A DNA stretch of 64,000 nucleotides from an uncultured Pelagibacteraceae bacterium (GTDB lineage: Bacteria; Pseudomonadota; Alphaproteobacteria; Pelagibacterales; Pelagibacteraceae): contig CACHJN010000002.1 in assembly GCA_902580115.1 (NCBI GenBank), forward strand, positions 1-64,000, written 5' to 3'. Positions within the stretch are counted from its first letter, which is position 1; each line of letters opens with the position of its first letter. Shown piece by piece: positions 1 through 64,000 of this stretch. Made by a program: the position numbers and the translations under genes. The notes under the pieces are model-generated. The model was not told where the DNA came from. It did not search any database and was given only the letters and a program-made list of their open reading frames with translations.

Positions 1-123
1 TCCAGCATCTGGAAAAATATGAGAAATTGGCATAAATGCAGACCCTATAATTCCAAATGCATGTTCGATACCGTGCATTTGTAAAACTTTTACAAAAGCT
101 TCTTCTGTGGTCATTTTAGCCAT
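1..123 (-). CDS. xsc: Sulfoacetaldehyde acetyltransferase, N-terminal fragment (runs off window)
   Basis: The reverse strand encodes 41 residues starting at the ATG at 121-123, and the frame is open to the window edge. The peptide contains MTTEEAFVKVLQ followed by GIEHAFGIIGSAFMPIS, which I recognise as the N-terminus of Xsc, a thiamine-diphosphate enzyme that converts sulfoacetaldehyde plus phosphate to acetyl phosphate and sulfite. It diverges from suyAB across a 74 bp spacer that must hold both promoters. Xsc and SuyAB both end in sulfite, and an Apr operon lies nearby. Only the start is visible, so another ThDP enzyme of the acetolactate synthase family cannot be fully excluded. Confidence 0.82.
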   Translation of the reverse strand, partial: MAKMTTEEAFVKVLQMHGIEHAFGIIGSAFMPISHIFPDAG

Positions 124-197
124 AAAAATCCTTTTAAATATATTATTAATCTTCCTTCCAATATATCAAAATTTAGTCTATATCCATTAAATATTTT

Positions 198-485
198 ATG
201 TCACAGCCTGATTTAATTATACATGATGAAAAAGATAATGTTGGTGTAGTGGTTATTGAAACCACAAAAAAAGGCCAAGATTGCAGCGCCTGGATCATGG
301 AAAATGATAAAACTGTGAAAGTAAGCTCAATGAATGAAGTTCCTTTGGGTCATAAGATTGCGCTACAAGATTTAAAAGAAGGTGATACCATACTAAAATA
401 TGGTCATGACATAGGCAAGGTGGTTAAACCAATAAAAAAAGGTGAACATGTTCATGTTCACAATGTAAAAACAAAAAAATGGTAA
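198..485 (+). CDS. suyA: (2R)-sulfolactate sulfo-lyase, alpha subunit (SAF domain)
   Basis: This 95-residue protein matches the small SAF/UxaA N-terminal-type subunit of sulfolactate sulfo-lyase, which splits 3-sulfolactate into pyruvate and sulfite. The C-terminal part has the family-like run [13 protein letters not shown], then [21 protein letters not shown], as in altronate/sulfolactate lyase SAF domains. The full-length beta subunit gene starts 4 bp after the stop, so the pair is clearly co-transcribed. Altronate dehydratase small subunit is the main alternative. The divergent xsc and nearby apr genes favour the sulfonate role. Confidence 0.85.
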
Positions 486-489
486 TTTA

Positions 490-1656
490 ATGGAAATCCC
501 AAAGAGTTTTTTAGGTTATAAAAGAGAGAACGGTAGAGCAGGAACAAGAAATCACGTTATCATTCTTCCAGTTGACGATATTTCAAACGCATGTGCTGAA
601 GCTGTGGCTAATAACATTAAAGGTACGATAGCCTTACCTCACTCATATGGAAGATTGCAGTTTGGAGCAGATTTAGAATTACATTTTAGAACAATGATTG
701 GAACTGGAAAAAATCCTAATGTTGCAGCAGTAATTGTAATAGGTATTGAACCTAAATGGACAAAAAGAATTGTAGATGAGATAGCAAAAACAGGAAAGCC
801 TGTTGAAGGGTTTCATATAGAAAGGACTGGAGACATTGGCACAATAATGAAGGCCTCAAAAAAAGCTCAAGAATTTTCTCAATGGGCTTCGGAAAAACAA
901 AGAGAAGAGTGTCCTTTGAGTGATTTATGGATTTCAGTTAAATGTGGAGAGTCTGATACAACATCTGGCTTAGCATCAAATCCAACTGTAGGAAATTTGA
1001 TGGAAAAATTAGAACCTTTTGGAGTTCATCTGTGCTTCGGAGAGACATCAGAATTGACAGGCGCTGAAAAGGTTTGTGCAGCTAGAGGAGCAACCCCTGA
1101 AGCTAAAGAAAAATTTATGAAAACTTGGAGCGCTTACAATGATTTTATTTTAAAAGAAGCAACTAATGATCTTTCTGAAAGTCAACCAACTGCTGGAAAT
1201 ATTGCTGGAGGTTTAACAACTATAGAAGAAAAAGCGTTTGGAAATTTTCAAAAAATTGGAAATTTAAAATTTATAGACGTATTAGAGCCAGCGGAAGAAC
1301 CTAAGAAAGGTAAAGGATTATATTTTATGGACACTTCCTCAGCTGCAGCAGAATGTGTGACTTTACAAGCTGCAGGGGGATTTAATATACACTTGTTCCC
1401 TACAGGGCAAGGCAACATTATAGGAAATCCTATTGAGCCAGTAGTAAAACTAACAGCTAATCCTTTAACAGCAAAACTTATGAAAGAGCACGTAGACTGC
1501 GATGTTTCAAAAATTTTATCAAGAGAAATGAACTTATCTCAAGCAGGTGATGAACTTATAAAAACTATGTTAAGAGTTGCTAACGGACGATTAACTTGTG
1601 CTGAAGCTTTAGGTCATAGAGAGTTTGTAATGACCAAGCTATATAGAAGTGCATAG
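490..1656 (+). CDS. suyB: (2R)-sulfolactate sulfo-lyase, beta subunit
   Basis: This 388-residue protein belongs to the UxaA/SuyB C-terminal family. It begins with the characteristic [17 protein letters not shown] segment and contains the metal/Cys region [20 protein letters not shown] near residues 150-170. With SuyA it would catalyse 3-sulfolactate to pyruvate plus sulfite in the cytoplasm, letting the cell use a C3 sulfonate as carbon source. It converges with the TauE-type exporter gene 15 bp downstream on the other strand. Length fits known SuyB (about 390 residues). Confidence 0.87.
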
Positions 1657-1671
1657 AGCAATTGAAATATT

Positions 1672-2802
1672 TTATTTTTCTGGGAATTTAACTTCGTCTT
1701 CTTTTTTAACCTCTTTTTTTCTAAAGTCACTTAACATTTTTCTAATAATCGGACTTAAAATTTTTCTCATAAATGCTATTAGCGCACCAAAAGCTATAGC
1801 TAATAAAATTGCAAGGGTTCCATATAAGAAAGGTGCTTCACTTGCAAAGTTTACTGTAAATTCTGCTAAAGCATTTAAATCTGTTTTAATAATTTTTTCT
1901 CCGTTAAAATTAGATTTATCTCTAAAAAAAGAGTCATAACCGATTGCAATAGCTACCGAAATCAGAAGCATTGCAAATAAAGATTTTAACTCTGTGCTAT
2001 CTAAAAACTGACCAAGTTTTTGACCAAGTTGAACACCTACTATAGAACCAAGTATGAGTGGGACAACTAAAAATAAATCAATAGATCCATAGTTGAATGC
2101 ATGTAGCACTGTTACTATTGCACTGATAAAAATAGTAACAAATAATGAAGTTCCTGGTATCAATTTAACTGGCATTCCAACAATATAAATCATAGCTGGA
2201 ACCATTAAGAATGCACCGCCAATACCCATCATCGCAGCTACAAAACCAACAACTAAACCTAATAAAATCGGAGTTAAAGCACTTTCATATAATTTTGATT
2301 TTGGAAATCTCATTCTGATTGGTAATCCTTGAAGCCAATTATGTTCATGAAGTTTTTGTTTAATTGAAATTTTTTTACGTTGAAGAACTTTTTCTCTATA
2401 AGTTTGGATTAACATCAATGTCCCAACAATTGCGAGTAGATACATATATAACAAAGAAATTATTATGCTTATTTTTCCTATGTCTGAAAAAAATGTAAAT
2501 GTTGTTATTCCTAAAATTGTTCCAGCCACACCGCCAGAAACAATCATTAAGCCCATTTTATAATCTAATGTATTCTTATACCAATGTGTTAAAGATCCAG
2601 AGACTGATGTTGCTAATATATTATTAACTTCATTTGGTACAGCGTAAACTGGGGGTATTCCCATAAATATTAAAAATGGAGTCATTAAAAAACCTCCACC
2701 TACACCAAACAAACCTGATAACACACCAACGGCTAAACTAAGGAATAATAATAAAAAGATGTCTATATTGACCTGAGCAATCGGAAGGTAAATTTCCAGC
2801 AT
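1672..2802 (-). CDS. TauE/SafE-family sulfite (anion) exporter
   Basis: A 376-residue polytopic membrane protein with two TauE/SafE repeats: GVLSGLFGVGGGFLMTPFL near residues 27-45 and GFVAAMMGIGGAFLMVPAM near residues 190-205. These glycine-rich repeats define the family, whose sulfonate-linked members are thought to export sulfite or sulfoacetate. It is the last gene of the apr-type operon, 36 bp after the 116-residue protein gene, and faces suyB. Export of excess sulfite is the natural inference. The substrate is not proven, because the same family also carries other small anions. A basic loop around residues 135-160 separates the two halves. Confidence 0.82.
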   Translation of the reverse strand: MLEIYLPIAQVNIDIFLLLFLSLAVGVLSGLFGVGGGFLMTPFLIFMGIPPVYAVPNEVNNILATSVSGSLTHWYKNTLDYKMGLMIVSGGVAGTILGITTFTFFSDIGKISIIISLLYMYLLAIVGTLMLIQTYREKVLQRKKISIKQKLHEHNWLQGLPIRMRFPKSKLYESALTPILLGLVVGFVAAMMGIGGAFLMVPAMIYIVGMPVKLIPGTSLFVTIFISAIVTVLHAFNYGSIDLFLVVPLILGSIVGVQLGQKLGQFLDSTELKSLFAMLLISVAIAIGYDSFFRDKSNFNGEKIIKTDLNALAEFTVNFASEAPFLYGTLAILLAIAFGALIAFMRKILSPIIRKMLSDFRKKEVKKEDEVKFPEK

Positions 2803-2838
2803 ACATCTAAGTATGCTTCAAAATTGACCTTGTCAATA

Positions 2839-3189
2839 TTAATAAATTGTTGCTCCAAATACTTTTACTAAGTCGCCTTCGATTCCTAAAACTAATCTAC
2901 CTAAAAATTCACCTTTAACAGTGTTGCTTTTTTGCTTGTATAAAACAGTAATAAAATTATCTCGTCTAATACAGCCTAAAACTTCTTGTTTTTCTGAGAG
3001 ACTTGTAAGTAATTTATTACTTGCCCATTGTTTACCTAGTTCCACTTCATTTGCCCCATATAACATTTGAGATGAAAAATCTTTAGTAAAACCTCCATAA
3101 TCTTTAATGTTCGAAGATTTTACTAAATTTAACCAAATAGGATTTGCAATTTTAATGATCTCGTCATCACTTTTTTCTAACAGACTCAT
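2839..3189 (-). CDS. Conserved-context hypothetical protein in apr operon
   Basis: I do not recognise this 116-residue soluble protein. It has no signal peptide or membrane segment and one cysteine (around residue 93, in LGCIRRDN). The N-terminal half is helical and amphipathic (ANPIWLNLVKSSN, then YGGFTKDFSSQMLYG). The C-terminal half is beta-rich and ends LVKVFGATIY. An NTF2-like fold is a possibility from this helix-then-strand pattern but is only a guess. It sits 9 bp after aprA and 36 bp before the TauE-type exporter, so a role in sulfite or APS handling is suggested by context alone. Confidence 0.75.
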   Translation of the reverse strand: MSLLEKSDDEIIKIANPIWLNLVKSSNIKDYGGFTKDFSSQMLYGANEVELGKQWASNKLLTSLSEKQEVLGCIRRDNFITVLYKQKSNTVKGEFLGRLVLGIEGDLVKVFGATIY

Positions 3190-3198
3190 TTTAGAAAT

Positions 3199-5058
3199 TT
3201 AAGATGCTTTCTTTTTCTTGTCGTCACCAACTATGTGGTAAACTGGCATTTTTTCCATACTGAATTTACCAGTTTTTGGATCTCTTCTGGAGACTGTTAA
3301 ACAATGCCAATTTTCGTCATCAAGTTTAAGCTTATCACCTCTATAATAATAACCAGGCCAACGTGTTTCCTCTCTAAACAAAGTATGTTCAGTTACACAT
3401 TGTGAAGTAAGCGTTCTATGCTTTAATTCCCAAGCCCGCATTAATTGATGGTAATCTTCTGCTCCTACATTTTCTAAATCTTCTTGGAGCCAATCTAATA
3501 ACTCTAGACCTTTTTTTAATAAATTATCATTTGTCATGTAATTTGCCGTAATACCACCAACGTATTCATCCATTATTTTTTGCAGTCTTTGTAACCCTTG
3601 TATTGGTGAAATATAACTAGGTGAAACAGTTCCACCTGTTATTTCATTTCTTCCAATAGTGTAATTATCCAGTGGTTTGTAAATAATTTCTTTTAAATTT
3701 TCACATTGTTTGTCGCTTACGTTTATTTCTTCTGCTTTTTTATCCTCTATATATTTTACTGCAGCTTTAGCAGCTAATCTTCCCTCGGTAAAAGAACCAG
3801 AAGAAAACTTATGTGCACTTCCACCAACGGTGTCTCCAGCTCCAAATAAACCTTCTACTGTAGTCATTCTATTATATCCCCAAAAATATTCTGGTGGAGC
3901 TATATCTTCAGGGCCACTTACCCAAGCTCCTGAACAAGTAGCATGGGAACCCATTACGTATGGTTCAGAAGTGGTTAATTCTGGATTTGTATATTTAGGA
4001 TCAATATTTTGTGAAGCCCAGACAACTGCTTGGCCGACTGTCATACCCAAAAAGTTTTCCCATCCAACTGTTTCTAGGTGTGGATCTTGGAAAGCTTCTT
4101 TCGTCACCATGTGTATCGGTCCACCACCGGCCATTACTTCTTGAATAAATGCATGATTTCTTAAGCAAGTAGGAGTTGGATGATGATCAATATACTCTCC
4201 GACTAATTCTTTAGTTTTGTCGTACCACTTTTTTTCATAATTTTCACCATTAGCATTTTGAGTGTAAGTTTTTAAATGTAAGAAGTACGCTCCAACTGGA
4301 CCATAACCATCTTTAAATCTACATAATACAATTCTATTTTCCATTTGAGTCATCTTAGCTCCTGCAGCAATAGGTAAAGCATAAGCTGAACCGTTACTCC
4401 AGGGTGCATACCAAGTTCTTCCCATACCTTCACCAACTGCACGAGGTTTAAAAATATGTGAAGCTCCACCTGCAGCTACAATTACAGTTTTCGCTTTAAA
4501 TACATGGTAGTCTCCAGTTCTCATGTTAAATCCTACTGCACCACCGACACGATTTTTATTATTTTCATCCATTAATAAATGAGTGACCATTATTCTGTTA
4601 TAAATTTTGTCAGCAGACTTTTTGGCAGCTTCTGCCACGATTGGTTTATAACTTTCCCCGTGGATCATTATTTGCCACTTGCCTTCTCGTTGATATCTTC
4701 CGGTTTTCTTATCCTTCATCATAGGAAGTCCCCATTCATCAAACATATGAACAGTTGAGTCTACGTGTCGAGCCATATCATAACCGAGATCTTCTCTTAC
4801 TAAGCCCATTAAATCATTTCTTGCATACCTTACGTGATCCTCTGGTTGGTTTTCATTCCATCTCATACCCATATAACAGTTGATTGCATATAAGCCCTGA
4901 GCTACTGCACCACTTCTGTCAATGTTGGCTTTTTCTACACAAATAATTTTTAAATCTCTGCCCCAGTGCCTGGCTTCAAATGTTGCACCTGTTCCAGCCA
5001 TACCTCCGCCTACTACAAGAACATCACAATCTTCGTAAACGGTTTTTCTTTTTGGCAT
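3199..5058 (-). CDS. aprA: Adenylylsulfate reductase, alpha subunit
   Basis: A 619-residue flavoprotein of the fumarate reductase/AprA family. The FAD-binding dinucleotide fold is near the start (DVLVVGGGMAGTGA), followed by RSGAVAQGLYAINCYMG, a typical AprA segment. It interconverts sulfite plus AMP and APS on FAD. With no reductive Dsr genes visible and sulfite-releasing lyases next door, the sulfite-oxidising direction is inferred. The start overlaps the aprB stop by one base, so the two are translationally coupled. Length is slightly below typical AprA (about 620-660). Confidence 0.95.
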   Translation of the reverse strand: MPKRKTVYEDCDVLVVGGGMAGTGATFEARHWGRDLKIICVEKANIDRSGAVAQGLYAINCYMGMRWNENQPEDHVRYARNDLMGLVREDLGYDMARHVDSTVHMFDEWGLPMMKDKKTGRYQREGKWQIMIHGESYKPIVAEAAKKSADKIYNRIMVTHLLMDENNKNRVGGAVGFNMRTGDYHVFKAKTVIVAAGGASHIFKPRAVGEGMGRTWYAPWSNGSAYALPIAAGAKMTQMENRIVLCRFKDGYGPVGAYFLHLKTYTQNANGENYEKKWYDKTKELVGEYIDHHPTPTCLRNHAFIQEVMAGGGPIHMVTKEAFQDPHLETVGWENFLGMTVGQAVVWASQNIDPKYTNPELTTSEPYVMGSHATCSGAWVSGPEDIAPPEYFWGYNRMTTVEGLFGAGDTVGGSAHKFSSGSFTEGRLAAKAAVKYIEDKKAEEINVSDKQCENLKEIIYKPLDNYTIGRNEITGGTVSPSYISPIQGLQRLQKIMDEYVGGITANYMTNDNLLKKGLELLDWLQEDLENVGAEDYHQLMRAWELKHRTLTSQCVTEHTLFREETRWPGYYYRGDKLKLDDENWHCLTVSRRDPKTGKFSMEKMPVYHIVGDDKKKKAS

Positions 5059-5528
5059 TAATAATAAACTCCTTTTTTAAAAGAGTCTTTACTGATTGTA
5101 GGTAAATCTTTCTTAGTATCTAATCCCTCTGGTTCAGAGTATAGAACTTGAGAATTCATTTCACCTTGACGAGGCTTATCACCTTCGGCCAATTTTGGAA
5201 TGAATTTTCCCCAAGGTTTAGTTGTAATCGGAGAAACAAAATCTTTTTCCGTTCCATTTCTGAACTTTATTTTCCAAGAAATAGTTCCTTTTTCTTCCTC
5301 TCTTCTTACTCTTACGCTATGACCCATCGGTGCAAAATCAGCGTATCCTCTTACATCAATTGCATGATTAGGGCATGCTTTTACACATGAATAACATTCC
5401 CAACAAAAATTAGGTTCTATGTTTTTTGCTCTACGAATAGTTTCGTCGATATGCATTATATCGGAAGGACAAATATCTACACAGTGCCCGCATCCATCGC
5501 ATCTAGTCATATATACAAAAGTAGACAT
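5058..5528 (-). CDS. aprB: Adenylylsulfate reductase, beta subunit (ferredoxin-like)
   Basis: A 156-residue iron-sulfur protein with two [4Fe-4S] motifs: CDGCGHCVDICP (from residue 10) and CWECYSCVKACP (from about residue 42). These match AprB, which passes electrons between the AprA FAD and a membrane partner. The C-terminal 90 residues form the tail that wraps AprA in known structures (family knowledge). The gene follows the aprM region by 63 bp and overlaps aprA by one base. Confidence 0.95.
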   Translation of the reverse strand: MSTFVYMTRCDGCGHCVDICPSDIMHIDETIRRAKNIEPNFCWECYSCVKACPNHAIDVRGYADFAPMGHSVRVRREEEKGTISWKIKFRNGTEKDFVSPITTKPWGKFIPKLAEGDKPRQGEMNSQVLYSEPEGLDTKKDLPTISKDSFKKGVYY

Positions 5529-5591
5529 AATTATTTTCCCTCAGTTTCTATATTAGCTTTAAATAATTTTCTAGTTATATAAATCATAATG

Positions 5592-5981
5592 TTAATAATG
5601 TTTTGGTTGCTCTCTTTTAATACCAAGGCCAAATTGCTCTGGTGCATCAGCTGGAGGAGGCAAATTGTCTCTAGAGCCATCTGCTTCAGCTAAATTTTTT
5701 TGTATAGCTGCTCCAGGTTTATAAAACATGTGTGCAAATTTAGACCAGTAAACCCCTCCAAATAAAACAAGATTTGAAATAATAAATAGAGTTAAAAATA
5801 AATAACTTAACCCTGACATTTCGGCTGTCTGGGTAAATGACCAAGCTAATCCAAATGTAGCACAGGCAAGTAAAGCTAAAACAAATAAGTCTGCAGTAAT
5901 AATTCTATACCAAGGATGGGCCTCTGCTGATACATCTACTCTCAAAAAAAACCAAAACCAATATCCGCCTAAGCAAGTCAT
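5592..5981 (-). CDS. aprM: AprM membrane anchor, C-terminal part (split by frameshift)
   Basis: This 129-residue reading frame encodes the rest of an AprM-type membrane protein, with helices around residues 1-15, 30-50 and 55-75. It ends in a soluble tail after WSKFAHMFYKP, similar to the end of QmoC/NarI-like cytochrome domains. The same frame is open upstream of this ATG for about 22 more codons (KYSDGVVAPSYIPIIWHVGA) back to the stop of the preceding gene. The two are therefore one gene interrupted by a +1 shift at 6043-6050. A GGAG lies 5 bp before this ATG, so independent translation is also possible, but it would cut into the first helix. Together the two parts would give 263 residues and link AprBA to the quinone pool. 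Confidence 0.72.
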   Translation of the reverse strand: MTCLGGYWFWFFLRVDVSAEAHPWYRIITADLFVLALLACATFGLAWSFTQTAEMSGLSYLFLTLFIISNLVLFGGVYWSKFAHMFYKPGAAIQKNLAEADGSRDNLPPPADAPEQFGLGIKREQPKHY

Positions 5982-6039
5982 TATTGCTCCAACATGCCAA
6001 ATAATAGGAATATAGGATGGCGCTACAACACCATCAGAA

Positions 6040-6051
6040 TATTTAAAAAAT
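6040..6051 (-). other. aprM: +1 frameshift site inside aprM (U6 run before UAA)
   Basis: The coding strand reads AUU UUU UAA AUA. Skipping one U after the UUU codon gives AUU UUU (U) AAA UAU and restores an open frame to position 5592. A tRNA-Phe in the P site could re-pair perfectly on UUU after a +1 slip while a stop codon waits in the A site, the same logic as the prfB frameshift. A homopolymer sequencing error would look identical. Confidence 0.7.
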
Positions 6052-6384
6052 CAAAATAACAGATGTGATCCAAAAAAGAATAGTTCCATACATCCCTAAT
6101 ACATGTGCTAGTCTTCTTTTTCCAAATCCAAGTTCAGACGTAGTTGCTATATCGCTGGCAACTGTTTTTAAAATTACAGCTGTTTTTTTTCCAGCGCTTA
6201 ATTCTGTTTTTGCAGATTTTTTTGCTTTTTGAGCATTTCTAAAAAAATAAACTACATTTTTTTTGTGCAGCATATCTAAAACTGTTCCTATAATAATTAA
6301 TAATACCATTGCAATTACAAAAAACTGCAGGAATGAAACTGGTATTGAAGCTGCAAGTTGTGAAAATGGATTTATTGATAACAT
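6043..6384 (-). CDS. aprM: AprM membrane anchor, N-terminal part (split by frameshift)
   Basis: A 113-residue frame with two hydrophobic helices: VSFLQFFVIAMVLLIIIG near residues 16-35 and AHVLGMYGTILFWITSVIL near 92-112. A basic, lysine-rich loop lies between them. The histidine in RRLAHVLGMYG recalls the heme-b ligand positions of QmoC/DsrM-type membrane subunits; heme binding is inference. The frame stops at a UAA directly after a U6 run, and the downstream frame continues the same protein. It is placed just ahead of aprB, as expected for aprM-aprB-aprA. Confidence 0.72.
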   Translation of the reverse strand: MLSINPFSQLAASIPVSFLQFFVIAMVLLIIIGTVLDMLHKKNVVYFFRNAQKAKKSAKTELSAGKKTAVILKTVASDIATTSELGFGKRRLAHVLGMYGTILFWITSVILIF

Positions 6385-6435
6385 AAATAATTTTATTAGT
6401 TTGAAGTATACAGGTCAAGTGAGAATAGTTCTCAA

Positions 6436-6828
6436 TTATTTTAGCTTCCCTTCCTTTCTCATTTGCTCTCTGATTTTTGTTGCCGAAATTTGCTGCGTCT
6501 TTTCGTCAAGAACTATTTCTTCCATTTTATATCCAACACCTCTTCCGTAACAAATATTTGTAATGTTTGGTACCAAGGTAACTTTTATTCTTCCTTGATA
6601 ATCCTTTAATGCCTCTAAAATATTTTTTTTTACAGTTTCAAAATCAAATGGATTATCATCGACACCTTGAACATCACGAACCATAATATTTACTTGCCCA
6701 GTTTTTTTTAAGATTTCTTCGAATAGTTTCTGGTGACCTGCGTGCCAAGGTTGCCATCTTCCAAGCATTTGAGCAGTAGGTTTTTTGTTATCCCAGACAT
6801 GACCATCGTTTTTCATTTGGCCTGTCAT
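6436..6828 (-). CDS. Small HxGH-type nucleotidyltransferase
   Basis: A 130-residue cytidylyltransferase-superfamily protein. It carries GRWQPWHAGH near residues 23-32 (the HxGH nucleotide-binding motif) and ISATKIREQM near 114-123, equivalent to the ISxTxxR motif. These bind ATP or CTP and transfer a nucleotidyl group. It is far too short for ATP sulfurylase (about 390 residues), although that enzyme shares the fold. It resembles small adenylyltransferases such as NMN adenylyltransferase, and similar short proteins occur in marine phages as I recall. It lies 51 bp upstream of aprM and 9 bp after the CADD-like gene, so it is probably in the apr operon. The substrate is unknown. Confidence 0.8.
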   Translation of the reverse strand: MTGQMKNDGHVWDNKKPTAQMLGRWQPWHAGHQKLFEEILKKTGQVNIMVRDVQGVDDNPFDFETVKKNILEALKDYQGRIKVTLVPNITNICYGRGVGYKMEEIVLDEKTQQISATKIREQMRKEGKLK

Positions 6829-6837
6829 AAAGAATCT

Positions 6838-7503
6838 TTACGCAGCAGCTTGAATTTTATGCTTAGAGGACATGCCGCTTAAGAAATTCCAAAGATATCT
6901 AGCTGTCAGCATAGAAGCTTTTTCTGCTTTGACTTTTTCTTCTTCTGTCAAAGCATCTAAAAGTTTTTCACACTCTTTTCTATGAATTACATCAGCAGCT
7001 TTATGAGCTTCAAAAAACTCAAGACCTTCCTTAGATGTAACTCCATAAAAGTTTTTTAATCCTCTTATTTTCGTTTCAGCTATTTCAGGAATTTGTCTTT
7101 CGTAAGTGTATAAAGATGCTAAACCTTCTGCATATGATTTTCTCGCTTGATGGAAAAAGTTTTCAATCATATCGTTAGTAAACCACTCTCTTTTAACATC
7201 TTCGATTTTATCTTTGTCAGCACCCATTGCCAATGCAAAGTTTTTCCAAAGCTTAGGATGATCTGCATTTGGATTTTCCTCGTCTTGGAGATTTTCTAAA
7301 AGAATTTTTCTTTTTTCAATATCTTCACAAATCGAGTGTGTAGCGCTGATATATCTCGGAAACGCTTTCACGTGTTGGTAATATTGTTCTGCGTAATCTT
7401 TAATAATTTCTCTTGTTAATTTTCCTTCATTCCAAGACTTGTAGAATGGATGATTTAATAAATGGTACTGGTCTAATTTTTTGTTAAGCTCTTGTGAAAA
7501 CAT
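6838..7503 (-). CDS. CADD/PqqC-like heme-oxygenase-fold protein
   Basis: A 221-residue all-helical protein of the PqqC/TenA/CADD superfamily. Candidate metal ligands typical of the CADD group are visible: E and H in LQDEENPNADHP (about 72-83), E in YTYERQIPE (about 133-141), and H/D/H in EAHKAADVIHRKE (about 164-176). Tyr in HPFYKSW (about residue 21) could match the tyrosine consumed by CADD. In Chlamydia and Nitrosomonas, CADD proteins make p-aminobenzoate from their own tyrosine, so a folate role is plausible. Its 9 bp spacing to the nucleotidyltransferase places it at the head of the apr operon. PqqC itself is less likely because no other pqq gene is present. Confidence 0.75.
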   Translation of the reverse strand: MFSQELNKKLDQYHLLNHPFYKSWNEGKLTREIIKDYAEQYYQHVKAFPRYISATHSICEDIEKRKILLENLQDEENPNADHPKLWKNFALAMGADKDKIEDVKREWFTNDMIENFFHQARKSYAEGLASLYTYERQIPEIAETKIRGLKNFYGVTSKEGLEFFEAHKAADVIHRKECEKLLDALTEEEKVKAEKASMLTARYLWNFLSGMSSKHKIQAAA

Positions 7504-7583
7504 ATATCTCCTTGGTTAATTAACATTATTAAAACTGTTTCAACTTAGGAAATAGAATAATGATTTATCCACATTAAGTATAC

Positions 7584-7620
7584 AAAAAAAGGTGCGATGT
7601 TCTCGTTTTGATTCACCTTT
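7584..7620 (-). terminator. Putative terminator after MFS gene
   Basis: On the reverse strand AAAGGTG (7620-7614) can pair with CACCTTT (7594-7588), and the right arm runs into seven T residues. The loop is long (19 nt). It lies between the MFS stop (7649) and the next operon start (7503), where a terminator is expected. Confidence 0.5.
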
Positions 7621-7648
7621 GATTCCAATTTAGACTCAAAATACAACC

Positions 7649-8875
7649 TTAAATTGTCGCCTCAGATCTCTGAATAGGTCGCTCGTTTATAGGATAATGA
7701 ACAATTGTTGCAAATATTGATAAGGCAATAGCCATGTAGAAAGCATAATCATAGGAACCAAATTGATCATAAAAATATCCTCCCAGATACGCTCCTATGA
7801 AAGCTCCAACTTGGTGACTCAAAAATACAATTCCAAAAAGAGAGCTTAGGTATTTAGTTCCAAATATTTGTGCTACTATCCCATTTGTTGGGGGGACAGT
7901 AGATAACCATAGTAATCCAAAAGAAATTCCAAAAACTATGGACATTATGTTTGATGGTGGTGAAAAAATAAAAATAGCAATCGATATGGCTCTCAAGGCA
8001 TAGAGAATACAAAGTAAACTTTTCTTTCTATATTTAGTCCCTAAATAACCCATACCTAAAGTTCCAATAATATTAAATAATCCTATAAGTGCTAAAATAA
8101 TAGTTGCTGACCAACCTCCCATACCTCTTTCTTGCATATATCCAGGTATATGCGTAGCGATCAAAGTTATTTGGAACCCACAAACAAAAAAGCCTGCATT
8201 AAGTAAAAGATATCCTTTATGAGAAAAAGCTTCTTTTATCGCTTCAAAAAAAGTTTGATCTTTCACGACTGATTGATTTTGATCAATTAACTTTTTTGGA
8301 GAAAATATAAATAACGATACTATTGAACCAAATAGAATAAAATATAAAAAATATTTTAAAGTTTCTTCCCAACCAAATTCTCCTAGGGAATATTTTGTAA
8401 ACAGAGGTGCAATAAAATATCCAACTGATGCCGCAGCAGTAACAAGACCTGAGGCTATTGTTCTTTTCTCATTCGGAAAGTGTTTGCTAACCTCTGAGAC
8501 AGGCACACTTATTGCAGTAGCTCCTAAAGCAATTCCAATTAAAACTCCAAGACTAATTTGAAAATAAATACCTGTGTTGGGCCCGGAATAAAGCATAAAT
8601 ATACCAGCTCCGAAAATTAGAAAACCAATGAAAACTGCTTTATTTCCTCCAAACCTATCTGCAACCAATCCAAACAAAGGAGAAAACATTCCCCAAAAAA
8701 TCATTTGAATACCAATTGCTAGACCAAACTCTGTACGTGTACATCCTAATCCTTCTTCAAAAGCTTGAAAGAAAAGACCAAAAGTCTGTCTAAGACCCAT
8801 AGAAATCATTATCACTACACAAGCAGAAATGAGCACAATAAGTGTTAATCTATTATTTATGAATTTTTCTGACAT
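7649..8875 (-). CDS. Major facilitator superfamily transporter
   Basis: A 408-residue, 12-helix MFS permease. The loop 2-3 signature appears as GLVADRFGGNKA near residues 64-75, and a second related loop as GYLGTKYRKKS in the second half. The N-terminal segment MGLRQTFGLFFQAF recalls the oxalate/formate-antiporter or monocarboxylate type (OFA/MCT), which suggests a carboxylate substrate, but this is not certain. The gene starts one base after the metC stop, so the two are probably co-transcribed and the permease may carry a metC-related compound. Confidence 0.85.
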   Translation of the reverse strand: MSEKFINNRLTLIVLISACVVIMISMGLRQTFGLFFQAFEEGLGCTRTEFGLAIGIQMIFWGMFSPLFGLVADRFGGNKAVFIGFLIFGAGIFMLYSGPNTGIYFQISLGVLIGIALGATAISVPVSEVSKHFPNEKRTIASGLVTAAASVGYFIAPLFTKYSLGEFGWEETLKYFLYFILFGSIVSLFIFSPKKLIDQNQSVVKDQTFFEAIKEAFSHKGYLLLNAGFFVCGFQITLIATHIPGYMQERGMGGWSATIILALIGLFNIIGTLGMGYLGTKYRKKSLLCILYALRAISIAIFIFSPPSNIMSIVFGISFGLLWLSTVPPTNGIVAQIFGTKYLSSLFGIVFLSHQVGAFIGAYLGGYFYDQFGSYDYAFYMAIALSIFATIVHYPINERPIQRSEATI

Positions 8876-8876
8876 A

Positions 8877-10052
8877 TTACTTGATGTGTTTCATTGCATT
8901 TTTTAAATCATTAATAAGATCTTTGGGGTCTTCTAAACCTATGTGAAGCCTTACAATGTGCTCATCTTTTTTTAAATTTAAATAGTTTCTATAACCTCTC
9001 TCAACAATTTCTTGATGTAATGCCAAACTTTCAAACCCTCCCCAACTATATCCATATCCAAAAAGCTTAAGAGAATTTACAAATTTTTTAATAGAATTTT
9101 TATTTTTTGATTTTATTCTTAGACCCATTAATCCTGAAGCACCTTTAAAATATCTTTTCCACATTCTAAAATTAAAAGAGTCTTTTTTGTAAGGGTAAAG
9201 CAATGTGATTTTCTTATTTTTCGATAGAAAGGCTGCAACTTTTTTTGCGTTAGCTTGGTGTTTTTCTAGTCTAATGTCTAAAGTCCGCAAACCTCTCAAA
9301 ATTAAGTATGCATCATCTGGGCTCAATCTAAGGCCTGTAATTTTATTAGTTTTTTCTACAAGCTTAAAAACTTTTTTATTAACTGCTAAACTTCCACCCA
9401 TTACATCTGAATGGCCAGAATAATATTTTGTCGCTGAAACAATTGACATATCAAATCCTAATTTAATTGGTTTTAAAAAATATGGAGTTGCCCAAGTGTT
9501 GTCAATTGCCGTAAATATTTTTTTTCTTTTTGCAATTTTAATAATTTTTGACAAATCTTGAAATTCAAAAGTATTACTGCCTGGACACTCTACAAAAATA
9601 AGTTTTGTTTTATTAGATATATTTCGTGAAATTGTTTTTAAATCGTGAGGATTATAAAATTTAGTTTTTATTTTAAAATCTTTTAAAAATGTTTCTGTGA
9701 AAAGGCGAGTCGGAAAGTAAACTGGATCTGCTACTAAAATTTCATCTCCTGGACGTACAACGCTAAAGATAGCTAAAAAGACTGATCCAAAGCCAGTTGG
9801 TGTTAAAAAAGTATGATAACTTTCCTCTAATTCAGATAAAATTTTTTGTAAAATATGTGTTGTTGAAGTCCCCTGTCTTCCATAATCAAAATGGCCTCCT
9901 CTGGGGTTTTTCTTATATTTTTTTTGCATCTTTCGAATATCTTGTAAAGATTTAAAAATTATTGTAGACGCTCGAACTACTGGAGGATTGACTGACTGAT
10001 TGTGGAAATCTTTAGCAGTATGTTTCAAAAACGTGTTTATAGACTTTTTCAT
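8877..10052 (-). CDS. metC: Cystathionine beta-lyase (trans-sulfuration family PLP enzyme)
   Basis: A 391-residue Cys/Met-metabolism PLP enzyme. The PLP lysine lies in VSATKYYSGHSDVMGG near residues 205-220, and the fold-type I segments AIDNTWATPYF and RGLRTLDIRLEKH are present. These fit MetC, which cleaves cystathionine to homocysteine, pyruvate and ammonia. MetC-like carbon-sulfur lyases can also act on other thioethers. The gene is upstream of the MFS permease and diverges from the 27-residue peptide gene across 65 bp. Confidence 0.85.
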   Translation of the reverse strand: MKKSINTFLKHTAKDFHNQSVNPPVVRASTIIFKSLQDIRKMQKKYKKNPRGGHFDYGRQGTSTTHILQKILSELEESYHTFLTPTGFGSVFLAIFSVVRPGDEILVADPVYFPTRLFTETFLKDFKIKTKFYNPHDLKTISRNISNKTKLIFVECPGSNTFEFQDLSKIIKIAKRKKIFTAIDNTWATPYFLKPIKLGFDMSIVSATKYYSGHSDVMGGSLAVNKKVFKLVEKTNKITGLRLSPDDAYLILRGLRTLDIRLEKHQANAKKVAAFLSKNKKITLLYPYKKDSFNFRMWKRYFKGASGLMGLRIKSKNKNSIKKFVNSLKLFGYGYSWGGFESLALHQEIVERGYRNYLNLKKDEHIVRLHIGLEDPKDLINDLKNAMKHIK

Positions 10053-10103
10053 AAAAAGAGTATAAGTGAAGTTTATATAAGTTTATTTGATTTAGATATA
10101 AAA

Positions 10104-10110
10104 AAGGAGG
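10104..10110 (+). promoter_or_regulatory. Strong Shine-Dalgarno for the 27-residue peptide
   Basis: AAGGAGG lies 7 bp before the ATG at 10118. Such a complete ribosome-binding site is rare in this window and is the main support that the tiny downstream gene is translated at high level. Confidence 0.8.
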
Positions 10111-10117
10111 CAAAAAT

Positions 10118-10201
10118 ATGGGTTACCCAAAAAAACACAGAGGTAGACGTAAAATAGGATCCAAAAAAAGAAGAGCAAGAAAAAGAAATAAACGTAAATA
10201 A
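10118..10201 (+). CDS. 27-residue highly basic peptide
   Basis: The peptide starts MGYPKKHRGRRKIGSKKRR and ends KRNKRK. More than half of its residues are Lys or Arg and none is acidic. It has a near-perfect Shine-Dalgarno and its own start and stop. The composition is like the smallest ribosomal proteins (bTHX, or the bS22/mS38 COX24-type tail), and an rRNA-binding role is the best guess, but I cannot match it to a named family. The following membrane gene starts 11 bp later, so they probably share a transcript. Confidence 0.75.
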   Translation: MGYPKKHRGRRKIGSKKRRARKRNKRK

Positions 10202-10212
10202 ACTAAATTAAT

Positions 10213-10917
10213 ATGTCTGAAACAACTCAAATCCGTAAACTGAGTTTATGGATATTTTTTTTGCCATTAATTGCAATTAATACCTGTCTATTTATTTCAG
10301 TTAATTATCATCTTTTTGAAAACACAATTTTTCAAGTTAATCAAATTGGTAGATCTGGGTTTACAATTCCCTATCTTGATGGCAGTGTTTCTATTAGTAG
10401 AGCGTCAAGAACTTTTCCGCAATATTTAATTTTTAAACCCTCTATGATAATCACTGGACTTCTTTTATTTTATTATTGGAATTTCAACAATAATTTAATT
10501 TGTAAATTGAGAAACACACAGAATTTTAAATATAAATTTCGCTTGTTTGGTATTTTATCAGCTATATTTTTAATTATTCACTCAATCTTTTTGGGAGTTA
10601 AATTTGATATCCAGCTTTACAAATTATTTAGAAGAGTTGTTTTGCTATTATTTATTATATTTGAATTAATAGCTCAAGGAATACTAGTTTATTACTTGTA
10701 TAATATTAAAAATAGAATTTCAGAAATCACAAATAAAAAAGTTTTAATAATTAAAATATGTTTGGTTTCAATTTTAGTGATAGTAGCTTTCGCAAGTCTG
10801 CCGATATTAGTTACAAAGGGAAACACACATTTTAAACATGCTCTTGAATGGAACTATTTCGTAGGTGTGATAACTTTTTACTTGCTGACTTTTTTCTTTT
10901 GGAAAAGAACCACATAA
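10213..10917 (+). CDS. Multi-pass membrane protein, possibly Frag1/DRAM-like
   Basis: A 234-residue protein with about six hydrophobic helices (around residues 10-30, 75-90, 110-130, 140-165, 175-200 and 210-230). The first extracytoplasmic loop contains SISRASRTFPQYLIF and the last one HFKHALEWNYFVG, a layout reminiscent of the Frag1/DRAM/Sfk1 family. That match is weak. No enzymatic motif is evident. It is downstream of the basic peptide gene, and its stop codon overlaps the base of the hairpin that ends the ncRNA candidate on the other strand. Confidence 0.7.
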   Translation: MSETTQIRKLSLWIFFLPLIAINTCLFISVNYHLFENTIFQVNQIGRSGFTIPYLDGSVSISRASRTFPQYLIFKPSMIITGLLLFYYWNFNNNLICKLRNTQNFKYKFRLFGILSAIFLIIHSIFLGVKFDIQLYKLFRRVVLLLFIIFELIAQGILVYYLYNIKNRISEITNKKVLIIKICLVSILVIVAFASLPILVTKGNTHFKHALEWNYFVGVITFYLLTFFFWKRTT

Positions 10918-11092
10918 ATTTCTAGGCTTTCGCCCAGAAATTTAGTAGTTTTGGTTCGTCGTTGTAGGCGCTACCGCCGAACCCACCCGATCAACCATTT
11001 TAGCGCTACTCAGTTGACCTTTCTGCCCTTTAAGCTTGAACCTCTCGGTTTTTCCTTAATTGGCCAGTTAAGAGTTGCCTCTTAATTAATCT
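10916..11092 (-). ncRNA. Candidate structured non-coding RNA
   Basis: This non-coding stretch is less A+T-rich than its surroundings and folds well as reverse-strand RNA. Paired elements: TTAAGAG/CTCTTAA (11085-11068) with a GCAA loop; AACC/GGTT (11050-11039) with a GAGA loop; a six-pair GTCAAC/GTTGAT stem (about 11018 with 10990); GGTTCG/CGAACC (10983-10953) with an inner GCG/CGC hairpin; and a final 11-pair hairpin (10943-10916) with a GAAA loop. Three GNRA loops all on one strand fix the orientation. A TATGAT-like -10 at 11104-11099 would start the RNA near 11092. I cannot assign it to 6S, tmRNA, SRP or RNase P. Confidence 0.6.
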
Positions 11093-11154
11093 CATTAAAT
11101 CATATTAAAAAAATTAATGTATCACTTATTAGTTGTTTGATTTTTACTTGTGGA

Positions 11155-12285
11155 TTAGGTGGATAAATTTTTATTAAAAGTCTTGTCTATCCAACCACCT
11201 CCAAGCACCTTATCCCCAGTCCTATCATTTAAATAGAATACACATGCTTGACCCGGGGAAATACCGCTTTCTCCATCTAAAATATTTACTTCTGCTTTGT
11301 TTGAATTAAATTTAACCTTCGCTCTAAGTAATTTTCCAGTAGATCTAACTTTAATTTTTATTTCATTTTGAAAATCATCAATATTTCCCAAAATATTCAA
11401 TTCTCTCAAAATTATTCTATTAATTTTTAAAGCCTCTTTAGGACCAACAATTATTGTGTTGTTATCATTGTTTATTTTAACCACATAAAGAGGATCCTTT
11501 TCAGCAATTTTGATACCTCTTCTTTGTCCTATAGTGTAATTTATTATGCCATCATGTTGACCAATCACATTGCCTTTAATATCAATTATTTTTCCCGATT
11601 TAAAAGACTCAGGTCTAAATTTTTTTATGACTGAACTATAATCTCCATTAGGGACGAAGCAGATATCTTGACTATCAGGCTTTTCGGATACATTGAGATT
11701 AAGTTTTTTAGCAATGTTTCTAGTTTGTGTTTTTTCAATATCTCCTAAAGGAAATCTCAAAAAATCAAGTTGTTCTTGTGTTGTGCTAAATAAAAAATAA
11801 CTTTGATCTCTTGAAAAATCTTTAGCCCTATACATGCTACTTTTTCCGTTTGTTTGTATTCTTTTAATATAATGTCCTGTGACCAAAACATCAGCTTTAA
11901 GATTTTTTGAATATTGAAATAAGTCTCTAAATTTTACAGTTTGATTACACTGAACACAAGGTATGGGTGTTTCTCCAGAAGAGTAACTATCTATAAAATT
12001 GTCTATAACCTCTTTTTTAAATTTTTTTTGATAATATAAGATTTCGTGATTTATATTTAATTGTTCGGAAACTCGTTTTGCATCTAGAATATCTTGACCA
12101 GCACAACATTGTCTTCCTTCTTTAGATGACTTTGCATCATCGTATAATTTTAAAGTAATTCCAGTTACATCATATCCTTCCTCTTTCATCAAACCTGCTG
12201 CCACTGAAGAGTCTACTCCACCAGACATTGCTATAACAACTTTGGTTTTTTTTTTGGGTTTATTTATTCCTAGTGAATTGATCAT
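11155..12285 (-). CDS. mnmA: tRNA-uridine 2-sulfurtransferase MnmA
   Basis: A 376-residue enzyme that installs the 2-thio group on U34 of Lys/Glu/Gln tRNAs. The PP-loop [13 protein letters not shown] is at residues 19-31. The two catalytic cysteines are in [13 protein letters not shown] (about 108-120) and [13 protein letters not shown] (about 205-217), and GHYIKR and YTIGQRRG motifs are present. Full length for the family. The ncRNA candidate starts about 60 bp downstream on the same strand. Confidence 0.95.
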
Positions 12286-12322
12286 ATAAGGTATATATTA
12301 TATATATTATTCATTTTCCATA

Positions 12323-12493
12323 ATGCAATTTGATCTTGAACCAGGCGATTTTGTAATAAACCCAAAGAATAAAGAGTGGGGAATTGGGCAAATTCAATCA
12401 GTAATAAAAAATAAAATAACTGTAAATTTTGAGAATAGTGGTAAAAAAGTAATAGACGCTAATCATGTAAATTTAGAAAAGGTCAAAAATTAA
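12323..12493 (+). CDS. DUF3553 family small protein
   Basis: A 56-residue protein beginning MQFDLEPGDFVINP, with KEWGIGQIQSVI and KITVNFENSGKKVIDA, which matches the DUF3553 pattern (PGD-V-P, EWG-GQVQS, TVNFE-GKK-I). The fold resembles the small Tudor/CarD-like domain at the end of UvrD-type helicases, so nucleic acid or polymerase contact is possible, but function is unknown. Its stop is immediately followed by the cysQ ATG (TAAATG), so the two genes are coupled. Confidence 0.85.
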   Translation: MQFDLEPGDFVINPKNKEWGIGQIQSVIKNKITVNFENSGKKVIDANHVNLEKVKN

Positions 12494-13270
12494 ATGAAAA
12501 TTGATTTAAAAAAGATTACAAAAGAACTTATCCCTGTTTTTGATCATGCAGGTTTGGAGTCAATAAGATTGTTTGAAAAAGGGTTAAAAATAGAAATTAA
12601 AGAAGATGGATCTCCAGTTAGTAATGGCGATTTAAAAGTTAATGAGTTAATTTGTAAAAAAATAAAAGAGCTTACACCTGATATATCAATAATTTCTGAG
12701 GAAACTGTAAATTTAAGAGAAAAAAATAAAAATTCAATTTTTTGGCTGATTGATCCAATTGATGGTACAAAAGAATATATATCAGGTAAAGACGAATATA
12801 CCTTAAATGCTGCTCTTGTGATTAATAAAAAGCCTATAATAGGTTTAGTAGGCGTCCCTAAAAAAAAGCAGTTATTTTACTCTTATGGTATTAATAAAAG
12901 TTTTGTAAAACAAAATAATGAAGAAAAAAAAATTAATTGTGTGAGAAAAAAAGGTAGAAAAGACATCGTTGCACTTTCAAGTACAAATAAGCCTTCTAAA
13001 ATTATTATGAATAAATTGAATGATTTTAAAGTTTCTTCAATTACAAAAGTTGCAAGTTCATATAAATTTTGTCTCATAGCTGATGGAACTTTTGATATAT
13101 ATGCTGCAAGTGAGAGAGCAAATGAATGGGATTATGCTGCGGGTCATGCTGTTGCTGAGAATGCTGGTGCTATCATAACCACATTGGATAATCAGCCTTT
13201 TTTATATGGAAAAGAAGATTATAAAAATCAAAGTTTATTGATGTTAAGATCCAAAAACTTAAATGATTAA
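12494..13270 (+). CDS. cysQ: 3'(2'),5'-bisphosphate nucleotidase
   Basis: A 258-residue inositol-monophosphatase-family enzyme. The metal-binding motif DPIDGTKEYISG is near residues 88-99, the upstream EE pair is in IISEETVNLRE (about 64-74), and the second metal motif EWDYAAGHAVAENAG is near 208-222. The TKEYISG form and length point to CysQ, which recycles pAp/pApS to AMP. In a cell handling APS this would also protect the nucleotide pool. A general IMPase is the alternative; a second family member (HisN type) is at 30693. Confidence 0.82.
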   Translation: MKIDLKKITKELIPVFDHAGLESIRLFEKGLKIEIKEDGSPVSNGDLKVNELICKKIKELTPDISIISEETVNLREKNKNSIFWLIDPIDGTKEYISGKDEYTLNAALVINKKPIIGLVGVPKKKQLFYSYGINKSFVKQNNEEKKINCVRKKGRKDIVALSSTNKPSKIIMNKLNDFKVSSITKVASSYKFCLIADGTFDIYAASERANEWDYAAGHAVAENAGAIITTLDNQPFLYGKEDYKNQSLLMLRSKNLND

Positions 13271-13400
13271 GACAATTTTAATAATAATAATATCTGTAGC
13301 AATATTTGGTCTAATAGTTTTTGTTTTAGTAAGAAACGCACTAAAAAGAAAAATTGATCAATTAGTGGATGAAGAAAACAAATCAGATAATTTTGATTAG
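13263..13400 (+). CDS. 45-residue single-pass membrane peptide
   Basis: It starts inside the last codons of cysQ (8 bp overlap, ATGATTAA) and encodes MIKTILIIIISVAIFGLI, then a basic stretch RNALKRK and an acidic tail (DEENKSDNF). This is one membrane helix with a short charged cytoplasmic tail. No family is recognised. The overlap and continued open frame to a TAG at 13398-13400 support a real, translationally coupled gene. It converges with recX, overlapping its end by 18 bp. Confidence 0.6.
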   Translation: MIKTILIIIISVAIFGLIVFVLVRNALKRKIDQLVDEENKSDNFD

Positions 13401-13946
13401 TTTTTGAAATTCTTCTTGTTCTAAATTAAGCACTCTTTTAGATAGATCATAGTCAAATCCAGCTCGAGCAAGAACCCCCATATCTTTCTTATAAAATAGT
13501 TCTCTATTTGCATTTGGTCTTATTGCTCCTATTCGTCTTCTTTTACATAACTTAAGGGCCGAGACGAAATCTGGCTCTATCTCTTTGTTTTTTATTTTAT
13601 CTATACTTTGTTTAATAAATCTTTGTTCTATTCCTTTCATCCTTAAGGATTGATTAATCTTATTTAATGAATAACCCCTTCTTAATAAAGATCTAGATTT
13701 TGAGTCAGAGTATAATTCATCATTTAAAAATTTATTTTGCTCTAAATTAACTAGCACTTTATCTATTAGATCTGAAATTTCTTTTTTTGATTTTGTACTT
13801 TTAAATTTGATCAAAACTTTTTTCATTAAATATACTTTTAGCTGTTGTTTGGATGGGCTATATTTTTCAATATATGTATAAGCCAAGTCCTTTAAAGAAG
13901 TGCTGAGCTCATCAAAATCTTTTTTATTTGATGTGGGATTCATCAT
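13383..13946 (-). CDS. recX: RecX-family regulatory protein
   Basis: A 187-residue, highly charged helical protein with RecX-type three-helix repeats: YTYIEKYSPSKQQLKVYL, then LEQNKFLNDELYSDSKSRSL with RRGYSLNKINQSLRMKGI, and a third repeat ending the protein. RecX binds RecA filaments and limits recombination and SOS induction. No recA is in the window, which is common for alphaproteobacteria. Identification rests on the repeat pattern and size. Confidence 0.8.
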   Translation of the reverse strand: MMNPTSNKKDFDELSTSLKDLAYTYIEKYSPSKQQLKVYLMKKVLIKFKSTKSKKEISDLIDKVLVNLEQNKFLNDELYSDSKSRSLLRRGYSLNKINQSLRMKGIEQRFIKQSIDKIKNKEIEPDFVSALKLCKRRRIGAIRPNANRELFYKKDMGVLARAGFDYDLSKRVLNLEQEEFQKLIKII

Positions 13947-13969
13947 TCTAATATACTATATTATTTTAA

Positions 13970-14440
13970 ATGATAAATAACTTTGAAGAATATCTAACTT
14001 TAGAAAATATATTCCTTTTTTCTAACTGGGGAGTAATTCCTTTTTGGTTGCTTTTATTATTTTCCCCAAATGGTATTTTTACTCGTTTTTTGGTGCATTC
14101 AATTATAATTCCATTATTGCTCGGAATTGCTTACATATTTATTGTTTATCAAATTTATTTAAACGATAATTTTTTAGATGGATTTGGGCTTTATATGGGT
14201 ATAGAGAATCTTTACGCAATTTTTTCTGATGAAAACTTCCTTCTAATTTTTTGGTTACATTTCCTTTCAATAAGCTTATTTGTAGGTGCGTGGATTGCAC
14301 GAGATTCAACAAGGTATTCTATTCCTAAATTTTTGACTGCGTTATCATTGCTAACAACTTATTTTACTGGTCCACTCGGTATTTTTTTATATTGGATTAT
14401 TAGAATTTTATTCGCTAAAAAAATTTCTTTTCATGAATAA
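13970..14440 (+). CDS. ABA4-like membrane protein
   Basis: A 156-residue protein with four helices. Family-type motifs are clear: IENLYAIFSDENFLLIFWLHFLSI, FVGAWIARDSTR and a TYFTGPLGIFLYWIIR end, as in the ABA4-like (DUF4281) family. In plants ABA4 acts in neoxanthin synthesis; bacterial members are uncharacterised, and a role in carotenoid or membrane function is only suggestive. It overlaps the next gene by 8 bp. Confidence 0.8.
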   Translation: MINNFEEYLTLENIFLFSNWGVIPFWLLLLFSPNGIFTRFLVHSIIIPLLLGIAYIFIVYQIYLNDNFLDGFGLYMGIENLYAIFSDENFLLIFWLHFLSISLFVGAWIARDSTRYSIPKFLTALSLLTTYFTGPLGIFLYWIIRILFAKKISFHE

Positions 14441-15020
14441 ATCTTTTGATTTTTACTTTGATTTTATCAGTCCTTACGCTTTCATTGCACATAATAAAAT
14501 TAAAAGAATTGAAAAAGAATTTTTGTTTAAAATTAATTATCAGCCAATTCTTTTGGGTGGTTTACATAATTTACATGAAATTAAGGCTCCAGCATTTATA
14601 CCATCAAAAGCTAAATTTATGATAAGAGATTGTAAAATGGTTGCCGAAAAAAATAAAATTAATTTTAAGTTTAATTCTTACTTTCCAATAAAAAGTTTAA
14701 ATTTAATGAGAGGTGTATTAGTAGCAGCAGAAGATGGTATAAAAGATGTATATATTGATAAAATATTTAATGCTATTTGGGGTGATGGTCTTAATATGAA
14801 TGATGAAGTTGTAATAGAAAAAGTTTTAAAAAATATAGATATCAACCCAAAAACTTTTGTATTAAGATCACAAAGTCAAAATATAAAAGATCAATTAAGA
14901 TCAAAAACCAATGATGCTTATAGAAAAGGAATTTTTGGAGCGCCAACTTTTATAGTTAAAGATAAAATTTTCTGGGGTCAGGACAGGCTTCACTATGCTA
15001 TTGCGGAAGCAGTAAAATAA
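14433..15020 (+). CDS. 2-hydroxychromene-2-carboxylate isomerase-like (DsbA/kappa-GST fold)
   Basis: A 195-residue thioredoxin-fold protein beginning FYFDFISPYAFIAHNKI. SPYAF marks the HCCA isomerase/kappa glutathione transferase group, with serine in place of the DsbA cysteine. KGIFGAPTFIV near residues 165-175 is the cis-proline region, and FWGQDRL completes the family end. It would use glutathione to isomerise an aromatic-ring metabolite or detoxify an electrophile. The substrate is unknown. It overlaps the ABA4-like gene and converges tail to tail with the rhodanese. Confidence 0.82.
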   Translation: MNKSFDFYFDFISPYAFIAHNKIKRIEKEFLFKINYQPILLGGLHNLHEIKAPAFIPSKAKFMIRDCKMVAEKNKINFKFNSYFPIKSLNLMRGVLVAAEDGIKDVYIDKIFNAIWGDGLNMNDEVVIEKVLKNIDINPKTFVLRSQSQNIKDQLRSKTNDAYRKGIFGAPTFIVKDKIFWGQDRLHYAIAEAVK

Positions 15021-15419
15021 TTATTTTCTCTCTTTGTTTACCACTTCAAGTCCTGCTTTTTTTAAAGCATCAAAACCACCAGATGCATTAGCTACATTTT
15101 TAAACCCCATATCTTTTAAGGCTTTAGTGGCGAGAGCTGATCTGAATCCCAAAGCACAGAACAAAACTATATTTTTCATTTCACCAATTTTTTTTTCTTG
15201 AAAATATGAACTATGTGGATCTAACCAAAACTCCAGCATGCCACGAGGAATATGAATTGAGTTTTTAATAGTCCCCTCTTTCCATAATTCTCTTATATCC
15301 CTAATATCTATTAATGTTATATCTCCTTTTTCACAAGAGGACTTAACTTCTTCTGCACTTAAAACTTTTATTTCTTTGTTTGCTTCATCAACAAGCTCTT
15401 TAGATGATTTTATATTCAT
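15021..15419 (-). CDS. Rhodanese-domain protein
   Basis: A 132-residue single-domain rhodanese. The active-site loop is VLFCALGFRSALA (Cys near residue 92), and the family motif TLIDIRDIREL is near residues 34-44. It would carry a persulfide on the cysteine for sulfur transfer. There is no signal peptide, so it acts in the cytoplasm. Its ATG is 33 bp from the divergent glycosyltransferase-like gene start. Confidence 0.88.
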   Translation of the reverse strand: MNIKSSKELVDEANKEIKVLSAEEVKSSCEKGDITLIDIRDIRELWKEGTIKNSIHIPRGMLEFWLDPHSSYFQEKKIGEMKNIVLFCALGFRSALATKALKDMGFKNVANASGGFDALKKAGLEVVNKERK

Positions 15420-15452
15420 GATAGTAAGATATTAGATTAAGATTAGATTGCA

Positions 15453-16475
15453 ATGAGACAAATAGAAAAAACTTATAAAAAAAGTGTTCTAAAAAAACTC
15501 TTAATTAAAATATGTAGATTGTTAGGCTATGAGCTAATTGACCAAGCAGATATGTCATTTATTACCTCATTAAATAAAGAAAGTGCATCAATAGTAGGTA
15601 AAAAATCGATAACTTTACCCTTAGGAGAAATAAAAATAAAGCGAAAGATACGTAGTTTAGATATTATCTTGAAAACTTGTACATCAGTTAATCTGGTTAC
15701 TCAAAATAAAAAGAGAATATTCGAAGAAAATAAATCAGAATATACATTTAGAACAATAAATTCGCTGCTTAAAAGTTTGAAAAAATCTAAACAGATTACA
15801 AATGATATTAATTTCCAGATTACAATTATAGATACTGGATCTTCAGAAGAGGATAAAGAAATAATGAAAAAAATCTTAGAAAAATCGCAATTTAAGTTTA
15901 GTTTTATAGACCTAGATTTAAGAGATTATTTACAAAGAATTACAATTATTAAAAAAAATAATACTCAAATTGAAAATAATATGAAATCAACAATGGCAAG
16001 TATTATAAAATCTTTTGAAATCTCAAAAAATTCTGATGATTTAGTTTACTTTGTTGAGGATGATTATATACATAATATTGATTGTATTTCTGAAATGCTA
16101 TCGGTATATGAAAAATTTTCAACTATTCTTGAAGATGAAATTTTTATAGTACCAGTTGATTATCCATATTTATATCAAAAAAACAATTCTACTAATATAC
16201 TAATAGGTCAAAAATATCACTGGAGGTCTGTCAAAGAGTCTTTGTTAACATTTTTAACTAGTAAGAAAATGGTAAATAAATACTATAACGAACTTATAAA
16301 AATGGGTGAAGTTGAACATGAACCTTACGAAACAATACTGCACAAAATTTATGACAAAGAAAAATGTTTTTCTCCTATTCCCTCTCTAGCGCTTCATTGT
16401 ACTAACGTAAATTCTGTATTTGGATTATCCCCGACAATAGATTTTAAAAAATTATGGGAAGATAATAAATTATAA
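15453..16475 (+). CDS. Glycosyltransferase-like protein
   Basis: A 340-residue protein with features of a GT-A fold: the segment ITIIDTGSSEEDKEIM near residues 126-141 and the acidic metal-binding cluster YFVEDDYIHN near 204-213. The N-terminal 100 residues are basic and unusual for a simple glycosyltransferase. The donor sugar and acceptor cannot be read from the sequence. It stands alone between divergent rhodanese and convergent amt, with a shared hairpin terminator downstream. Confidence 0.65.
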   Translation: MRQIEKTYKKSVLKKLLIKICRLLGYELIDQADMSFITSLNKESASIVGKKSITLPLGEIKIKRKIRSLDIILKTCTSVNLVTQNKKRIFEENKSEYTFRTINSLLKSLKKSKQITNDINFQITIIDTGSSEEDKEIMKKILEKSQFKFSFIDLDLRDYLQRITIIKKNNTQIENNMKSTMASIIKSFEISKNSDDLVYFVEDDYIHNIDCISEMLSVYEKFSTILEDEIFIVPVDYPYLYQKNNSTNILIGQKYHWRSVKESLLTFLTSKKMVNKYYNELIKMGEVEHEPYETILHKIYDKEKCFSPIPSLALHCTNVNSVFGLSPTIDFKKLWEDNKL

Positions 16476-16503
16476 ATAAGGCCCGATTACTCGAGCCTTA
16501 TTT
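16474..16503. terminator. Hairpin between convergent genes
   Basis: AAATAAGGC (16474-16482) pairs with GCCTTATTT (16495-16503) around a 12 nt loop. It lies between the glycosyltransferase-like gene and amt, which converge here. The flanks are A/T-rich rather than a clean T-run, so it is a modest bidirectional terminator. Confidence 0.5.
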
Positions 16504-16524
16504 AAATAACAAACTATAGAAAAA

Positions 16525-17808
16525 TTAATCTCTAATGGAATAAGCTGACACGCCGACTTCAGCTTTATCTGTTCCAAGTCTCTCTGCAGATTTACTTATT
16601 CTTAAACCAATTGTTTCTTTAAGAATTCTAAATACTGCATAAGATAATACAAAACTAAAAACACATACTGAAATTACTCCAATAAACTGTGTTGCAAAAT
16701 TTGTATCATTGTTGCTTAATGGTACAACTAAAGTTCCGAAAATACCCGCAAACATGTGCACTGGAATAGCTCCAACAACATCGTCTAAGGCTTTACTTTC
16801 TAAAAATTTAGTTCCGAAATACATTATAACCGCGCCCATTGCTCCGATACACATTGCTAGTATTGGACCAGGCGTTAGTGGTTCTGCCGTTATAGCAACT
16901 AGTCCTGCAAGAGCACCGTTTAACATCATTACAATATCTGTTTTACCATTTAATAAACGAGTTAAGGCTGCACCAGCTACTGTCCCTGCCGCTCCAGCTA
17001 AGTGAGTGTTAACTGCAATTTTACTAATTGCATTTACATCGTCAAAAGTGCCCATAGCTAATTGGCTGAAACCATTAAATCCAAACCAACCAAACCATAA
17101 TAAGAATGTACCTAAAGTTACTAATGGAATACTAGAAGCTGCGAAAGGTTCCATAGATCTTTTTTGTCCTCTTGGACCAAATCTCCCTTCTCGAGCCCCT
17201 AATACAATTACTCCGGCTAAAGCTGCAGCGCCACCACATGCATGCACAAGTGTTGACCCGGCAAAATCAGAAAAGCCAGCTGTGCTTAACCAACCTCCCC
17301 CCCATTGCCATCCCATTGATATTGGATAAATTAAACCTGCCATAAAAGCAGCAAATATAAAGAACGGCCAAATCTTTATTCGCTCTGCTACTGCACCTGA
17401 AACTATTGATGCTGTTGCACAAACAAACATGGTTTGAAAAAACCAATCAGAATGCCCAGAATAACCAGTTCCCATTTCAGTACCATCGCTCCATATTGAA
17501 AATGAACCAATATATCCACCTTCAGGAATTCCATATGCTAAATTATAACCAACTAAGAAAAATACTATTGAGCAAATTGCAAATTTACCTATATTTTTAG
17601 CTGCTATTGTAGAAACACTTTTTGTTGTAACAAGTCCACTTTCTAACATACAAAATCCAGCGGCCATGAAAGCAACTAAAACTCCGCCAATGTAAAATGC
17701 CAATGAATTGAAAATATATTGACCTTCTTCAGACATTGTAGTTTCTGCAAAACTTGATGTCGTTAAAATTGATAAGAATATTAAAATTAAAATTAAATTT
17801 TTTTTCAT
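16525..17808 (-). CDS. amt: Ammonium transporter (Amt), copy 1
   Basis: An Amt/MEP/Rh channel of 427 residues when started at the ATG at 17806-17808, which has GAGGGGG upstream and opens a clean signal peptide (MKKNLILILIFLSILTTSSFAE). A longer in-frame start at 17877 adds 23 implausible residues. Family segments include SIVSGAVAERIKIWPFF, the twin-histidine sites in STLVHACGGAAALAG and IPVHMFAGIFGT, and eleven expected helices. It moves ammonium or ammonia into the cell. A closely related copy lies immediately upstream on the same strand. No glnK is adjacent. Confidence 0.93.
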   Translation of the reverse strand: MKKNLILILIFLSILTTSSFAETTMSEEGQYIFNSLAFYIGGVLVAFMAAGFCMLESGLVTTKSVSTIAAKNIGKFAICSIVFFLVGYNLAYGIPEGGYIGSFSIWSDGTEMGTGYSGHSDWFFQTMFVCATASIVSGAVAERIKIWPFFIFAAFMAGLIYPISMGWQWGGGWLSTAGFSDFAGSTLVHACGGAAALAGVIVLGAREGRFGPRGQKRSMEPFAASSIPLVTLGTFLLWFGWFGFNGFSQLAMGTFDDVNAISKIAVNTHLAGAAGTVAGAALTRLLNGKTDIVMMLNGALAGLVAITAEPLTPGPILAMCIGAMGAVIMYFGTKFLESKALDDVVGAIPVHMFAGIFGTLVVPLSNNDTNFATQFIGVISVCVFSFVLSYAVFRILKETIGLRISKSAERLGTDKAEVGVSAYSIRD

Positions 17809-17892
17809 TGTTCCCCCTCGTTGACACGCATATTTCATTTTTAGGTAAGTTGTAAAATAGTGACTATGGCATAACACATATGTAAAATTTGC

Positions 17893-17924
17893 ATAAAAAA
17901 AAGGCCCAGCGGGGGCTGGGCCTT
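17893..17924 (-). terminator. Rho-independent terminator after amt copy 2
   Basis: On the reverse strand AAGGCCCAGC pairs with GCTGGGCCTT (10 pairs, 4 nt loop; 17924-17901) and runs into eight T residues. It is the strongest terminator in the window and should separate the transcripts of the two amt genes. Confidence 0.88.
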
Positions 17925-17969
17925 AATTTTTCTCCAACTAACGAGGGAGGAGATAAGTTAGAAACGTTA

Positions 17970-19262
17970 TTAGTCTCTTATACCGTAAGCTATTACACCA
18001 ACTTCTGCTTTGTCAGTTCCTAGTCTTTCAGCTTCTTTACTAATTCTTAATCCAATTGTGCTCTTAATAGCTTGGAAAACAACTAGTGAGACTACAAATA
18101 CGAATACAACAACTGAAATTGTTCCAAGGAATTGAGCTCCAAAAGAAACATCTCCATTTGTTAATGGTACTGCTAATGTACCCCATACTCCAGCTACTAA
18201 GTGAGCTGGTATGGCTCCAACAACATCGTCAATTTTCATTTTGAATAATAGTTTTGTTGAGAAATACATTAATATTCCTGCTATTGCTCCGATGAAAATT
18301 GCTGCTAATGGACTTGGTGTTAATGGTTCAGCAGTGATACCTACTAGTCCTGCAATAGCTCCATTTAACATCATAACCACATCAGTTTTACCACCAATCA
18401 ATCTTGACATTGTTGCAGCAGCTAATACTCCACCACCTGCAGCCAAATTCGTATTGATATAAATTGTTGCGACTGAAGACACATCTTCTAGTGTTCCAGC
18501 GGCCAATTGAGATCCACCATTAAATCCAAACCAACCTAACCAAAGTATAAATACTCCTAAAGTTGCTAATGGAATTGATGATGCCGCAAACGGTGCCATC
18601 GGTTTAGCTTCGCCTTTTCCTGAGAATCTACCAGTTCTAGCACCTAATATGATTGCGCCTGCAAGAGCCGCAGCTCCTCCAGCAGCATGTACTAATGTTG
18701 AACCAGCAAAGTCTGAAAATCCAGCAACCGATAACCATCCGCCACCCCACTGCCAGCCCATTGAAATTGGATAAATAATTCCAGTTAAAATAGCTGCAAA
18801 TAGGAAGAATGGCCAAATTTTAATTCTTTCTGCTAACGTACCTGAAACGATAGACATTGTAGTTGCACAGAACACCATTTGAAAGAACCAATCAGAACCA
18901 TCAGAATAACCTGTCTCCAATGATGATGCGTCGCTCCATGGTGTAAATGAACCTATATATCCACCTTCTGGGATACCGTAAGCTAAGTTGTAACCAACCA
19001 ACCAGAACATAACTCCAGCGATTGAATAAAGACCTATATTTTTTGCACAGATTGCTGATACAGATTTTGATGTTACCAATCCTGACTCTAACATTGCGAA
19101 ACCTGCGGCCATCCACATGACCAAGAAACCTGACATTAAAAATAATAGGGTATTAAATATATATTGTACTTCTGCTGATACAGTTGTTTCCGCGTAACCT
19201 AATCCCGCAAAACCAAAGTATAGTGCTGCTCCAGCAAAAAAGTAACCTAAGTATTTTTTCAT
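17970..19262 (-). CDS. amt: Ammonium transporter (Amt), copy 2
   Basis: A 430-residue Amt paralogue with signal peptide (MKKYLGYFFAGAALYFGFAG). It carries SIVSGTLAERIKIWPFF, STLVHAAGGAAALAG and IPAHLVAGVWGT, so both pore histidines are kept. It is close to copy 1 throughout, including the C-terminal ISKEAERLGTDKAEVGV, which shows a tandem duplication. A strong terminator lies between the copies, so they can be regulated separately and may differ in affinity. Confidence 0.93.
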   Translation of the reverse strand: MKKYLGYFFAGAALYFGFAGLGYAETTVSAEVQYIFNTLLFLMSGFLVMWMAAGFAMLESGLVTSKSVSAICAKNIGLYSIAGVMFWLVGYNLAYGIPEGGYIGSFTPWSDASSLETGYSDGSDWFFQMVFCATTMSIVSGTLAERIKIWPFFLFAAILTGIIYPISMGWQWGGGWLSVAGFSDFAGSTLVHAAGGAAALAGAIILGARTGRFSGKGEAKPMAPFAASSIPLATLGVFILWLGWFGFNGGSQLAAGTLEDVSSVATIYINTNLAAGGGVLAAATMSRLIGGKTDVVMMLNGAIAGLVGITAEPLTPSPLAAIFIGAIAGILMYFSTKLLFKMKIDDVVGAIPAHLVAGVWGTLAVPLTNGDVSFGAQFLGTISVVVFVFVVSLVVFQAIKSTIGLRISKEAERLGTDKAEVGVIAYGIRD

Positions 19263-19360
19263 AACACTCCCTTGTTTAATTAAAGTGTGCTTATAAAATT
19301 TTAAAAATTAAATGAGGAGTGATTTGTCTAAAAATGAGCTATGCAGTTTTTGCAAGTAGT

Positions 19361-19395
19361 TTAGCCCTTATTTGATTTTATCAAATAAGGGCTAA
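19361..19395. terminator. 15-pair inverted repeat downstream of hup
   Basis: The arms 19361-19375 and 19381-19395 are perfect complements (TTAGCCCTTATTTGA and its inverse) around a 5 nt loop. It sits 10 bp after the HU stop on the reverse strand. No T-run follows on that strand, so it could end the hup mRNA or simply protect its 3' end. Confidence 0.6.
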
Positions 19396-19404
19396 AAATA
19401 AGAT

Positions 19405-19680
19405 TTAACGATTAAACATTTCTTTTAAGCTTTTAGCTGGTAAAAACTTAACTTTTTGAGATGCAGCTATTTGAATTGACTCTCCTGTTCTTGGGTTTCT
19501 TCCTACTCTAGCTTTTCTTTTAGCTACTTTATAAGTGCCAAAACCAGCGATTTTCACAGTATCGTCGTTCTTTAGCGCGTCCAAAATAATTGTCGTTATT
19601 GAGTCAAAAGTTCTTTCAGCATCAGCTTTACTTTGGCCCAATGTGGACGATATTTTTGCTACTAGTTGTTTTTTATTCAT
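19405..19680 (-). CDS. hup: DNA-binding protein HU
   Basis: A 91-residue histone-like protein. MNKKQLVAKISSTLGQSKAD at the start, the GFGTYKVAKRKAR beta strand and the DNA-bending arm GRNPRTGE (about residues 61-68) are all typical of HU. It binds and bends DNA without sequence preference. The A+T-rich spacer before it (about 140 bp to the next gene) probably holds its promoter. Confidence 0.95.
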   Translation of the reverse strand: MNKKQLVAKISSTLGQSKADAERTFDSITTIILDALKNDDTVKIAGFGTYKVAKRKARVGRNPRTGESIQIAASQKVKFLPAKSLKEMFNR

Positions 19681-19822
19681 TTTTGCCCCTAGGTTAATTC
19701 TAATCTCAACAAAAACTGAGTAAAATCAACATTATTTTTAGTATTAAATAAAAATATTAACACTAAATATAGTATTTCAAAAAGTGTTGATTTTACTTAC
19801 TTTTTTGTGGGTAAAAAGTGGC

Positions 19823-20938
19823 TTAAAATAAGCCTAAATCTTTAAGATCGTTAAAGGTCGTGAAAAACATAAGAGAAAACAGCAAAAATAACCCGATTCG
19901 AAAAAAACCTTCTTGAGTTTTTTGGGAAAGTGGTTTGCCTAGTATTTTCTCAAACGCATAAAACATTAGGTGTCCGCCATCTAAAAGAGGAATTGGAAAT
20001 AAATTTATTAAACCTAAACTTATCGAAATATAAGCCATAATACTTAAAAAAGCTATTAAGCCGAATTGAGCAACCTGACCTGTTATTTTTGCTATTCGTA
20101 TGGGTCCACCTAATTGTGAACTATCCCCTTTTCCTTGAAACATTGATCCTACAAATTTTAAAGTGGTTTTCGTTACAAACCATGTTTCTCCCACCGCATA
20201 ATACATAGCTTTGGTTGGCCCTAATTTTTGTTTATCAAATTCATTATTAAGAGGAGATATTTTTATACCAATAATTTTCCTTTTAACTTTATTGCCTAAA
20301 TTATCTTCACTCATTACTTCTTTAGGTTCTATTATGAATGACAACTCTTGCTCATTTCTTAAAACTTTAATTTCAACATTTTCATTTGTTGTTGCATTAA
20401 TATGTGTAGAAACCTCTAAAACACTACTTATTTTATTATCATTTATTTCTGTAATAACATCATTCACTTTTAATCCTGATGAAAAGGCTGGGCTATTTTC
20501 TTGTACTTCAGATATTTTAGCCGGAGTAAAATCTTTGCCGGAAAACATATATATAAAGGTAAAAATGATGATGGCCAAAATAAAATTTGCTAATGGACCT
20601 CCGAAGACAATTAATGATCTTTGGTAAAGAGGTTTTACAACAAAAAGTTTTTTCCTATCACTCTCATTATATTTTTTTAAAAGCTCCGCTTGTTCAGCTT
20701 GACTAAAAACGTTTCTATCACCAAAAAACTTAACATACCCACCTAAAGGTATTAAACAGAATTTCCATCTCGTTCCATTTTTGTCGTTAATACCGAATAA
20801 TTCTCTACCGAAACCTATTGAGAAATCAGTGACACCTACACCGTATTTTCTAGCAAAATAATAATGGCCGTATTCATGAACGAATACAACTATGGTAAGT
20901 AAAACAATAAATGGTATTATAAAATTTAAAATTTCCAT
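19823..20938 (-). CDS. rseP: Site-2 intramembrane protease, RseP/RIP type
   Basis: A 371-residue membrane metalloprotease. The zinc motif HEYGH lies in the first helix (VVFVHEYGHYYFARK), a PDZ domain spans about residues 135-200 (AKISEVQENSPAFSSGLKVN), and the second metal site is in INLFPIPLLDGGH near residue 316. It cleaves anti-sigma factors or signal peptides in the membrane. In many alphaproteobacteria it sits in a bamA/lpxD cluster; here it follows a LysR gene with a 13 bp overlap, so genome context has been rearranged. Confidence 0.92.
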   Translation of the reverse strand: MEILNFIIPFIVLLTIVVFVHEYGHYYFARKYGVGVTDFSIGFGRELFGINDKNGTRWKFCLIPLGGYVKFFGDRNVFSQAEQAELLKKYNESDRKKLFVVKPLYQRSLIVFGGPLANFILAIIIFTFIYMFSGKDFTPAKISEVQENSPAFSSGLKVNDVITEINDNKISSVLEVSTHINATTNENVEIKVLRNEQELSFIIEPKEVMSEDNLGNKVKRKIIGIKISPLNNEFDKQKLGPTKAMYYAVGETWFVTKTTLKFVGSMFQGKGDSSQLGGPIRIAKITGQVAQFGLIAFLSIMAYISISLGLINLFPIPLLDGGHLMFYAFEKILGKPLSQKTQEGFFRIGLFLLFSLMFFTTFNDLKDLGLF

Positions 20939-21816
20939 TCATTTACCTTACTAAAAAGAAAATTTCTGAACGCAACTAATCTAGCATTATTTTTAAGTGA
21001 TTCTGGATAAACAAAATGTGTTTCTGTTGGTTTGCCAGGCTCAGTTGGTAAAACTTTTGTAATACCGCTTATATTGTGTGCTATATAGTCTGGTAATGCT
21101 GCTAAACCAACTCCACTTTGAACTGCTAATAATAGTCCGTAAACGCTATTTACTTTTAATAAAGATTTCCTTTTTTTTCCATCTTTTGTACCTACTTTTA
21201 ATACCCAGTCTGGATTATAAACAGGAGATGGTGCGCCTTTACCGTAAGTAATGAATTTATGTTTATCTAAATCCTTTAAAGTTTTTGGATAACCATTTTT
21301 TTCTAAATAATCATTTGACCCATAAATGTGATAGTTGAAATCAACAAACTTTTTTTGAATTAAATTGAGTTGTTTTGGTCTTCTCATTCTGATAGCTACA
21401 TCGGCTTGACGAGTTGCTAAATCAAGTTCTTTATCATCAAATATTAATTCTATTTCAATACCAGGGTTTAAATCCATAAATTCTTTTATTCGAGGGGTTA
21501 ACCATGTGGTTCCAAAGCTCACAACAGTAGTGACAACAAGTTTGCCGCTCAATTTATCTTTTTCTTCACTTAAATTAGACTCTACATCCTTAAGTTTTGA
21601 AATTACCTCATGCGCTGTTTTAAAAAGGTATTTGCCGTTATCTGTAAGAGCTAATCCCCTAGCGTGTCTCTCAAAAAGCTTTATTTTTAGGTCGCTTTCT
21701 AAAGATTGGATTTGTCTACTAATAGCTGATTGGCTTAAATTCAAAATCGTTGATGCTTTTGTAAAGCTACTAGCTTCAGCAACTGTATGAAATATCTTTA
21801 ATTTATCCCAGTCCAT
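20926..21816 (-). CDS. LysR-family transcriptional regulator
   Basis: A 296-residue LysR protein. The winged helix-turn-helix covers residues 1-60 (ASSFTKASTILNLSQSAISR), followed by a linker helix and the effector-binding domain beginning KLSGKLVVTT. It lies 16 bp after acuI and overlaps rseP at its 3' end, so it could control the acryloyl-CoA reductase gene just upstream. That link is inference only, as LysR regulators usually face their targets. Confidence 0.92.
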   Translation of the reverse strand: MDWDKLKIFHTVAEASSFTKASTILNLSQSAISRQIQSLESDLKIKLFERHARGLALTDNGKYLFKTAHEVISKLKDVESNLSEEKDKLSGKLVVTTVVSFGTTWLTPRIKEFMDLNPGIEIELIFDDKELDLATRQADVAIRMRRPKQLNLIQKKFVDFNYHIYGSNDYLEKNGYPKTLKDLDKHKFITYGKGAPSPVYNPDWVLKVGTKDGKKRKSLLKVNSVYGLLLAVQSGVGLAALPDYIAHNISGITKVLPTEPGKPTETHFVYPESLKNNARLVAFRNFLFSKVNEWKF

Positions 21817-21832
21817 TAGAGAAGATTATAGA

Positions 21833-22834
21833 TTATTTGTTAGGATTTACTATAGCTCTTCCAAAGAACTTGCCTTCCAGAAGCTTTGGATATGTGTCTA
21901 AAAGTTCGGAAAATGAAAGAGATTTTGTAAATGATTTTAATTTATTAAAATCTATAAGTTTAACAGCTTCATTCCATAAAAATTCTCTTCTTCTAATTGA
22001 GGCGCCAGAAGAGTCGATTCCCCATAGTTTTACTCCTCTTATTATAAAAGGCATAACAGTCGTGTTTATTTTTATTCCCCCTGCGTTTCCACAAGATGCA
22101 ACGATACCATTTGGCTTTACCTGGGCTAATATTTTTGTAAGTGATGGTCCACCCACGGTATCAACGACACCGTCCCAAGTTCCTTTTTCTAATAATTTAC
22201 TTTCTCCTTCAAATTCTTTTCTATCAATAATATTTTTTGCACCTAGATCTTTCAAATAATCATTTTTATCTTTTTTTCCTGTCACAGCATGAACATTGTA
22301 ACCCATTTTTGATAAAATCATAACAGCGATGCTACCTACTCCACCAGTAGCTCCGGTTACAAGAACGTCGTTTACTTTTTCACCTAAAAGGAGTTCTTCT
22401 CTTGCTTTAATCGCAAATGAACATTGTAAAGCTGTAAACCCTGCAGTGCCTAACATCATAGATTGTTCAGCATCAATGTTTTTTGGATTCTTAATTAAGA
22501 AATTTGAGTCTACTTTTGCGTACTGTGAAAACCCACCATAATACATTTCTCCAACTCTAAATCCTGTGCAAATTACATTTTCATCCTTTTTAAACTTATC
22601 GTCACTGCTTTCGACAACTTTTCCAGAAAAATCAATACCAGGAACAAATGGAAATTTTCTAACTATTTTTCCACCATCTTTAAGAATTAAAGCATCCTTA
22701 TAATTTAAACTTGAATAATCAATTTTAATTAAAACATTACCATCTTTTAAATGACTGCTGTCGATCTCTTTGATATCTCTTGTAAATTTATCGTTTTGGT
22801 TATTTATAACTACTGCTTTGAATTTTACAGTCAT
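21833..22834 (-). CDS. acuI: Acryloyl-CoA reductase, AcuI/YhdH family
   Basis: A 333-residue zinc-less MDR oxidoreductase. The NADPH fold is VLVTGATGGVGSIAVMILSKMG near residues 158-179, and typical AcuI/YhdH segments include SSLNYKDALILKDGGK and FPFVPGIDFSGKV. AcuI reduces acryloyl-CoA to propionyl-CoA, which removes the toxic acrylate made when DMSP is cleaved. SAR11 cells are DMSP consumers, so this is a reasonable physiological role. A generic quinone oxidoreductase role is the alternative. Its start abuts the folE stop, with a 1 bp overlap. Confidence 0.8.
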   Translation of the reverse strand: MTVKFKAVVINNQNDKFTRDIKEIDSSHLKDGNVLIKIDYSSLNYKDALILKDGGKIVRKFPFVPGIDFSGKVVESSDDKFKKDENVICTGFRVGEMYYGGFSQYAKVDSNFLIKNPKNIDAEQSMMLGTAGFTALQCSFAIKAREELLLGEKVNDVLVTGATGGVGSIAVMILSKMGYNVHAVTGKKDKNDYLKDLGAKNIIDRKEFEGESKLLEKGTWDGVVDTVGGPSLTKILAQVKPNGIVASCGNAGGIKINTTVMPFIIRGVKLWGIDSSGASIRRREFLWNEAVKLIDFNKLKSFTKSLSFSELLDTYPKLLEGKFFGRAIVNPNK

Positions 22835-23442
22835 TATTTTCCGATATGTTTTAAATATCTATTTTGAAGAGAAAGATCTTCTTTGAATGTTCCTAAAAAA
22901 TAATTTGTAAGAGTCATCGCTTTTTCTTTTTTAATACCTCGCATAGTCATACACTGATGGGAGGCATCTATAGTTACGGCTACACCTTTTGCTTCTAATC
23001 CACTCATTAATGTCTTAGCTATTTGCATATTTAATCTTTCTTGAGTTTGTAATCTCTTAGCATAAACTTCAACGGTTCTAGCTAGTTTACTTAAACCAAC
23101 AACTTTTTTATTTGGAATATAAGCGATATGAATTACACCGATAATTGGAGCCATGTGATGCTCACAATGACTCTCAAAAGAAATATTTTTTTCTAAAACC
23201 ATGTCATCATATCCATCAACATCTCCAAAAGTTTTATTTAGAACTTTGTTGGCATCTTGATGATATCCACTGAAATACTCCTTAAATGCTTTAACTACTC
23301 TTTTTGGTGTTTCTTTAAGACCTTCTCTATCCGGATTTTCTCCTATCCACTTCAGAATAGTTTTGAAAGCATCCTCTGCTTCTTTATCAGTTACTCCGCT
23401 CTGATTTATCGATGATTTTTCTAAATCTTTGACTAATTTCAT
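22834..23442 (-). CDS. folE: GTP cyclohydrolase I
   Basis: A 202-residue enzyme of the first pterin step, GTP to 7,8-dihydroneopterin triphosphate. The zinc site is in FESHCEHHMAPIIGV near residues 109-123 and SHQCMTMRG near 178-186, and GLSKLARTVEVYAKRLQTQE is the classic signature. It feeds tetrahydrofolate synthesis, which the gcv system depends on. It diverges from hisI and its stop overlaps the start of acuI. Confidence 0.96.
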   Translation of the reverse strand: MKLVKDLEKSSINQSGVTDKEAEDAFKTILKWIGENPDREGLKETPKRVVKAFKEYFSGYHQDANKVLNKTFGDVDGYDDMVLEKNISFESHCEHHMAPIIGVIHIAYIPNKKVVGLSKLARTVEVYAKRLQTQERLNMQIAKTLMSGLEAKGVAVTIDASHQCMTMRGIKKEKAMTLTNYFLGTFKEDLSLQNRYLKHIGK

Positions 23443-23520
23443 AATTTTTTAGACATTATTATAGGACATATGTTGTTAATGCAAATTGCTATTTTGTCTT
23501 TTTTTCACTATTTTAGCTAC

Positions 23521-23988
23521 ATGTTTAAAAAAAGAGACAGTGTTTTTGAAGTTGAAGAAGGAAAATTTTTATCTCCTAAATTTGATAGCCAAGGCCTAAT
23601 TCCGGTAATTACAACGGACAGTAAAACTGGAGAAGTTTTGATGCATGGATATATGAATTCTGAAGCTTTGAAAAAAACTATAGAAACAAAAGAAGCTCAT
23701 TACTGGAGCAGGTCAAGAAAATCTATTTGGCACAAAGGAAAAACAAGTGGTTTTACTCAAAAAGTAATTCAAATAAGAATAGATGATGATCAAGATTCTG
23801 TTTGGTTAAGTGTTGATATAGGAAATGGTGCTAGTTGTCACGTGGGTTATAAATCATGTTTTTATAGATCGATACCATTGGGTAAAATAGATCATTCTGA
23901 AAAAGTTGAAATGAAATTTGAAGAAAAAGAGAAAAAATTTGATCCAGAAAAAGTTTATAAAGGACAACCTAATCCAACTAAACTTTAA
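23521..23988 (+). CDS. hisI: Phosphoribosyl-AMP cyclohydrolase
   Basis: A 155-residue enzyme for the third histidine step when read from the ATG at 23521. An ATG at 23470 would add a hydrophobic stretch absent from the family. Key segments are HYWSRSRKSIWHKGKTSG, the metal-binding DDDQDSVWLSVDIGNG, and the C-terminal SCHVGYKSCFYR with two zinc cysteines. In most relatives the first metal motif is DCD; here the middle cysteine is Asp (DDD). No other early his gene is in the window. The next gene starts 2 bp after the stop. Confidence 0.92.
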   Translation: MFKKRDSVFEVEEGKFLSPKFDSQGLIPVITTDSKTGEVLMHGYMNSEALKKTIETKEAHYWSRSRKSIWHKGKTSGFTQKVIQIRIDDDQDSVWLSVDIGNGASCHVGYKSCFYRSIPLGKIDHSEKVEMKFEEKEKKFDPEKVYKGQPNPTKL

Positions 23989-23990
23989 AG

Positions 23991-24368
23991 ATGTCTAAAG
24001 AAACTCAAAAAAATGTTTTTGGCGAACCTCTCGAACCTTGTTCAAATGAACCTTTAACGGGTTGGTTTAGAGATGGTTGTTGCAACACTGACAAAAATGA
24101 TCGTGGAGTTCATACTGTGTGTGCAAAAGTTACTAGTGAATTTTTAGAATGGTCCAAAAAAGTAGGAAATGATTTAATCACACCACATCCCGAGTTTGGT
24201 TTTCCCGGTCTAAAAGATGGAGATTGTTGGTGTGTATGTGCTACTTGGTATGCGAGGTCTATTGAAGAGAATAAAGCTTGTACTGTTTTTTTAAAGAAAA
24301 CAAATATCAAAACACTCGAATTAATACCTTTAGAAAAATTAAAAAAATTTGCTGCTGATTTGTCTTAG
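23991..24368 (+). CDS. DUF2237 family protein
   Basis: A 125-residue protein with the unmistakable DUF2237 pattern: NVFGEPLEPCSNEPLTGWFR, then DGCCNTDKNDRGVHTVCAKVT, GNDLITPHPEFGFPGLKDGD and WCVCATWYARSIEE. It is cysteine-rich (seven Cys) and may bind metal, but its function is unknown. It follows hisI by 2 bp and overlaps the end of the TPR protein gene on the other strand by 4 bp. Confidence 0.9.
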   Translation: MSKETQKNVFGEPLEPCSNEPLTGWFRDGCCNTDKNDRGVHTVCAKVTSEFLEWSKKVGNDLITPHPEFGFPGLKDGDCWCVCATWYARSIEENKACTVFLKKTNIKTLELIPLEKLKKFAADLS

Positions 24369-24853
24369 TAAATTTTTGATCCTCGAGTTTTAATTATTAA
24401 CTCAAGTTCTTGAAATTCTTTACAGTTACAGTTCTTAAGGACTGCCAGTCTTTCTTTTGCTTTTTCAATTCTATTTGTTTGCACATAAAGTTCGCCTAGA
24501 TATTCATTAATTCCGTTGTGCTTTGGATCTAAGCTTAAGCCTTTTAGATAAAACTTTTCTGCTTCATTAAAATTTCCAGACTTTCTTGATGTAAAACCCA
24601 TATAATTTAATATGTCCGGGTTGTTTTTGTCTTTTTTATTAGCTGTTTCTAACTTGTTAAAAGCTTCTTTATATAGTTTAACTGCTTTATCTTTTTTATC
24701 TTTTTTCTCAAGCTTTCCTGCTCTTTTAATTAATTTTACAGCTTCGTCATACATTGAGATTTTTGAAGAACTTCCTCCACTATCTCCACCCGCTGCAAGT
24801 GCGAAATTGTTTATAAGGTAAAAACTTATTAAAATAATTAGAATTTTTTTCAT
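24365..24853 (-). CDS. Exported TPR-repeat protein
   Basis: A 162-residue protein with an N-terminal signal peptide (MKKILIILISFYLINNFALA). A lysine-rich helical stretch follows (AGKLEKKDKKDKAVKLYKEA), then about three tetratricopeptide repeats, the clearest being YLKGLSLDPKHNGINEYLGE. TPR arrays mediate protein contacts, here in the periplasm. A Cys pair, NCNCKEF, near the end is notable. The partner is unknown. Confidence 0.85.
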   Translation of the reverse strand: MKKILIILISFYLINNFALAAGGDSGGSSSKISMYDEAVKLIKRAGKLEKKDKKDKAVKLYKEAFNKLETANKKDKNNPDILNYMGFTSRKSGNFNEAEKFYLKGLSLDPKHNGINEYLGELYVQTNRIEKAKERLAVLKNCNCKEFQELELIIKTRGSKIY

Positions 24854-24885
24854 AATACGAATTTAATATTTTTTTTTTTTATTTG

Positions 24886-25596
24886 TCATGCGACAGATGA
24901 TCTTCCTCCGTCAACCCCTATAATCTGTCCTGTTATCCAAGAACTATCTTTACTTAATAAAAAATTTACTAAAGAAGAAAAATCATCACCTTCACCTATT
25001 CTTTTCAATGCATGCATTTTTGCAATACTTTCAGCCATCTTTTCATTTTTCAACATTGATCCAGCCATCTTTGATTTAGATAGGCTTGGCGCGATACAAT
25101 TTACTCTTACATGTGGTGCAAACTCAGCAGCCAATGCAACCGTTAAACCTTCTACACCTGCTTTTGCAGAACTTATAATACTATGATTTAAAAATCCCTT
25201 TCTAGCAGCAACGGTTGAAAATAAAACTATGGAACCTTTATTTTTTTTTAATTTATCATAAGTCGATCTTATAATTTCTGTTGCAGATATAAGATTTAAA
25301 TTAAAGCACTGCATGTAATCACTTTTTTTTGTAAGTTTTAAAGGCTTAAGATCTATTGACCCTACACAAAAAGCTAAACCATCAATTTCTTCATTTCCTA
25401 AGTCGCTAATAATTTTATCACTAAAATTTTCGTTTAGTACATCGGCCACAGTAAAGGAAGAGCCAAGTTCATTCGCTAAACTTGAGATTTCTTTCTCATT
25501 CCTTCCTACTAAATGAGTTTTTCCACCATTTTTTTGGATATTTCTTGAAACTGCGGATCCAATAGAACCAGTAGCGCCTATAATTAATTTTTTCAT
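24886..25596 (-). CDS. Short-chain dehydrogenase-like protein lacking the catalytic Tyr
   Basis: A 236-residue Rossmann protein starting at the ATG at 25594-25596. The longer frame to 25698 has no SDR-like content. The NAD(P) motif GATGSIGSA is at residues 7-15. The catalytic region reads FSTVAARKGFLNHSIISSAK: Lys145 is present but the expected Tyr is Ile141, and the Ser is present (127). It ends in the family-type GQIIGVDGGRS. It may be a binding protein or use an altered mechanism. It diverges from the photolyase gene by 85 bp, suggesting shared control. Confidence 0.85.
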   Translation of the reverse strand: MKKLIIGATGSIGSAVSRNIQKNGGKTHLVGRNEKEISSLANELGSSFTVADVLNENFSDKIISDLGNEEIDGLAFCVGSIDLKPLKLTKKSDYMQCFNLNLISATEIIRSTYDKLKKNKGSIVLFSTVAARKGFLNHSIISSAKAGVEGLTVALAAEFAPHVRVNCIAPSLSKSKMAGSMLKNEKMAESIAKMHALKRIGEGDDFSSLVNFLLSKDSSWITGQIIGVDGGRSSVA

Positions 25597-25681
25597 AACG
25601 TTAAATACCATGATCTGAGAAATTGGACAGCCTAATAATGACGCGTGTATTTTGCAATAAAAACAATATAAATTGATATTT

Positions 25682-27163
25682 ATGAAACTATTCATCATTC
25701 TAGGAAATCAGCTGTTTCACCCAAAGTATTTAAGCCCATATAAAGATCATTTATTTTTTATGGCTGAAGATTATAATCTTTGCACCTTTGAAAAACATCA
25801 TAAACTAAAAATACTTCTTTTTTTATCATCCATGAGATCTTTTAAAGATGAATTAAAATCCAAAAATTTCAATGTTTTTTATAGAGACGTAAATAAAGAC
25901 TTTAAACTTTCTTATGAAAAAAAACTTGAAAAAGTAATTAAAGAAAAAAATATAAAAGAAATATCTTTTTTTGAGATAGAAGATAAGTTTTTTGAGAAAA
26001 GAATTTTGTCGTTAACTAAAAAAAATTCTTTAAAAGTAAATCAAATAAAAACACCAATGTTTTTAATTAATAGAGATGAATTTAAAAGTTATCTTACAAA
26101 AAATAAAAGGCCTTTTATGGCTAATTTTTATAAAATAGTAAGAACTAAAATGAATTTACTGATGAATAAGAATGGCACACCAAAAGGAAATAAATGGAGT
26201 TTTGATGAAGAAAATAGAAAAAAATTACCAAATTCGATAAAAATTCCTAAAATTTCAAAAGTTAAAGAAACTAAAGAAACTACAATACTTAAAAAATTTA
26301 TAAGCTCTAATTTTAAAAACCATCCCGGAGATCTTGATAAATTTTGGTTTCCAACGACTAGAAAAGATGCAAACAAATGGCTTGATGAATTTTTAAAAGA
26401 GAGAATAAAATTATTTGGTGATTACGAGGATGCAGTCACTGATAAATCTAATACTGTATTTCATAGTGCTCTAAGTCCATTAATTAATTTAGGATTAATA
26501 ACGCCAAATGAGATTTTAGAGAAATTAAGAAAAATTGAGAATAAAGTTCCAATAAATTCTTTAGAAGGTTACATAAGACAAATTATTGGTTGGAGAGAAT
26601 TTATGAGAGGAATCTATCAAAATTTTGACCAAAGATTAGAGAAAACAAATTTTTTTAATCATAAAAGAAAAATGAAAAATACTTGGTATAATGGAACCAC
26701 TGGTTTAGATCCTCTCGATCACGCAATTAATAATGCTAAAGACTTTGGGTGGTCACATCATATAGAAAGATTAATGATACTAGCAAACATCATGAATCTC
26801 TGTGAAATTCATCCTAAACAAGTTTATAAATGGTTTATGGAAATGTTTGTAGACTCTTCTGACTGGGTAATGTCACCAAATGTTTATGGTATGGGTTTAT
26901 TTAGTGACGGAGGTATATTTGCTACAAAACCGTATATTTGTGGATCAAGTTATTTTTTAAAGATGATGCATTTTAAAAAAGGTCCTTGGTGTGATGTAAT
27001 GGATGGATTATATTGGAAATTTATCGACAGGCACAAAACATTTTTTTTAAAAAATCCTCGCCTTGCAATGATGGTAAGAATTTCAGAAAAAATGAATAAA
27101 GAGAGAAAAACGAGAATATTTAAAGCAGCAAATAATTTTATAAAAGACAATACAAATGGTTAA
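25682..27163 (+). CDS. Photolyase-related flavoprotein (prokaryotic 6-4 / FeS-BCP family)
   Basis: A 493-residue protein from the ATG at 25682; a TTG 9 bp upstream is a weaker start. It begins with an antenna-type fold (KLFIILGNQLFHP). The FAD domain contains YIRQIIGWREFMRG, the helix FGWSHHIERLMILANIMN, FVDSSDWVMSPNVYGMG and TKPYICGSSYFLKM. These identify the CryB/PhrB-type photolyases, which repair (6-4) photoproducts by light. The usual CxxC before the third cysteine is absent: remaining Cys are 374, 420 and 437. It overlaps the DCC gene by 8 bp. Confidence 0.88.
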   Translation: MKLFIILGNQLFHPKYLSPYKDHLFFMAEDYNLCTFEKHHKLKILLFLSSMRSFKDELKSKNFNVFYRDVNKDFKLSYEKKLEKVIKEKNIKEISFFEIEDKFFEKRILSLTKKNSLKVNQIKTPMFLINRDEFKSYLTKNKRPFMANFYKIVRTKMNLLMNKNGTPKGNKWSFDEENRKKLPNSIKIPKISKVKETKETTILKKFISSNFKNHPGDLDKFWFPTTRKDANKWLDEFLKERIKLFGDYEDAVTDKSNTVFHSALSPLINLGLITPNEILEKLRKIENKVPINSLEGYIRQIIGWREFMRGIYQNFDQRLEKTNFFNHKRKMKNTWYNGTTGLDPLDHAINNAKDFGWSHHIERLMILANIMNLCEIHPKQVYKWFMEMFVDSSDWVMSPNVYGMGLFSDGGIFATKPYICGSSYFLKMMHFKKGPWCDVMDGLYWKFIDRHKTFFLKNPRLAMMVRISEKMNKERKTRIFKAANNFIKDNTNG

Positions 27164-27506
27164 AGTTTTTTTCAATAATTCTTGTAATATATGTAGAACA
27201 GAAATCAACCATTATAAAAAACATAGTGATGATAATATTAGGTGGATTGATGTTACAGACAATAAGGAAGCGCAAAATATTACCTCGAAATCTTATCGAG
27301 AACTTTTAAGAAGAATGCATGTTATACAAGACGGTAAGGTTATTGATGGTGCTGAGTCATTTTTAATTATATGGAAAAATATTCCAAAATATAATTTTTT
27401 ATATAAAATTTTTAAAATTAAACCCTTATTTTTTTTTCTAAATATTTTTTATGAAATTGCCGCTTATTTTTTATTTCTTAAAAATAAACATCTTTTAAAA
27501 AAATGA
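27156..27506 (+). CDS. DCC family thiol-disulfide protein (DUF393)
   Basis: A 116-residue protein whose N-terminus [20 protein letters not shown] contains the CxxC that defines the DCC (DUF393) family, though the family usually reads DGxCxxC. A hydrophobic segment follows near residues 88-108. It may act as a small redox or membrane-associated partner. The 8 bp overlap with the photolyase gene and 4 bp with the DUF2256 gene make a tight three-gene operon. This trio is a recurring set beside photolyase-type genes as far as I recall. Confidence 0.85.
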
Positions 27507-27637
27507 AAAAGAGCCAGCTTCCAAAGAAGGTTTGCCCCGTATGTAATAAATCTTTTAATTGGCGCAAAAAATGGAGGCTTAATTGGGAAAAAGTAAAATA
27601 TTGTTCTAAGAAATGCTCTAAATCTAATTCAATTTAA
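27503..27637 (+). CDS. DUF2256 zinc-ribbon-like small protein
   Basis: A 44-residue protein, [18 protein letters not shown] then [20 protein letters not shown]. The two Cys pairs (CxxC and CxxxC) and the WRKKW block match DUF2256, a small zinc-binding family often found beside photolyase genes. Its start overlaps the DCC stop as ATGA. It converges with the next photolyase-like gene, overlapping its 3' end by 14 bp. Confidence 0.85.
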
Positions 27638-28766
27638 AAGTAGATAATATTATTGGTATATTTGACTTAAAATTAAAATAACCTTTATTAGAGAACTTCC
27701 AACAAAACTCATCTTCTTTTCGGGTAATAAAATTTACAGCCAGGTCATTATTCTTTATCAATCTTTTTAAAAATGAGAAATTTTCTCCGATAGAAGGGTA
27801 TACAACATCAAATTTTTTTGATTTTTTAATTAAATTTATTAAACCATTTTCATCTAATAATTCAGCCTTGAATTGATATTCATTAAATTGTGATTTAACA
27901 ACAGCTTTTTTATAGTCTATAACTTTTGAAGATAGCTTAAGAGATCTATATTTGTTATCCAATAAAACAAAATAAATTTTTTTGTATTTTTTTAGATCAA
28001 AAAAATCAATGTGCATTTCATTTTCAAATACAATTAATTGCTCGTTTATTTCTTCACTTTTATTTATTTGAAAAGGTGAAATTTTATATTCTCTTTTGTC
28101 AATAATCGGTAAGGCAGTCTCATTCAACTTAACATTTTTATATTTATTATTTGTAAATTTACTTATATTCCATGATTGGGCTAAATAATTTTTTCCTTTT
28201 GTTTGTATTCCAGCAACCCATCGCCAACTTAAAGTATTGGAAGCTGCATCCCCATCAAATAAATGTTTCATGAAAAACTCTGCTCCCTTTTGCCAGGGTA
28301 ATCCTAATGTGAATATCCAAATACTAGCAAACAACATCCGTGTGTGATTATGAAGATAATTAAAATTTTTAAGTTCGTTTACCCAATCATTAAAACATTC
28401 AATTTCAGTTTCTCCTTTTACGGCTTTAAGGTATTTTTCGTCTTCTTTTATCGTCTTAAGATCTTCTAAGAAATCAGTCCAAACTTTTGGTCTAAGTTCA
28501 AGCCATCCTTTCCAGTATACTCTCCAAAATATTTCTTGAATAAATTTATCTACTTTTTGGAAAGGATATTTCTTCAGTACAATTTTCGCAGTTTCATATT
28601 CGTTAATTAATCTATGAGTAATATATGGAGATAAACAAGAAACATTACTCCTATTATTTACACCAAAATCAAAATTTCTTTTTGAATTATAATTTGAAAT
28701 ATCGTTTTCAATATATCTATTAAGCTTTTCTAAAGCTTCTGATCTAGAGGTTGCAAATTGCATCAA
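27624..28766 (-). CDS. Short photolyase-like flavoprotein with FAD domain first
   Basis: A 380-residue protein. The N-terminal 205 residues are a photolyase FAD-binding domain: [54 protein letters not shown] and [14 protein letters not shown]. There is no antenna-binding alpha/beta domain before it. Instead a 155-residue segment follows, with alternating strand/helix content ([34 protein letters not shown]). The layout resembles a permuted or shortened photolyase, and short marine photolyase-like proteins are known. The cofactors and lesion are untested. It is convergent with the DUF2256 gene. Confidence 0.83.
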
Positions 28767-28963
28767 TCTTCGTCATCCCTCCAGTCATCTATGTATAATT
28801 TCCAACAAGCAAATGTTACACAAATTATTCCAACAGAAAATCCTAGAAGCACTCCATTTTCTTTTCCTAAATATATAGAACCATAGTGAGCACTTAAAAT
28901 TGGCGGTCCTACTAGAATCAATCCAACTATAATATATCTATAAATGAAAGGAGGACGTTTCAA
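28763..28963 (-). CDS. Small two-helix membrane protein
   Basis: A 66-residue protein with two hydrophobic segments (IYRYIIVGLILVGPPILSA and VLLGFSVGIICVTFACWKLY) and an acidic end (DDWRDDED). No family is recognised. It overlaps the photolyase-like gene start by 4 bp and the upstream gene stop by 4 bp, so it is firmly inside one operon and probably translated. Confidence 0.72.
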   Translation of the reverse strand: MKRPPFIYRYIIVGLILVGPPILSAHYGSIYLGKENGVLLGFSVGIICVTFACWKLYIDDWRDDED

Positions 28964-29415
28964 ATAGTGTTCCCTTGATCAAATGGTTGTGAAACAGCAG
29001 AAGTAAACCAGCAATCGCTGCAATCTTTATCGCTGCCTTTTTGTACATGCCACTCATAAAAAAATAATTTCTTATCTTCGTCTAATACTTCAACACCATA
29101 AATAAAAGTATTAGGGCTATTACTAATTAAATTTATTTTATGTGACGAATGGTTTAAAAGAATTTTATACTGCTGGCCAAGCAACATACCCTCAAATCTT
29201 TTGTATGGGCCAGTAAATTTTTTATTATCTGGGTGAGCAAAAAGCCAAGTTTGTTTTATTCCATCATTTAACTTGTTATTTTTCTTTAATGCTTCTAGTT
29301 GAATTTTTACTACATCTAAAGCAGATAAATCTTTCGATGGTTTAATCATTTCTGCATTTAGAGTATTACATGTAATTAAAAATACTAAAGTTATAAATAT
29401 TTTTTTCAATTCCAT
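28960..29415 (-). CDS. Exported DUF4864-like protein
   Basis: A 151-residue protein with a signal peptide (KKIFITLVFLITCNTLNA). The mature part begins KDLSALDVVKIQLEALKKNN and contains GPYKRFEGMLLGQQYKILLN and EVLDEDKKLFFYEWHVQK, similar in layout to DUF4864 (an NTF2-like fold). Two Cys (DCSDCW) near the end could form a disulfide in the periplasm. The family call is tentative. It overlaps msrA by 10 bp. Confidence 0.65.
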   Translation of the reverse strand: MELKKIFITLVFLITCNTLNAEMIKPSKDLSALDVVKIQLEALKKNNKLNDGIKQTWLFAHPDNKKFTGPYKRFEGMLLGQQYKILLNHSSHKINLISNSPNTFIYGVEVLDEDKKLFFYEWHVQKGSDKDCSDCWFTSAVSQPFDQGNTI

Positions 29416-29978
29416 ATCTTTTTTAATGTTTCTTCTCTTTTACAAGCGTTTTTGTACATTAGATAACGAATAAAATTTTTTTCGTAATAATCTTGGTGAT
29501 AATTTTCAGCAGGGTAAAAAATGTCAAATTTCCAAACTAAAGTAACAATTTTTTTATTAAATTTTTTCTCTAATTCTTTAAATGATTTATCAATGAGTTG
29601 TTTTTGACTATTATTTTCAAAAAAAATCACAGATCTATAACTTTTACCTTTATCACAGAATTGACCTGAAGCATCGAAAGGGTCAATATTTTTCCAGTAA
29701 ACATTTAATAGATCTTTATAGCTCACCACTAAAGGGTTATATGTAACCTCTATTACCTCTACGTGACCAGTATCTTTGTAAACAACATCCTCATATTTTG
29801 GATTCTCAAGATGCCCTCCCGAGTATCCGGAAATTGATGATAAAACTCCATCTACTTGGTCGTAAAACTCTTCCATACACCAAAAGCAACCTCCTGCAAA
29901 ATATGCTTTTTTAGTCTCTGTTGCAAACACGCTGTGGTTTATAAAATAGATAATTAAGATTAGAATAATTTTTTTCAT
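29406..29978 (-). CDS. msrA: Exported peptide-methionine (S)-S-oxide reductase
   Basis: A 190-residue MsrA. Its active site is YFAGGCFWCMEEFYDQVDGV with catalytic Cys near residue 32, and YSGGHLENPKYEDV, HVEVIEVTYNP and NYHQDYYEKN are typical. A signal peptide (MKKIILILIIYFINHSVFA) precedes the domain, so it acts in the periplasm and repairs oxidised methionines there. It starts the four-gene run msrA, DUF4864-like, small membrane protein, photolyase-like, all overlapping. Confidence 0.94.
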   Translation of the reverse strand: MKKIILILIIYFINHSVFATETKKAYFAGGCFWCMEEFYDQVDGVLSSISGYSGGHLENPKYEDVVYKDTGHVEVIEVTYNPLVVSYKDLLNVYWKNIDPFDASGQFCDKGKSYRSVIFFENNSQKQLIDKSFKELEKKFNKKIVTLVWKFDIFYPAENYHQDYYEKNFIRYLMYKNACKREETLKKIWN

Positions 29979-30002
29979 TGAAAAGATGATATATTAATTA
30001 TT

Positions 30003-30167
30003 ATGAAAAACGATGATCATATTGTCATAGATGAAAATAGTGATTTAAATAATATTATCTGTGAGGAATGTAAAAAAGAAGATGAAAGTGTCAAACAAAA
30101 TTTAATTATGCATGGTTTTAAATTTTGTAATAGCTGTAAACTATCAAAAACAATTTTTCCGATCTAA
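30003..30167 (+). CDS. 54-residue double-CxxC protein
   Basis: The peptide reads MKNDDHIVIDENSDLNN, then IICEECKKEDESVKQNL and KFCNSCKLSKTIFPI. The two CxxC pairs 18 residues apart would bind one zinc, as in a small zinc ribbon. No family is recognised. It diverges from msrA by 24 bp and its stop overlaps the YIP1 gene stop by 4 bp on the other strand. Confidence 0.6.
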   Translation: MKNDDHIVIDENSDLNNIICEECKKEDESVKQNLIMHGFKFCNSCKLSKTIFPI

Positions 30168-30685
30168 AAATTTCTAAATAAAATTAAAATTGTAAATAAC
30201 AAAATCGCTTGAAATAACCAGGCTACAATAACAACGCCTAAAGCTCTCCACAAAGATTTGTAATCTAAAGCAGCTCTTACCCCAACTACCATACAAGCTA
30301 ACATCCAAAAAGCTGACCCAATAAAAGTTACTGCCATTAGATCTGGTGTTACACCAAATACCCTTAATAAACCTGGAGCACTAGAAAATCCTATAGTTCT
30401 TAATAACTCACCATGATTACTCTTAGTATTTTTTTCAGGAAATAATTTTACGCCAACAAAATAAATAATATACGCCCAAACGTACCAACTGATTAGAGAA
30501 AAAATTGGAGCTAATAAAAAATTAGAAGCTCCTAATTGTAAAGCACCCACACCTGCAGCCATACTTGAAAGTACAACTACCAGGCCAGCTTGAATCGTTG
30601 CTGACTTATCTCGCTCCACCTCTTCATAGAGCTCAACATCAATTTTGATGGCTCTAAATATTCTATTAAAAAAATTGTTAAACAT
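30164..30685 (-). CDS. YIP1-family membrane protein
   Basis: A 173-residue protein with five hydrophobic helices. The pattern FFNRIFRAIKIDVELYEEVE at the start, then helices with SFLISWYVWAYIIYFVG-like and RTIGFSSAPGLLRVFG segments, is typical of the YIP1 domain. Bacterial members are uncharacterised membrane proteins. It lies 7 bp after the hisN-type gene and is probably co-transcribed with it. Confidence 0.75.
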   Translation of the reverse strand: MFNNFFNRIFRAIKIDVELYEEVERDKSATIQAGLVVVLSSMAAGVGALQLGASNFLLAPIFSLISWYVWAYIIYFVGVKLFPEKNTKSNHGELLRTIGFSSAPGLLRVFGVTPDLMAVTFIGSAFWMLACMVVGVRAALDYKSLWRALGVVIVAWLFQAILLFTILILFRNF

Positions 30686-30692
30686 TTAAAAA

Positions 30693-31475
30693 TTAACTCT
30701 TTAATATCTTTAATAATTTATAATGCAATTTTTTATTTGAAGTTGCCAAGATATTTCCAGCTTTTTCAGCATTTTTATTATTCCATGTGGTAATAAAACC
30801 ACCAGCATTTTCCACAATTGGAATAATTGCAGAAACATCATATATTTTAAGATTAGACTCTATTACTGCATCTAATTTACCTTCTGCAAGTAAACAATAA
30901 CTGAATGCATCAAGTGTAATCCTGCTTATATTCTTATTCAATTTATCTAACTTTTTTAAGATTTTTAAATTTTTATTTTGATGATGAAAATTGCATAGAA
31001 TTTTTGTTTTTTTAAAATTAATTACCGAATTTGTTTTCAATTTTTTTTTTTTATTTTTGTCTAAAATGTATGAAGCGTTATTATAGCTTATATAGGTTTT
31101 TTTTAATTCTGGAAAATTAGCCATACCTATTATTGATTTCTTTTTGTAAATCATACCAACTAAATTAGACCAAGTAGGAAGACCTGCAACAAATGCCTTA
31201 GTTCCATCTATTGGGTCAATTATCCAGTAGTTTTTGTTTTTGGTTTTTTTCTCTTTAAATTCCTCTCCAATAATCCCGTCATTGGGAAATGATTTTACAA
31301 TATAAGCTCTTATCATCTTTTCAAAACTTTTATCGAAATTAGTTACTGGATTAAATATTTTTTTTCTTTTTGATTTATTGTTTATAATTAATTTTTTTTT
31401 GGAATTTGATCTATAAAACTTATTTAGTTTAGAGGATAAATTGTATAAAAATTTAATAGCTTTATTCTGGTCCAT
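30693..31475 (-). CDS. hisN: Histidinol-phosphatase, inositol-monophosphatase type
   Basis: A 260-residue enzyme starting at the ATG at 31473-31475; the longer frame upstream is only hydrophobic noise. It has the metal motifs IIGEEFKEKK (about 68-77), WIIDPIDGTKAFVAGLPTW (about 84-102) and YDVSAIIPIVENAGG (about 210-224). GLPTWSNLVG after DPIDGTKAF is typical of HisN rather than SuhB. It would make L-histidinol from histidinol phosphate. The N-terminus is unusually lysine-rich. Confidence 0.78.
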   Translation of the reverse strand: MDQNKAIKFLYNLSSKLNKFYRSNSKKKLIINNKSKRKKIFNPVTNFDKSFEKMIRAYIVKSFPNDGIIGEEFKEKKTKNKNYWIIDPIDGTKAFVAGLPTWSNLVGMIYKKKSIIGMANFPELKKTYISYNNASYILDKNKKKKLKTNSVINFKKTKILCNFHHQNKNLKILKKLDKLNKNISRITLDAFSYCLLAEGKLDAVIESNLKIYDVSAIIPIVENAGGFITTWNNKNAEKAGNILATSNKKLHYKLLKILKS

Positions 31476-31509
31476 ATAAGTATATAACTTAATTAAAAAG
31501 TTTTTAAAT

Positions 31510-31980
31510 ATGAAAATAAACGAAAAGATAATCCCAATAATTTTAGGCTTATCAGCAGCACTGATCATAGGAGTGTTGGCTTTTTTGAGTTTTGAGACTC
31601 CTTATGGGTATTGGTTGATATTTTCCTTTGGCGCTACAACTTTTAGTGTTTTAGTATTTTATCAAGCTGATATGGCTCAACCCAAAAATGTTTTTTTTGG
31701 TCATCTCGTGTCTATAATAGTAGGTATCTTATTTAATGAAATTTTTGGAATGTCATTTATTACTTTAGGATTAGCAGTTGGATTTGCTTTAGCCTTGATG
31801 ATGTATTTTAAAGTGGAGCATCCTCCAGCAGCCGCAAATCCTTTGATAGCCCTTTTATCGGATGTATCATTTGAATTTATCTTCTTGCCTGTCGCAGCTG
31901 GAGCAATAATTATAATTATTTTATCAATTTTAATAAACAAATATTTATTGAAAAGAAATTATCCAACAAAATTTTTCTAA
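31510..31980 (+). CDS. HPP-family membrane protein
   Basis: A 156-residue protein with four to five helices. It contains the HPP signature EHPPAAANPLIALL near residues 102-115 and an ATTFSVLVF segment after the second helix. In cyanobacteria HPP proteins carry nitrite; here the substrate is unknown. It lies 34 bp from the divergent hisN-type gene and overlaps tspO tail to tail by 4 bp. Confidence 0.85.
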   Translation: MKINEKIIPIILGLSAALIIGVLAFLSFETPYGYWLIFSFGATTFSVLVFYQADMAQPKNVFFGHLVSIIVGILFNEIFGMSFITLGLAVGFALALMMYFKVEHPPAAANPLIALLSDVSFEFIFLPVAAGAIIIIILSILINKYLLKRNYPTKFF

Positions 31981-32438
31981 TTATAAATAAAAATATAGCT
32001 ATTTAAAATTAATGCGTATGTGCTCCATAAAAAATAGGGGATCATTAAATAATAGCTGATCTTGTCTATTTTAAAGTATTCTTTCAAAAGAAATATGATG
32101 AACGCTAATATAATAATTAAATTTATTAATGCTAAACCTATTTGGTGAAATCCAAAAAAGGCAATGCTCCAAGTACTATTAAAAAAAAGATGAATAAAAT
32201 AAATCTTAAGAATATATTTATTTTTTGTATTAAACCAAATTTTCCATATTGCTACCGACATCAAAATATATAACGTAGTCCAAACAGGTCCGAAAACCCA
32301 TGCTGGAGGATTAAAAGGTGCTAGTGTTAATTGTGAGTACCAAGGTTCTTTAAAAGCTGAAGTAGTAAAACCGCCAATTGCAGAGGCTAAAAAAGTAATG
32401 GTTAATATTATAAATAATGATAAATATTTATTATTCAT
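31977..32438 (-). CDS. tspO: TspO/MBR-family protein
   Basis: A 153-residue membrane protein from the ATG at 32436-32438. Five helices carry the family motifs: GGFTTSAFKEPWYSQLTLAPF, NPPAWVFGPVWTTLYILMSV and NSTWSIAFFGFHQIG. TspO binds porphyrins and is light or oxygen linked in Rhodobacter. Its position beside photolyase and oxidative-stress genes fits that role. The start is 20 bp from the divergent SDR gene. Confidence 0.9.
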   Translation of the reverse strand: MNNKYLSLFIILTITFLASAIGGFTTSAFKEPWYSQLTLAPFNPPAWVFGPVWTTLYILMSVAIWKIWFNTKNKYILKIYFIHLFFNSTWSIAFFGFHQIGLALINLIIILAFIIFLLKEYFKIDKISYYLMIPYFLWSTYALILNSYIFIYN

Positions 32439-32458
32439 TATTAAAATATAAACTTTAT

Positions 32459-33211
32459 ATGTCAGAAAAACAGAAAAAAATTTGGATAACTGGTGCAAGT
32501 AGCGGAATAGGAAAATCAGTTGCTGAAAAGTTTGCCAACGAGGGTTGGAAAGTTGCAGTATCAGCTAGAAGAAAAGAACTTCTTGATGAATTAGCTAAAA
32601 ATCCTAATATAGTATCTTTTCCTCTCGATGTTACTAATCGAAATCAAATTAATGAAGTTTTTAAAAATATTATAGATAATTTTGGCGACTTAGATATATG
32701 TTTATTTTCTAGTGGTACATATGAGCCAAAAGATGAACAAAATATCGATCCTGACAAAATAAAGAATGTAATAAATGTAAATTTTTTAGGTGTAATCGAT
32801 TGTGTAAAATCTGTTGAAAGATATTTTAAAGATAAGAAATCTGGACATATTTCAATAGTTTCATCTATTGCTGGTTATAGAGGGTTGCCAAATTCAAGTG
32901 GATATGGACCATCTAAAGCTGCTTTAACTAATTTTAGTGAGAGCATTTATTTTGATTTTAAAAAATTTGGGGTGAGAGTTTCAGTTGTATCACCTGGGTT
33001 TATAAAAACCCCATTGACTGATAAAAATGAATTCCCGATGCCGTTTTTAAAAACTCCCGAGTATGCAGCAGAAAAAATTTTTAATGGCTTAGTGAAAAGT
33101 AGTGTTTTTGAAATCCATTTTCCAAAAGGATTAACTTTGACCTTAAAATTTTTAAGAATATTACCTTATAAACTTTATTTATTTTTAGTAGACAAGCTCG
33201 TTAAGAGGTAA
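32459..33211 (+). CDS. Short-chain dehydrogenase/reductase
   Basis: A 250-residue SDR from the ATG at 32459. The NAD(P) motif is TGASSGIGKS (residues 10-19), and catalytic residues appear in SIVSSIAGYRGLPNSSGYGPSK (Ser and the YxxxK pair). The C-terminal TLKFLRILPYKLYLFLVDKL is hydrophobic and may touch the membrane. The substrate is unknown; SDRs with this tail often act on lipid-like ketones. It converges with sodB by 1 bp. Confidence 0.9.
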   Translation: MSEKQKKIWITGASSGIGKSVAEKFANEGWKVAVSARRKELLDELAKNPNIVSFPLDVTNRNQINEVFKNIIDNFGDLDICLFSSGTYEPKDEQNIDPDKIKNVINVNFLGVIDCVKSVERYFKDKKSGHISIVSSIAGYRGLPNSSGYGPSKAALTNFSESIYFDFKKFGVRVSVVSPGFIKTPLTDKNEFPMPFLKTPEYAAEKIFNGLVKSSVFEIHFPKGLTLTLKFLRILPYKLYLFLVDKLVKR

Positions 33212-33796
33212 TTAGAGAAGAGACTCAACAAATTCCCAATTAATTAATTTATCGAAAAAATTTTCCAAATAAACTGGTCTTTTGTTTTTATAATCTAAAT
33301 AATAAGAATGCTCCCATACATCACATCCTAAAATAGGTTTCATATTATGAATTATGGGATTTTCAGCATTAGGTGATTTAGTTACTACAAGCTTATCTTC
33401 TTTTAAAGATAACCAACACCATCCAGATCCAAACTGAGTAATCCCAGCATTGATGAATTCTTCCCTAAATTTTTCAAAACTTCCAAAATCTTGTTTGATC
33501 TTATTTTCAAGTTTAGATGGAACATTTCCACCGCCATTAGGTTTCATGCACCTCCAAAAAAGATTATGGTTCCAGTGTTGACTTGCATTGTTAAAAATAC
33601 CCAATTTTTTCTCAGTAGATGATTTTTTTATTATATCTTCCAAAGTCAATTTTTCATATTCAGAACCTTTTATAAAATTATTTAGATTTGTAATATATGT
33701 TTGATGGTGTTTACCGTGATGTAAGTCTAAAGTTTGTTCTGACATTATTGGAGAAAGGGCTGAATTAGCGTAATTTAATTTAGGAAGTTCAAACAT
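33212..33796 (-). CDS. sodB: Superoxide dismutase (Fe/Mn type)
   Basis: A 194-residue SOD. Metal ligands are in DLHHGKHHQTYI (His 26), NASQHWNHNLFW (His near 73), and DVWEHSYYLDYKNKRPVYLENF (Asp and His near 155-160). NASQHWNH has the Gln typical of the Fe form. It has no signal peptide and acts in the cytoplasm. It lies 1 bp after the DUF3833 lipoprotein gene and so belongs to the CFA-type operon. Confidence 0.95.
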   Translation of the reverse strand: MFELPKLNYANSALSPIMSEQTLDLHHGKHHQTYITNLNNFIKGSEYEKLTLEDIIKKSSTEKKLGIFNNASQHWNHNLFWRCMKPNGGGNVPSKLENKIKQDFGSFEKFREEFINAGITQFGSGWCWLSLKEDKLVVTKSPNAENPIIHNMKPILGCDVWEHSYYLDYKNKRPVYLENFFDKLINWEFVESLL

Positions 33797-33797
33797 A

Positions 33798-34322
33798 TTA
33801 ATCTTTTACAAACATTACAGTTAATTCCGCTACTTTTATTCCGAACTTAGTCATTGTAGCTCTGTTTATTGCTACTCGCTCATCTTGCATAAAAATCCAA
33901 TCATCAAAAGTAATTTTAATATTTTTACCTTTTACTGGTACAAGTAAAACATATTCAAATTTAAAGGCGGGGCCATATGAATAGCCTTTTGCAGTTCCAA
34001 CAACATCCGAAGCGGTTCCCTCATAATTATGTTCATCTAGTTTATTGATTGTCCATTGTCGGGTTTGTCTTTCTCCGTCATTCCAATTAAATACCTCATC
34101 TAAAATTAATTTCGAACCATCCCACTTTCCGTTTAAATCTGCTTTGAATTGCCTTGTAACCTTTCCAGATCTATTCTGTAATACTCCCCAGGCTTTTACA
34201 TTGCCTGATAAATAATTTTCTATGACTAATCTAGGTTTTTGGTCTTTAAAATCAGTTGGTTTCATTTTATTTGCACATCCTGTTATTAGTATTAGTAAAA
34301 AAAGTCCTATAAATTTTTTCAT
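33798..34322 (-). CDS. DUF3833 lipoprotein
   Basis: A 174-residue lipoprotein: the signal KKFIGLFLLILITGCANKMK ends in a lipobox (ITGC). The mature part contains FNWNDGERQTRQWTINKLDE and GTASDVVGTAKGYSYGPAFKF, matching DUF3833. This family accompanies DUF1365, CFA-synthase and amine-oxidase-like genes in many proteobacteria, which fits a lipid-modification role near the membrane. It overlaps the CFA-type gene by 4 bp. Confidence 0.88.
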   Translation of the reverse strand: MKKFIGLFLLILITGCANKMKPTDFKDQKPRLVIENYLSGNVKAWGVLQNRSGKVTRQFKADLNGKWDGSKLILDEVFNWNDGERQTRQWTINKLDEHNYEGTASDVVGTAKGYSYGPAFKFEYVLLVPVKGKNIKITFDDWIFMQDERVAINRATMTKFGIKVAELTVMFVKD

Positions 34323-35509
34323 AAAAAATATCTATTCGACATAGAGAATTGAATCAAGTTAATGTTTCTAGACTTAAAGCCACCCTCACAATAAGATAGA
34401 TAAAATTCCCACATACGTTTAAAATAATCATCAAAACCAAGTGGGCTTATTTTGTCCCAGACACCTAAAAAATTTTTTCTCCAAGCAGATAGGGTTCTGG
34501 CATAATCATCAGAATAAGTATTTATTTTCTCAAGTTTGAGGTTATTTTTTTTTATAAGTTTTTCCATAAAATTTATTGAGGGTAAAAAACCGCCAGGAAA
34601 AATATATTTTTGAATGAAATCTTCATTTGCTCGATACCTTTCAAATAACTCATCTTTTATAACAATGCCTTGAAGTGCAGCGGTACCATTATTGTTTAAA
34701 ACTTTTTTTATAGTTTGAAAATATTTGTCCATATAGTTTTCACCTACAGCCTCTATCATCTCTATTGAAGCAACATGGTCATATTTATCTTTTAAGTCTC
34801 TATAATCTAAAAATTTAACGTTAACTTTATTATTCAGGCCTGACTTAAATATTCTTTTTTTTGTATAATCATATTGGTTTTTTGAAATCGTTATACAATC
34901 AACACTTACATCATATTTCTTTGCTAAATATTCAGCAAAACCGCCCCAGCCACAGCCAATTTCTAATATCTTATTTCCTTCTTTAATATTTAGTAAATTA
35001 ATAAGTTCTTGAAATTTATTTTTTTGTGCTTTTTCTAGATCATCTTTTTCGTCTTTATAAACCGCGCTTGAATAAGTAAGAGTTTTATCTAACCATAATG
35101 AAAAAAAGTCATTACCTAAGTCATAATGCTTTGAAATGTACTTTATACTTTTAGATTTAGTATTGGACGCAAATATTTTTTTTAAAAAATTCTTTATTTT
35201 TTGTAATTTTAAACTTCCTGAAAAAGAATAAATAGTATTAATATTTCTAGCAGTAAGTTCGATTAAATTAGTTAAATTTGATGTGTAAAAATCCCTTTTT
35301 ATATGTGCTTCGCCCAAAGCTGAACTTCCACCTAAAATTACATTTCTATAAAAACTTGGGTTCTCAATTTTGATATCTGTAGATAGTTTACTTTCTAAAT
35401 CCCCAAAATGAAAAACTTTCCCATCGTAATTGACTAATTTTAAATTACCTTGTGAAATATTTTTTAATTTATTTAAAACAAATTTTTCTGAAATTTTAGT
35501 TAAACTCAT
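34319..35509 (-). CDS. Cyclopropane-fatty-acyl-phospholipid synthase-type methyltransferase
   Basis: A 396-residue SAM-dependent methyltransferase. KSIKYISKHYDLGNDFFSLW, LDKTLTYSSAVY, the SAM motif ILEIGCGWGGFAEYLA (about 183-198) and IEMIEAVGENYMDKYF are CFA-family segments. It methylates membrane phospholipid acyl chains. In Rhodobacter related proteins help make cyclopropane or furan fatty acids. It abuts the DUF1365 gene by a 1 bp overlap. Which product is made cannot be read from sequence. Confidence 0.92.
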   Translation of the reverse strand: MSLTKISEKFVLNKLKNISQGNLKLVNYDGKVFHFGDLESKLSTDIKIENPSFYRNVILGGSSALGEAHIKRDFYTSNLTNLIELTARNINTIYSFSGSLKLQKIKNFLKKIFASNTKSKSIKYISKHYDLGNDFFSLWLDKTLTYSSAVYKDEKDDLEKAQKNKFQELINLLNIKEGNKILEIGCGWGGFAEYLAKKYDVSVDCITISKNQYDYTKKRIFKSGLNNKVNVKFLDYRDLKDKYDHVASIEMIEAVGENYMDKYFQTIKKVLNNNGTAALQGIVIKDELFERYRANEDFIQKYIFPGGFLPSINFMEKLIKKNNLKLEKINTYSDDYARTLSAWRKNFLGVWDKISPLGFDDYFKRMWEFYLSYCEGGFKSRNINLIQFSMSNRYFL

Positions 35510-36267
35510 TAGTTTTCTTCATAACTCAAATTATTTTTTAATTTAATTTTTCTTTTTCGATATATTGCTCCTTTTTTCCACAATAGTAATGCTTCATAAT
35601 GTATCGAGCTAATAATTTTTATAGTCATTAATGGGTACTTTAAAAAATTAATTGCAAGCTGTTTATAACTAAATTCTTTTTTATCTCCCGTTTGAGTTGC
35701 AGTTAAAATTGTTCCATCGGCATCGGTTTGTTTAATAAAAACTGAAAGTTTGTCATTAGGATTTTTCAATTTAAAGTTATAGTAAGTTTCCATATCCATA
35801 AACGGAGATACATAAAACTTTTTTTTACATTTTTGAATTATTTCCTCATTGTTTTTAATTTTAAAAATATACGTATGTTGTTCATTGAATGTATTTTTTA
35901 CCTCATAAAAAATTGCTACTAATTTATCTTTTTCATAGCAATAAAAAATACTCAAAGGATTAAAAACGTATCCGAGTATTCTGGGATAACAAAGCACTTT
36001 AATATTTGTTATATTTTCTTTGATGTGGAATTTTTTTAAATTTAAAATTACCCAATCCTTCAAATTACCTCCATCTCGATCCCCATGGTCTTTGTCATAA
36101 AAACTAAAAATATTAAATTTGTTATGTGAAAAAATACCTATTGATTTGTCCAAAAGATTAATCTCATCTAAATCGATAAAAAATGAAAAAGTTTTATATT
36201 TTAGAAAATGCCTAACAGGTTTAAATCTTGTATGAGTAACTTCTCCATTATATATGCAAGAGTTCAT
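35509..36267 (-). CDS. DUF1365 family protein
   Basis: A 252-residue protein with typical DUF1365 segments: NGEVTHTRFKPVRHFLKYKT, FYDKDHGDRDGGNLKDWV, CYPRILGYVFNPLSIFYCY and KKFYVSPFMDMETYY. The function is unknown but the family is linked to fatty acid modification. It sits between the amine-oxidase-like gene and the CFA-type gene, each with 1 bp overlaps. Confidence 0.92.
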   Translation of the reverse strand: MNSCIYNGEVTHTRFKPVRHFLKYKTFSFFIDLDEINLLDKSIGIFSHNKFNIFSFYDKDHGDRDGGNLKDWVILNLKKFHIKENITNIKVLCYPRILGYVFNPLSIFYCYEKDKLVAIFYEVKNTFNEQHTYIFKIKNNEEIIQKCKKKFYVSPFMDMETYYNFKLKNPNDKLSVFIKQTDADGTILTATQTGDKKEFSYKQLAINFLKYPLMTIKIISSIHYEALLLWKKGAIYRKRKIKLKNNLSYEEN

Positions 36268-37493
36268 TAAATTTTAAAATTATTTATTAATTCAATTGAT
36301 GATTTTAATCCATCTTCATGAAAACCGTAACCGAAATAACTACCACAAAACCAGGTCCTTTTTTTACCTTGGATCAAATGTAAATCTTTTTGAAGTAGCG
36401 TGTTCTCAGTGTTCAAGTATGGATGAGTAAAATTTATTTTTTTAATAATTAAGTTGTGTTGAACATCATGGATAGGATTTAATGTTAAAAAATAGTTTCT
36501 AGGTGTTTTTAAATTTTGAAGTTTGTTTAACCAATAAGTTATACATGTTCTTTTACCGTCTGAAATAGAGTTCCAGCTAGACCAGGCTCTTTTTTTTTGA
36601 GGCATTAAACTTTCATCAGTATGTAAAATAGCTTCGTTTTTAACATACTTAAATTTTCCTAAAATATTTTTTTCCTGTGTAGTCGGTTTTTCTAGCATGT
36701 CTAAACTTTCATCAGCATGTGAAGCTAAAACTACTTGATCATAATCTATATACTCATTTCCGATCATAATTCGAATATTATCGTTACTTCTAACTATTTT
36801 GCTTACTTCATAATTTTTAAATATTTCACCACTGATTTTATCAGTTACCTTTTTAACATAAGTTCTGCTTCTATTTGAAACAGTATACCACTGCGGTCTA
36901 TTTTTTAATTTAAATAAACCGTGGTTAATAAAAAAATTTAAAAAAAATTTTATTGGCATTTTTTTTGCTTTATCAAAAGGCATCGACCAGATAGCTGCAA
37001 CCATAGGTATTATATGATACTCTATAAAATATTCTGAAAGTTTTTTTTTATTTAAATAATCCCCTAAAGTTTGCTCTGTTATTTTATTTTTAAGTATATT
37101 TGGTGCAGTTTTGTAAAAAGATATTATTTCTTTTATCATTATTAAAAATTTAAAATTTAATAGATTAAGTCTATTTGCAAAAATTCCACTAAGACCACTT
37201 CCGCTATATTCTATTTCAGAATTTTTTATTGAAACAGAGAAAGACATATCGCTTTTTTCATATGGAACATTTAGATCTTTAAAAAATTTAATTAGATTTG
37301 GGTAAGTTACTTCATTAAAAACAATAAAACCTAGATCTACTGGTACTATTTTATCACCCTCTTTAATATCATAGGTAAAAGAATGTCCGCCAAAATGATC
37401 AGCTTTTTCATATAAATCCACTTTAAATTTTTTTGACAAAAAGTAAGCAGAAGATAGTCCAGATATACCAGAGCCAATAACTGCTATTTTCAT
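36267..37493 (-). CDS. FAD-dependent amine-oxidase-like protein
   Basis: A 408-residue flavoprotein. FAD-binding motif MKIAVIGSGISGLSSAYFLS opens the protein, followed by KADHFGGHSFTYD and YEKSDMSFSVSI, common in this NAD(P)/FAD-binding group. It ends with GKKRTWFCGSYFGYGFHEDG. In Rhodobacter a neighbour of this type desaturates methylated fatty acids on the way to furan fatty acids (family knowledge). Here the substrate is inferred from its operon. It starts 3 bp after gcvP. Confidence 0.85.
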   Translation of the reverse strand: MKIAVIGSGISGLSSAYFLSKKFKVDLYEKADHFGGHSFTYDIKEGDKIVPVDLGFIVFNEVTYPNLIKFFKDLNVPYEKSDMSFSVSIKNSEIEYSGSGLSGIFANRLNLLNFKFLIMIKEIISFYKTAPNILKNKITEQTLGDYLNKKKLSEYFIEYHIIPMVAAIWSMPFDKAKKMPIKFFLNFFINHGLFKLKNRPQWYTVSNRSRTYVKKVTDKISGEIFKNYEVSKIVRSNDNIRIMIGNEYIDYDQVVLASHADESLDMLEKPTTQEKNILGKFKYVKNEAILHTDESLMPQKKRAWSSWNSISDGKRTCITYWLNKLQNLKTPRNYFLTLNPIHDVQHNLIIKKINFTHPYLNTENTLLQKDLHLIQGKKRTWFCGSYFGYGFHEDGLKSSIELINNFKI

Positions 37494-37496
37494 TTA

Positions 37497-40364
37497 TTAA
37501 GCGGCTTCATCTTTATATTCATCCATAGATGGGCAAGAACATACAAGATTTCTGTCTCCATAAACATTGTCAACTCTTGCGACTGGAGGCCAATATTTAT
37601 TATTTTTCACAAACTCAGTTGGAAAGGCTGCCTCTTCTCGGGTGTATTTATGTTTCCAGTCATTTGAAGCTAATTCAATGTAAGTGTGAGGAGCGTTCTT
37701 TAGTGGATTGTCAATTTTATCAAATTTTGATGACTCCACTAAATCAATTTCTTTTTTTATTTTAATTAATGCATTACAAAACTTATCTATTTCCTCTAAA
37801 TTTTCACTTTCTGTGGGCTCTATCATTATTGTTCCTGCAACTGGCCAAGACATAGTTGGGGCATGATAACCAAAATCGATTAATCTTTTGGCTAAATCTT
37901 CCTCTGAAATTCCTGAACTAGCTTTAATTGGTCTAATATCTATTATGCACTCATGGGCTACGTTTCCATTTTTACCAGTGTATAAAACTTTGTAGTCTTT
38001 AGATAATTTCTTTGAAATATAATTTGCGTTTAAAATTGAAATTTGTGAAGCTTTTTTCAAACCTTCAGCTCCCATCATCTTTATATACATCCAAGATATT
38101 GGTAAAATACTAGAACTTCCCCATGGTGCAGCTGAAACAGCCCCCATTCCATTTTTTGGACCTGCATCATTAATTACTCCATGAGTTGGAAGAAAATCAG
38201 CCAAATGTTTTGCACACGCAATAGGTCCCATTCCTGGTCCTCCACCACCATGCGGTATGCAAAATGTTTTGTGCAAATTGATATGACAGACATCTGGTCC
38301 AAATTTTCCTGGTTTTGCAATGCCAACTAGAGCATTTAAATTTGCTCCATCCATGTATACCTGGCCACCATGTTTGTGAATAACATCACAAATTTCAATA
38401 ATTTTTTCTTCGAATACTCCATGAGTTGAGGGGTAGGTAACCATTAAAGCAGCTAAATTTTTTGAATATTTTTCTGCTTTATTTTTTAAATCATCTAGGT
38501 CCACGTTACCATCTTCGTCACAATTTATAACAACCACTTTCATTCCACTCATTTGAGCACTTGCTGGATTAGTTCCGTGTGCTGAGTTTGGAATTAAACA
38601 TACATCTCGATCACCTTGTCCGTTGCTTTCATGAAATTTTCTTATTGTCATTAATCCTGCGTATTCACCCTGAGCACCAGAATTTGGTTGTAAAGAGACT
38701 GCGTCATATCCAGTGATTTCTTTTAAATCATTTATTAGGTCATTAAATAAAATTTTATACCCTTCCATTTGATCTGTTGGCACAAATGGGTGGGGCAAAG
38801 AAAATTCCTTCCAAGTAATAGGCATTAACTCTGCTGTTGCATTAAGTTTCATAGTGCAAGAACCTAGGGCAATCATTGATCGATTAAGTGCTATGTCACA
38901 ATCTTCGAGTTTTTTTAAATACCTTAGCATCTCTGTTTCTGAATGATATTTATTGAAAACAGGATGAGTTAGATACTTTGATGTTCTTAAAAGATTTTTA
39001 GGAAGATTGTTAAGCTCAACCTTTGCATCCTGATTAATTACTCTAGAAACTCCAAATATTTTTAACAATATATTTACATCATTAAGTTTTTTTGCTTCAT
39101 CAAATGCTACTGATATGTATTTATCATCAACCTTTCTTAAATTAATGTTTTCTTTTAAGGCTTTTTGATAAATTGAGTTTGTCTTGTCGTTTGTTTTAAT
39201 TGTTACCGTATCAAAAAAATAGTCTGATAAAATTTGGAAACCCCCTTTTTTAATTTCATCAGCAAATAATTTTGCTAATTTAGAAGTCCTATTAGCTATT
39301 TTAAGTATTCCATCAGGCCCATGATAAATAGCAAAAGCTGCAGATATTATAGCTAACAATGCTTGAGCCGTGCATATGTTACTAGTGGCTTTATCTCGTC
39401 TGATATGTTGTTCCCTGGTTTGTAAAGAAAGTCTGTATGCTTTTTTTCCATGTCTGTCTTTCGATACACCTATAATTCTACCCGGCATTGATCTTTTAAA
39501 TTCTTCTTTAGTAGCAAAAAATGCTGCATGTGGACCACCATAACCCATGGGAATACCAAACCTTTGAGCACTACCCACAGCTATATCAGCGCCAAGTTCT
39601 GCTGGAGTTTTTAACCTGGCTAAAGATAATAAATCACATATTAAAATTGCTTTTCCATTTCTTTTATGAATTTGACTTATGCTTTCGCTAGGATCAATTA
39701 TCTCACCTAGAGTTCTTGGATAGGCTAAAACACCACAAATAATATCTTGATTGATATTTGATAACTCCTTTTTTTCATCGCCAATAATAAGTTCTAATCC
39801 AAAAGGTTTTGTTCGAGTTTTAATTAGATCAATTGTCTGTGGGTTACAACTACTTGAAATAAATATTTTTTTTGCGTTTGTTTTATCTAATCTTTGAGAT
39901 AAACCGACTGCTTCTGCTGTAGCAGTTGCTTCATCAAGTAAAGAAGCGTTAGCAATATCCATTCCTGTAAGATCAATAATTGTTTGCTGAAAATTTAAAA
40001 GCATTTCAAGACGGCCTTGAGCTACTTCAGGTTGGTAGGGTGTATAAGAAGTATACCAGCCTGGGTTTTCAAGGATATTTCTTAAGATTACATTTGGAGT
40101 GATAGAATTATAGTACCCCATACCAATAAAGTTTCTAAAAATTTTATTTTTTTTAGATATAGATTTTAATTTTTTTAAGGCGTCATTTTCAGACAACGGC
40201 TCATTTATATTAAGATCATCCTTTAATAAAATTTTTTCTGGAACAGTATTTTTCATTAAATCTTCAAGTGAAGTATATCCTACATGTTGAAGCATTTTTA
40301 ACTGCTCATCATCTGAAGGTCCAATGTGTCTTTTTATAAATTCTTTTGAATTGTCATCAATCAT
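37497..40364 (-). CDS. gcvP: Glycine dehydrogenase (decarboxylating), P protein
   Basis: A 955-residue single-chain P protein, the full fused form of the two-subunit version. The PLP lysine is in HINLHKTFCIPHGGGGPGMG near residues 700-715. The first half starts FIKRHIGPSDDEQLKML. It decarboxylates glycine and passes aminomethyl to GcvH. It is the third gene of gcvT-gcvH-gcvP, adjacent to gcvH without spacing, and is followed after 3 bp by the lipid-modification genes. Confidence 0.97.
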   Translation of the reverse strand: MIDDNSKEFIKRHIGPSDDEQLKMLQHVGYTSLEDLMKNTVPEKILLKDDLNINEPLSENDALKKLKSISKKNKIFRNFIGMGYYNSITPNVILRNILENPGWYTSYTPYQPEVAQGRLEMLLNFQQTIIDLTGMDIANASLLDEATATAEAVGLSQRLDKTNAKKIFISSSCNPQTIDLIKTRTKPFGLELIIGDEKKELSNINQDIICGVLAYPRTLGEIIDPSESISQIHKRNGKAILICDLLSLARLKTPAELGADIAVGSAQRFGIPMGYGGPHAAFFATKEEFKRSMPGRIIGVSKDRHGKKAYRLSLQTREQHIRRDKATSNICTAQALLAIISAAFAIYHGPDGILKIANRTSKLAKLFADEIKKGGFQILSDYFFDTVTIKTNDKTNSIYQKALKENINLRKVDDKYISVAFDEAKKLNDVNILLKIFGVSRVINQDAKVELNNLPKNLLRTSKYLTHPVFNKYHSETEMLRYLKKLEDCDIALNRSMIALGSCTMKLNATAELMPITWKEFSLPHPFVPTDQMEGYKILFNDLINDLKEITGYDAVSLQPNSGAQGEYAGLMTIRKFHESNGQGDRDVCLIPNSAHGTNPASAQMSGMKVVVINCDEDGNVDLDDLKNKAEKYSKNLAALMVTYPSTHGVFEEKIIEICDVIHKHGGQVYMDGANLNALVGIAKPGKFGPDVCHINLHKTFCIPHGGGGPGMGPIACAKHLADFLPTHGVINDAGPKNGMGAVSAAPWGSSSILPISWMYIKMMGAEGLKKASQISILNANYISKKLSKDYKVLYTGKNGNVAHECIIDIRPIKASSGISEEDLAKRLIDFGYHAPTMSWPVAGTIMIEPTESENLEEIDKFCNALIKIKKEIDLVESSKFDKIDNPLKNAPHTYIELASNDWKHKYTREEAAFPTEFVKNNKYWPPVARVDNVYGDRNLVCSCPSMDEYKDEAA

Positions 40365-40745
40365 TTAATTTGGATTCTCCTTACAAAATTTATCATATTC
40401 ATCTTTAGACATTAATGACTCTAGTTCGCCTTTATCTTTTATCTTTAATTTAAAAAACCAACTCGCTCCCTCTGGATCTCCGTTAACGCTTCCTGGATCA
40501 TCAACTATAGTTTTATTTCCTTCAGTAACTTCTCCTGAAATTGGTGAGTAAACATCGCTAGCTGCCTTAGTCGATTCTACAACAGCAGCCTGTCCTTCTT
40601 TCTCTATGGATTTACCCGCGTCGGGTACTTCAACGAAAACTATATCTCCAAGCATTTCAGTTGCATGTTTAGTTATACCAACTGTTGCTATGTCGCCTTC
40701 TAAAGAAACCCATTCATGTTTTTTTGAAAATTTTTTTTCACTCAT
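40365..40745 (-). CDS. gcvH: Glycine cleavage system H protein
   Basis: A 126-residue lipoyl carrier. The lipoyl lysine lies in [20 protein letters not shown] near residues 54-73, and [18 protein letters not shown] is the typical start. It shuttles aminomethyl between GcvP and GcvT. It is 12 bp after gcvT and directly abuts gcvP. Confidence 0.97.
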
Positions 40746-40757
40746 TGCTGCCTCCTT

Positions 40758-41852
40758 TTATTTAACATAACTTTTTTTATAAAATGGTAGTTCTGAAACT
40801 TTTCCTCCATATTTTTTTCCTCTGACTTCAAGCTGTAATGAAGTTCCAATTTCGGAGAATTTTGATTTCACATAGCCCATTGCTACTGGCCCGTTTACAC
40901 TTGGACCAAAAGTTCCACTTGTTACAAAACCTATTTCTTCATCATTAGAAGAAAAAATTTTCGTATTTTCACGAGCTATAACTTTTCCCTCAGGTTTAAT
41001 ACCTACTCTTATTTTTTCACTTCCATTTGTTAATAAATTCTTTATTTTTCTCCAACCATTAAAGCCACCAACCTCTTTCCTTTTTTTTGCAATTGCCCAT
41101 TTAAGGTTTGCCTCAACTGGATTTATTTTTTCATTTAAGTCATGACCATACAGACATAACCCAGCCTCTAATCGTAATGTATCTCTAGCTCCTAAACCTA
41201 TGGGCTTGACTTTATTTTTTATTAAAAAATCAATAAGCTTTTTTACTTTTTTATTTGAAATTGAAATTTCAAAACCATCCTCACCTGTGTATCCAGATCT
41301 TGTTATATAAAGACTCTCACTATCGTAACTAAAATTATTTCCTGTCATAAATTTTAGTTCTGAAACACCTGGTATGAGTTTTTCTAAAATCTCTACTGAC
41401 TTGGGTCCTTGTAAAGCTATTAAAGATAAATCGTTGTTTAATAGATACTTATGATTTTTACCTAAAAATCTCGATATATGTTTGATATCATTTTCCTTAC
41501 AAGCCGCATTTAAAATTATACAGAAACCTTTGTTTGTTTTTGTAACGATCAAATCATCTATAATCCCACCGTTATCATTTAGTAAAAACGAATATTTTGA
41601 GTGATTGACTTTTAACGACTTTAAATCTGAAGGAATAATTTTTTCAAGAGCTTCGATTAGAGTTTCATCGCCTTCTAAAAAAAATTGGCCCATGTGAGAA
41701 ACATCAAAAAATCCAGCATGAGTTCTAGTTGAAATATGCTCTTTTACAATTCCATCTTTATATTGAATAGGCATTTCATATCCCGCAAATGGAACAAATT
41801 TCGCTCCTAAGCTTTTGTGTAAATCGTATAATGCTGTTTTTTGTACACCCAT
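40758..41852 (-). CDS. gcvT: Glycine cleavage system T protein (aminomethyltransferase)
   Basis: A 364-residue protein. The start is the ATG at 41850-41852, which sits at the end of the riboswitch platform; a longer in-frame start at 41915 falls inside the riboswitch and is not used. Family segments: GFFDVSHMGQFFLEG near residues 45-59, TRSGYTGEDGFEIS and LGARDTLRLEAGLCLYGHDL. It transfers the methylene to tetrahydrofolate and frees ammonia. Confidence 0.96.
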   Translation of the reverse strand: MGVQKTALYDLHKSLGAKFVPFAGYEMPIQYKDGIVKEHISTRTHAGFFDVSHMGQFFLEGDETLIEALEKIIPSDLKSLKVNHSKYSFLLNDNGGIIDDLIVTKTNKGFCIILNAACKENDIKHISRFLGKNHKYLLNNDLSLIALQGPKSVEILEKLIPGVSELKFMTGNNFSYDSESLYITRSGYTGEDGFEISISNKKVKKLIDFLIKNKVKPIGLGARDTLRLEAGLCLYGHDLNEKINPVEANLKWAIAKKRKEVGGFNGWRKIKNLLTNGSEKIRVGIKPEGKVIARENTKIFSSNDEEIGFVTSGTFGPSVNGPVAMGYVKSKFSEIGTSLQLEVRGKKYGGKVSELPFYKKSYVK

Positions 41853-41861
41853 AATAACTCT

Positions 41862-42020
41862 CTTTTTACCCCATCTGTTTTGAAACCTGAGAGATTTACT
41901 CCTTCGGTGAGGCAAAGCCTGCTTTCCAGAGTTATTACGGCAACGGTCCTTTTGCCTGAGAGTTTCCGGGGTGGTTGCTCCTTCGGCGCTACATTAAAGT
42001 AGACTCTCCCGTTACAAGTG
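41862..42020 (-). promoter_or_regulatory. Tandem glycine riboswitch controlling gcvT
   Basis: Two adjacent glycine aptamers precede gcvT. Aptamer 1 (42013-41942) is bounded by AACGG/CCGTT and has CGCCGAAGGAGCAA and GGAAACTCTCAGGC. Aptamer 2 (about 41936-41868) has CTCTGGAAAGC, CACCGAAGGAGTAAA and CTCTCAGG. The conserved CGAAGGAG and CTCTCAGG cores are unmistakable. The 5' flank of aptamer 2 (41940-41928) can pair over 13 positions with the gcvT ribosome site and start codon (41861-41849), which gives a simple glycine-on translational switch. Confidence 0.93.
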
Positions 42021-42046
42021 GACTTTCGTTCATTCTTCAAAAAAAG

Positions 42047-42922
42047 TCAATTATTTATGTTATTTATTTTTCCAGATTTATCTAAGCTTTTTAATATAAC
42101 TGCAGAAATAATTATAGCACCACCTATAAATACACTTATTGGTGGTACCTCATTAAGAAAAATCCAAACCCAAATAGGTGCAAAAATTGTCTCAAGTAAC
42201 ATCAATAATCCAACCGTAACAGCTGGTGTAGTTTTAGAACCAATAGTAACGCAAATGAAACCGAAAGCCAACTGAGGAACGCCTAAAAGAAAACCCATAA
42301 ATATATCATTCGGAGAAAAAGATAAATCACTTGCCAAAATTATTCCGTAAAAGCCACTGAATATTCCAGAGTAAAATATTGCTGGAACCATATCCAATTC
42401 AGGGAATTTTCGAATAATCATAACTAGTATTGTGAAATTAATGGGTATAGCAAATGCAACTATATTTCCTAATAAAGTTCCCTGGTTAATTGAATCCCCT
42501 AACATTACAACCAAGCCGACAAAGGCCAAAACTATGGAAATAAAACCCTTTAAATTTATCTTTTCTTTAAGAAATAAGAAACCGAAAACTGCTAAAAAAA
42601 TTGTTTGCGTGCTAATAATAAAAACAACGTTAGCTACAGAAGTTTTAGACATAGCCACAATGTAAGCAACAAAACTTAAAGATAAAAACAGCCCTGCAAT
42701 AACAGCAGGGACACCTGAATTCTTTATAATTGTAATTGTATTTTTTTTATATGTTAAAACTAAAAAGAGTATTAACGCAATTATAAAAAAAAAGGATCTA
42801 ACAGTAAGTATTTGCCAAATATCAGTTGTTTCGAAAGACCTTATAATTAATCCTCCCCAGCTTAAAAAAAAACCTCCTAGTAAACAAAGTATATATCCTG
42901 GAATTTTATAAATGAAGTTCAT
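42047..42922 (-). CDS. EamA-family drug/metabolite transporter
   Basis: A 291-residue protein with ten helices in two EamA repeats. LCLLGGFFLSWGGLIIRSFE opens it, and FLSLSFVAYIVAMSKTSVAN with ETIFAPIWVWIFLNEVPP marks the second repeat. It is a secondary exporter of unknown substrate. It overlaps the MATE gene by 4 bp and ends just before the glycine riboswitch. Confidence 0.87.
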   Translation of the reverse strand: MNFIYKIPGYILCLLGGFFLSWGGLIIRSFETTDIWQILTVRSFFFIIALILFLVLTYKKNTITIIKNSGVPAVIAGLFLSLSFVAYIVAMSKTSVANVVFIISTQTIFLAVFGFLFLKEKINLKGFISIVLAFVGLVVMLGDSINQGTLLGNIVAFAIPINFTILVMIIRKFPELDMVPAIFYSGIFSGFYGIILASDLSFSPNDIFMGFLLGVPQLAFGFICVTIGSKTTPAVTVGLLMLLETIFAPIWVWIFLNEVPPISVFIGGAIIISAVILKSLDKSGKINNINN

Positions 42923-44253
42923 CTAAATAAATTGAGAATTTTTGGAAAATAATAATGTAAAGTAGATGCTCTTAAAATCATGAATAGAATTAATGCCAAC
43001 CAAATTCCATAATTATTAATCTCTTTAACTAAAAATATAGATAAAGTTAAATAAATTGCTACAGAAATTATCATGCCATTTCTCATTTCTTTAGTTTGAG
43101 AAGCGCCTATAAATATTCCATCTAATTGATAACAGAAAGAAGCAATCGGAGGTATTATAATCACCCATAAGGCATACTTATATGATAAATATCTTAAAAA
43201 CTCTATATCGGTAATTAAATTTATAATTTCCTTCACCGATACAAAAAATATTAAACTTAAAACTAGTCCTGTTATGAAACTAAGTATAATTGAGTTTTTT
43301 ACACAAGATAAAAACATTTTCTCTGATTTTTTTCCTACAGAAAAACCAATTATACCTTCGGTAGAAAAAGCATATGCATCAAGAAAAAATGACGAAATAA
43401 TGACTAATTGAATTAAAATTGAGTTTATCGCTACATATTCTTCTCCCAAAGTTGAGCTTAAATAAGTTATCCAAAAAAAAGAAAAAGTTAACAGAATTGT
43501 TCTTATAAAAATATTAAAATTTATGTTTAAAAGCTTAAATAATTTTTTAAATTGAAATATTCTTTTATTATTAAACCTTGGTATTACTTTATAATTTTTT
43601 AGTATGAAATAATAAGTGTAAATTAGAAAAGATATAGTTGTCAAATATGCTGCTATTAAAGTACCTAAAGCGACACCTCTAACATCTAAATTTAACTCTC
43701 TCACAAAATAAATACTAAATAAAATATTTGATAAACTTAAAATTATTATTAATAAGCTAGAAATAGAAGTTCTTTGTATCCCTAAATAAAAACCAACCAG
43801 AACATAGATCACTAGTTCAGCAGGAGCAGAGAATATTCTAATAGAAATGTATTTTTGTATCAGTTGGTTAGTTTGAACTGTTGTCTCAAAAATTTCTCCA
43901 ATAACATGTATCAAAAATGGATGAAAGATTATAATTAAGATCGATATTAGAATCGCAATAAAAATATTTCTCAATATTATATAAACTAGCTCTCTGTAAT
44001 CGGCTTTACCAAGCGACTGTGAAATAAGACCAACTGTTCCCATTCTTAAAAACCCAAAGCTCCAAAAAATCATTGTTAGAAATGTGGAGGATATACTTAC
44101 TGCAATTAAGTATTTTTCATTATCAAGGTGACCCATAAGGCCTGTATCCACAATACCAACAAGAGGTATAGCTAAATTTGAAAAGAAAATCGGTATTGAA
44201 AGTCTAAATATCTGCCATTTTGTAATATTAACAGTTAACCTCATAGCGGCCAT
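42919..44253 (-). CDS. MATE-family multidrug exporter (DinF-like)
   Basis: A 444-residue protein with 12 helices, starting NITKWQIFRLSIPIFFSNLA. Family segments GIVDTGLMGHLDNEKYLIAV and LGVALGTLIAAYL-like repeats are visible, closer to the DinF branch than NorM. It would export organic cations coupled to sodium or protons. An alternative start lies 9 bp inside. It diverges from terC by 59 bp. Confidence 0.87.
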   Translation of the reverse strand: MAAMRLTVNITKWQIFRLSIPIFFSNLAIPLVGIVDTGLMGHLDNEKYLIAVSISSTFLTMIFWSFGFLRMGTVGLISQSLGKADYRELVYIILRNIFIAILISILIIIFHPFLIHVIGEIFETTVQTNQLIQKYISIRIFSAPAELVIYVLVGFYLGIQRTSISSLLIIILSLSNILFSIYFVRELNLDVRGVALGTLIAAYLTTISFLIYTYYFILKNYKVIPRFNNKRIFQFKKLFKLLNINFNIFIRTILLTFSFFWITYLSSTLGEEYVAINSILIQLVIISSFFLDAYAFSTEGIIGFSVGKKSEKMFLSCVKNSIILSFITGLVLSLIFFVSVKEIINLITDIEFLRYLSYKYALWVIIIPPIASFCYQLDGIFIGASQTKEMRNGMIISVAIYLTLSIFLVKEINNYGIWLALILFMILRASTLHYYFPKILNLFR

Positions 44254-44312
44254 ATGAATGGATAGATTATTCTTTATATAGAAACAATTAAATTATATAA
44301 GATTTTAGTAAT

Positions 44313-44933
44313 ATGGTAGAACAATTTATAATTGCTATTCAAATCATACTTATTGACATAGTAATGGCCGCAGATAACGCGATCATTATAGGTTTAATAG
44401 CTGCAAATTTTGCACCACAAAATAAAAAGAAAATAATAGCTTGGGGAGTAGCTGGAGCTTTTATATTTAGGATCTTTTTTGCATTCGGCACCGAATACAT
44501 GCTCGAATATGCATGGATTAAAATTGTCGGTGGATTAGCGCTATTATGGATAGTTTATAACATTCGACAAGACTTGTTTGGTAAAAACAAAATAAGATCT
44601 CCAGAAATTAAGTCCAAAGAGCCAGTATCTTTTAGAACAGGAGTTTATAGGATTCTAATAGCAGATATTACTCTGAGTTTTGATAACGTTTTAGGAGTAG
44701 TAGGAGCCGCTAAGGATTATTACTATTTAATGATAACAGGATTGCTCTTATCGGTTTTTTTAGTTGCAACTCTTGCCACATATTTCGCTAATTATATTAA
44801 AGAACATAAGTGGCTAGGTTATGTTGGAATATTTGTAATTATAATCGTAGCTTTGCAACTTATAATAGGAGGCCTTGTAAATCTAGATGTGCTGACTATT
44901 AATGAAAAATACGAAATACTGTTTAGTGTATGA
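44313..44933 (+). CDS. TerC-family integral membrane protein
   Basis: A 206-residue protein with seven helices. The two acidic metal-site motifs IVMAADNAIIIGLIAA (about residues 16-31) and ADITLSFDNVLGVVGAA (about 118-134) define TerC/Alx proteins, which are linked to manganese export at secretion. It overlaps the next gene by 4 bp. Confidence 0.9.
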   Translation: MVEQFIIAIQIILIDIVMAADNAIIIGLIAANFAPQNKKKIIAWGVAGAFIFRIFFAFGTEYMLEYAWIKIVGGLALLWIVYNIRQDLFGKNKIRSPEIKSKEPVSFRTGVYRILIADITLSFDNVLGVVGAAKDYYYLMITGLLLSVFLVATLATYFANYIKEHKWLGYVGIFVIIIVALQLIIGGLVNLDVLTINEKYEILFSV

Positions 44934-45907
44934 TCGATTTCTGTGTTTTGGGATCTGGTCTTTCAGGATCTACTATAGCGAACCTTTTAAATAAAAAATA
45001 TTCAATTGAAATTATAGATAAGGCAAAAGGCATAGGTGGAAGATCATCAACAAAAAAAATCAATAAAAAAGTCAGTTTCGATCATGGTTTGCAATATTAT
45101 TCAGCCAATAATAGTAAATTTAAAAGATATTTGGATAAATTGATAAAAAAAAGAATTCTTAAGAACTGGGAGGGAAATCACATAGATTTTACATTCAGAA
45201 GCAAAGTAAACTCTCAAAAAATTATAGGCGTCAAAGGTAACAACGATTTAAACAAATATTTATTAAAAAAAATTAAAAAAAATTTGGAAAAAGAAATTAA
45301 AATTATTAAATTTAAAAAAGATCACTGGGAATTGCATGGAAAAAAATATAAATTTAAAGCAAAAAATATAATTATCACATTCCCTTTTCAACAAACAAAA
45401 AAACTAGCAAAAAAATATTTAAAACAACATTTTTTAGGTTTAAAAGTAAAAATGAAACCTAACATTACATTGCTATTAAAACAAAATTTCAATCAAAAAA
45501 TACCAATAAGTAGTATTAAAATTAAAAATGATATAATTGCTTGGGCGGCAAATGAAAACAGTAAAAAACGCTTTTCAACAAAAGAGAATTATTGGACAAT
45601 TCAAACTACAAATAGTTACTCTAATAAATTAATAAATATTTACAAAAAAAAAAAGAAATATTTCTCTAATCAAATTATAAAAGAATTTTCAAATATTTTA
45701 GATTTAAATCAAAGAAGTTTTAAAGCGTATAAAATACATGGATGGAAATATTCCTATAATGATACATATTCTGGAAAAAAATGCTATTGGGATAAAAAAT
45801 TTAGATTAGGTATCTGTGGTGATTGGTTCATAGGTCCTAAAGCAGAGGCAGCTTGGCTGAGTGCTAAAAATTTGTATGATAAAATAAAAAAAAACCCGCC
45901 TAAATAA
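44930..45907 (+). CDS. Renalase-like FAD-dependent oxidoreductase
   Basis: A 325-residue flavoprotein: DFCVLGSGLSGSTIANLL is the FAD-binding motif, followed by KAKGIGGRSSTKK and FDHGLQYYSANNSKF, typical of the renalase-like NAD(P)/FAD group. The end ICGDWFIGPKAEAAWLSA is the second FAD-binding region. It is extremely Lys-rich. Renalases oxidise mis-reduced dihydronicotinamides, but that activity is inference. It overlaps terC by 4 bp and its last codons form part of the terminator. Confidence 0.85.
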   Translation: MIDFCVLGSGLSGSTIANLLNKKYSIEIIDKAKGIGGRSSTKKINKKVSFDHGLQYYSANNSKFKRYLDKLIKKRILKNWEGNHIDFTFRSKVNSQKIIGVKGNNDLNKYLLKKIKKNLEKEIKIIKFKKDHWELHGKKYKFKAKNIIITFPFQQTKKLAKKYLKQHFLGLKVKMKPNITLLLKQNFNQKIPISSIKIKNDIIAWAANENSKKRFSTKENYWTIQTTNSYSNKLINIYKKKKKYFSNQIIKEFSNILDLNQRSFKAYKIHGWKYSYNDTYSGKKCYWDKKFRLGICGDWFIGPKAEAAWLSAKNLYDKIKKNPPK

Positions 45908-45929
45908 TTAAGCGGGTTTAATTTTTTTT
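45892..45929 (+). terminator. Terminator after renalase-like gene
   Basis: AAACCCGC (45892-45899) pairs with GCGGGTTT (45912-45919) around a 12 nt loop and is followed by a T-rich run. The left arm lies within the last codons of the gene, before its stop at 45905-45907. It may also serve the convergent barrel gene. Confidence 0.78.
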
Positions 45930-45944
45930 AAATTTTAATTTAAA

Positions 45945-46616
45945 TTAAAATTTATAGCCAAGTGAAGCGGAAAGCCTAGTGACATCAAGATCTGCTTCGA
46001 TCAAGTTATTAGTTGCCACACCAGCTCTTGCAACAGATGATCTAATTTCAATGTCTCCGTAGTCGATATGAGTTAACTCTAATCTTCCTACAGATCCCAT
46101 GTAAGCGTCAAATTCTACGCCGGCACCAACTTCCCAACCGTTTATAGTTTCGTTGGCATATTTAGATCCTGTTCCTAAAGTCTCAAGTGTATTTAAGTCA
46201 GCTTCAACATATCCAACTTTTAAGTAAGCACCATCGCCTACACCGTAAGTCGCATAGTATGTTGTGTGACTATCAAGTTCTGCTTGAGCTTTGTTAGTGG
46301 CACTATCACCCTCAGAATTAGCGTCTGTTCTTTGTGAAATACTAGAACTTACGTCAGCTGATCCTGGAATAAAGTCAACACCTAATGAAATACCGCTTCC
46401 AAGAATATCATTGTATTCTAAGAAAAGCGATGCAACACCCACGTTGTTAGAAACTTCTCCTCGGCTTACTTCGCCGCCTTCAGTCTCTTGACCACTTGCT
46501 TCAATCATAGCCATTGATCCAGTTATTCCTACCGTAAAACCGTATTCGGCAAGCGATTGGCTTGAACCAAAAAGGGTAAGCAAGAATGCTAGAGTTAAAG
46601 CTTTGATATTTTTCAT
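45945..46616 (-). CDS. Outer-membrane beta-barrel protein
   Basis: A 223-residue protein from the ATG at 46614-46616, with signal peptide MKNIKALTLAFLLTLFGSS and cleavage near SLAE. The rest alternates polar and aromatic residues in beta-barrel fashion (TTYYATYGVGDGAYLKVGYV) and ends RLSASLGYKF, with the terminal Phe needed for insertion. It is probably an eight-stranded OmpA/opacity-like barrel; its role is unknown. Confidence 0.82.
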   Translation of the reverse strand: MKNIKALTLAFLLTLFGSSQSLAEYGFTVGITGSMAMIEASGQETEGGEVSRGEVSNNVGVASLFLEYNDILGSGISLGVDFIPGSADVSSSISQRTDANSEGDSATNKAQAELDSHTTYYATYGVGDGAYLKVGYVEADLNTLETLGTGSKYANETINGWEVGAGVEFDAYMGSVGRLELTHIDYGDIEIRSSVARAGVATNNLIEADLDVTRLSASLGYKF

Positions 46617-46715
46617 ATTACTCCTTAGTAAATTGTACAATTAACTAGATATTCTTTATGCTATATAATTTTTGCTGTCTACTTAAAAAGAAAATGGAGC
46701 TTTTAAATAGTTCAT

Positions 46716-46741
46716 AAAAAACCCTTAATTTTAAGGGTTTT
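46716..46741 (-). terminator. Hairpin terminator after prpD-like gene
   Basis: AAAACCCTT and AAGGGTTTT flank a short AT loop on the reverse strand and lead into a T-run (46718-46713). It lies 37 bp after the PrpD/MmgE stop and ahead of the barrel gene. Confidence 0.75.
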
Positions 46742-46777
46742 AGTGTGGCTAAAAAGTCACAATCATAAGCTATTTTG

Positions 46778-48283
46778 CTAAAAAATCGAGTTATTTTGGG
46801 GTTTTTTTGTAATTAAATTTTTTCTTACTTTTGGGTTTAAGTTTAATAAATCTCGATTTTTAAGATTCTTCAAATTTTGAACCAAGCTTAAAAACTTTTT
46901 TGAATCTGATTTTGTAATTAATCCGTCAGTTAAATTTTTAAACTTTTCAATATAATTAGCTCTCCTAAAAGGTCTTAAGCCACTTGGATGAGCATCTGCA
47001 ACATCTTTTTCTTCACTTATTTCCGAACCATCTTTCATTTTTATTATTACTTTTCCCCCAAAAGATTTTTTTCTTGGATCTGGGTCATGATATTTTTTTG
47101 TCCATAAAGGGTCCTCAAATGTTTTAATTTTTTGCCAAAGCTCAACCGTACTTTTTCTGTTGGCTCTTTCAGAAGTATAAGATTTAATATGGTGCCAATT
47201 ACCATCTTCAAGTGCTACAGCGAATATATACATGATAGAATGATCTAAAGTTTCTCTGCTTGCTTTAGGGTCCATTTTTTGAGGATCATTTGCACCAGTA
47301 CCAATAACATAATGTGTATGGTGACTTGTATAAATTTCTATTTTAGAGATTTGAGATTTATCTTTTATTTTTTTATTTAAACTTTTAGCCAAGTCTATTA
47401 GAGCTTGAGATTGATACTCTGCTGAGTGTTCTTTTGTATAAGTTTCAAGAATTGCTCTTTTTTCTTGATTTATACTCGGTAAAGGAACAGTATATTCTTT
47501 GTCTGGTCCTGAAAGTATATAAGCAATAAAACTATCTTCTCCTTCATAAATTGGACTCGGAGCTCCCTCTCCTCTCATGCATCTATCTACGGATTCTACT
47601 GCTAGTTTTCCAGCGTGCGATGGTGCAAAAGCTTTCCAGCTAGAAATTTCTCCTTTTCTTGATTGTCTAGTAGATATTGTTGTGTGAAGTGATTGTTGGA
47701 TGGATTGATAAATTATATCTTTATTTAATTTTAAAAGAGTCCCAATGCCTGCTGCCACACTAGGTCCTAGATGAGCTATATGGTCAATTTTATGTTCATG
47801 AAGACAAATACCTTTTACCAGATTCACTTGAACTTCGTATCCAGTTAAAATTCCTTTTATTAAATTCATTCCGTCTACTTTTTTTTGTTGTGCCACTGCT
47901 AACAATGCAGGAATATTATCTCCTGGATGGCTATAATCGGCAGCTAAAAATGTATCATGATAGTCAAGTTCTCTTACTGCAGTTCCGTTTGCCCAGGCTG
48001 CCCATTCGCAATGAACTTTTATTTTTGGATCAACACCAAATAAGGTAGATCCATTTTTTCTTGGATGAGCTAAGGCCATTTCTCTTGCTGAGACTACTGG
48101 TTTTCTGTTTAACGACGCTATCGCTACTGAGGCATTATCTATGATTCTATTTATGACCATTTCTATTGTTTCTGCCGAAGGTCTCGATTTATCAGCTGCG
48201 ACTTCAGCAATCTTCCATGCTAATTGGTCTTCCTTTTTTAGTAGTGCAGAAGATGGATGTGTTTTGACTTTTATTTCTTGCAT
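46778..48283 (-). CDS. prpD: MmgE/PrpD-family dehydratase
   Basis: A 501-residue protein of the MmgE/PrpD family: [34 protein letters not shown] (about 97-116), [18 protein letters not shown] and [18 protein letters not shown] are characteristic. It would dehydrate 2-methylcitrate or a similar hydroxyacid. No prpB or prpC is in view. It follows acnA by 1 bp, so aconitase could supply the second half of the reaction. Confidence 0.86.
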
Positions 48284-48284
48284 A

Positions 48285-50957
48285 TTAATTTAACATATTT
48301 CTAAGCACGTACTGAAGAATTCCACCATTCTTATAATACTCAACTTCATTTTGAGTATCTATTCTACAAAGAACTTTAATGGTTTTACTTGTTCCATCTT
48401 TATATTTTATTTCACAAGACAATTCATCTCTTGGCTTAACTCCTTTGTCTATATCAACTATAGTAATGAGTTCAGAGCCTGTGATATTCAATTTTTTTCT
48501 ATTAAAGCCTTCTTTAAATTGAAGAGGCAAAACACCCATACCAATAAGATTTGATCTGTGAATTCTTTCAAAACTTTCAGCAATTACAGCTTTAATACCT
48601 AAAAGTTTTGTACCTTTAGCAGCCCAATCTCTAGATGATCCTGTTCCGTATTCTTTTCCAGCTATAACCACTAAATCAATATTTCTTTTTTTATATTCCA
48701 TTGCTGCATCATAAACGCTCATAACTTTTCCATCAGGTTGTAAAGTGGTAAAACCACCTTCAGTTCCAGGAGCCATTTCATTTCTAATTTTAATATTGCC
48801 AAAGGTGCCTCTCATCATAACTTCATGGTTACCTCTTCTGGCTCCATAAGAATTGAAGTCTTTTTGTTGTACTTGGTTTTTCATAAAATAATCACCTGTT
48901 GGGCTATCTTTTTTTATGTTACCAGCTGGAGATATATGATCAGTAGTAACCGTGTCAGCTAGTAGAAGTAATAATCTTGCATCTTTAATTGGTTTAAATC
49001 CCTCAGGCTGATCTGGTAAATCATCAAAGAAAGGGGGTTTTTTGACGTATGTTGAATTATCTTCCCAATTATAAATACTGCTATCTACTGTTTTAATAGA
49101 TCTCCATTCTTTAGGCCCTTCAGAAATATTTGAATAGCGGTCGATGAACATTTTAGCATTAATTGATTTTAACATTATGTTTTCAATTTCTTTATTGCTC
49201 GGCCAAATATCTTTTAAAAAGACTTCTTTGCCTTCTTTATCGGTGCCAAGAGAGCTTTTATATATATCAAAATTCATATTCCCAGCTAAAGCAAAAGCAA
49301 CTACAAGAGGTGGCGAAGCGAGATAATTAGCTTTAACGTCTGGACTTATTCTTCCTTCAAAATTTCTATTTCCAGATAAAACAGAAACTGCATATAAATT
49401 CTCTTTGTGTATCGCGTCGGAAATATTCTTATTTAGCGGACCAGAATTTCCAATACATGTTGTACAACCATAACCAACTAAATTAAATCCAAGTTCATCC
49501 AAATATTTATTTAAACCTGCTTTTTCTAAATAATCAGTAACTACTTTGGATCCCGGAGCCAAAGATGTTTTTACCCATGGCTTTATCTTTAAACCTTTAT
49601 CTATAGCTTTTTTTGCTAGTAGTCCTGCACCAATCATTACACTTGGGTTTGAAGTATTAGTGCACGAGGTAATAGCAGCTATTACTATATCTCCATCTTT
49701 GATTTTGAAATCAGCGCCAGCAACTTTTGCTTCAATGGGTTTTTCTCTCTTAGTATTCTCTTTATAAGCTTTAGCAAAGCTTGTAGCAGAATTTGTTAAT
49801 AAAACTTTATCTTGCGGTCGTTTAGGACCTGATATACTTGGAACTACGGTGCTTATATCCAATGATAAAGTATCCGTGAATTCCATACCCTCACTTGCCC
49901 ATAGACCTTGTACTTTTGAATATTTTTCTACAAGTTCAATTGTTTCGTCGTCTCTTCCAGAGAGTTTTAAATATTTTAAAGTTTCTTCATCAACTGGAAA
50001 GAAACCACATGTTGCTCCATACTCAGGTGCCATGTTTGCTATTGTAGCTCTATCAGCTAATGTAAGATTTTTTAAACCTTCACCATAAAATTCCACAAAT
50101 TTTCCAACTACACCTTTTTTTCTGAGCATCTCAACAATTGCTAACACTAAGTCTGTTGCTGTTAATCCTTCAAGTAGTTTTCCCTTAATTTCTACTCCAA
50201 CAACTTCAGGAATTAACATTGAAATAGGTTGTCCTAACATGGCTGCCTCTGCTTCTATTCCACCTACTCCCCAGCCTAAAACTGATAATCCGTTAACCAT
50301 TGTCGTATGACTGTCTGTTCCAACTAAAGTGTCTGGGTAAGCATAAAGATCATTACCGCTTTTGGATGACCATACTACTTTAGCCAAATATTCTAAATTT
50401 ACTTGATGACAAATACCTGTTCCTGGTGGAACAACCCTAAAATTATCAAAAGCTTTTTGACCCCACTTAAGAAATGCATACCTCTCTCCGTTTCTAGAAA
50501 ATTCTTTTTCAACGTTTTGATTAAATGATTTACCAGATGCATACTCATCAACCATGACAGAATGGTCTATTACTAAATCTACTGTAGATAGTGGATTAAT
50601 TTGATTAGGATCTTTATTTTTTTCTTTGACTGCATCTCTCATTGCTGCAAGGTCAGCAATAGCTGGAATGCCTGTGTAATCTTGCAGTAAAGTTCTTGCG
50701 GGTCTATAAGCTATTTCTGTATTAGATTTCTTATTTTTTAACCACTCTTTGATTGCTAAAATCTGCTTCTTGTCTACCGTTAAATCATCTTCGTATCTTA
50801 GAAGATTCTCTAATAAAACTTTTAAAGATTTAGGAAGTTTTGATATTCCTTCTAAACCGTTTTTTTCTGCAGTTTTTAAATTGAAAATTTTATAATTTTT
50901 ACCTGATGAATTAATAATTTCTAGAGAGTTAAATGAATTTTTACTATTGAATTTCAT
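48285..50957 (-). CDS. acnA: Aconitate hydratase A
   Basis: An 890-residue [4Fe-4S] aconitase. Cluster ligands are in [20 protein letters not shown] (about residues 430-450) and [19 protein letters not shown] (about 493-511). The N-terminal [17 protein letters not shown] and the C-terminal [14 protein letters not shown] are standard. It interconverts citrate and isocitrate and, in some bacteria, hydrates 2-methyl-cis-aconitate. It is upstream of the PrpD-type gene. Confidence 0.97.
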
Positions 50958-50960
50958 GCG

Positions 50961-51548
50961 CTATACATAGAACATAATAACACAAACGATAAGTAAAAAA
51001 GACATTGAGAAATTAAAATTCTTAATAAATTTATCACTTGTGGCGAATTTTCTCATGTATTTTCCCATTAAACACCATGCTGTCTGACTTCCTACAGCCA
51101 TGCAAAACCAAACAGTTGTTAAAATTATTGAATCTCTCAAATAATTATTTTGGGTATCTATAAAAAGAGAAATGGAAGTCAATCCAACAATTATGCTTTT
51201 TGGATTTATAAATTGAAACCAGAAAGTATTAAGAAAAGTTACTGGTTTTGGATCTAATTTTTTTTCATTCGTTTTTCCACCAAATGAAAGTTTGTATGCC
51301 ATATACAAAAGATAAACCGATCCGAGTATTTTGATGGTGGTCTGGATAAATTGATATTTTTCAAAAACTGCCGCAGAAGTTAATTGCAACAAAATAATTA
51401 AAAGAGTCCATCCAATAATTACCCCCAACATAGTAGGTATAGCTTTTTTAAAACCAAAATTAAATGCTGTATAAGATGTCATAATATTATTTGGACCGGG
51501 AGAAAATGCTGTCGCTATACCAAATAGAATTAAAGGGAGAAGTTGCAT
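50961..51548 (-). CDS. LysE-family amino acid exporter
   Basis: A 195-residue, five- to six-helix protein. ATAFSPGPNNIMTSYTAFNF near residues 13-32 is the LysE/RhtB signature, and WFQFINPKSIIVGLT is the second family segment. It exports an amino acid or related compound. It is between csaA-like and acnA genes on the same strand, with 3 bp to acnA. Confidence 0.9.
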   Translation of the reverse strand: MQLLPLILFGIATAFSPGPNNIMTSYTAFNFGFKKAIPTMLGVIIGWTLLIILLQLTSAAVFEKYQFIQTTIKILGSVYLLYMAYKLSFGGKTNEKKLDPKPVTFLNTFWFQFINPKSIIVGLTSISLFIDTQNNYLRDSIILTTVWFCMAVGSQTAWCLMGKYMRKFATSDKFIKNFNFSMSFLLIVCVIMFYV

Positions 51549-51884
51549 CTATGCTATGTCTAATCCATTTTCTGTTTTTTGTGAAGGATGAACTAAAACA
51601 ACCTTGCCATCTTTTTCGATAGCTCCGAGTATTAAAACCTCTGATACTACTCCAGCTATATTTTTTTTAGGAAAGTTACAAACTCCTATAACTTGTTTAC
51701 CTACTAAAGTTTCAGAATTATAATAATGTGTAATTTGAGCTGATGATTGTTTAATTCCAATTTCTTTTCCAAAATCAACTTTTAAAACTAAAGAAGGTTT
51801 CCTGGCTTTTTCATTTTTCTTTACTTCTAATACTGTTCCAATTTTTATTAAAACTTTTTTAAAATCTTCGTAGCCTATTTCCAT
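51549..51884 (-). CDS. csaA: CsaA-type tRNA-binding domain protein
   Basis: A 111-residue OB-fold protein. VLIKIGTVLEVKKNEKARKP, KVDFGKEIGIKQSSAQITHY and LVGKQVIGVCNFPKKNIAGV match CsaA, a dimeric tRNA-binding domain related to the end of bacterial MetRS/PheT. CsaA has chaperone-like activity in Bacillus. The stop is directly before the LysE start. Confidence 0.88.
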   Translation of the reverse strand: MEIGYEDFKKVLIKIGTVLEVKKNEKARKPSLVLKVDFGKEIGIKQSSAQITHYYNSETLVGKQVIGVCNFPKKNIAGVVSEVLILGAIEKDGKVVLVHPSQKTENGLDIA

Positions 51885-51895
51885 TTTATCTCCTT

Positions 51896-51924
51896 ATAAA
51901 AAAAAGGGGGCTTTCGCCCCCTTT
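51896..51924 (-). terminator. Terminator after livK
   Basis: On the reverse strand AAAGGGGGC pairs with GCCCCCTTT around a GAAA loop and runs into eight T residues. It lies between the substrate-binding protein gene and the csaA-like gene, so it closes the Liv operon. Confidence 0.9.
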
Positions 51925-51944
51925 TAAAATATTAATTTAAATAA

Positions 51945-53048
51945 TTATAACTGTTTATAATTACCTTTGCTCCACTCATAAAAAACGTAACCTGGTAAAC
52001 TTACGTCACCTTTTTTATCGAAGCTTAAAGTTCCTAGCACAGTATTAAATTTACCTTTTTTCATTGCTTTAAGAACTTTTTTTCTGTCGACTGATCCAGC
52101 CTGAGTAGCAGCTTGCTCAAATACTTGTAACGCAGCATATGAGTAAAGCACGTAACCTTCTGGCTCGATTCCAGCAGCTTTAAACTTTTTAACTAATGGT
52201 GCAGCCTCTGGATTATTTCTTGGATCTGGACTGAAAGTCATAAGCGTACCTTCACCCGCATCACCAGTAATTTGCCAATATTCTGCAGTTACTAATGCAT
52301 CACCGCTTATCAACTTAGTTTTCATACCCTGGTCTCTCATTTGTCTTACAATTAGACCACCTTCAGTATGATATCCTCCAAGATAAACAGCTTCAATACC
52401 GTTAGATTTTAGTTTTGAAACTAATGCAGAGTAATCTTTTTCACCTGCTGTGATTGCTTCGTACATAGTTTCTTTTAATCCACCTTTATTCATATTTTTC
52501 TTAGTAGCATCTGCTAAACCTTTACCATAAGCAGTTTTATCATGAATAATTGCAACTTTTTTTCCTTTGTATTCTTTTGCTAAGAAAGCTCCTGCAACTT
52601 CACCTTGCTGGTCATCTCTACCGCAAACTCTGAATACATTTGGTCCACCTTTATCTGTGAACGCTGGATTAGTTGACGCTGGAGATACTTGGATAATACC
52701 TTCTTCTGTGTAAACTTTAGAAGCTGGTATAGAAGATCCAGAGCAGAAATGTCCTGCAACGTAAGTCACGCCTTGACCAGCAAATTTATTTGCAACTGCC
52801 ACGGCTTGTTTTGGATCACAAGCATCATCACCTATTACTAATTTAACTTTTTCTCCCAAAATACCACCTTTTGCATTAGTGTCTTTGGCCCACATCTCAG
52901 CACCAGCTTTTAACTGAGCACCGAAAGAAGCATACTGACCGCTCATTGGACCTGCAGAAGCTACAACTATGTCAGCTTTAGCAGTAAAAGATCCTAATAA
53001 AAAGATTGAAGCAATTATTGAAAGAATATTTTTCATAATCTTAAACAT
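51945..53048 (-). CDS. livK: Branched-chain amino acid ABC transporter, substrate-binding protein
   Basis: A 367-residue periplasmic binding protein with signal peptide (MKNILSIIASIFLLGSFTA after four extra residues, whose ATG has an AGAGGAAC ribosome site). The mature part starts DIVVASAGPMSGQYASFGAQ, and VKLVIGDDACDPKQAVAVAN is the Peripla_BP_6 pattern. It binds a branched-chain or related amino acid. It follows livF by 83 bp, the last gene of the operon. Confidence 0.92.
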   Translation of the reverse strand: MFKIMKNILSIIASIFLLGSFTAKADIVVASAGPMSGQYASFGAQLKAGAEMWAKDTNAKGGILGEKVKLVIGDDACDPKQAVAVANKFAGQGVTYVAGHFCSGSSIPASKVYTEEGIIQVSPASTNPAFTDKGGPNVFRVCGRDDQQGEVAGAFLAKEYKGKKVAIIHDKTAYGKGLADATKKNMNKGGLKETMYEAITAGEKDYSALVSKLKSNGIEAVYLGGYHTEGGLIVRQMRDQGMKTKLISGDALVTAEYWQITGDAGEGTLMTFSPDPRNNPEAAPLVKKFKAAGIEPEGYVLYSYAALQVFEQAATQAGSVDRKKVLKAMKKGKFNTVLGTLSFDKKGDVSLPGYVFYEWSKGNYKQL

Positions 53049-53131
53049 ATGTTCCTCTTTTTGTTGTTAATTAATTAATTAATATTGATTATTGAACACT
53101 ACCTTTGGTTTTTTGTAAATATGGAAAAATG

Positions 53132-53851
53132 TTATTTTTTTCCACCACCCTCTAAATAAGCAGCTTGAATATCCTTATTTTTCAATAGGTCTTGACCGGT
53201 TCCTTCTAATGTTACATTTCCATTGACTAGAACATAACCTCTATCCGCTAACTCTAAAGCCTTTTTGGCATTTTGTTCGACTAAGAAAATGGTCACTTTT
53301 TTTTCTTTATTTATATTTTTAATCGCCACGAAAATTTGGTTAACAAGTTTTGGAGCTATACCCAAAGAAGGCTCATCTAAAAGAAGCATTTTTGGCTTAG
53401 CCATCAAAGCTCTTCCTATCGCTAACATTTGTTGCTCGCCTCCTGATAATGTTCCGCCTCTTTGACTTAATCTATCTTTTAAGACTGGAAATAAATCATA
53501 AACATCTTTTACATCGTCATCAAATTTTTTTCCTTTATCATTTGATGAAGCACCTAATCTCAAATTGTCTTCCACTGATAATCTTGAAAATATTCTTCTT
53601 CCTTCAGGAACTTGTGAGATACCCAGGTTCACAATGTCATGTGGTGGCAAACTTTCAATATTTTTATTATCAAATTTAATTTCACCTGTAGCAGCTTTAT
53701 TTACTCCACTAATTGTCATTAGCAAAGTCGATTTACCCGCTCCATTAGATCCTATTAAAGAGACGATTTCTCCACTATTCACCTTAACATTTACTCCTCT
53801 TAAGGCCTGTATATTTCCATAAAAAGTTTCAACATTAGAAATTGATAACAT
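53132..53851 (-). CDS. livF: Branched-chain amino acid ABC transporter, ATPase 2
   Basis: A 239-residue ATPase with Walker A IGSNGAGKSTLL, signature TLSGGEQQMLAIGRALM and Walker B MLLLDEPSLGIAPK. The shorter length and AGKSTLLMTISG fit LivF. It overlaps livG by one base and pairs with it to drive the LivHM channel. Confidence 0.94.
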   Translation of the reverse strand: MLSISNVETFYGNIQALRGVNVKVNSGEIVSLIGSNGAGKSTLLMTISGVNKAATGEIKFDNKNIESLPPHDIVNLGISQVPEGRRIFSRLSVEDNLRLGASSNDKGKKFDDDVKDVYDLFPVLKDRLSQRGGTLSGGEQQMLAIGRALMAKPKMLLLDEPSLGIAPKLVNQIFVAIKNINKEKKVTIFLVEQNAKKALELADRGYVLVNGNVTLEGTGQDLLKNKDIQAAYLEGGGKK

Positions 53852-54645
53852 TATTCCTCCGTACCTAAATAAGCCTCGATAACTTCAGGGCTATTTTTTG
53901 TTTCTTTAGCAGATCCTTGAAAAATCTTTTTTCCGTAATTTAAAACTACAACATGATCTGATATTTCCATTACAACACTCATATCGTGCTCTATAAGAAG
54001 AATGCCTGTTTTTTTTTCATTTTTTATAAATAAAAGTAATTTGTTTAACTCAGCAGACTCTTTAGCGTTGAGTCCTGCGGCTGGTTCATCTAGACATAAC
54101 AAATGTGGATTAATACACATGGCTCTTACAATCTCTAATTTTCTTTGATCTCCATAAGGTAAATCACCAGCATCGTCGTCTGCTCTGTGCGTTAAACCAA
54201 TAATATCTAACCAGTATTTTGAAATTTCTACCGCTTCTTTTTCTTTTTTTACAAAAGAAGGTGAGTTGAATAATCCAAGAATAGTAAAACCAGAAGCATC
54301 CATTAATTTGTTATGCTGAGCAACCATAAGGTTTTCCAAAACTGACATTTGAGGGAAAAGCCTTATGTTTTGAAAAGTTCTGGCAACTCCAGCTTTTTGT
54401 GCAACTTTAAAATCAGAAAATTTTCTTAGGTTTAATCTTTCATTTTCTTTATTTAAAAACATTGAGCCAGCAGTAGCCTTATAAAAACCTGTTAAGCAAT
54501 TAAATACAGTTGTTTTGCCTGCACCATTTGGACCTATTATTGAAGTAATTTTATCTTTATCAGCGGAAAAAGATAAATTATCAATAGCCACTAGACCTCC
54601 AAATTTCATTGTTAAGTTTTCTACATCTAATAATTTTTGACTCAT
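53851..54645 (-). CDS. livG: Branched-chain amino acid ABC transporter, ATPase 1
   Basis: A 264-residue ATPase. Walker A is IGPNGAGKTTVFNCLTGFYK, followed by the LivG-type GVARTFQNIRLFPQMSVLEN, a variant signature LPYGDQRKLEIVRAM and Walker B LLCLDEPAAGLNAKE. It overlaps livM by 4 bp. Confidence 0.94.
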   Translation of the reverse strand: MSQKLLDVENLTMKFGGLVAIDNLSFSADKDKITSIIGPNGAGKTTVFNCLTGFYKATAGSMFLNKENERLNLRKFSDFKVAQKAGVARTFQNIRLFPQMSVLENLMVAQHNKLMDASGFTILGLFNSPSFVKKEKEAVEISKYWLDIIGLTHRADDDAGDLPYGDQRKLEIVRAMCINPHLLCLDEPAAGLNAKESAELNKLLLFIKNEKKTGILLIEHDMSVVMEISDHVVVLNYGKKIFQGSAKETKNSPEVIEAYLGTEE

Positions 54646-55931
54646 TTTGATGAACTCTTTTCTAATGTTATTGTTGGTTTTCTTGTTGCTAAAATTCCTC
54701 TTGGTCTAAAAATCATGATTAGAACCATGGCGCCACCAAATGCGATCATCCTATAAGATTCGAAGTCTCTAAAAACTTCAATTAGTCCAATTAAGAAAAC
54801 AGTAGCTAGTACAACTCCAGTCTGCGAACCCATTCCTCCAAGAACCACTATTGCAACTATTATAGCTGACTCGATAAAAGTAAAACTTTCAGGGCTTATA
54901 AATGCTTGTCTTGTTGCGAAGAATGAACCAGCAAATCCTCCAAACATTGCTCCGATGGCGAAGGCAGTAAGTTTTGTATTTCTTGGATTAACGCCTAATG
55001 ATTTGCATGCTATTTCATCTTCTCTTAAAGCTTCCCAAGCTCTTCCGATTGGCAGTCTTCTTATCTTAATTGTAAAAAGATTGGTAATTAAGGCTAAAAC
55101 CAGAATTAGATAATATAAGAAAATAATTCTTTGCATTGGATCATACTCAACACCAAAAAAAGTATGAAATGTTTGCTCTCCTTCGTCCGGAAAACTTTTA
55201 AAAGGCAAACCAAAGAAAGAAGGTCTCGGTATTCCTGTTAGTCCATCTGGACCTTTTGTAAGTTGGTACCAATTTAAAAGTAAAATTCTGATCATTTCAC
55301 CAAAAGCAAGAGTTACAATTGCTAAATAATCTCCTCTTAATCTTAAGACCGGGAAACCTAAAAGAACCCCAAACATGGCTGCAAATATTCCGGCTATTGG
55401 TAAACAAATCCAAAATGACCAACCAAAATGAATTGCAAACAATGCATACGAATATGCGCCTACTGCATAAAATGCAACATATCCTAAATCTAATAAACCT
55501 GCTAAACCAATTACAATATTTAAGCCCCAGCCAAGCATTATGTAAGTCAACATCATGATGGCGATATCCATGAGGTACCTATCTGTAAAAGGAAGGAAAG
55601 GAAAAATTACTGAAAATATAATTGCTGTTAAAGCTATTTGATAACCTTTTGTATCTAGAAAGTTACTAATTGATTTACCTATGCTTGATTGAATTCCAGT
55701 TTTTTGATCTCGATTGTAAACGTATAGATTTGTGAGGAATCTTCCTACAGCACATACTATGACTATGATTAAAACAATGAACCATTTAGGATGAACTTCA
55801 AGAACTTCATTTTTTGCAACTGTCCTTAAACCTACAATCGGACCAAAAAGTGCGAGAGCTATTAAACCTGTGAATAAACTGTCTTTAATTGACGTCTGAA
55901 AAAATTTTTTTTCCATATTAAACCTTTTCAA
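54642..55931 (-). CDS. livM: Branched-chain amino acid ABC transporter, permease 2
   Basis: A 429-residue permease, about 100 residues longer than minimal LivM because of an N-terminal extension with extra helices (as in E. coli LivM). YIMLGWGLNIVIGLAGLLDL and GDYLAIVTLAFGEMIRILL near residues 200-220 and REDEIACKSLGVNPRNTKL are diagnostic. It overlaps livH by 14 bp. Confidence 0.92.
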   Translation of the reverse strand: MKRFNMEKKFFQTSIKDSLFTGLIALALFGPIVGLRTVAKNEVLEVHPKWFIVLIIVIVCAVGRFLTNLYVYNRDQKTGIQSSIGKSISNFLDTKGYQIALTAIIFSVIFPFLPFTDRYLMDIAIMMLTYIMLGWGLNIVIGLAGLLDLGYVAFYAVGAYSYALFAIHFGWSFWICLPIAGIFAAMFGVLLGFPVLRLRGDYLAIVTLAFGEMIRILLLNWYQLTKGPDGLTGIPRPSFFGLPFKSFPDEGEQTFHTFFGVEYDPMQRIIFLYYLILVLALITNLFTIKIRRLPIGRAWEALREDEIACKSLGVNPRNTKLTAFAIGAMFGGFAGSFFATRQAFISPESFTFIESAIIVAIVVLGGMGSQTGVVLATVFLIGLIEVFRDFESYRMIAFGGAMVLIMIFRPRGILATRKPTITLEKSSSK

Positions 55932-56835
55932 TATCTGGTTTTCCTAAAAAACCAGTTGGGAAAAAGATTAATACAACAACTAAAACTGTAAACGCTGCAA
56001 TATCTTTATATTCAATTGAAATATATCCTGACCAAAATACTTCGATTAAACCTATTAATAATCCACCAAGCATTGCACCAGGAACAGATCCAATCCCACC
56101 TAATACTGCAGCTGTAAATGCCTTGATACCTGCTAAAAATCCTATGTAGAAATCTATTACGCCATAATACATAACGAACATCATCCCAGCTACCGATGCT
56201 AAGGAAGAACCAATTATAAATGTAATTGAAATAGTTCTATCTACATTAATTCCCATTAACGCAGTCATTGTTCTATCTTGTTCACAAGCTCGTTGTGCTC
56301 TTCCCAAAGCAGTTTTAGTAATTAATAAAGTAAAGATTGCCATTAAAACTATTGTCACTAACACTATAAATATTTGAAGATAACTCAAAGAAACTGTAAA
56401 TCCTGTATCTTCCATAAAAGTAAATCCACCTTGAATAACAGGTTGCAACGTTTTAATTCTAGCTCCTTGTGCAGCTTGAACATAATTTTGCAATACTATT
56501 GACATTCCTAACGCAGAAATAAGAGGAGCAAGTCTAAAAGATTTTCTCAATGGTTTATAAGCTAATTTCTCAACAGTCCAACCGTAACAAGCTGTAAATA
56601 CCATAGCAATTAGTAAAGTAAGTAACAAAACTATTGGTAGAGCAATACTGGTAAGTGCGAAAAGAATAAAAGATATTAAAGCAATAAACGCCCCTACCAT
56701 AAAAATATCTCCATGAGCAAAATTAATCATTCCGATTATGCCGTAAACCATGGTGTAACCAATAGCTATCAAACCATAAACCGAACCTAGTGTTACTCCG
56801 TTTATTAACTGTTGTAAGAAATACGCTGTATCCAT
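55918..56835 (-). CDS. livH: Branched-chain amino acid ABC transporter, permease 1
   Basis: A 305-residue permease with LINGVTLGSVYGLIAIGYTM, GMINFAHGDIFMVGAF and ACEQDRTMTALMGINVDRT, all LivH signatures, and GGIGSVPGAMLGGLLIGL near the end. With LivM it forms the membrane channel. It starts 8 bp after the proC stop, so proC probably leads this operon. Confidence 0.94.
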   Translation of the reverse strand: MDTAYFLQQLINGVTLGSVYGLIAIGYTMVYGIIGMINFAHGDIFMVGAFIALISFILFALTSIALPIVLLLTLLIAMVFTACYGWTVEKLAYKPLRKSFRLAPLISALGMSIVLQNYVQAAQGARIKTLQPVIQGGFTFMEDTGFTVSLSYLQIFIVLVTIVLMAIFTLLITKTALGRAQRACEQDRTMTALMGINVDRTISITFIIGSSLASVAGMMFVMYYGVIDFYIGFLAGIKAFTAAVLGGIGSVPGAMLGGLLIGLIEVFWSGYISIEYKDIAAFTVLVVVLIFFPTGFLGKPDIEKV

Positions 56836-56843
56836 ATTAAAGT

Positions 56844-57602
56844 TTAAAATTTTTTAAAGATGCTATTTAAAACTTTTTGTTGGACTTTGTAAAATTTCTT
56901 TTTTTTGAGCTCTTTAAGTACGTAAGCATTGGTTCCCCCTGGGGTTTGAGATTCTAGTACCAGTTGTTTTAAAGAAATTTTATTTTTGTTCATTGCATCC
57001 TCAGACAGGGCCAAAAAAAGTTCTCTAGTATAATTCTCTGCCTTATTTCTTTTTATTCCTTTAGAGACCAACCAACTACTAGTCTCATTTAACAAATTAT
57101 AAAAGGAAGCCATAAAAGACGAAGTTGCCCAAAAACTTTTGGATGTATTTTCGCTTTTTAATTCTATTACTTTCCCCAAGTATTTAAAAAAATTTTTTAA
57201 TTTATTGTCGTTTGGACAAATTATAATTGGTCCCTTTCTCATTCCTATAAAAGGCAAAGGAATTACTCTTGAGATATTTTTGTTTTTTGTAATTTTTTTT
57301 AATCTGTTTATATTAATTGTTGAAATCAAACTTATTATTTTTTTAGATTTATTGAATCTTAAATTTTTCAATATTTTATTTCCTATATTTGGAGTTACAG
57401 CTAAGAAAACCCACGAAGAGCTATCTATTACTTGTTGATTGTTATTTGAAACAATCACTTTTTTAAATCTTTTACTTAATTTTTTTGATATCAGTTTATT
57501 TCGAGGGGAGATGTAAATTTTTTTGATTTTTAGTTTTGATTTAAAAATACCTTCTATGATTGAAGATGTAATATGACCAGAGCCTAAAAATCCTATATTC
57601 AT
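56844..57602 (-). CDS. proC: Pyrroline-5-carboxylate reductase-like protein
   Basis: A 252-residue protein starting MNIGFLGSGHITSSIIEGIF (NADPH-binding). VFLAVTPNIGNKILKNLRF, RVIPLPFIGMRKGPIIICPN and LVLESQTPGGTNAYVLKELK follow the P5CR family. The usual RxMPN segment is changed to RVIPLP, so it may not be the main proline enzyme. It is very Lys-rich. It is 8 bp before livH. Confidence 0.75.
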   Translation of the reverse strand: MNIGFLGSGHITSSIIEGIFKSKLKIKKIYISPRNKLISKKLSKRFKKVIVSNNNQQVIDSSSWVFLAVTPNIGNKILKNLRFNKSKKIISLISTININRLKKITKNKNISRVIPLPFIGMRKGPIIICPNDNKLKNFFKYLGKVIELKSENTSKSFWATSSFMASFYNLLNETSSWLVSKGIKRNKAENYTRELFLALSEDAMNKNKISLKQLVLESQTPGGTNAYVLKELKKKKFYKVQQKVLNSIFKKF

Positions 57603-57607
57603 AAATA

Positions 57608-58681
57608 ATGCAGAATAACCAGTCTATACCAATTAATAAAGAAAATTTTAAACTGATTTTTTCAAAAGAATTTATTCTAGTAATAGTATTTTCAATACCT
57701 GCAGCATTTACTGCAGAATATTTTAATATTCCATTAGCGTGGTTTTTGGGTCCAATGATTATTACGTCATTAATGTCTCTTTTTGGTTTAAAACTCGTAA
57801 TGCCAAGATTAGTACTAAGTATAATACTAATTTTACTTGGTCTCTATATTGGAAACTACATTGACAAAAATTTATTTTCACAAATGCATCAATGGATTTG
57901 GACTTCTTTAATAATGTTGGGGTACATCATTCTAAGTGTTTTGTTAGTTTCAAAATATCTGGAAAAATTTTCTGGATATGAAAAAAAAACATCAATTTTT
58001 TCTGCGGCTCCAGGAGCTTTAGGTCCGCTTCTAATTTTAGCTGAGGATGAAAAATCTGATCTCAGTCAAGTTGCTACCTCCCATTTAATAAGATTGATTA
58101 TTATTATTACTGTGTTTCCATTTGTTGTAGATAGTCTTTATGGTCAAAATAGAATGGAAAAGATAGATGAAGTTCTTGATCAAAATACTTACGAATTATT
58201 AATTTTAATTGTTTTATCTTTATTAATTATTTTTATTTTTGATAAAATAAAAGTCCCAGCAGCACTTTTAGCTGGCACACTTGTTGCTAGTGGACTATTA
58301 CAGATTACTGAAGTTGCAAGCTATAAACTGTCTCCTGGTATAATTGATTTTTGTTTATTAATACTTGGATCATCAGTAGGCTGTAGATTTGCCAATAAAA
58401 CATTTGGTGAAATTGGAAAAAATGCATTACATAGTTTTGTCGCTACTTTTTTTTTAGTCGTTCTAGGTCTTTTAGCTGCTTATGTAGCAAGTTTAGTGAT
58501 AGACAAAAATTTCTTTACTCTACTATTATCCTATTGCCCCGGTGGAATTTATGAAGTTGCAGTAATTGCTATTTTTTTTGATTTAGACCCAGAATTTGTA
58601 TCTTTTCACCACATTATTAGATTATTAATGATCTTGTTTATTGTGCCAGTAATCTTGCGATTAATGCAAAAAAAAACCTAA
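57608..58681 (+). CDS. AbrB-family membrane protein
   Basis: A 357-residue protein of about ten helices: FNIPLAWFLGPMIITSLMSL, FSAAPGALGPLLILAEDEKS and LLSYCPGGIYEVAVIAIFFD are repeats of the AbrB (ammonia monooxygenase-regulator-like) family. Despite the name these are membrane proteins of unknown function. It begins 5 bp from the divergent proC start. Confidence 0.86.
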   Translation: MQNNQSIPINKENFKLIFSKEFILVIVFSIPAAFTAEYFNIPLAWFLGPMIITSLMSLFGLKLVMPRLVLSIILILLGLYIGNYIDKNLFSQMHQWIWTSLIMLGYIILSVLLVSKYLEKFSGYEKKTSIFSAAPGALGPLLILAEDEKSDLSQVATSHLIRLIIIITVFPFVVDSLYGQNRMEKIDEVLDQNTYELLILIVLSLLIIFIFDKIKVPAALLAGTLVASGLLQITEVASYKLSPGIIDFCLLILGSSVGCRFANKTFGEIGKNALHSFVATFFLVVLGLLAAYVASLVIDKNFFTLLLSYCPGGIYEVAVIAIFFDLDPEFVSFHHIIRLLMILFIVPVILRLMQKKT

Positions 58682-58731
58682 TTTTAACCTCTCATTTTTG
58701 ACATTAATTAAAATTTAGAGTTAAATTTGTT

Positions 58732-59118
58732 ATGGCAAATTTTTTTGATCTGATTGGAAGAATAATGATTTCGGCTATTTTTTTATTTAGCGGAATTAAC
58801 AAAATCTTTAATTATGATGGAACTGTAGGCTGGATGGAAGGTTTCGGTATACCTGGATTTTTATTAGTTCCAGCAATTATAGTTGAAATATTATTCCCGC
58901 TTATGGTTATTATTGGGTACCAAACTAGAATTGCCGCAGGAGGTCTTTTGCTATTTTCTTTATTAACTGCTTTTATTTTCCATTTAGATTTCTCTAACCA
59001 AATGCAATTAATTGCATTCCTTAAAAATATTGGTCTTGCTGGTGGAATGTTATTTTTAGTAGTTCATGGTGCAAAAGATTTTTCGATGGAGAAGAAAAAA
59101 AAATACGTTCGTTTATAG
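58732..59118 (+). CDS. DoxX-family membrane protein
   Basis: A 128-residue protein with four helices: RIMISAIFLFSGINKIFNYD, FLLVPAIIVEILFPLMVIIG and QLIAFLKNIGLAGGMLFLVV. It matches the DoxX family, membrane proteins of uncertain redox role. It may share a transcript with the AbrB-like gene (50 bp gap) and converges with tctA. Confidence 0.85.
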   Translation: MANFFDLIGRIMISAIFLFSGINKIFNYDGTVGWMEGFGIPGFLLVPAIIVEILFPLMVIIGYQTRIAAGGLLLFSLLTAFIFHLDFSNQMQLIAFLKNIGLAGGMLFLVVHGAKDFSMEKKKKYVRL

Positions 59119-59123
59119 AAAAT

Positions 59124-60623
59124 CTACCTCTTTTTAAAATAGCTATTATATATTTGCCAAAATACAATAAACAAAATAGTTATCATAATACATAATGTTA
59201 ATGGCCTATCCCAAAGAAACGCCCATGATCCATCACTTATCAGTAACGATCTCCTCAGATTTTCTTCCATCAAACCTCCTAATACAAACGCTAATATTAA
59301 AGGTGGCATAGGAAATTCGTATAAGCGTAAAATGGTTGCTACAACAGCTATTCCTATCATTAAATAAATATCAAAATTGTTAAAAGACATTAAATAAATA
59401 CCAGTAACTGAAAAAAATAAAATAAGAGGAATTAAAAAAGCCCTTGGCACTGCTAAAATTCTAGCTATGTATGGAATCAGAGGTAGGTTTAGAATTAATA
59501 AAATTACCATTCCGATATACATTGACATTATTACTGACCAAAAAATTTCAGGATTGGTTTGGTAAAGTCTTGGCCCTGGCTGTATACCAAACCCTAGTAA
59601 AGCTCCTAGCATAACAGCAGTTGTACCACTGCCAGGTATACCAAGTGTCAATAAAGGAACAAAAGAACCAGAGCAAGCTGCGTTATTTGCGGTCTCTGGT
59701 GCAGATAAACCGTTAACGCTTCCTTTTCCAAATTTTTGTTTCTCTTCATCCTTAACAAAATTTCTTTCCATTCCATAAGCTAAAAAAGAAGCAATAGTCG
59801 AACCTGCTCCAGGTAGCACACCCACTATAAAGCCGATTATTGAAGACCGAGGTATAGTTGTAACCATTTTTTTTGTTTCTTCTTTATCAAGTCTTATTGA
59901 TCCAAGTTTTGATAATGAAATTTGTTTCGCAGCTTGTGTCGGATCGCTTCCTTTAAAAATAATTGAAAGAGCCTCACTCATTGCAAATGTAGCCATAACT
60001 ACAAGTACGAAACTTATACCATCTGCTAAATTCATATTATTAAAAACAAATCTTGGTATATCCGATAAGGTATCTTGTCCTACTGAAGCTAACATTAGTC
60101 CTAGTACAACCATCATCATTGCTTTTAAAAAATGTCCTTTTGCAGAAAATGCTGATACTGCAGTCAAACCTAAAATCATAAGACCAAAATAATCTGGTGA
60201 TCTAAAAGCTAAACTTACTTTTGATAAACTAGGTGCAGCGAACAATAAAAAAATTGCAGCAATCGTTCCTCCAGCAAAAGAACTATAAGCTGCGATTGCT
60301 AACGCTTTACCAGCTTTACCTTGTTGAGCCATTGGATAACCATCAAAAGATGTGGCTACAGTTCCTGGAATTCCGGGAGCGTTGATTAATATTGAAGATG
60401 TTGAACCACCAAAAACTGCACCGTAATAAACCCCCGCCATCAAAATTAATCCGGTTGAAGGTTCAAAACCATAAGTGATCGGTATCATTAAAGCTATCGC
60501 TGTCATAGGTCCCAATCCTGGAAGCATTCCAATTATAGTTCCAGCAAAGCACCCTATCATCACCATAATGATATTTTTTATTGACAGCGCAGTATTTAAA
60601 CCGATAAGAATTCCTTCAATCAT
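59124..60623 (-). CDS. tctA: Tripartite tricarboxylate transporter, large permease
   Basis: A 499-residue TctA permease with 12 or so helices. CFAGTIIGMLPGLGPMTAIA, GAVFGGSTSSILINAPGIPG and the second copy GFIVGVLPGAGSTIASFLAY are conserved repeats of the family. It couples uptake of a carboxylate to a sodium or proton gradient. It overlaps tctB by 4 bp. Confidence 0.95.
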   Translation of the reverse strand: MIEGILIGLNTALSIKNIIMVMIGCFAGTIIGMLPGLGPMTAIALMIPITYGFEPSTGLILMAGVYYGAVFGGSTSSILINAPGIPGTVATSFDGYPMAQQGKAGKALAIAAYSSFAGGTIAAIFLLFAAPSLSKVSLAFRSPDYFGLMILGLTAVSAFSAKGHFLKAMMMVVLGLMLASVGQDTLSDIPRFVFNNMNLADGISFVLVVMATFAMSEALSIIFKGSDPTQAAKQISLSKLGSIRLDKEETKKMVTTIPRSSIIGFIVGVLPGAGSTIASFLAYGMERNFVKDEEKQKFGKGSVNGLSAPETANNAACSGSFVPLLTLGIPGSGTTAVMLGALLGFGIQPGPRLYQTNPEIFWSVIMSMYIGMVILLILNLPLIPYIARILAVPRAFLIPLILFFSVTGIYLMSFNNFDIYLMIGIAVVATILRLYEFPMPPLILAFVLGGLMEENLRRSLLISDGSWAFLWDRPLTLCIMITILFIVFWQIYNSYFKKR

Positions 60624-61090
60624 CCAATTATTCCTAAATATTTTAAAAGTGGGTCACGTAGATAAATGTCTAATAAACCGTGTAAAAGAAACATAAAGAT
60701 TGCAACAAAAGGGAAGGAGAGCGTAAAAACCCAAAACCATCTTTTCTCTCCAAGTGTTATGTAAGACAGAACCAAAAAAATTGAGGTAGAAAGAAAATAT
60801 CCTGCTTTTAAAATAGTAACTCCATAAATTATCATTAAAACGACAAGTGTAATTGTTCTTTTATAATCTAAGACTGAAAGATTAACATTTGCAGGTCTTT
60901 TCTCAGGTAAAACAATATAGAGACCTGAAAAGAAAATTCCTGCGTAACCTAATAAAATTGGAAAAGTTTTCGCATTAAAAGGAGCGTTTTCATCAAAGGC
61001 AAAAACTCTAATTTGATATGCGTGATATAAATAAAATCCTGAAAAAACAAAGAAGAGCAGTGAAATAATCTTAACTGGGCTTATTTGCAC
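60620..61090 (-). CDS. tctB: Tripartite tricarboxylate transporter, small permease
   Basis: A 156-residue protein with four helices. FDENAPFNAKTFPILLGYAG near residues 32-51 is the TctB-type loop. It is a partner of TctA, between tctC (23 bp upstream) and tctA. Confidence 0.88.
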   Translation of the reverse strand: MQISPVKIISLLFFVFSGFYLYHAYQIRVFAFDENAPFNAKTFPILLGYAGIFFSGLYIVLPEKRPANVNLSVLDYKRTITLVVLMIIYGVTILKAGYFLSTSIFLVLSYITLGEKRWFWVFTLSFPFVAIFMFLLHGLLDIYLRDPLLKYLGIIG

Positions 61091-61113
61091 TGCTCCTCCT
61101 AATTAGTAAGTAA

Positions 61114-62094
61114 TTAAATTACTCCAAGTTTTTTCATTAGAGCTGTCATTTCTTTAGTTTGTGTTTTTAAAAACTTCACAAACTTTTTGTCTGGATTATA
61201 GATATTAACCCAAGCATTTCTTTTTCTAACAGCTTCCCATTCTGGAGTTTTTTGAACATCACCTAACATTTTTGCTATTTTCTTTTTATCTGCACTACTC
61301 ATGTTTGGTGGACCAAAGAATCCTCTCCAGTTTACGAACTGAACATCAAAGCCTTGTTCTTTAAGCGTTGGTACTTCTGGAGCATCTGCAACTCTGCTAG
61401 GCGCAGTTATACCAATTATTCTTACTTGGTCTCTTGCTCCCATTACTTCTCCCAAACCAGTTGAAAGAATTTGAGTTTCTCCTGAAAGTAAACCTGCTAA
61501 TGCTTTTCCGCCAGCATCGTAAGGTACGTATACAACTTTATTCGGATCAGCCCCTGCTTCTTGAAATGCTAAAGCACCAATTAAATGGTCCATGCTTCCT
61601 CTTACAGATCCACCTGCCATCTTAACAGATTTTGGATTAGATTTATAAGCAGCAACTACATCTTTAAAGTTTTTATACGGTGAATTTTTTGCAACAGCGA
61701 TTGCACCATAGTCACCTATTACTCCAGCTATTGGTACAACATCTTTGTATGACAGAACGCCACTACCACTCACGTAACCTTTGTGTCTTGTGATTGATCT
61801 TAATACTAAAGGTGTTGATTGAACTAATACTGTACCAGTTGGTTTAGTATTAATCATGAATGATAAAGCTTTACCTCCACCACCACCTGACATATTTTCG
61901 AATGACGCGCTTTTTAAGAAACCAGCTTTTGTAAGCGCTTCTCCAGTTCCTCTAGCAGTTCCATCCCAACCACCACCAGCTCCACCGCCAATTACAAAGT
62001 GTAATTTGTCGATAGCAAAACTAGTTGATGAGATTGAAGTTAAAAGAACGGTAGCAAATACAAGACTGATAAGTTTTTTAAATTTACTTAACAT
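61114..62094 (-). CDS. tctC: Tripartite tricarboxylate transporter, substrate-binding protein
   Basis: A 326-residue Bug-type binding protein. It has a signal peptide (LVFATVLLTSISSTSFA), then KLHFVIGGGAGGGWDGTARG near residues 30-49, and the second ligand segment MAGGSVRGSMDHLIGALAF. Bug proteins bind di- and tricarboxylates. The glutarate hydroxylase gene just upstream hints at glutarate or a similar acid. A GGGGGA ribosome site precedes the ATG. Confidence 0.93.
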   Translation of the reverse strand: MLSKFKKLISLVFATVLLTSISSTSFAIDKLHFVIGGGAGGGWDGTARGTGEALTKAGFLKSASFENMSGGGGGKALSFMINTKPTGTVLVQSTPLVLRSITRHKGYVSGSGVLSYKDVVPIAGVIGDYGAIAVAKNSPYKNFKDVVAAYKSNPKSVKMAGGSVRGSMDHLIGALAFQEAGADPNKVVYVPYDAGGKALAGLLSGETQILSTGLGEVMGARDQVRIIGITAPSRVADAPEVPTLKEQGFDVQFVNWRGFFGPPNMSSADKKKIAKMLGDVQKTPEWEAVRKRNAWVNIYNPDKKFVKFLKTQTKEMTALMKKLGVI

Positions 62095-62160
62095 TTGTTT
62101 CCCCCATTGTTTGTTAATTATTATGATTAAAAATAATTAATGAGTAAGAGTCAATATGAT

Positions 62161-63057
62161 TTAATGGAAAAAAGTTCCTCTAATTCTTAACAGTTCTCTA
62201 GATAACCCAGAATGCTCTTTGAAAGCTTTTCTCCCGTGTAGCCAGAAATAGTTGTTTGAAAAAATAGTAGAACCTACTGGTAGAGGAAAAACTATTTTGT
62301 TTTTGCTCTCTTCCAAAGCATCAGATAATTTTTGTAAGAATAAACCTTGTTGCATATTTTTAGGCTCAGGAAATTGATCAATATAAGAAATAATAGGTTT
62401 GCCTTTCTCATCATTAGAAAATACTGGGTGCTCAACTTTATAATCTACATTTTTACTCTTGGGCGAGCTCCAAATAAAATTTTGTCTTCCTATTGGATCT
62501 TTGCTTAAATCTTCTAAATATTCCCAGTCATCTAAGTGTAATATCACACTCTCTCCGCCTGATACGTTTTGTTCCTCCATCTTAGTCATTATTAACCAGT
62601 CTGTTTTCTCTTTTACGTAGGTTCCGTCTGTATGAAGATCTAGATTGTTATATGCTTTTCGTAAATAAGAGTCGCTTTGATCCACATGTTTCACCTCAAA
62701 TCTTGCATAATATTTACCTGACATAGAATCGAAATTAGGAGTGCCCACAAGATAAGCTAAAGATGTTGAAAGTTTAACTAAAAATTCTTTATCAAATTTA
62801 TTGTTTTTTATCTCAGGTTCAATAATTGCTGTTCCTGAATTTCTATCATTAAGAACTTTGTTAAGTTGTTTGCTTAATTCATTTTTAAATAATTCATCTA
62901 AACTTTTAGCAATGGTAAACCTTGTAAAGGGTTTGTACTCTAATGATGTAATGGAGTGTTTTTTAAATGGAAATACCAATCTATCTAAATCTTCTTCGGG
63001 TATTTTTATAACCTTTACTCTTTTAGAATTCTTATGATCTTCAATTTTTAAACTCAT
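62161..63057 (-). CDS. glaH: Glutarate 2-hydroxylase, CsiD/GlaH family
   Basis: A 298-residue Fe(II)/2-oxoglutarate dioxygenase. The HxD motif is in NNLDLHTDGTY near residues 140-150, the distal His in NNYFWLHGRKAF near 270-281, and the 2-oxoglutarate Arg in LSRELLRIRGTFF. The whole layout matches CsiD, which makes L-2-hydroxyglutarate from glutarate during lysine degradation. LhgO and GabDT are not in view. It overlaps the azlD gene by 4 bp and is 66 bp upstream of tctC. Confidence 0.87.
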   Translation of the reverse strand: MSLKIEDHKNSKRVKVIKIPEEDLDRLVFPFKKHSITSLEYKPFTRFTIAKSLDELFKNELSKQLNKVLNDRNSGTAIIEPEIKNNKFDKEFLVKLSTSLAYLVGTPNFDSMSGKYYARFEVKHVDQSDSYLRKAYNNLDLHTDGTYVKEKTDWLIMTKMEEQNVSGGESVILHLDDWEYLEDLSKDPIGRQNFIWSSPKSKNVDYKVEHPVFSNDEKGKPIISYIDQFPEPKNMQQGLFLQKLSDALEESKNKIVFPLPVGSTIFSNNYFWLHGRKAFKEHSGLSRELLRIRGTFFH

Positions 63058-63380
63058 ATACTTGTTAAAACAGATAAAAGTATAGCAGAAAATATTGTTG
63101 GTATAACCAAATTTTTCTTCATTATAATGAAAATAAATATACAGCTAATAAGGACTATCAAACGTATTATGATGTCGGCATCAGCTAAAACTCCAGCAGG
63201 AAAAATTATAATTCTACCAAGCAAAGCTGCTAGAGTTGAGTAGGCTACTAGATTAAACCAATCAAAAAGTTTCGAACTAGCATCAACTCTTTCTGAAGTT
63301 AATGCTCCTAAAAAACGCGATATAAACGTTGCAACAGATGTTGCAATTATTGCTAATATTATAATTTTATTTGGATCCAT
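63054..63380 (-). CDS. azlD: AzlD-family branched-chain amino acid exporter subunit
   Basis: A 108-residue protein with four helices, matching AzlD: ATSVATFISRFLGALTSE near residues 14-31 (family ISR segment) and LVAYSTLAALLGRII. It pairs with AzlC to export branched-chain amino acids. It overlaps azlC by 14 bp and glaH by 4 bp. Confidence 0.88.
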   Translation of the reverse strand: MDPNKIIILAIIATSVATFISRFLGALTSERVDASSKLFDWFNLVAYSTLAALLGRIIIFPAGVLADADIIIRLIVLISCIFIFIIMKKNLVIPTIFSAILLSVLTSI

Positions 63381-64000
63381 CTCTCACTCCAAATAAATAT
63401 GATATTGAGCCCGCTGTTAAACCGGCAAAAAGAATAGCCCACTCACTTGAAAATAAATAAAATACTGGGCCTAGAGTAGTTCCTAATATAATAGCTAAAG
63501 AAATTTTTAAGTTATTCATTGCTCCAATCATCATGCAAAAGAAATAAACAGGATTTACGATTGCTAACCCTATAATAATATCTTTGTTTAGATAGTCTGC
63601 TAAAGTAAAACCTATTAAAGTTGTTACAATTGCTGTAGTCCATGTTCCAAAGCCAATACCCATCCAAAAGTCAATTCTGTATTTCTGATCAATTTTTTTA
63701 TACGAGTCTTTAGCTATGAGCCAAGATGAGATTGCAAGAAAATGACATGACAAATAATATTTCCATCTAGGTTGAGACTTATGTTTAAGTAAAGGGAAAA
63801 GAGATACGGTCATTGGGTATAGTCTGAAATTTACTAACCAAACAGCTATGAAAATATTAATTATTGATGCGCCAATTAATAAAGACTCGGCCATAACAAG
63901 TTGACCTGGTAGAGCATAAGTAAAAAAACTTGATGCAGCACTTTGTTGAATGTTTAATCCTGCATCCTTAAGTAGAGCACCAAGCGCAACAAAACATGCA
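63367..64000 (-). CDS. azlC: AzlC-family branched-chain amino acid exporter subunit, 5' end off window
   Basis: The frame is open through the window edge, so the start is missing. The visible 210 residues include ALGALLKDAGLNIQQSAASS, FFTYALPGQLVMAESLLIG and FWMGIGFGTWTTAIVTTLIG, typical of AzlC. An internal ATG at 63892-63894 is not the start, because the family-specific sequence continues upstream of it. It makes the exporter with AzlD. Confidence 0.9.
   Translation of the reverse strand, partial: ACFVALGALLKDAGLNIQQSAASSFFTYALPGQLVMAESLLIGASIINIFIAVWLVNFRLYPMTVSLFPLLKHKSQPRWKYYLSCHFLAISSWLIAKDSYKKIDQKYRIDFWMGIGFGTWTTAIVTTLIGFTLADYLNKDIIIGLAIVNPVYFFCMMIGAMNNLKISLAIILGTTLGPVFYLFSSEWAILFAGLTAGSISYLFGVRDGSK

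Follow-up and report, generated by a model that had tools for sequence, protein, structure and literature searches.

The window, a stretch of 64,000 nucleotides, contains on its reverse strand a gene for IMES-2, a catalogued orphan RNA of SAR11 ocean bacteria. This copy is an ordinary type I member of about 142 nucleotides followed by a terminator tail, and the interest rests at the level of the family, where two features go beyond the printed Rfam model: a predicted kissing helix formed by the loops of hairpins 3 and 4, and a 3′ half that is exchangeable. Comparison of relatives supports the fold and the putative kissing pairs; it also shows that the 3′ module has been exchanged between genera and that the RNA is not tied to any one neighbouring gene. 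As a whole, the observations are probably best explained by a one-copy, separately transcribed and trans-acting RNA composed of two parts, with a kissing and exchangeable 3′ domain. The main rivals are a base-pairing regulatory sRNA and the use of the gene as an attachment site by mobile elements; cis regulation and the replacement of 6S RNA are unlikely.

Identification of the IMES-2 gene

Scanning the 64-kb window with cmscan yielded a match to the Rfam family RF02035 (IMES-2) at positions 10951-11092 of the reverse strand, with a score of 154.9 bits (E 1.4e-40; gathering threshold 54.7), which spans positions 1-141 of the 141 in the model and is thus full length. A structured non-coding RNA on this strand had been predicted in a sequence-only reading, which had also proposed the Rfam search; the prediction is borne out by this match, by folding relative to shuffled sequences and by compensatory changes in relatives. 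Besides the full-length score, the window copy shares with the family the four hairpins, supported by compensatory changes, and the marine SAR11 origin. Elsewhere in the 64 kb, a single further match exceeds the gathering threshold, to a glycine riboswitch aptamer (41934-42021, reverse strand).

In line with the earlier statement that the usual 6S, tmRNA, SRP and RNase P landmarks are absent, cmscan gives only IMES-2 at the locus. A 6S RNA (RF00013) match for the region was not obtained in the window even at E <= 10, covariance matches to tmRNA, SRP RNA and RNase P RNA were absent from the 64-kb window, and the SAR11_0636 sRNA (RF01827) did not match at 10951-11092, so that among the families tested only IMES-2 scores there. 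A full-text literature search for IMES-2 had as its sole find the giant squid genome paper (PMC6962438), which names it in a note on contamination.

The features of the locus, in window coordinates, are as follows.

11155..12285, reverse strand: mnmA, upstream neighbour on the same strand; open reading frame, Pfam tRNA_Me_trans E 3.3e-75
11120..11135, reverse strand: promoter-like element CAACTAATAAGTGATA with AGTGAT at the -35 position; conserved in relatives
11099..11104, reverse strand: -10-like TATGAT, 16 nt downstream of AGTGATA; read from the sequence
10951..11092, reverse strand: IMES-2 RNA (RF02035); cmscan 154.9 bits
11068..11085, reverse strand: hairpin 1 with GNRA loop (GCAA); 7 pairs, 99.7-100% paired, 4 with double changes
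11023..11067, reverse strand: hairpin 2 with GAAA/CAAG internal loop and GAGA cap; 15 pairs, at least 11 with double changes
10989..11019, reverse strand: hairpin 3, start of the exchangeable module; 8 pairs, 8 of 8 with double changes
11002..11007, reverse strand: predicted kissing segment of loop 3, AGCGCU, complementary to 10968-10972
10953..10983, reverse strand: hairpin 4, end of the exchangeable module; 9 paired columns, 7 with double changes
10968..10972, reverse strand: predicted kissing segment of loop 4, AGCGC, complementary to the loop 3 segment
10915..10944, reverse strand: terminator hairpin after IMES-2; terminator-like site, MFE z -6.0
10213..10917, forward strand: convergent 234-aa open reading frame; ORF call, no Pfam match

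Fold of the RNA

The minus strand of segment 10916-11092 folds with a minimum free energy of -57 kcal/mol as compared with -39.6 (sd 3.5) for shuffles (z -5.0), and none of 200 shuffles was as good. The plus strand of the same 177-nt segment also folds low (z -4.0), as expected for hairpins. The minus strand is assigned on the basis of the covariance model and covariation, not of folding energy alone, and by this route the earlier claim of a clear reverse-strand assignment is upheld.

Over 32 diverse relatives, the 44 pairs of the structure are standard in 92.7% of cases, and 32 of them changed on both sides; the compensatory changes on which the sequence-only reading had staked its prediction are hence present. 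In the same relatives, none of 500 shuffles reached the observed level of pairing, and slid versions were 34-40% paired. The loop of hairpin 1 conforms to GNRA in nearly all relatives (GCAA, GCGA, GUGA, GUAA). In hairpin 2, the internal loop GAAA/CAAG is kept in 69 of 99 copies, and the GAGA is simply a cap, since the most divergent copies have UUCG or other loops in its place. All 98 copies that possess the linker between hairpins 2 and 3 have it as AAA. One of the nine paired columns of hairpin 4 is a conserved G-A / A-G mismatch: at columns 125/145 of alignment A2, the non-canonical G-A (79 sequences) and A-G (10 sequences) covary, and a structured mismatch is likely.

These results modify the picture drawn from the letters alone. 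Of three proposed GNRA-capped hairpins, the GCAA hairpin stands, the GAGA loop is a replaceable cap and the GAAA loop belongs to the terminator hairpin. The proposed closing 11-pair hairpin is likewise this terminator hairpin, which lies outside the Rfam model and whose sequence varies from relative to relative. The GGTTCG/CGAACC stem is real and corresponds to hairpin 4; its supposed inner hairpin gives way to a loop 4 that would chiefly pair with loop 3.

Covariation between loops 3 and 4

Loops 3 and 4 contain the motifs AGNNCU and AGNNC, respectively, which covary. Six dinucleotide combinations were observed at the two variable positions (loop 3/loop 4: CG/CG, UA/UA, CA/UG, UG/CA, AA/UU and UU/AA), found as the loop pairs AGCGCU/AGCGC, AGUACU/AGUAC, AGCACU/AGUGC, AGUGCU/AGCAC, AGAACU/AGUUC and AGUUCU/AGAAC, and all six are Watson-Crick. 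When all column pairs are ranked by APC-corrected mutual information, the two kissing pairs take ranks 6 and 7, amid nested stem pairs. Among 99 sequences, 97.5% of the cells of the 5-bp helix are paired, compared with 90.8% in shuffles and 4-64% in slid versions, and none of 500 shuffles was as high. The number of pair types alone showed no excess over shuffles in these 99 sequences; the support therefore derives from the percentage paired, the double-change cells and the covariation score. A tree from which the loop columns were left out requires at least five changes of the kiss state, with an equal count on both sides. In about 15 copies, loop 3 carries AU in place of AG, so that one of the five pairs is weakened.

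Taken together, comparison of the sequences argues that loops 3 and 4 of IMES-2 form a kissing helix, which would probably lock the arms of hairpins 3 and 4 side by side. The common loop forms are self-complementary, and the loop-loop pairing could take place between two molecules instead of within one. In purine riboswitches, the parallel P2 and P3 arms are connected by Watson-Crick pairs between their loops. By analogy, IMES-2 would likewise have a pair of hairpins, similar in length, that are connected through their loops; however, it is not located in front of a gene, and the three-way junction and the ligand pocket are features of the riboswitch.

In the printed consensus of RF02035, both kissing loops are unpaired and nearly fixed as GCGC, and the consensus therefore describes type I copies. 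As the consensus line shows no pseudoknots even for RNase P, an earlier annotation of the kiss is possible. The type II copies and the forms found in genera g7 and g9 reach much lower scores with this model (62-137 bits).

Exchange of the 3′ half

The 3′ half of IMES-2 exists in two frames that are about 45% identical, designated type I (GGCGGUAGCGCnUAcAACGAC) and type II (GAAGGUAGUACUUCAACAGC and near relatives). Copies L038 (type II) and L211 (type I), both from genus g1, share 99% identity over the 5′ half and 45% over the 3′ half, and for L038 and L046, the latter from genus g3, the respective values are 86% and 88%. Sliding identity delimits a swapped block from about position 80 to about position 200, with native flanks on either side. 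The frame changes 9 times on the tree of the 5′ half and once on that of the 3′ half; on the trees of the flanking proteins it changes 7 times (MnmA) and 6 times (ORF234). With the type II group defined from the RNA and not from the protein trees, AU tests reject a single type II clade for MnmA (p 2e-32) as well as for ORF234 (p 1.4e-5). An exact match to the type II pattern is found in 6 of the 247 genomes; these six belong to four genera, and each has a single match, located at the IMES-2 locus. In copy L042, a type II module is followed by a type I-like terminator, the swapped part stopping before the terminator, and L041 shows the reverse combination, indicating that module and tail recombine separately.

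By comparison, the two-hairpin 3′ half has been exchanged as a block between genera several times, with the remainder of the RNA and its gene neighbours unmoved. Because loops 3 and 4 must match, the 3′ half would be replaceable only as a unit. Such a small RNA domain, cleanly replaced between native flanking genes, represents unusual evidence for very fine-grained gene exchange between genera, and the kiss and the block exchange provide concrete handles on an orphan RNA.

The swaps might instead be traces of the integration of mobile elements for which the RNA gene serves as attachment site, and not of selection on the module. Integrases often use the 3′ ends of RNA genes, and in genus g4 a tyrosine recombinase gene adjoins IMES-2. 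However, an exchange at an attachment site should reach the end of the gene, whereas the swap ends before the terminator in L042 and the reverse holds in L041. Moreover, no element lies between the flanking genes, which are native, and the recombinase is a resident gene that is also present in genome G017, which has no IMES-2. We therefore regard this explanation as quite improbable. As to selection on the module, the interchangeable 3′ modules might be rare alternative alleles on a conserved 5′ platform, kept by selection and passed between SAR11 genera, that decide an interaction specific to the strain, such as one with a phage or partner molecule, a speculation to which we assign a low probability.

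Genomic context and transcription signals

In the window, IMES-2 is located 62 nt behind mnmA on the same strand, and mnmA and the 234-aa open reading frame lie beside it in genera g1, g2, g3, g6, g8 and others. In genus g4, it is found between a divergent tyrosine recombinase gene upstream and an ogt-like gene, 57 nt before the latter in L012, and in g7 and g9 the neighbours are selO, rmuC-like, nuclease-like and SRAP-like genes (names read from translations). Thus, the location next to mnmA given by the sequence-only reading holds for the window and several genera and is not general, as other SAR11 genera have other neighbours. Correspondingly, a constant position relative to one regulated gene was not observed; neighbours and orientation vary. 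A 27-codon open reading frame at 10118-10201 of the forward strand of the window encodes a very basic peptide (MGYPKKHRGRRKIGSKKRRARKRNKRK) without a Pfam match and is preceded by a strong Shine-Dalgarno-like AAGGAGG.

Upstream of the RNA, relatives share a promoter-like block with the consensus CAAC-N5-AGTGATA (variants CACGnnnnAGTGAT) and a TATGAT-like -10 behind it, which takes the form TATGAT or TnTGATA. In 59 of 99 copies, the strict pattern detects a related element at a distance of 27-30 nt upstream of the RNA start, and AGTGAT itself can be seen in nearly all others. The strict pattern occurs a single time in the genome of the window (G000), at IMES-2, and is absent from 1.28 Mb of G017. 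When the element was employed as a regulon marker, no further credible sites were found, and a TTGACA-type promoter was not detected. The element together with the TATGAT would act as a promoter and permit independent transcription. At the other end of the gene, the terminator hairpin overlaps the stop codon of the convergent 234-aa open reading frame, and relatives show a hairpin with a long U-run at this position.

The short distances behind mnmA in the window and before the ogt-like gene in L012 could point to a cis-acting element, such as a 3′-UTR of mnmA or a leader of the ogt-like gene in g4. However, the downstream gene is convergent in the window, the neighbours differ among genera, the upstream recombinase gene of g4 is divergent, and the conserved promoter-like element and the terminator persist across the different contexts, which makes cis action extremely unlikely. 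Because of its own promoter-like element and its several gene contexts, IMES-2 is probably a free-standing, trans-acting RNA and not a cis-element of mnmA.

Distribution of IMES-2

IMES-2 was detected in 168 of 247 genomes of the family, in 58 of the 102 near-complete ones and in 12 of 14 genera, and a broader covariance model gave the same tally as RF02035. Nearly all of the 168 positive genomes contain one match (E <= 0.001). In a class-wide draw of 289 genomes, matches were confined to SAR11 members, and scanning named genomes with a pattern gave matches in Pelagibacteraceae or Pelagibacterales, which were confirmed with the model, save one chance match in a cyanobacterial metagenome-assembled genome (L205), which by the covariance model is not IMES-2. 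IMES-2 is hence a one-copy gene that is restricted to SAR11 in these searches. In viral contigs, the exact hairpin-1 pattern was unmatched, and phage and plasmid records likewise gave no match.

Genera g5 and g12 showed no copy in any genome sampled, and for the complete genome G017 of genus g4 the absence is demonstrated directly, as the syntenic gap between the recombinase and ogt genes holds two other genes. A divergent copy hidden in the negatives was not found: the broader model R1 gave chance-level scores on G017 (1.28 Mb + 40 kb) and on the mnmA regions of G003, G005 and G012. The absences in the family counts are in part assembly gaps. Within genus g1, real loss was rejected as the cause of the patchiness: among 12 negatives examined, mnmA is entirely missing from 10, and the remaining two have a contig that breaks off within mnmA. 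A truncated IMES-2 was observed at L192:263-381, where loop 3 runs straight into an apparent recombinase coding sequence; either a genuine loss or a chimera from the amplification of a single-cell genome could explain this.

Since IMES-2 is absent from whole lineages (g5, g12 and the complete G017), its role is dispensable and not essential. SAR11 bacteria are among the most abundant in the ocean and have streamlined genomes with few regulators. As IMES-2 is kept in most genera of this group, it is likely useful.

Possible mode of action

The 5′ half with hairpins 1 and 2 would constitute a conserved platform that holds a protein partner, and the 3′ half, with its kissing loops and two hairpins that are close in length (8 and 9 paired positions), would supply shape, stability or variable recognition. 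That IMES-2 works in this way as a protein-bound RNA, regulatory or structural, is a tentative proposal that we rate at somewhat below an even chance. The short purine-rich unpaired stretches, such as the AAA linker, look more like sites of protein or tertiary contacts than like an antisense seed.

An alternative is a regulatory sRNA, in which loops 3 and 4 or a single-stranded 5′ end would pair with mRNAs and a swap of the module would change the targets. The intergenic site with its own promoter-like element and terminator would fit such an RNA, and a variable, exchanged 3′ module would suit target recognition. However, nearly the entire RNA is paired without a long conserved single-stranded stretch, and the variable loop residues preserve mutual pairing and are not free as in a target-driven seed; we consider an sRNA of this type unlikely.

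The sequence-only reading had suggested a trans-acting RNA such as 6S. With the varying contexts, trans action is probable, whereas the likeness to 6S RNA is limited to the size range and the trans-acting intergenic gene; the architecture differs and covariance-model similarity is lacking. We did not detect 6S RNA with RF00013 in 18 SAR11 genomes, including G000, G003, G017 and G043, and it has either been lost or is very divergent in SAR11. This absence, obtained by a search that was positive in Caulobacter and four other controls, could suggest that IMES-2 binds RNA polymerase as a functional replacement. However, a very divergent 6S RNA could escape the model, IMES-2 consists of four hairpins with a putative kissing pair and has no 6S-like long bulged hairpin, and the complete genomes negative for IMES-2 are likewise without detectable 6S RNA, which argues against a one-for-one replacement. 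This role is consequently very improbable. The protein-bound RNA proposed above remains our preferred reading.

Relation to SAR11_0636 RNA

SAR11_0636 sRNA (RF01827) is another free-standing structured RNA reported from SAR11 (PMC2704228); IMES-2 is not listed in the HTCC1062 survey (PMC2704228). It co-occurs with IMES-2 in most of the same genomes and is unrelated in sequence and fold (three-way junction, 90 positions). Considered as a counterpart that replaces IMES-2 in negative genomes, it was dismissed, as the two are not mutually exclusive and occur together. A SAR11_0636-like element is present at 7562-7648 of the reverse strand of the window, scoring 49.3 bits with RF01827 (E 1.1e-7), below the 67-bit cut-off. 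It lies 3.3 kb from IMES-2, between an MFS transporter gene and a gene of the TENA/THI-4/PqqC family (6838-7503, reverse strand). Likewise, many g1 genomes contain a low-scoring RF01827 copy at a distance of a few kb from IMES-2, and a second copy is present in many.
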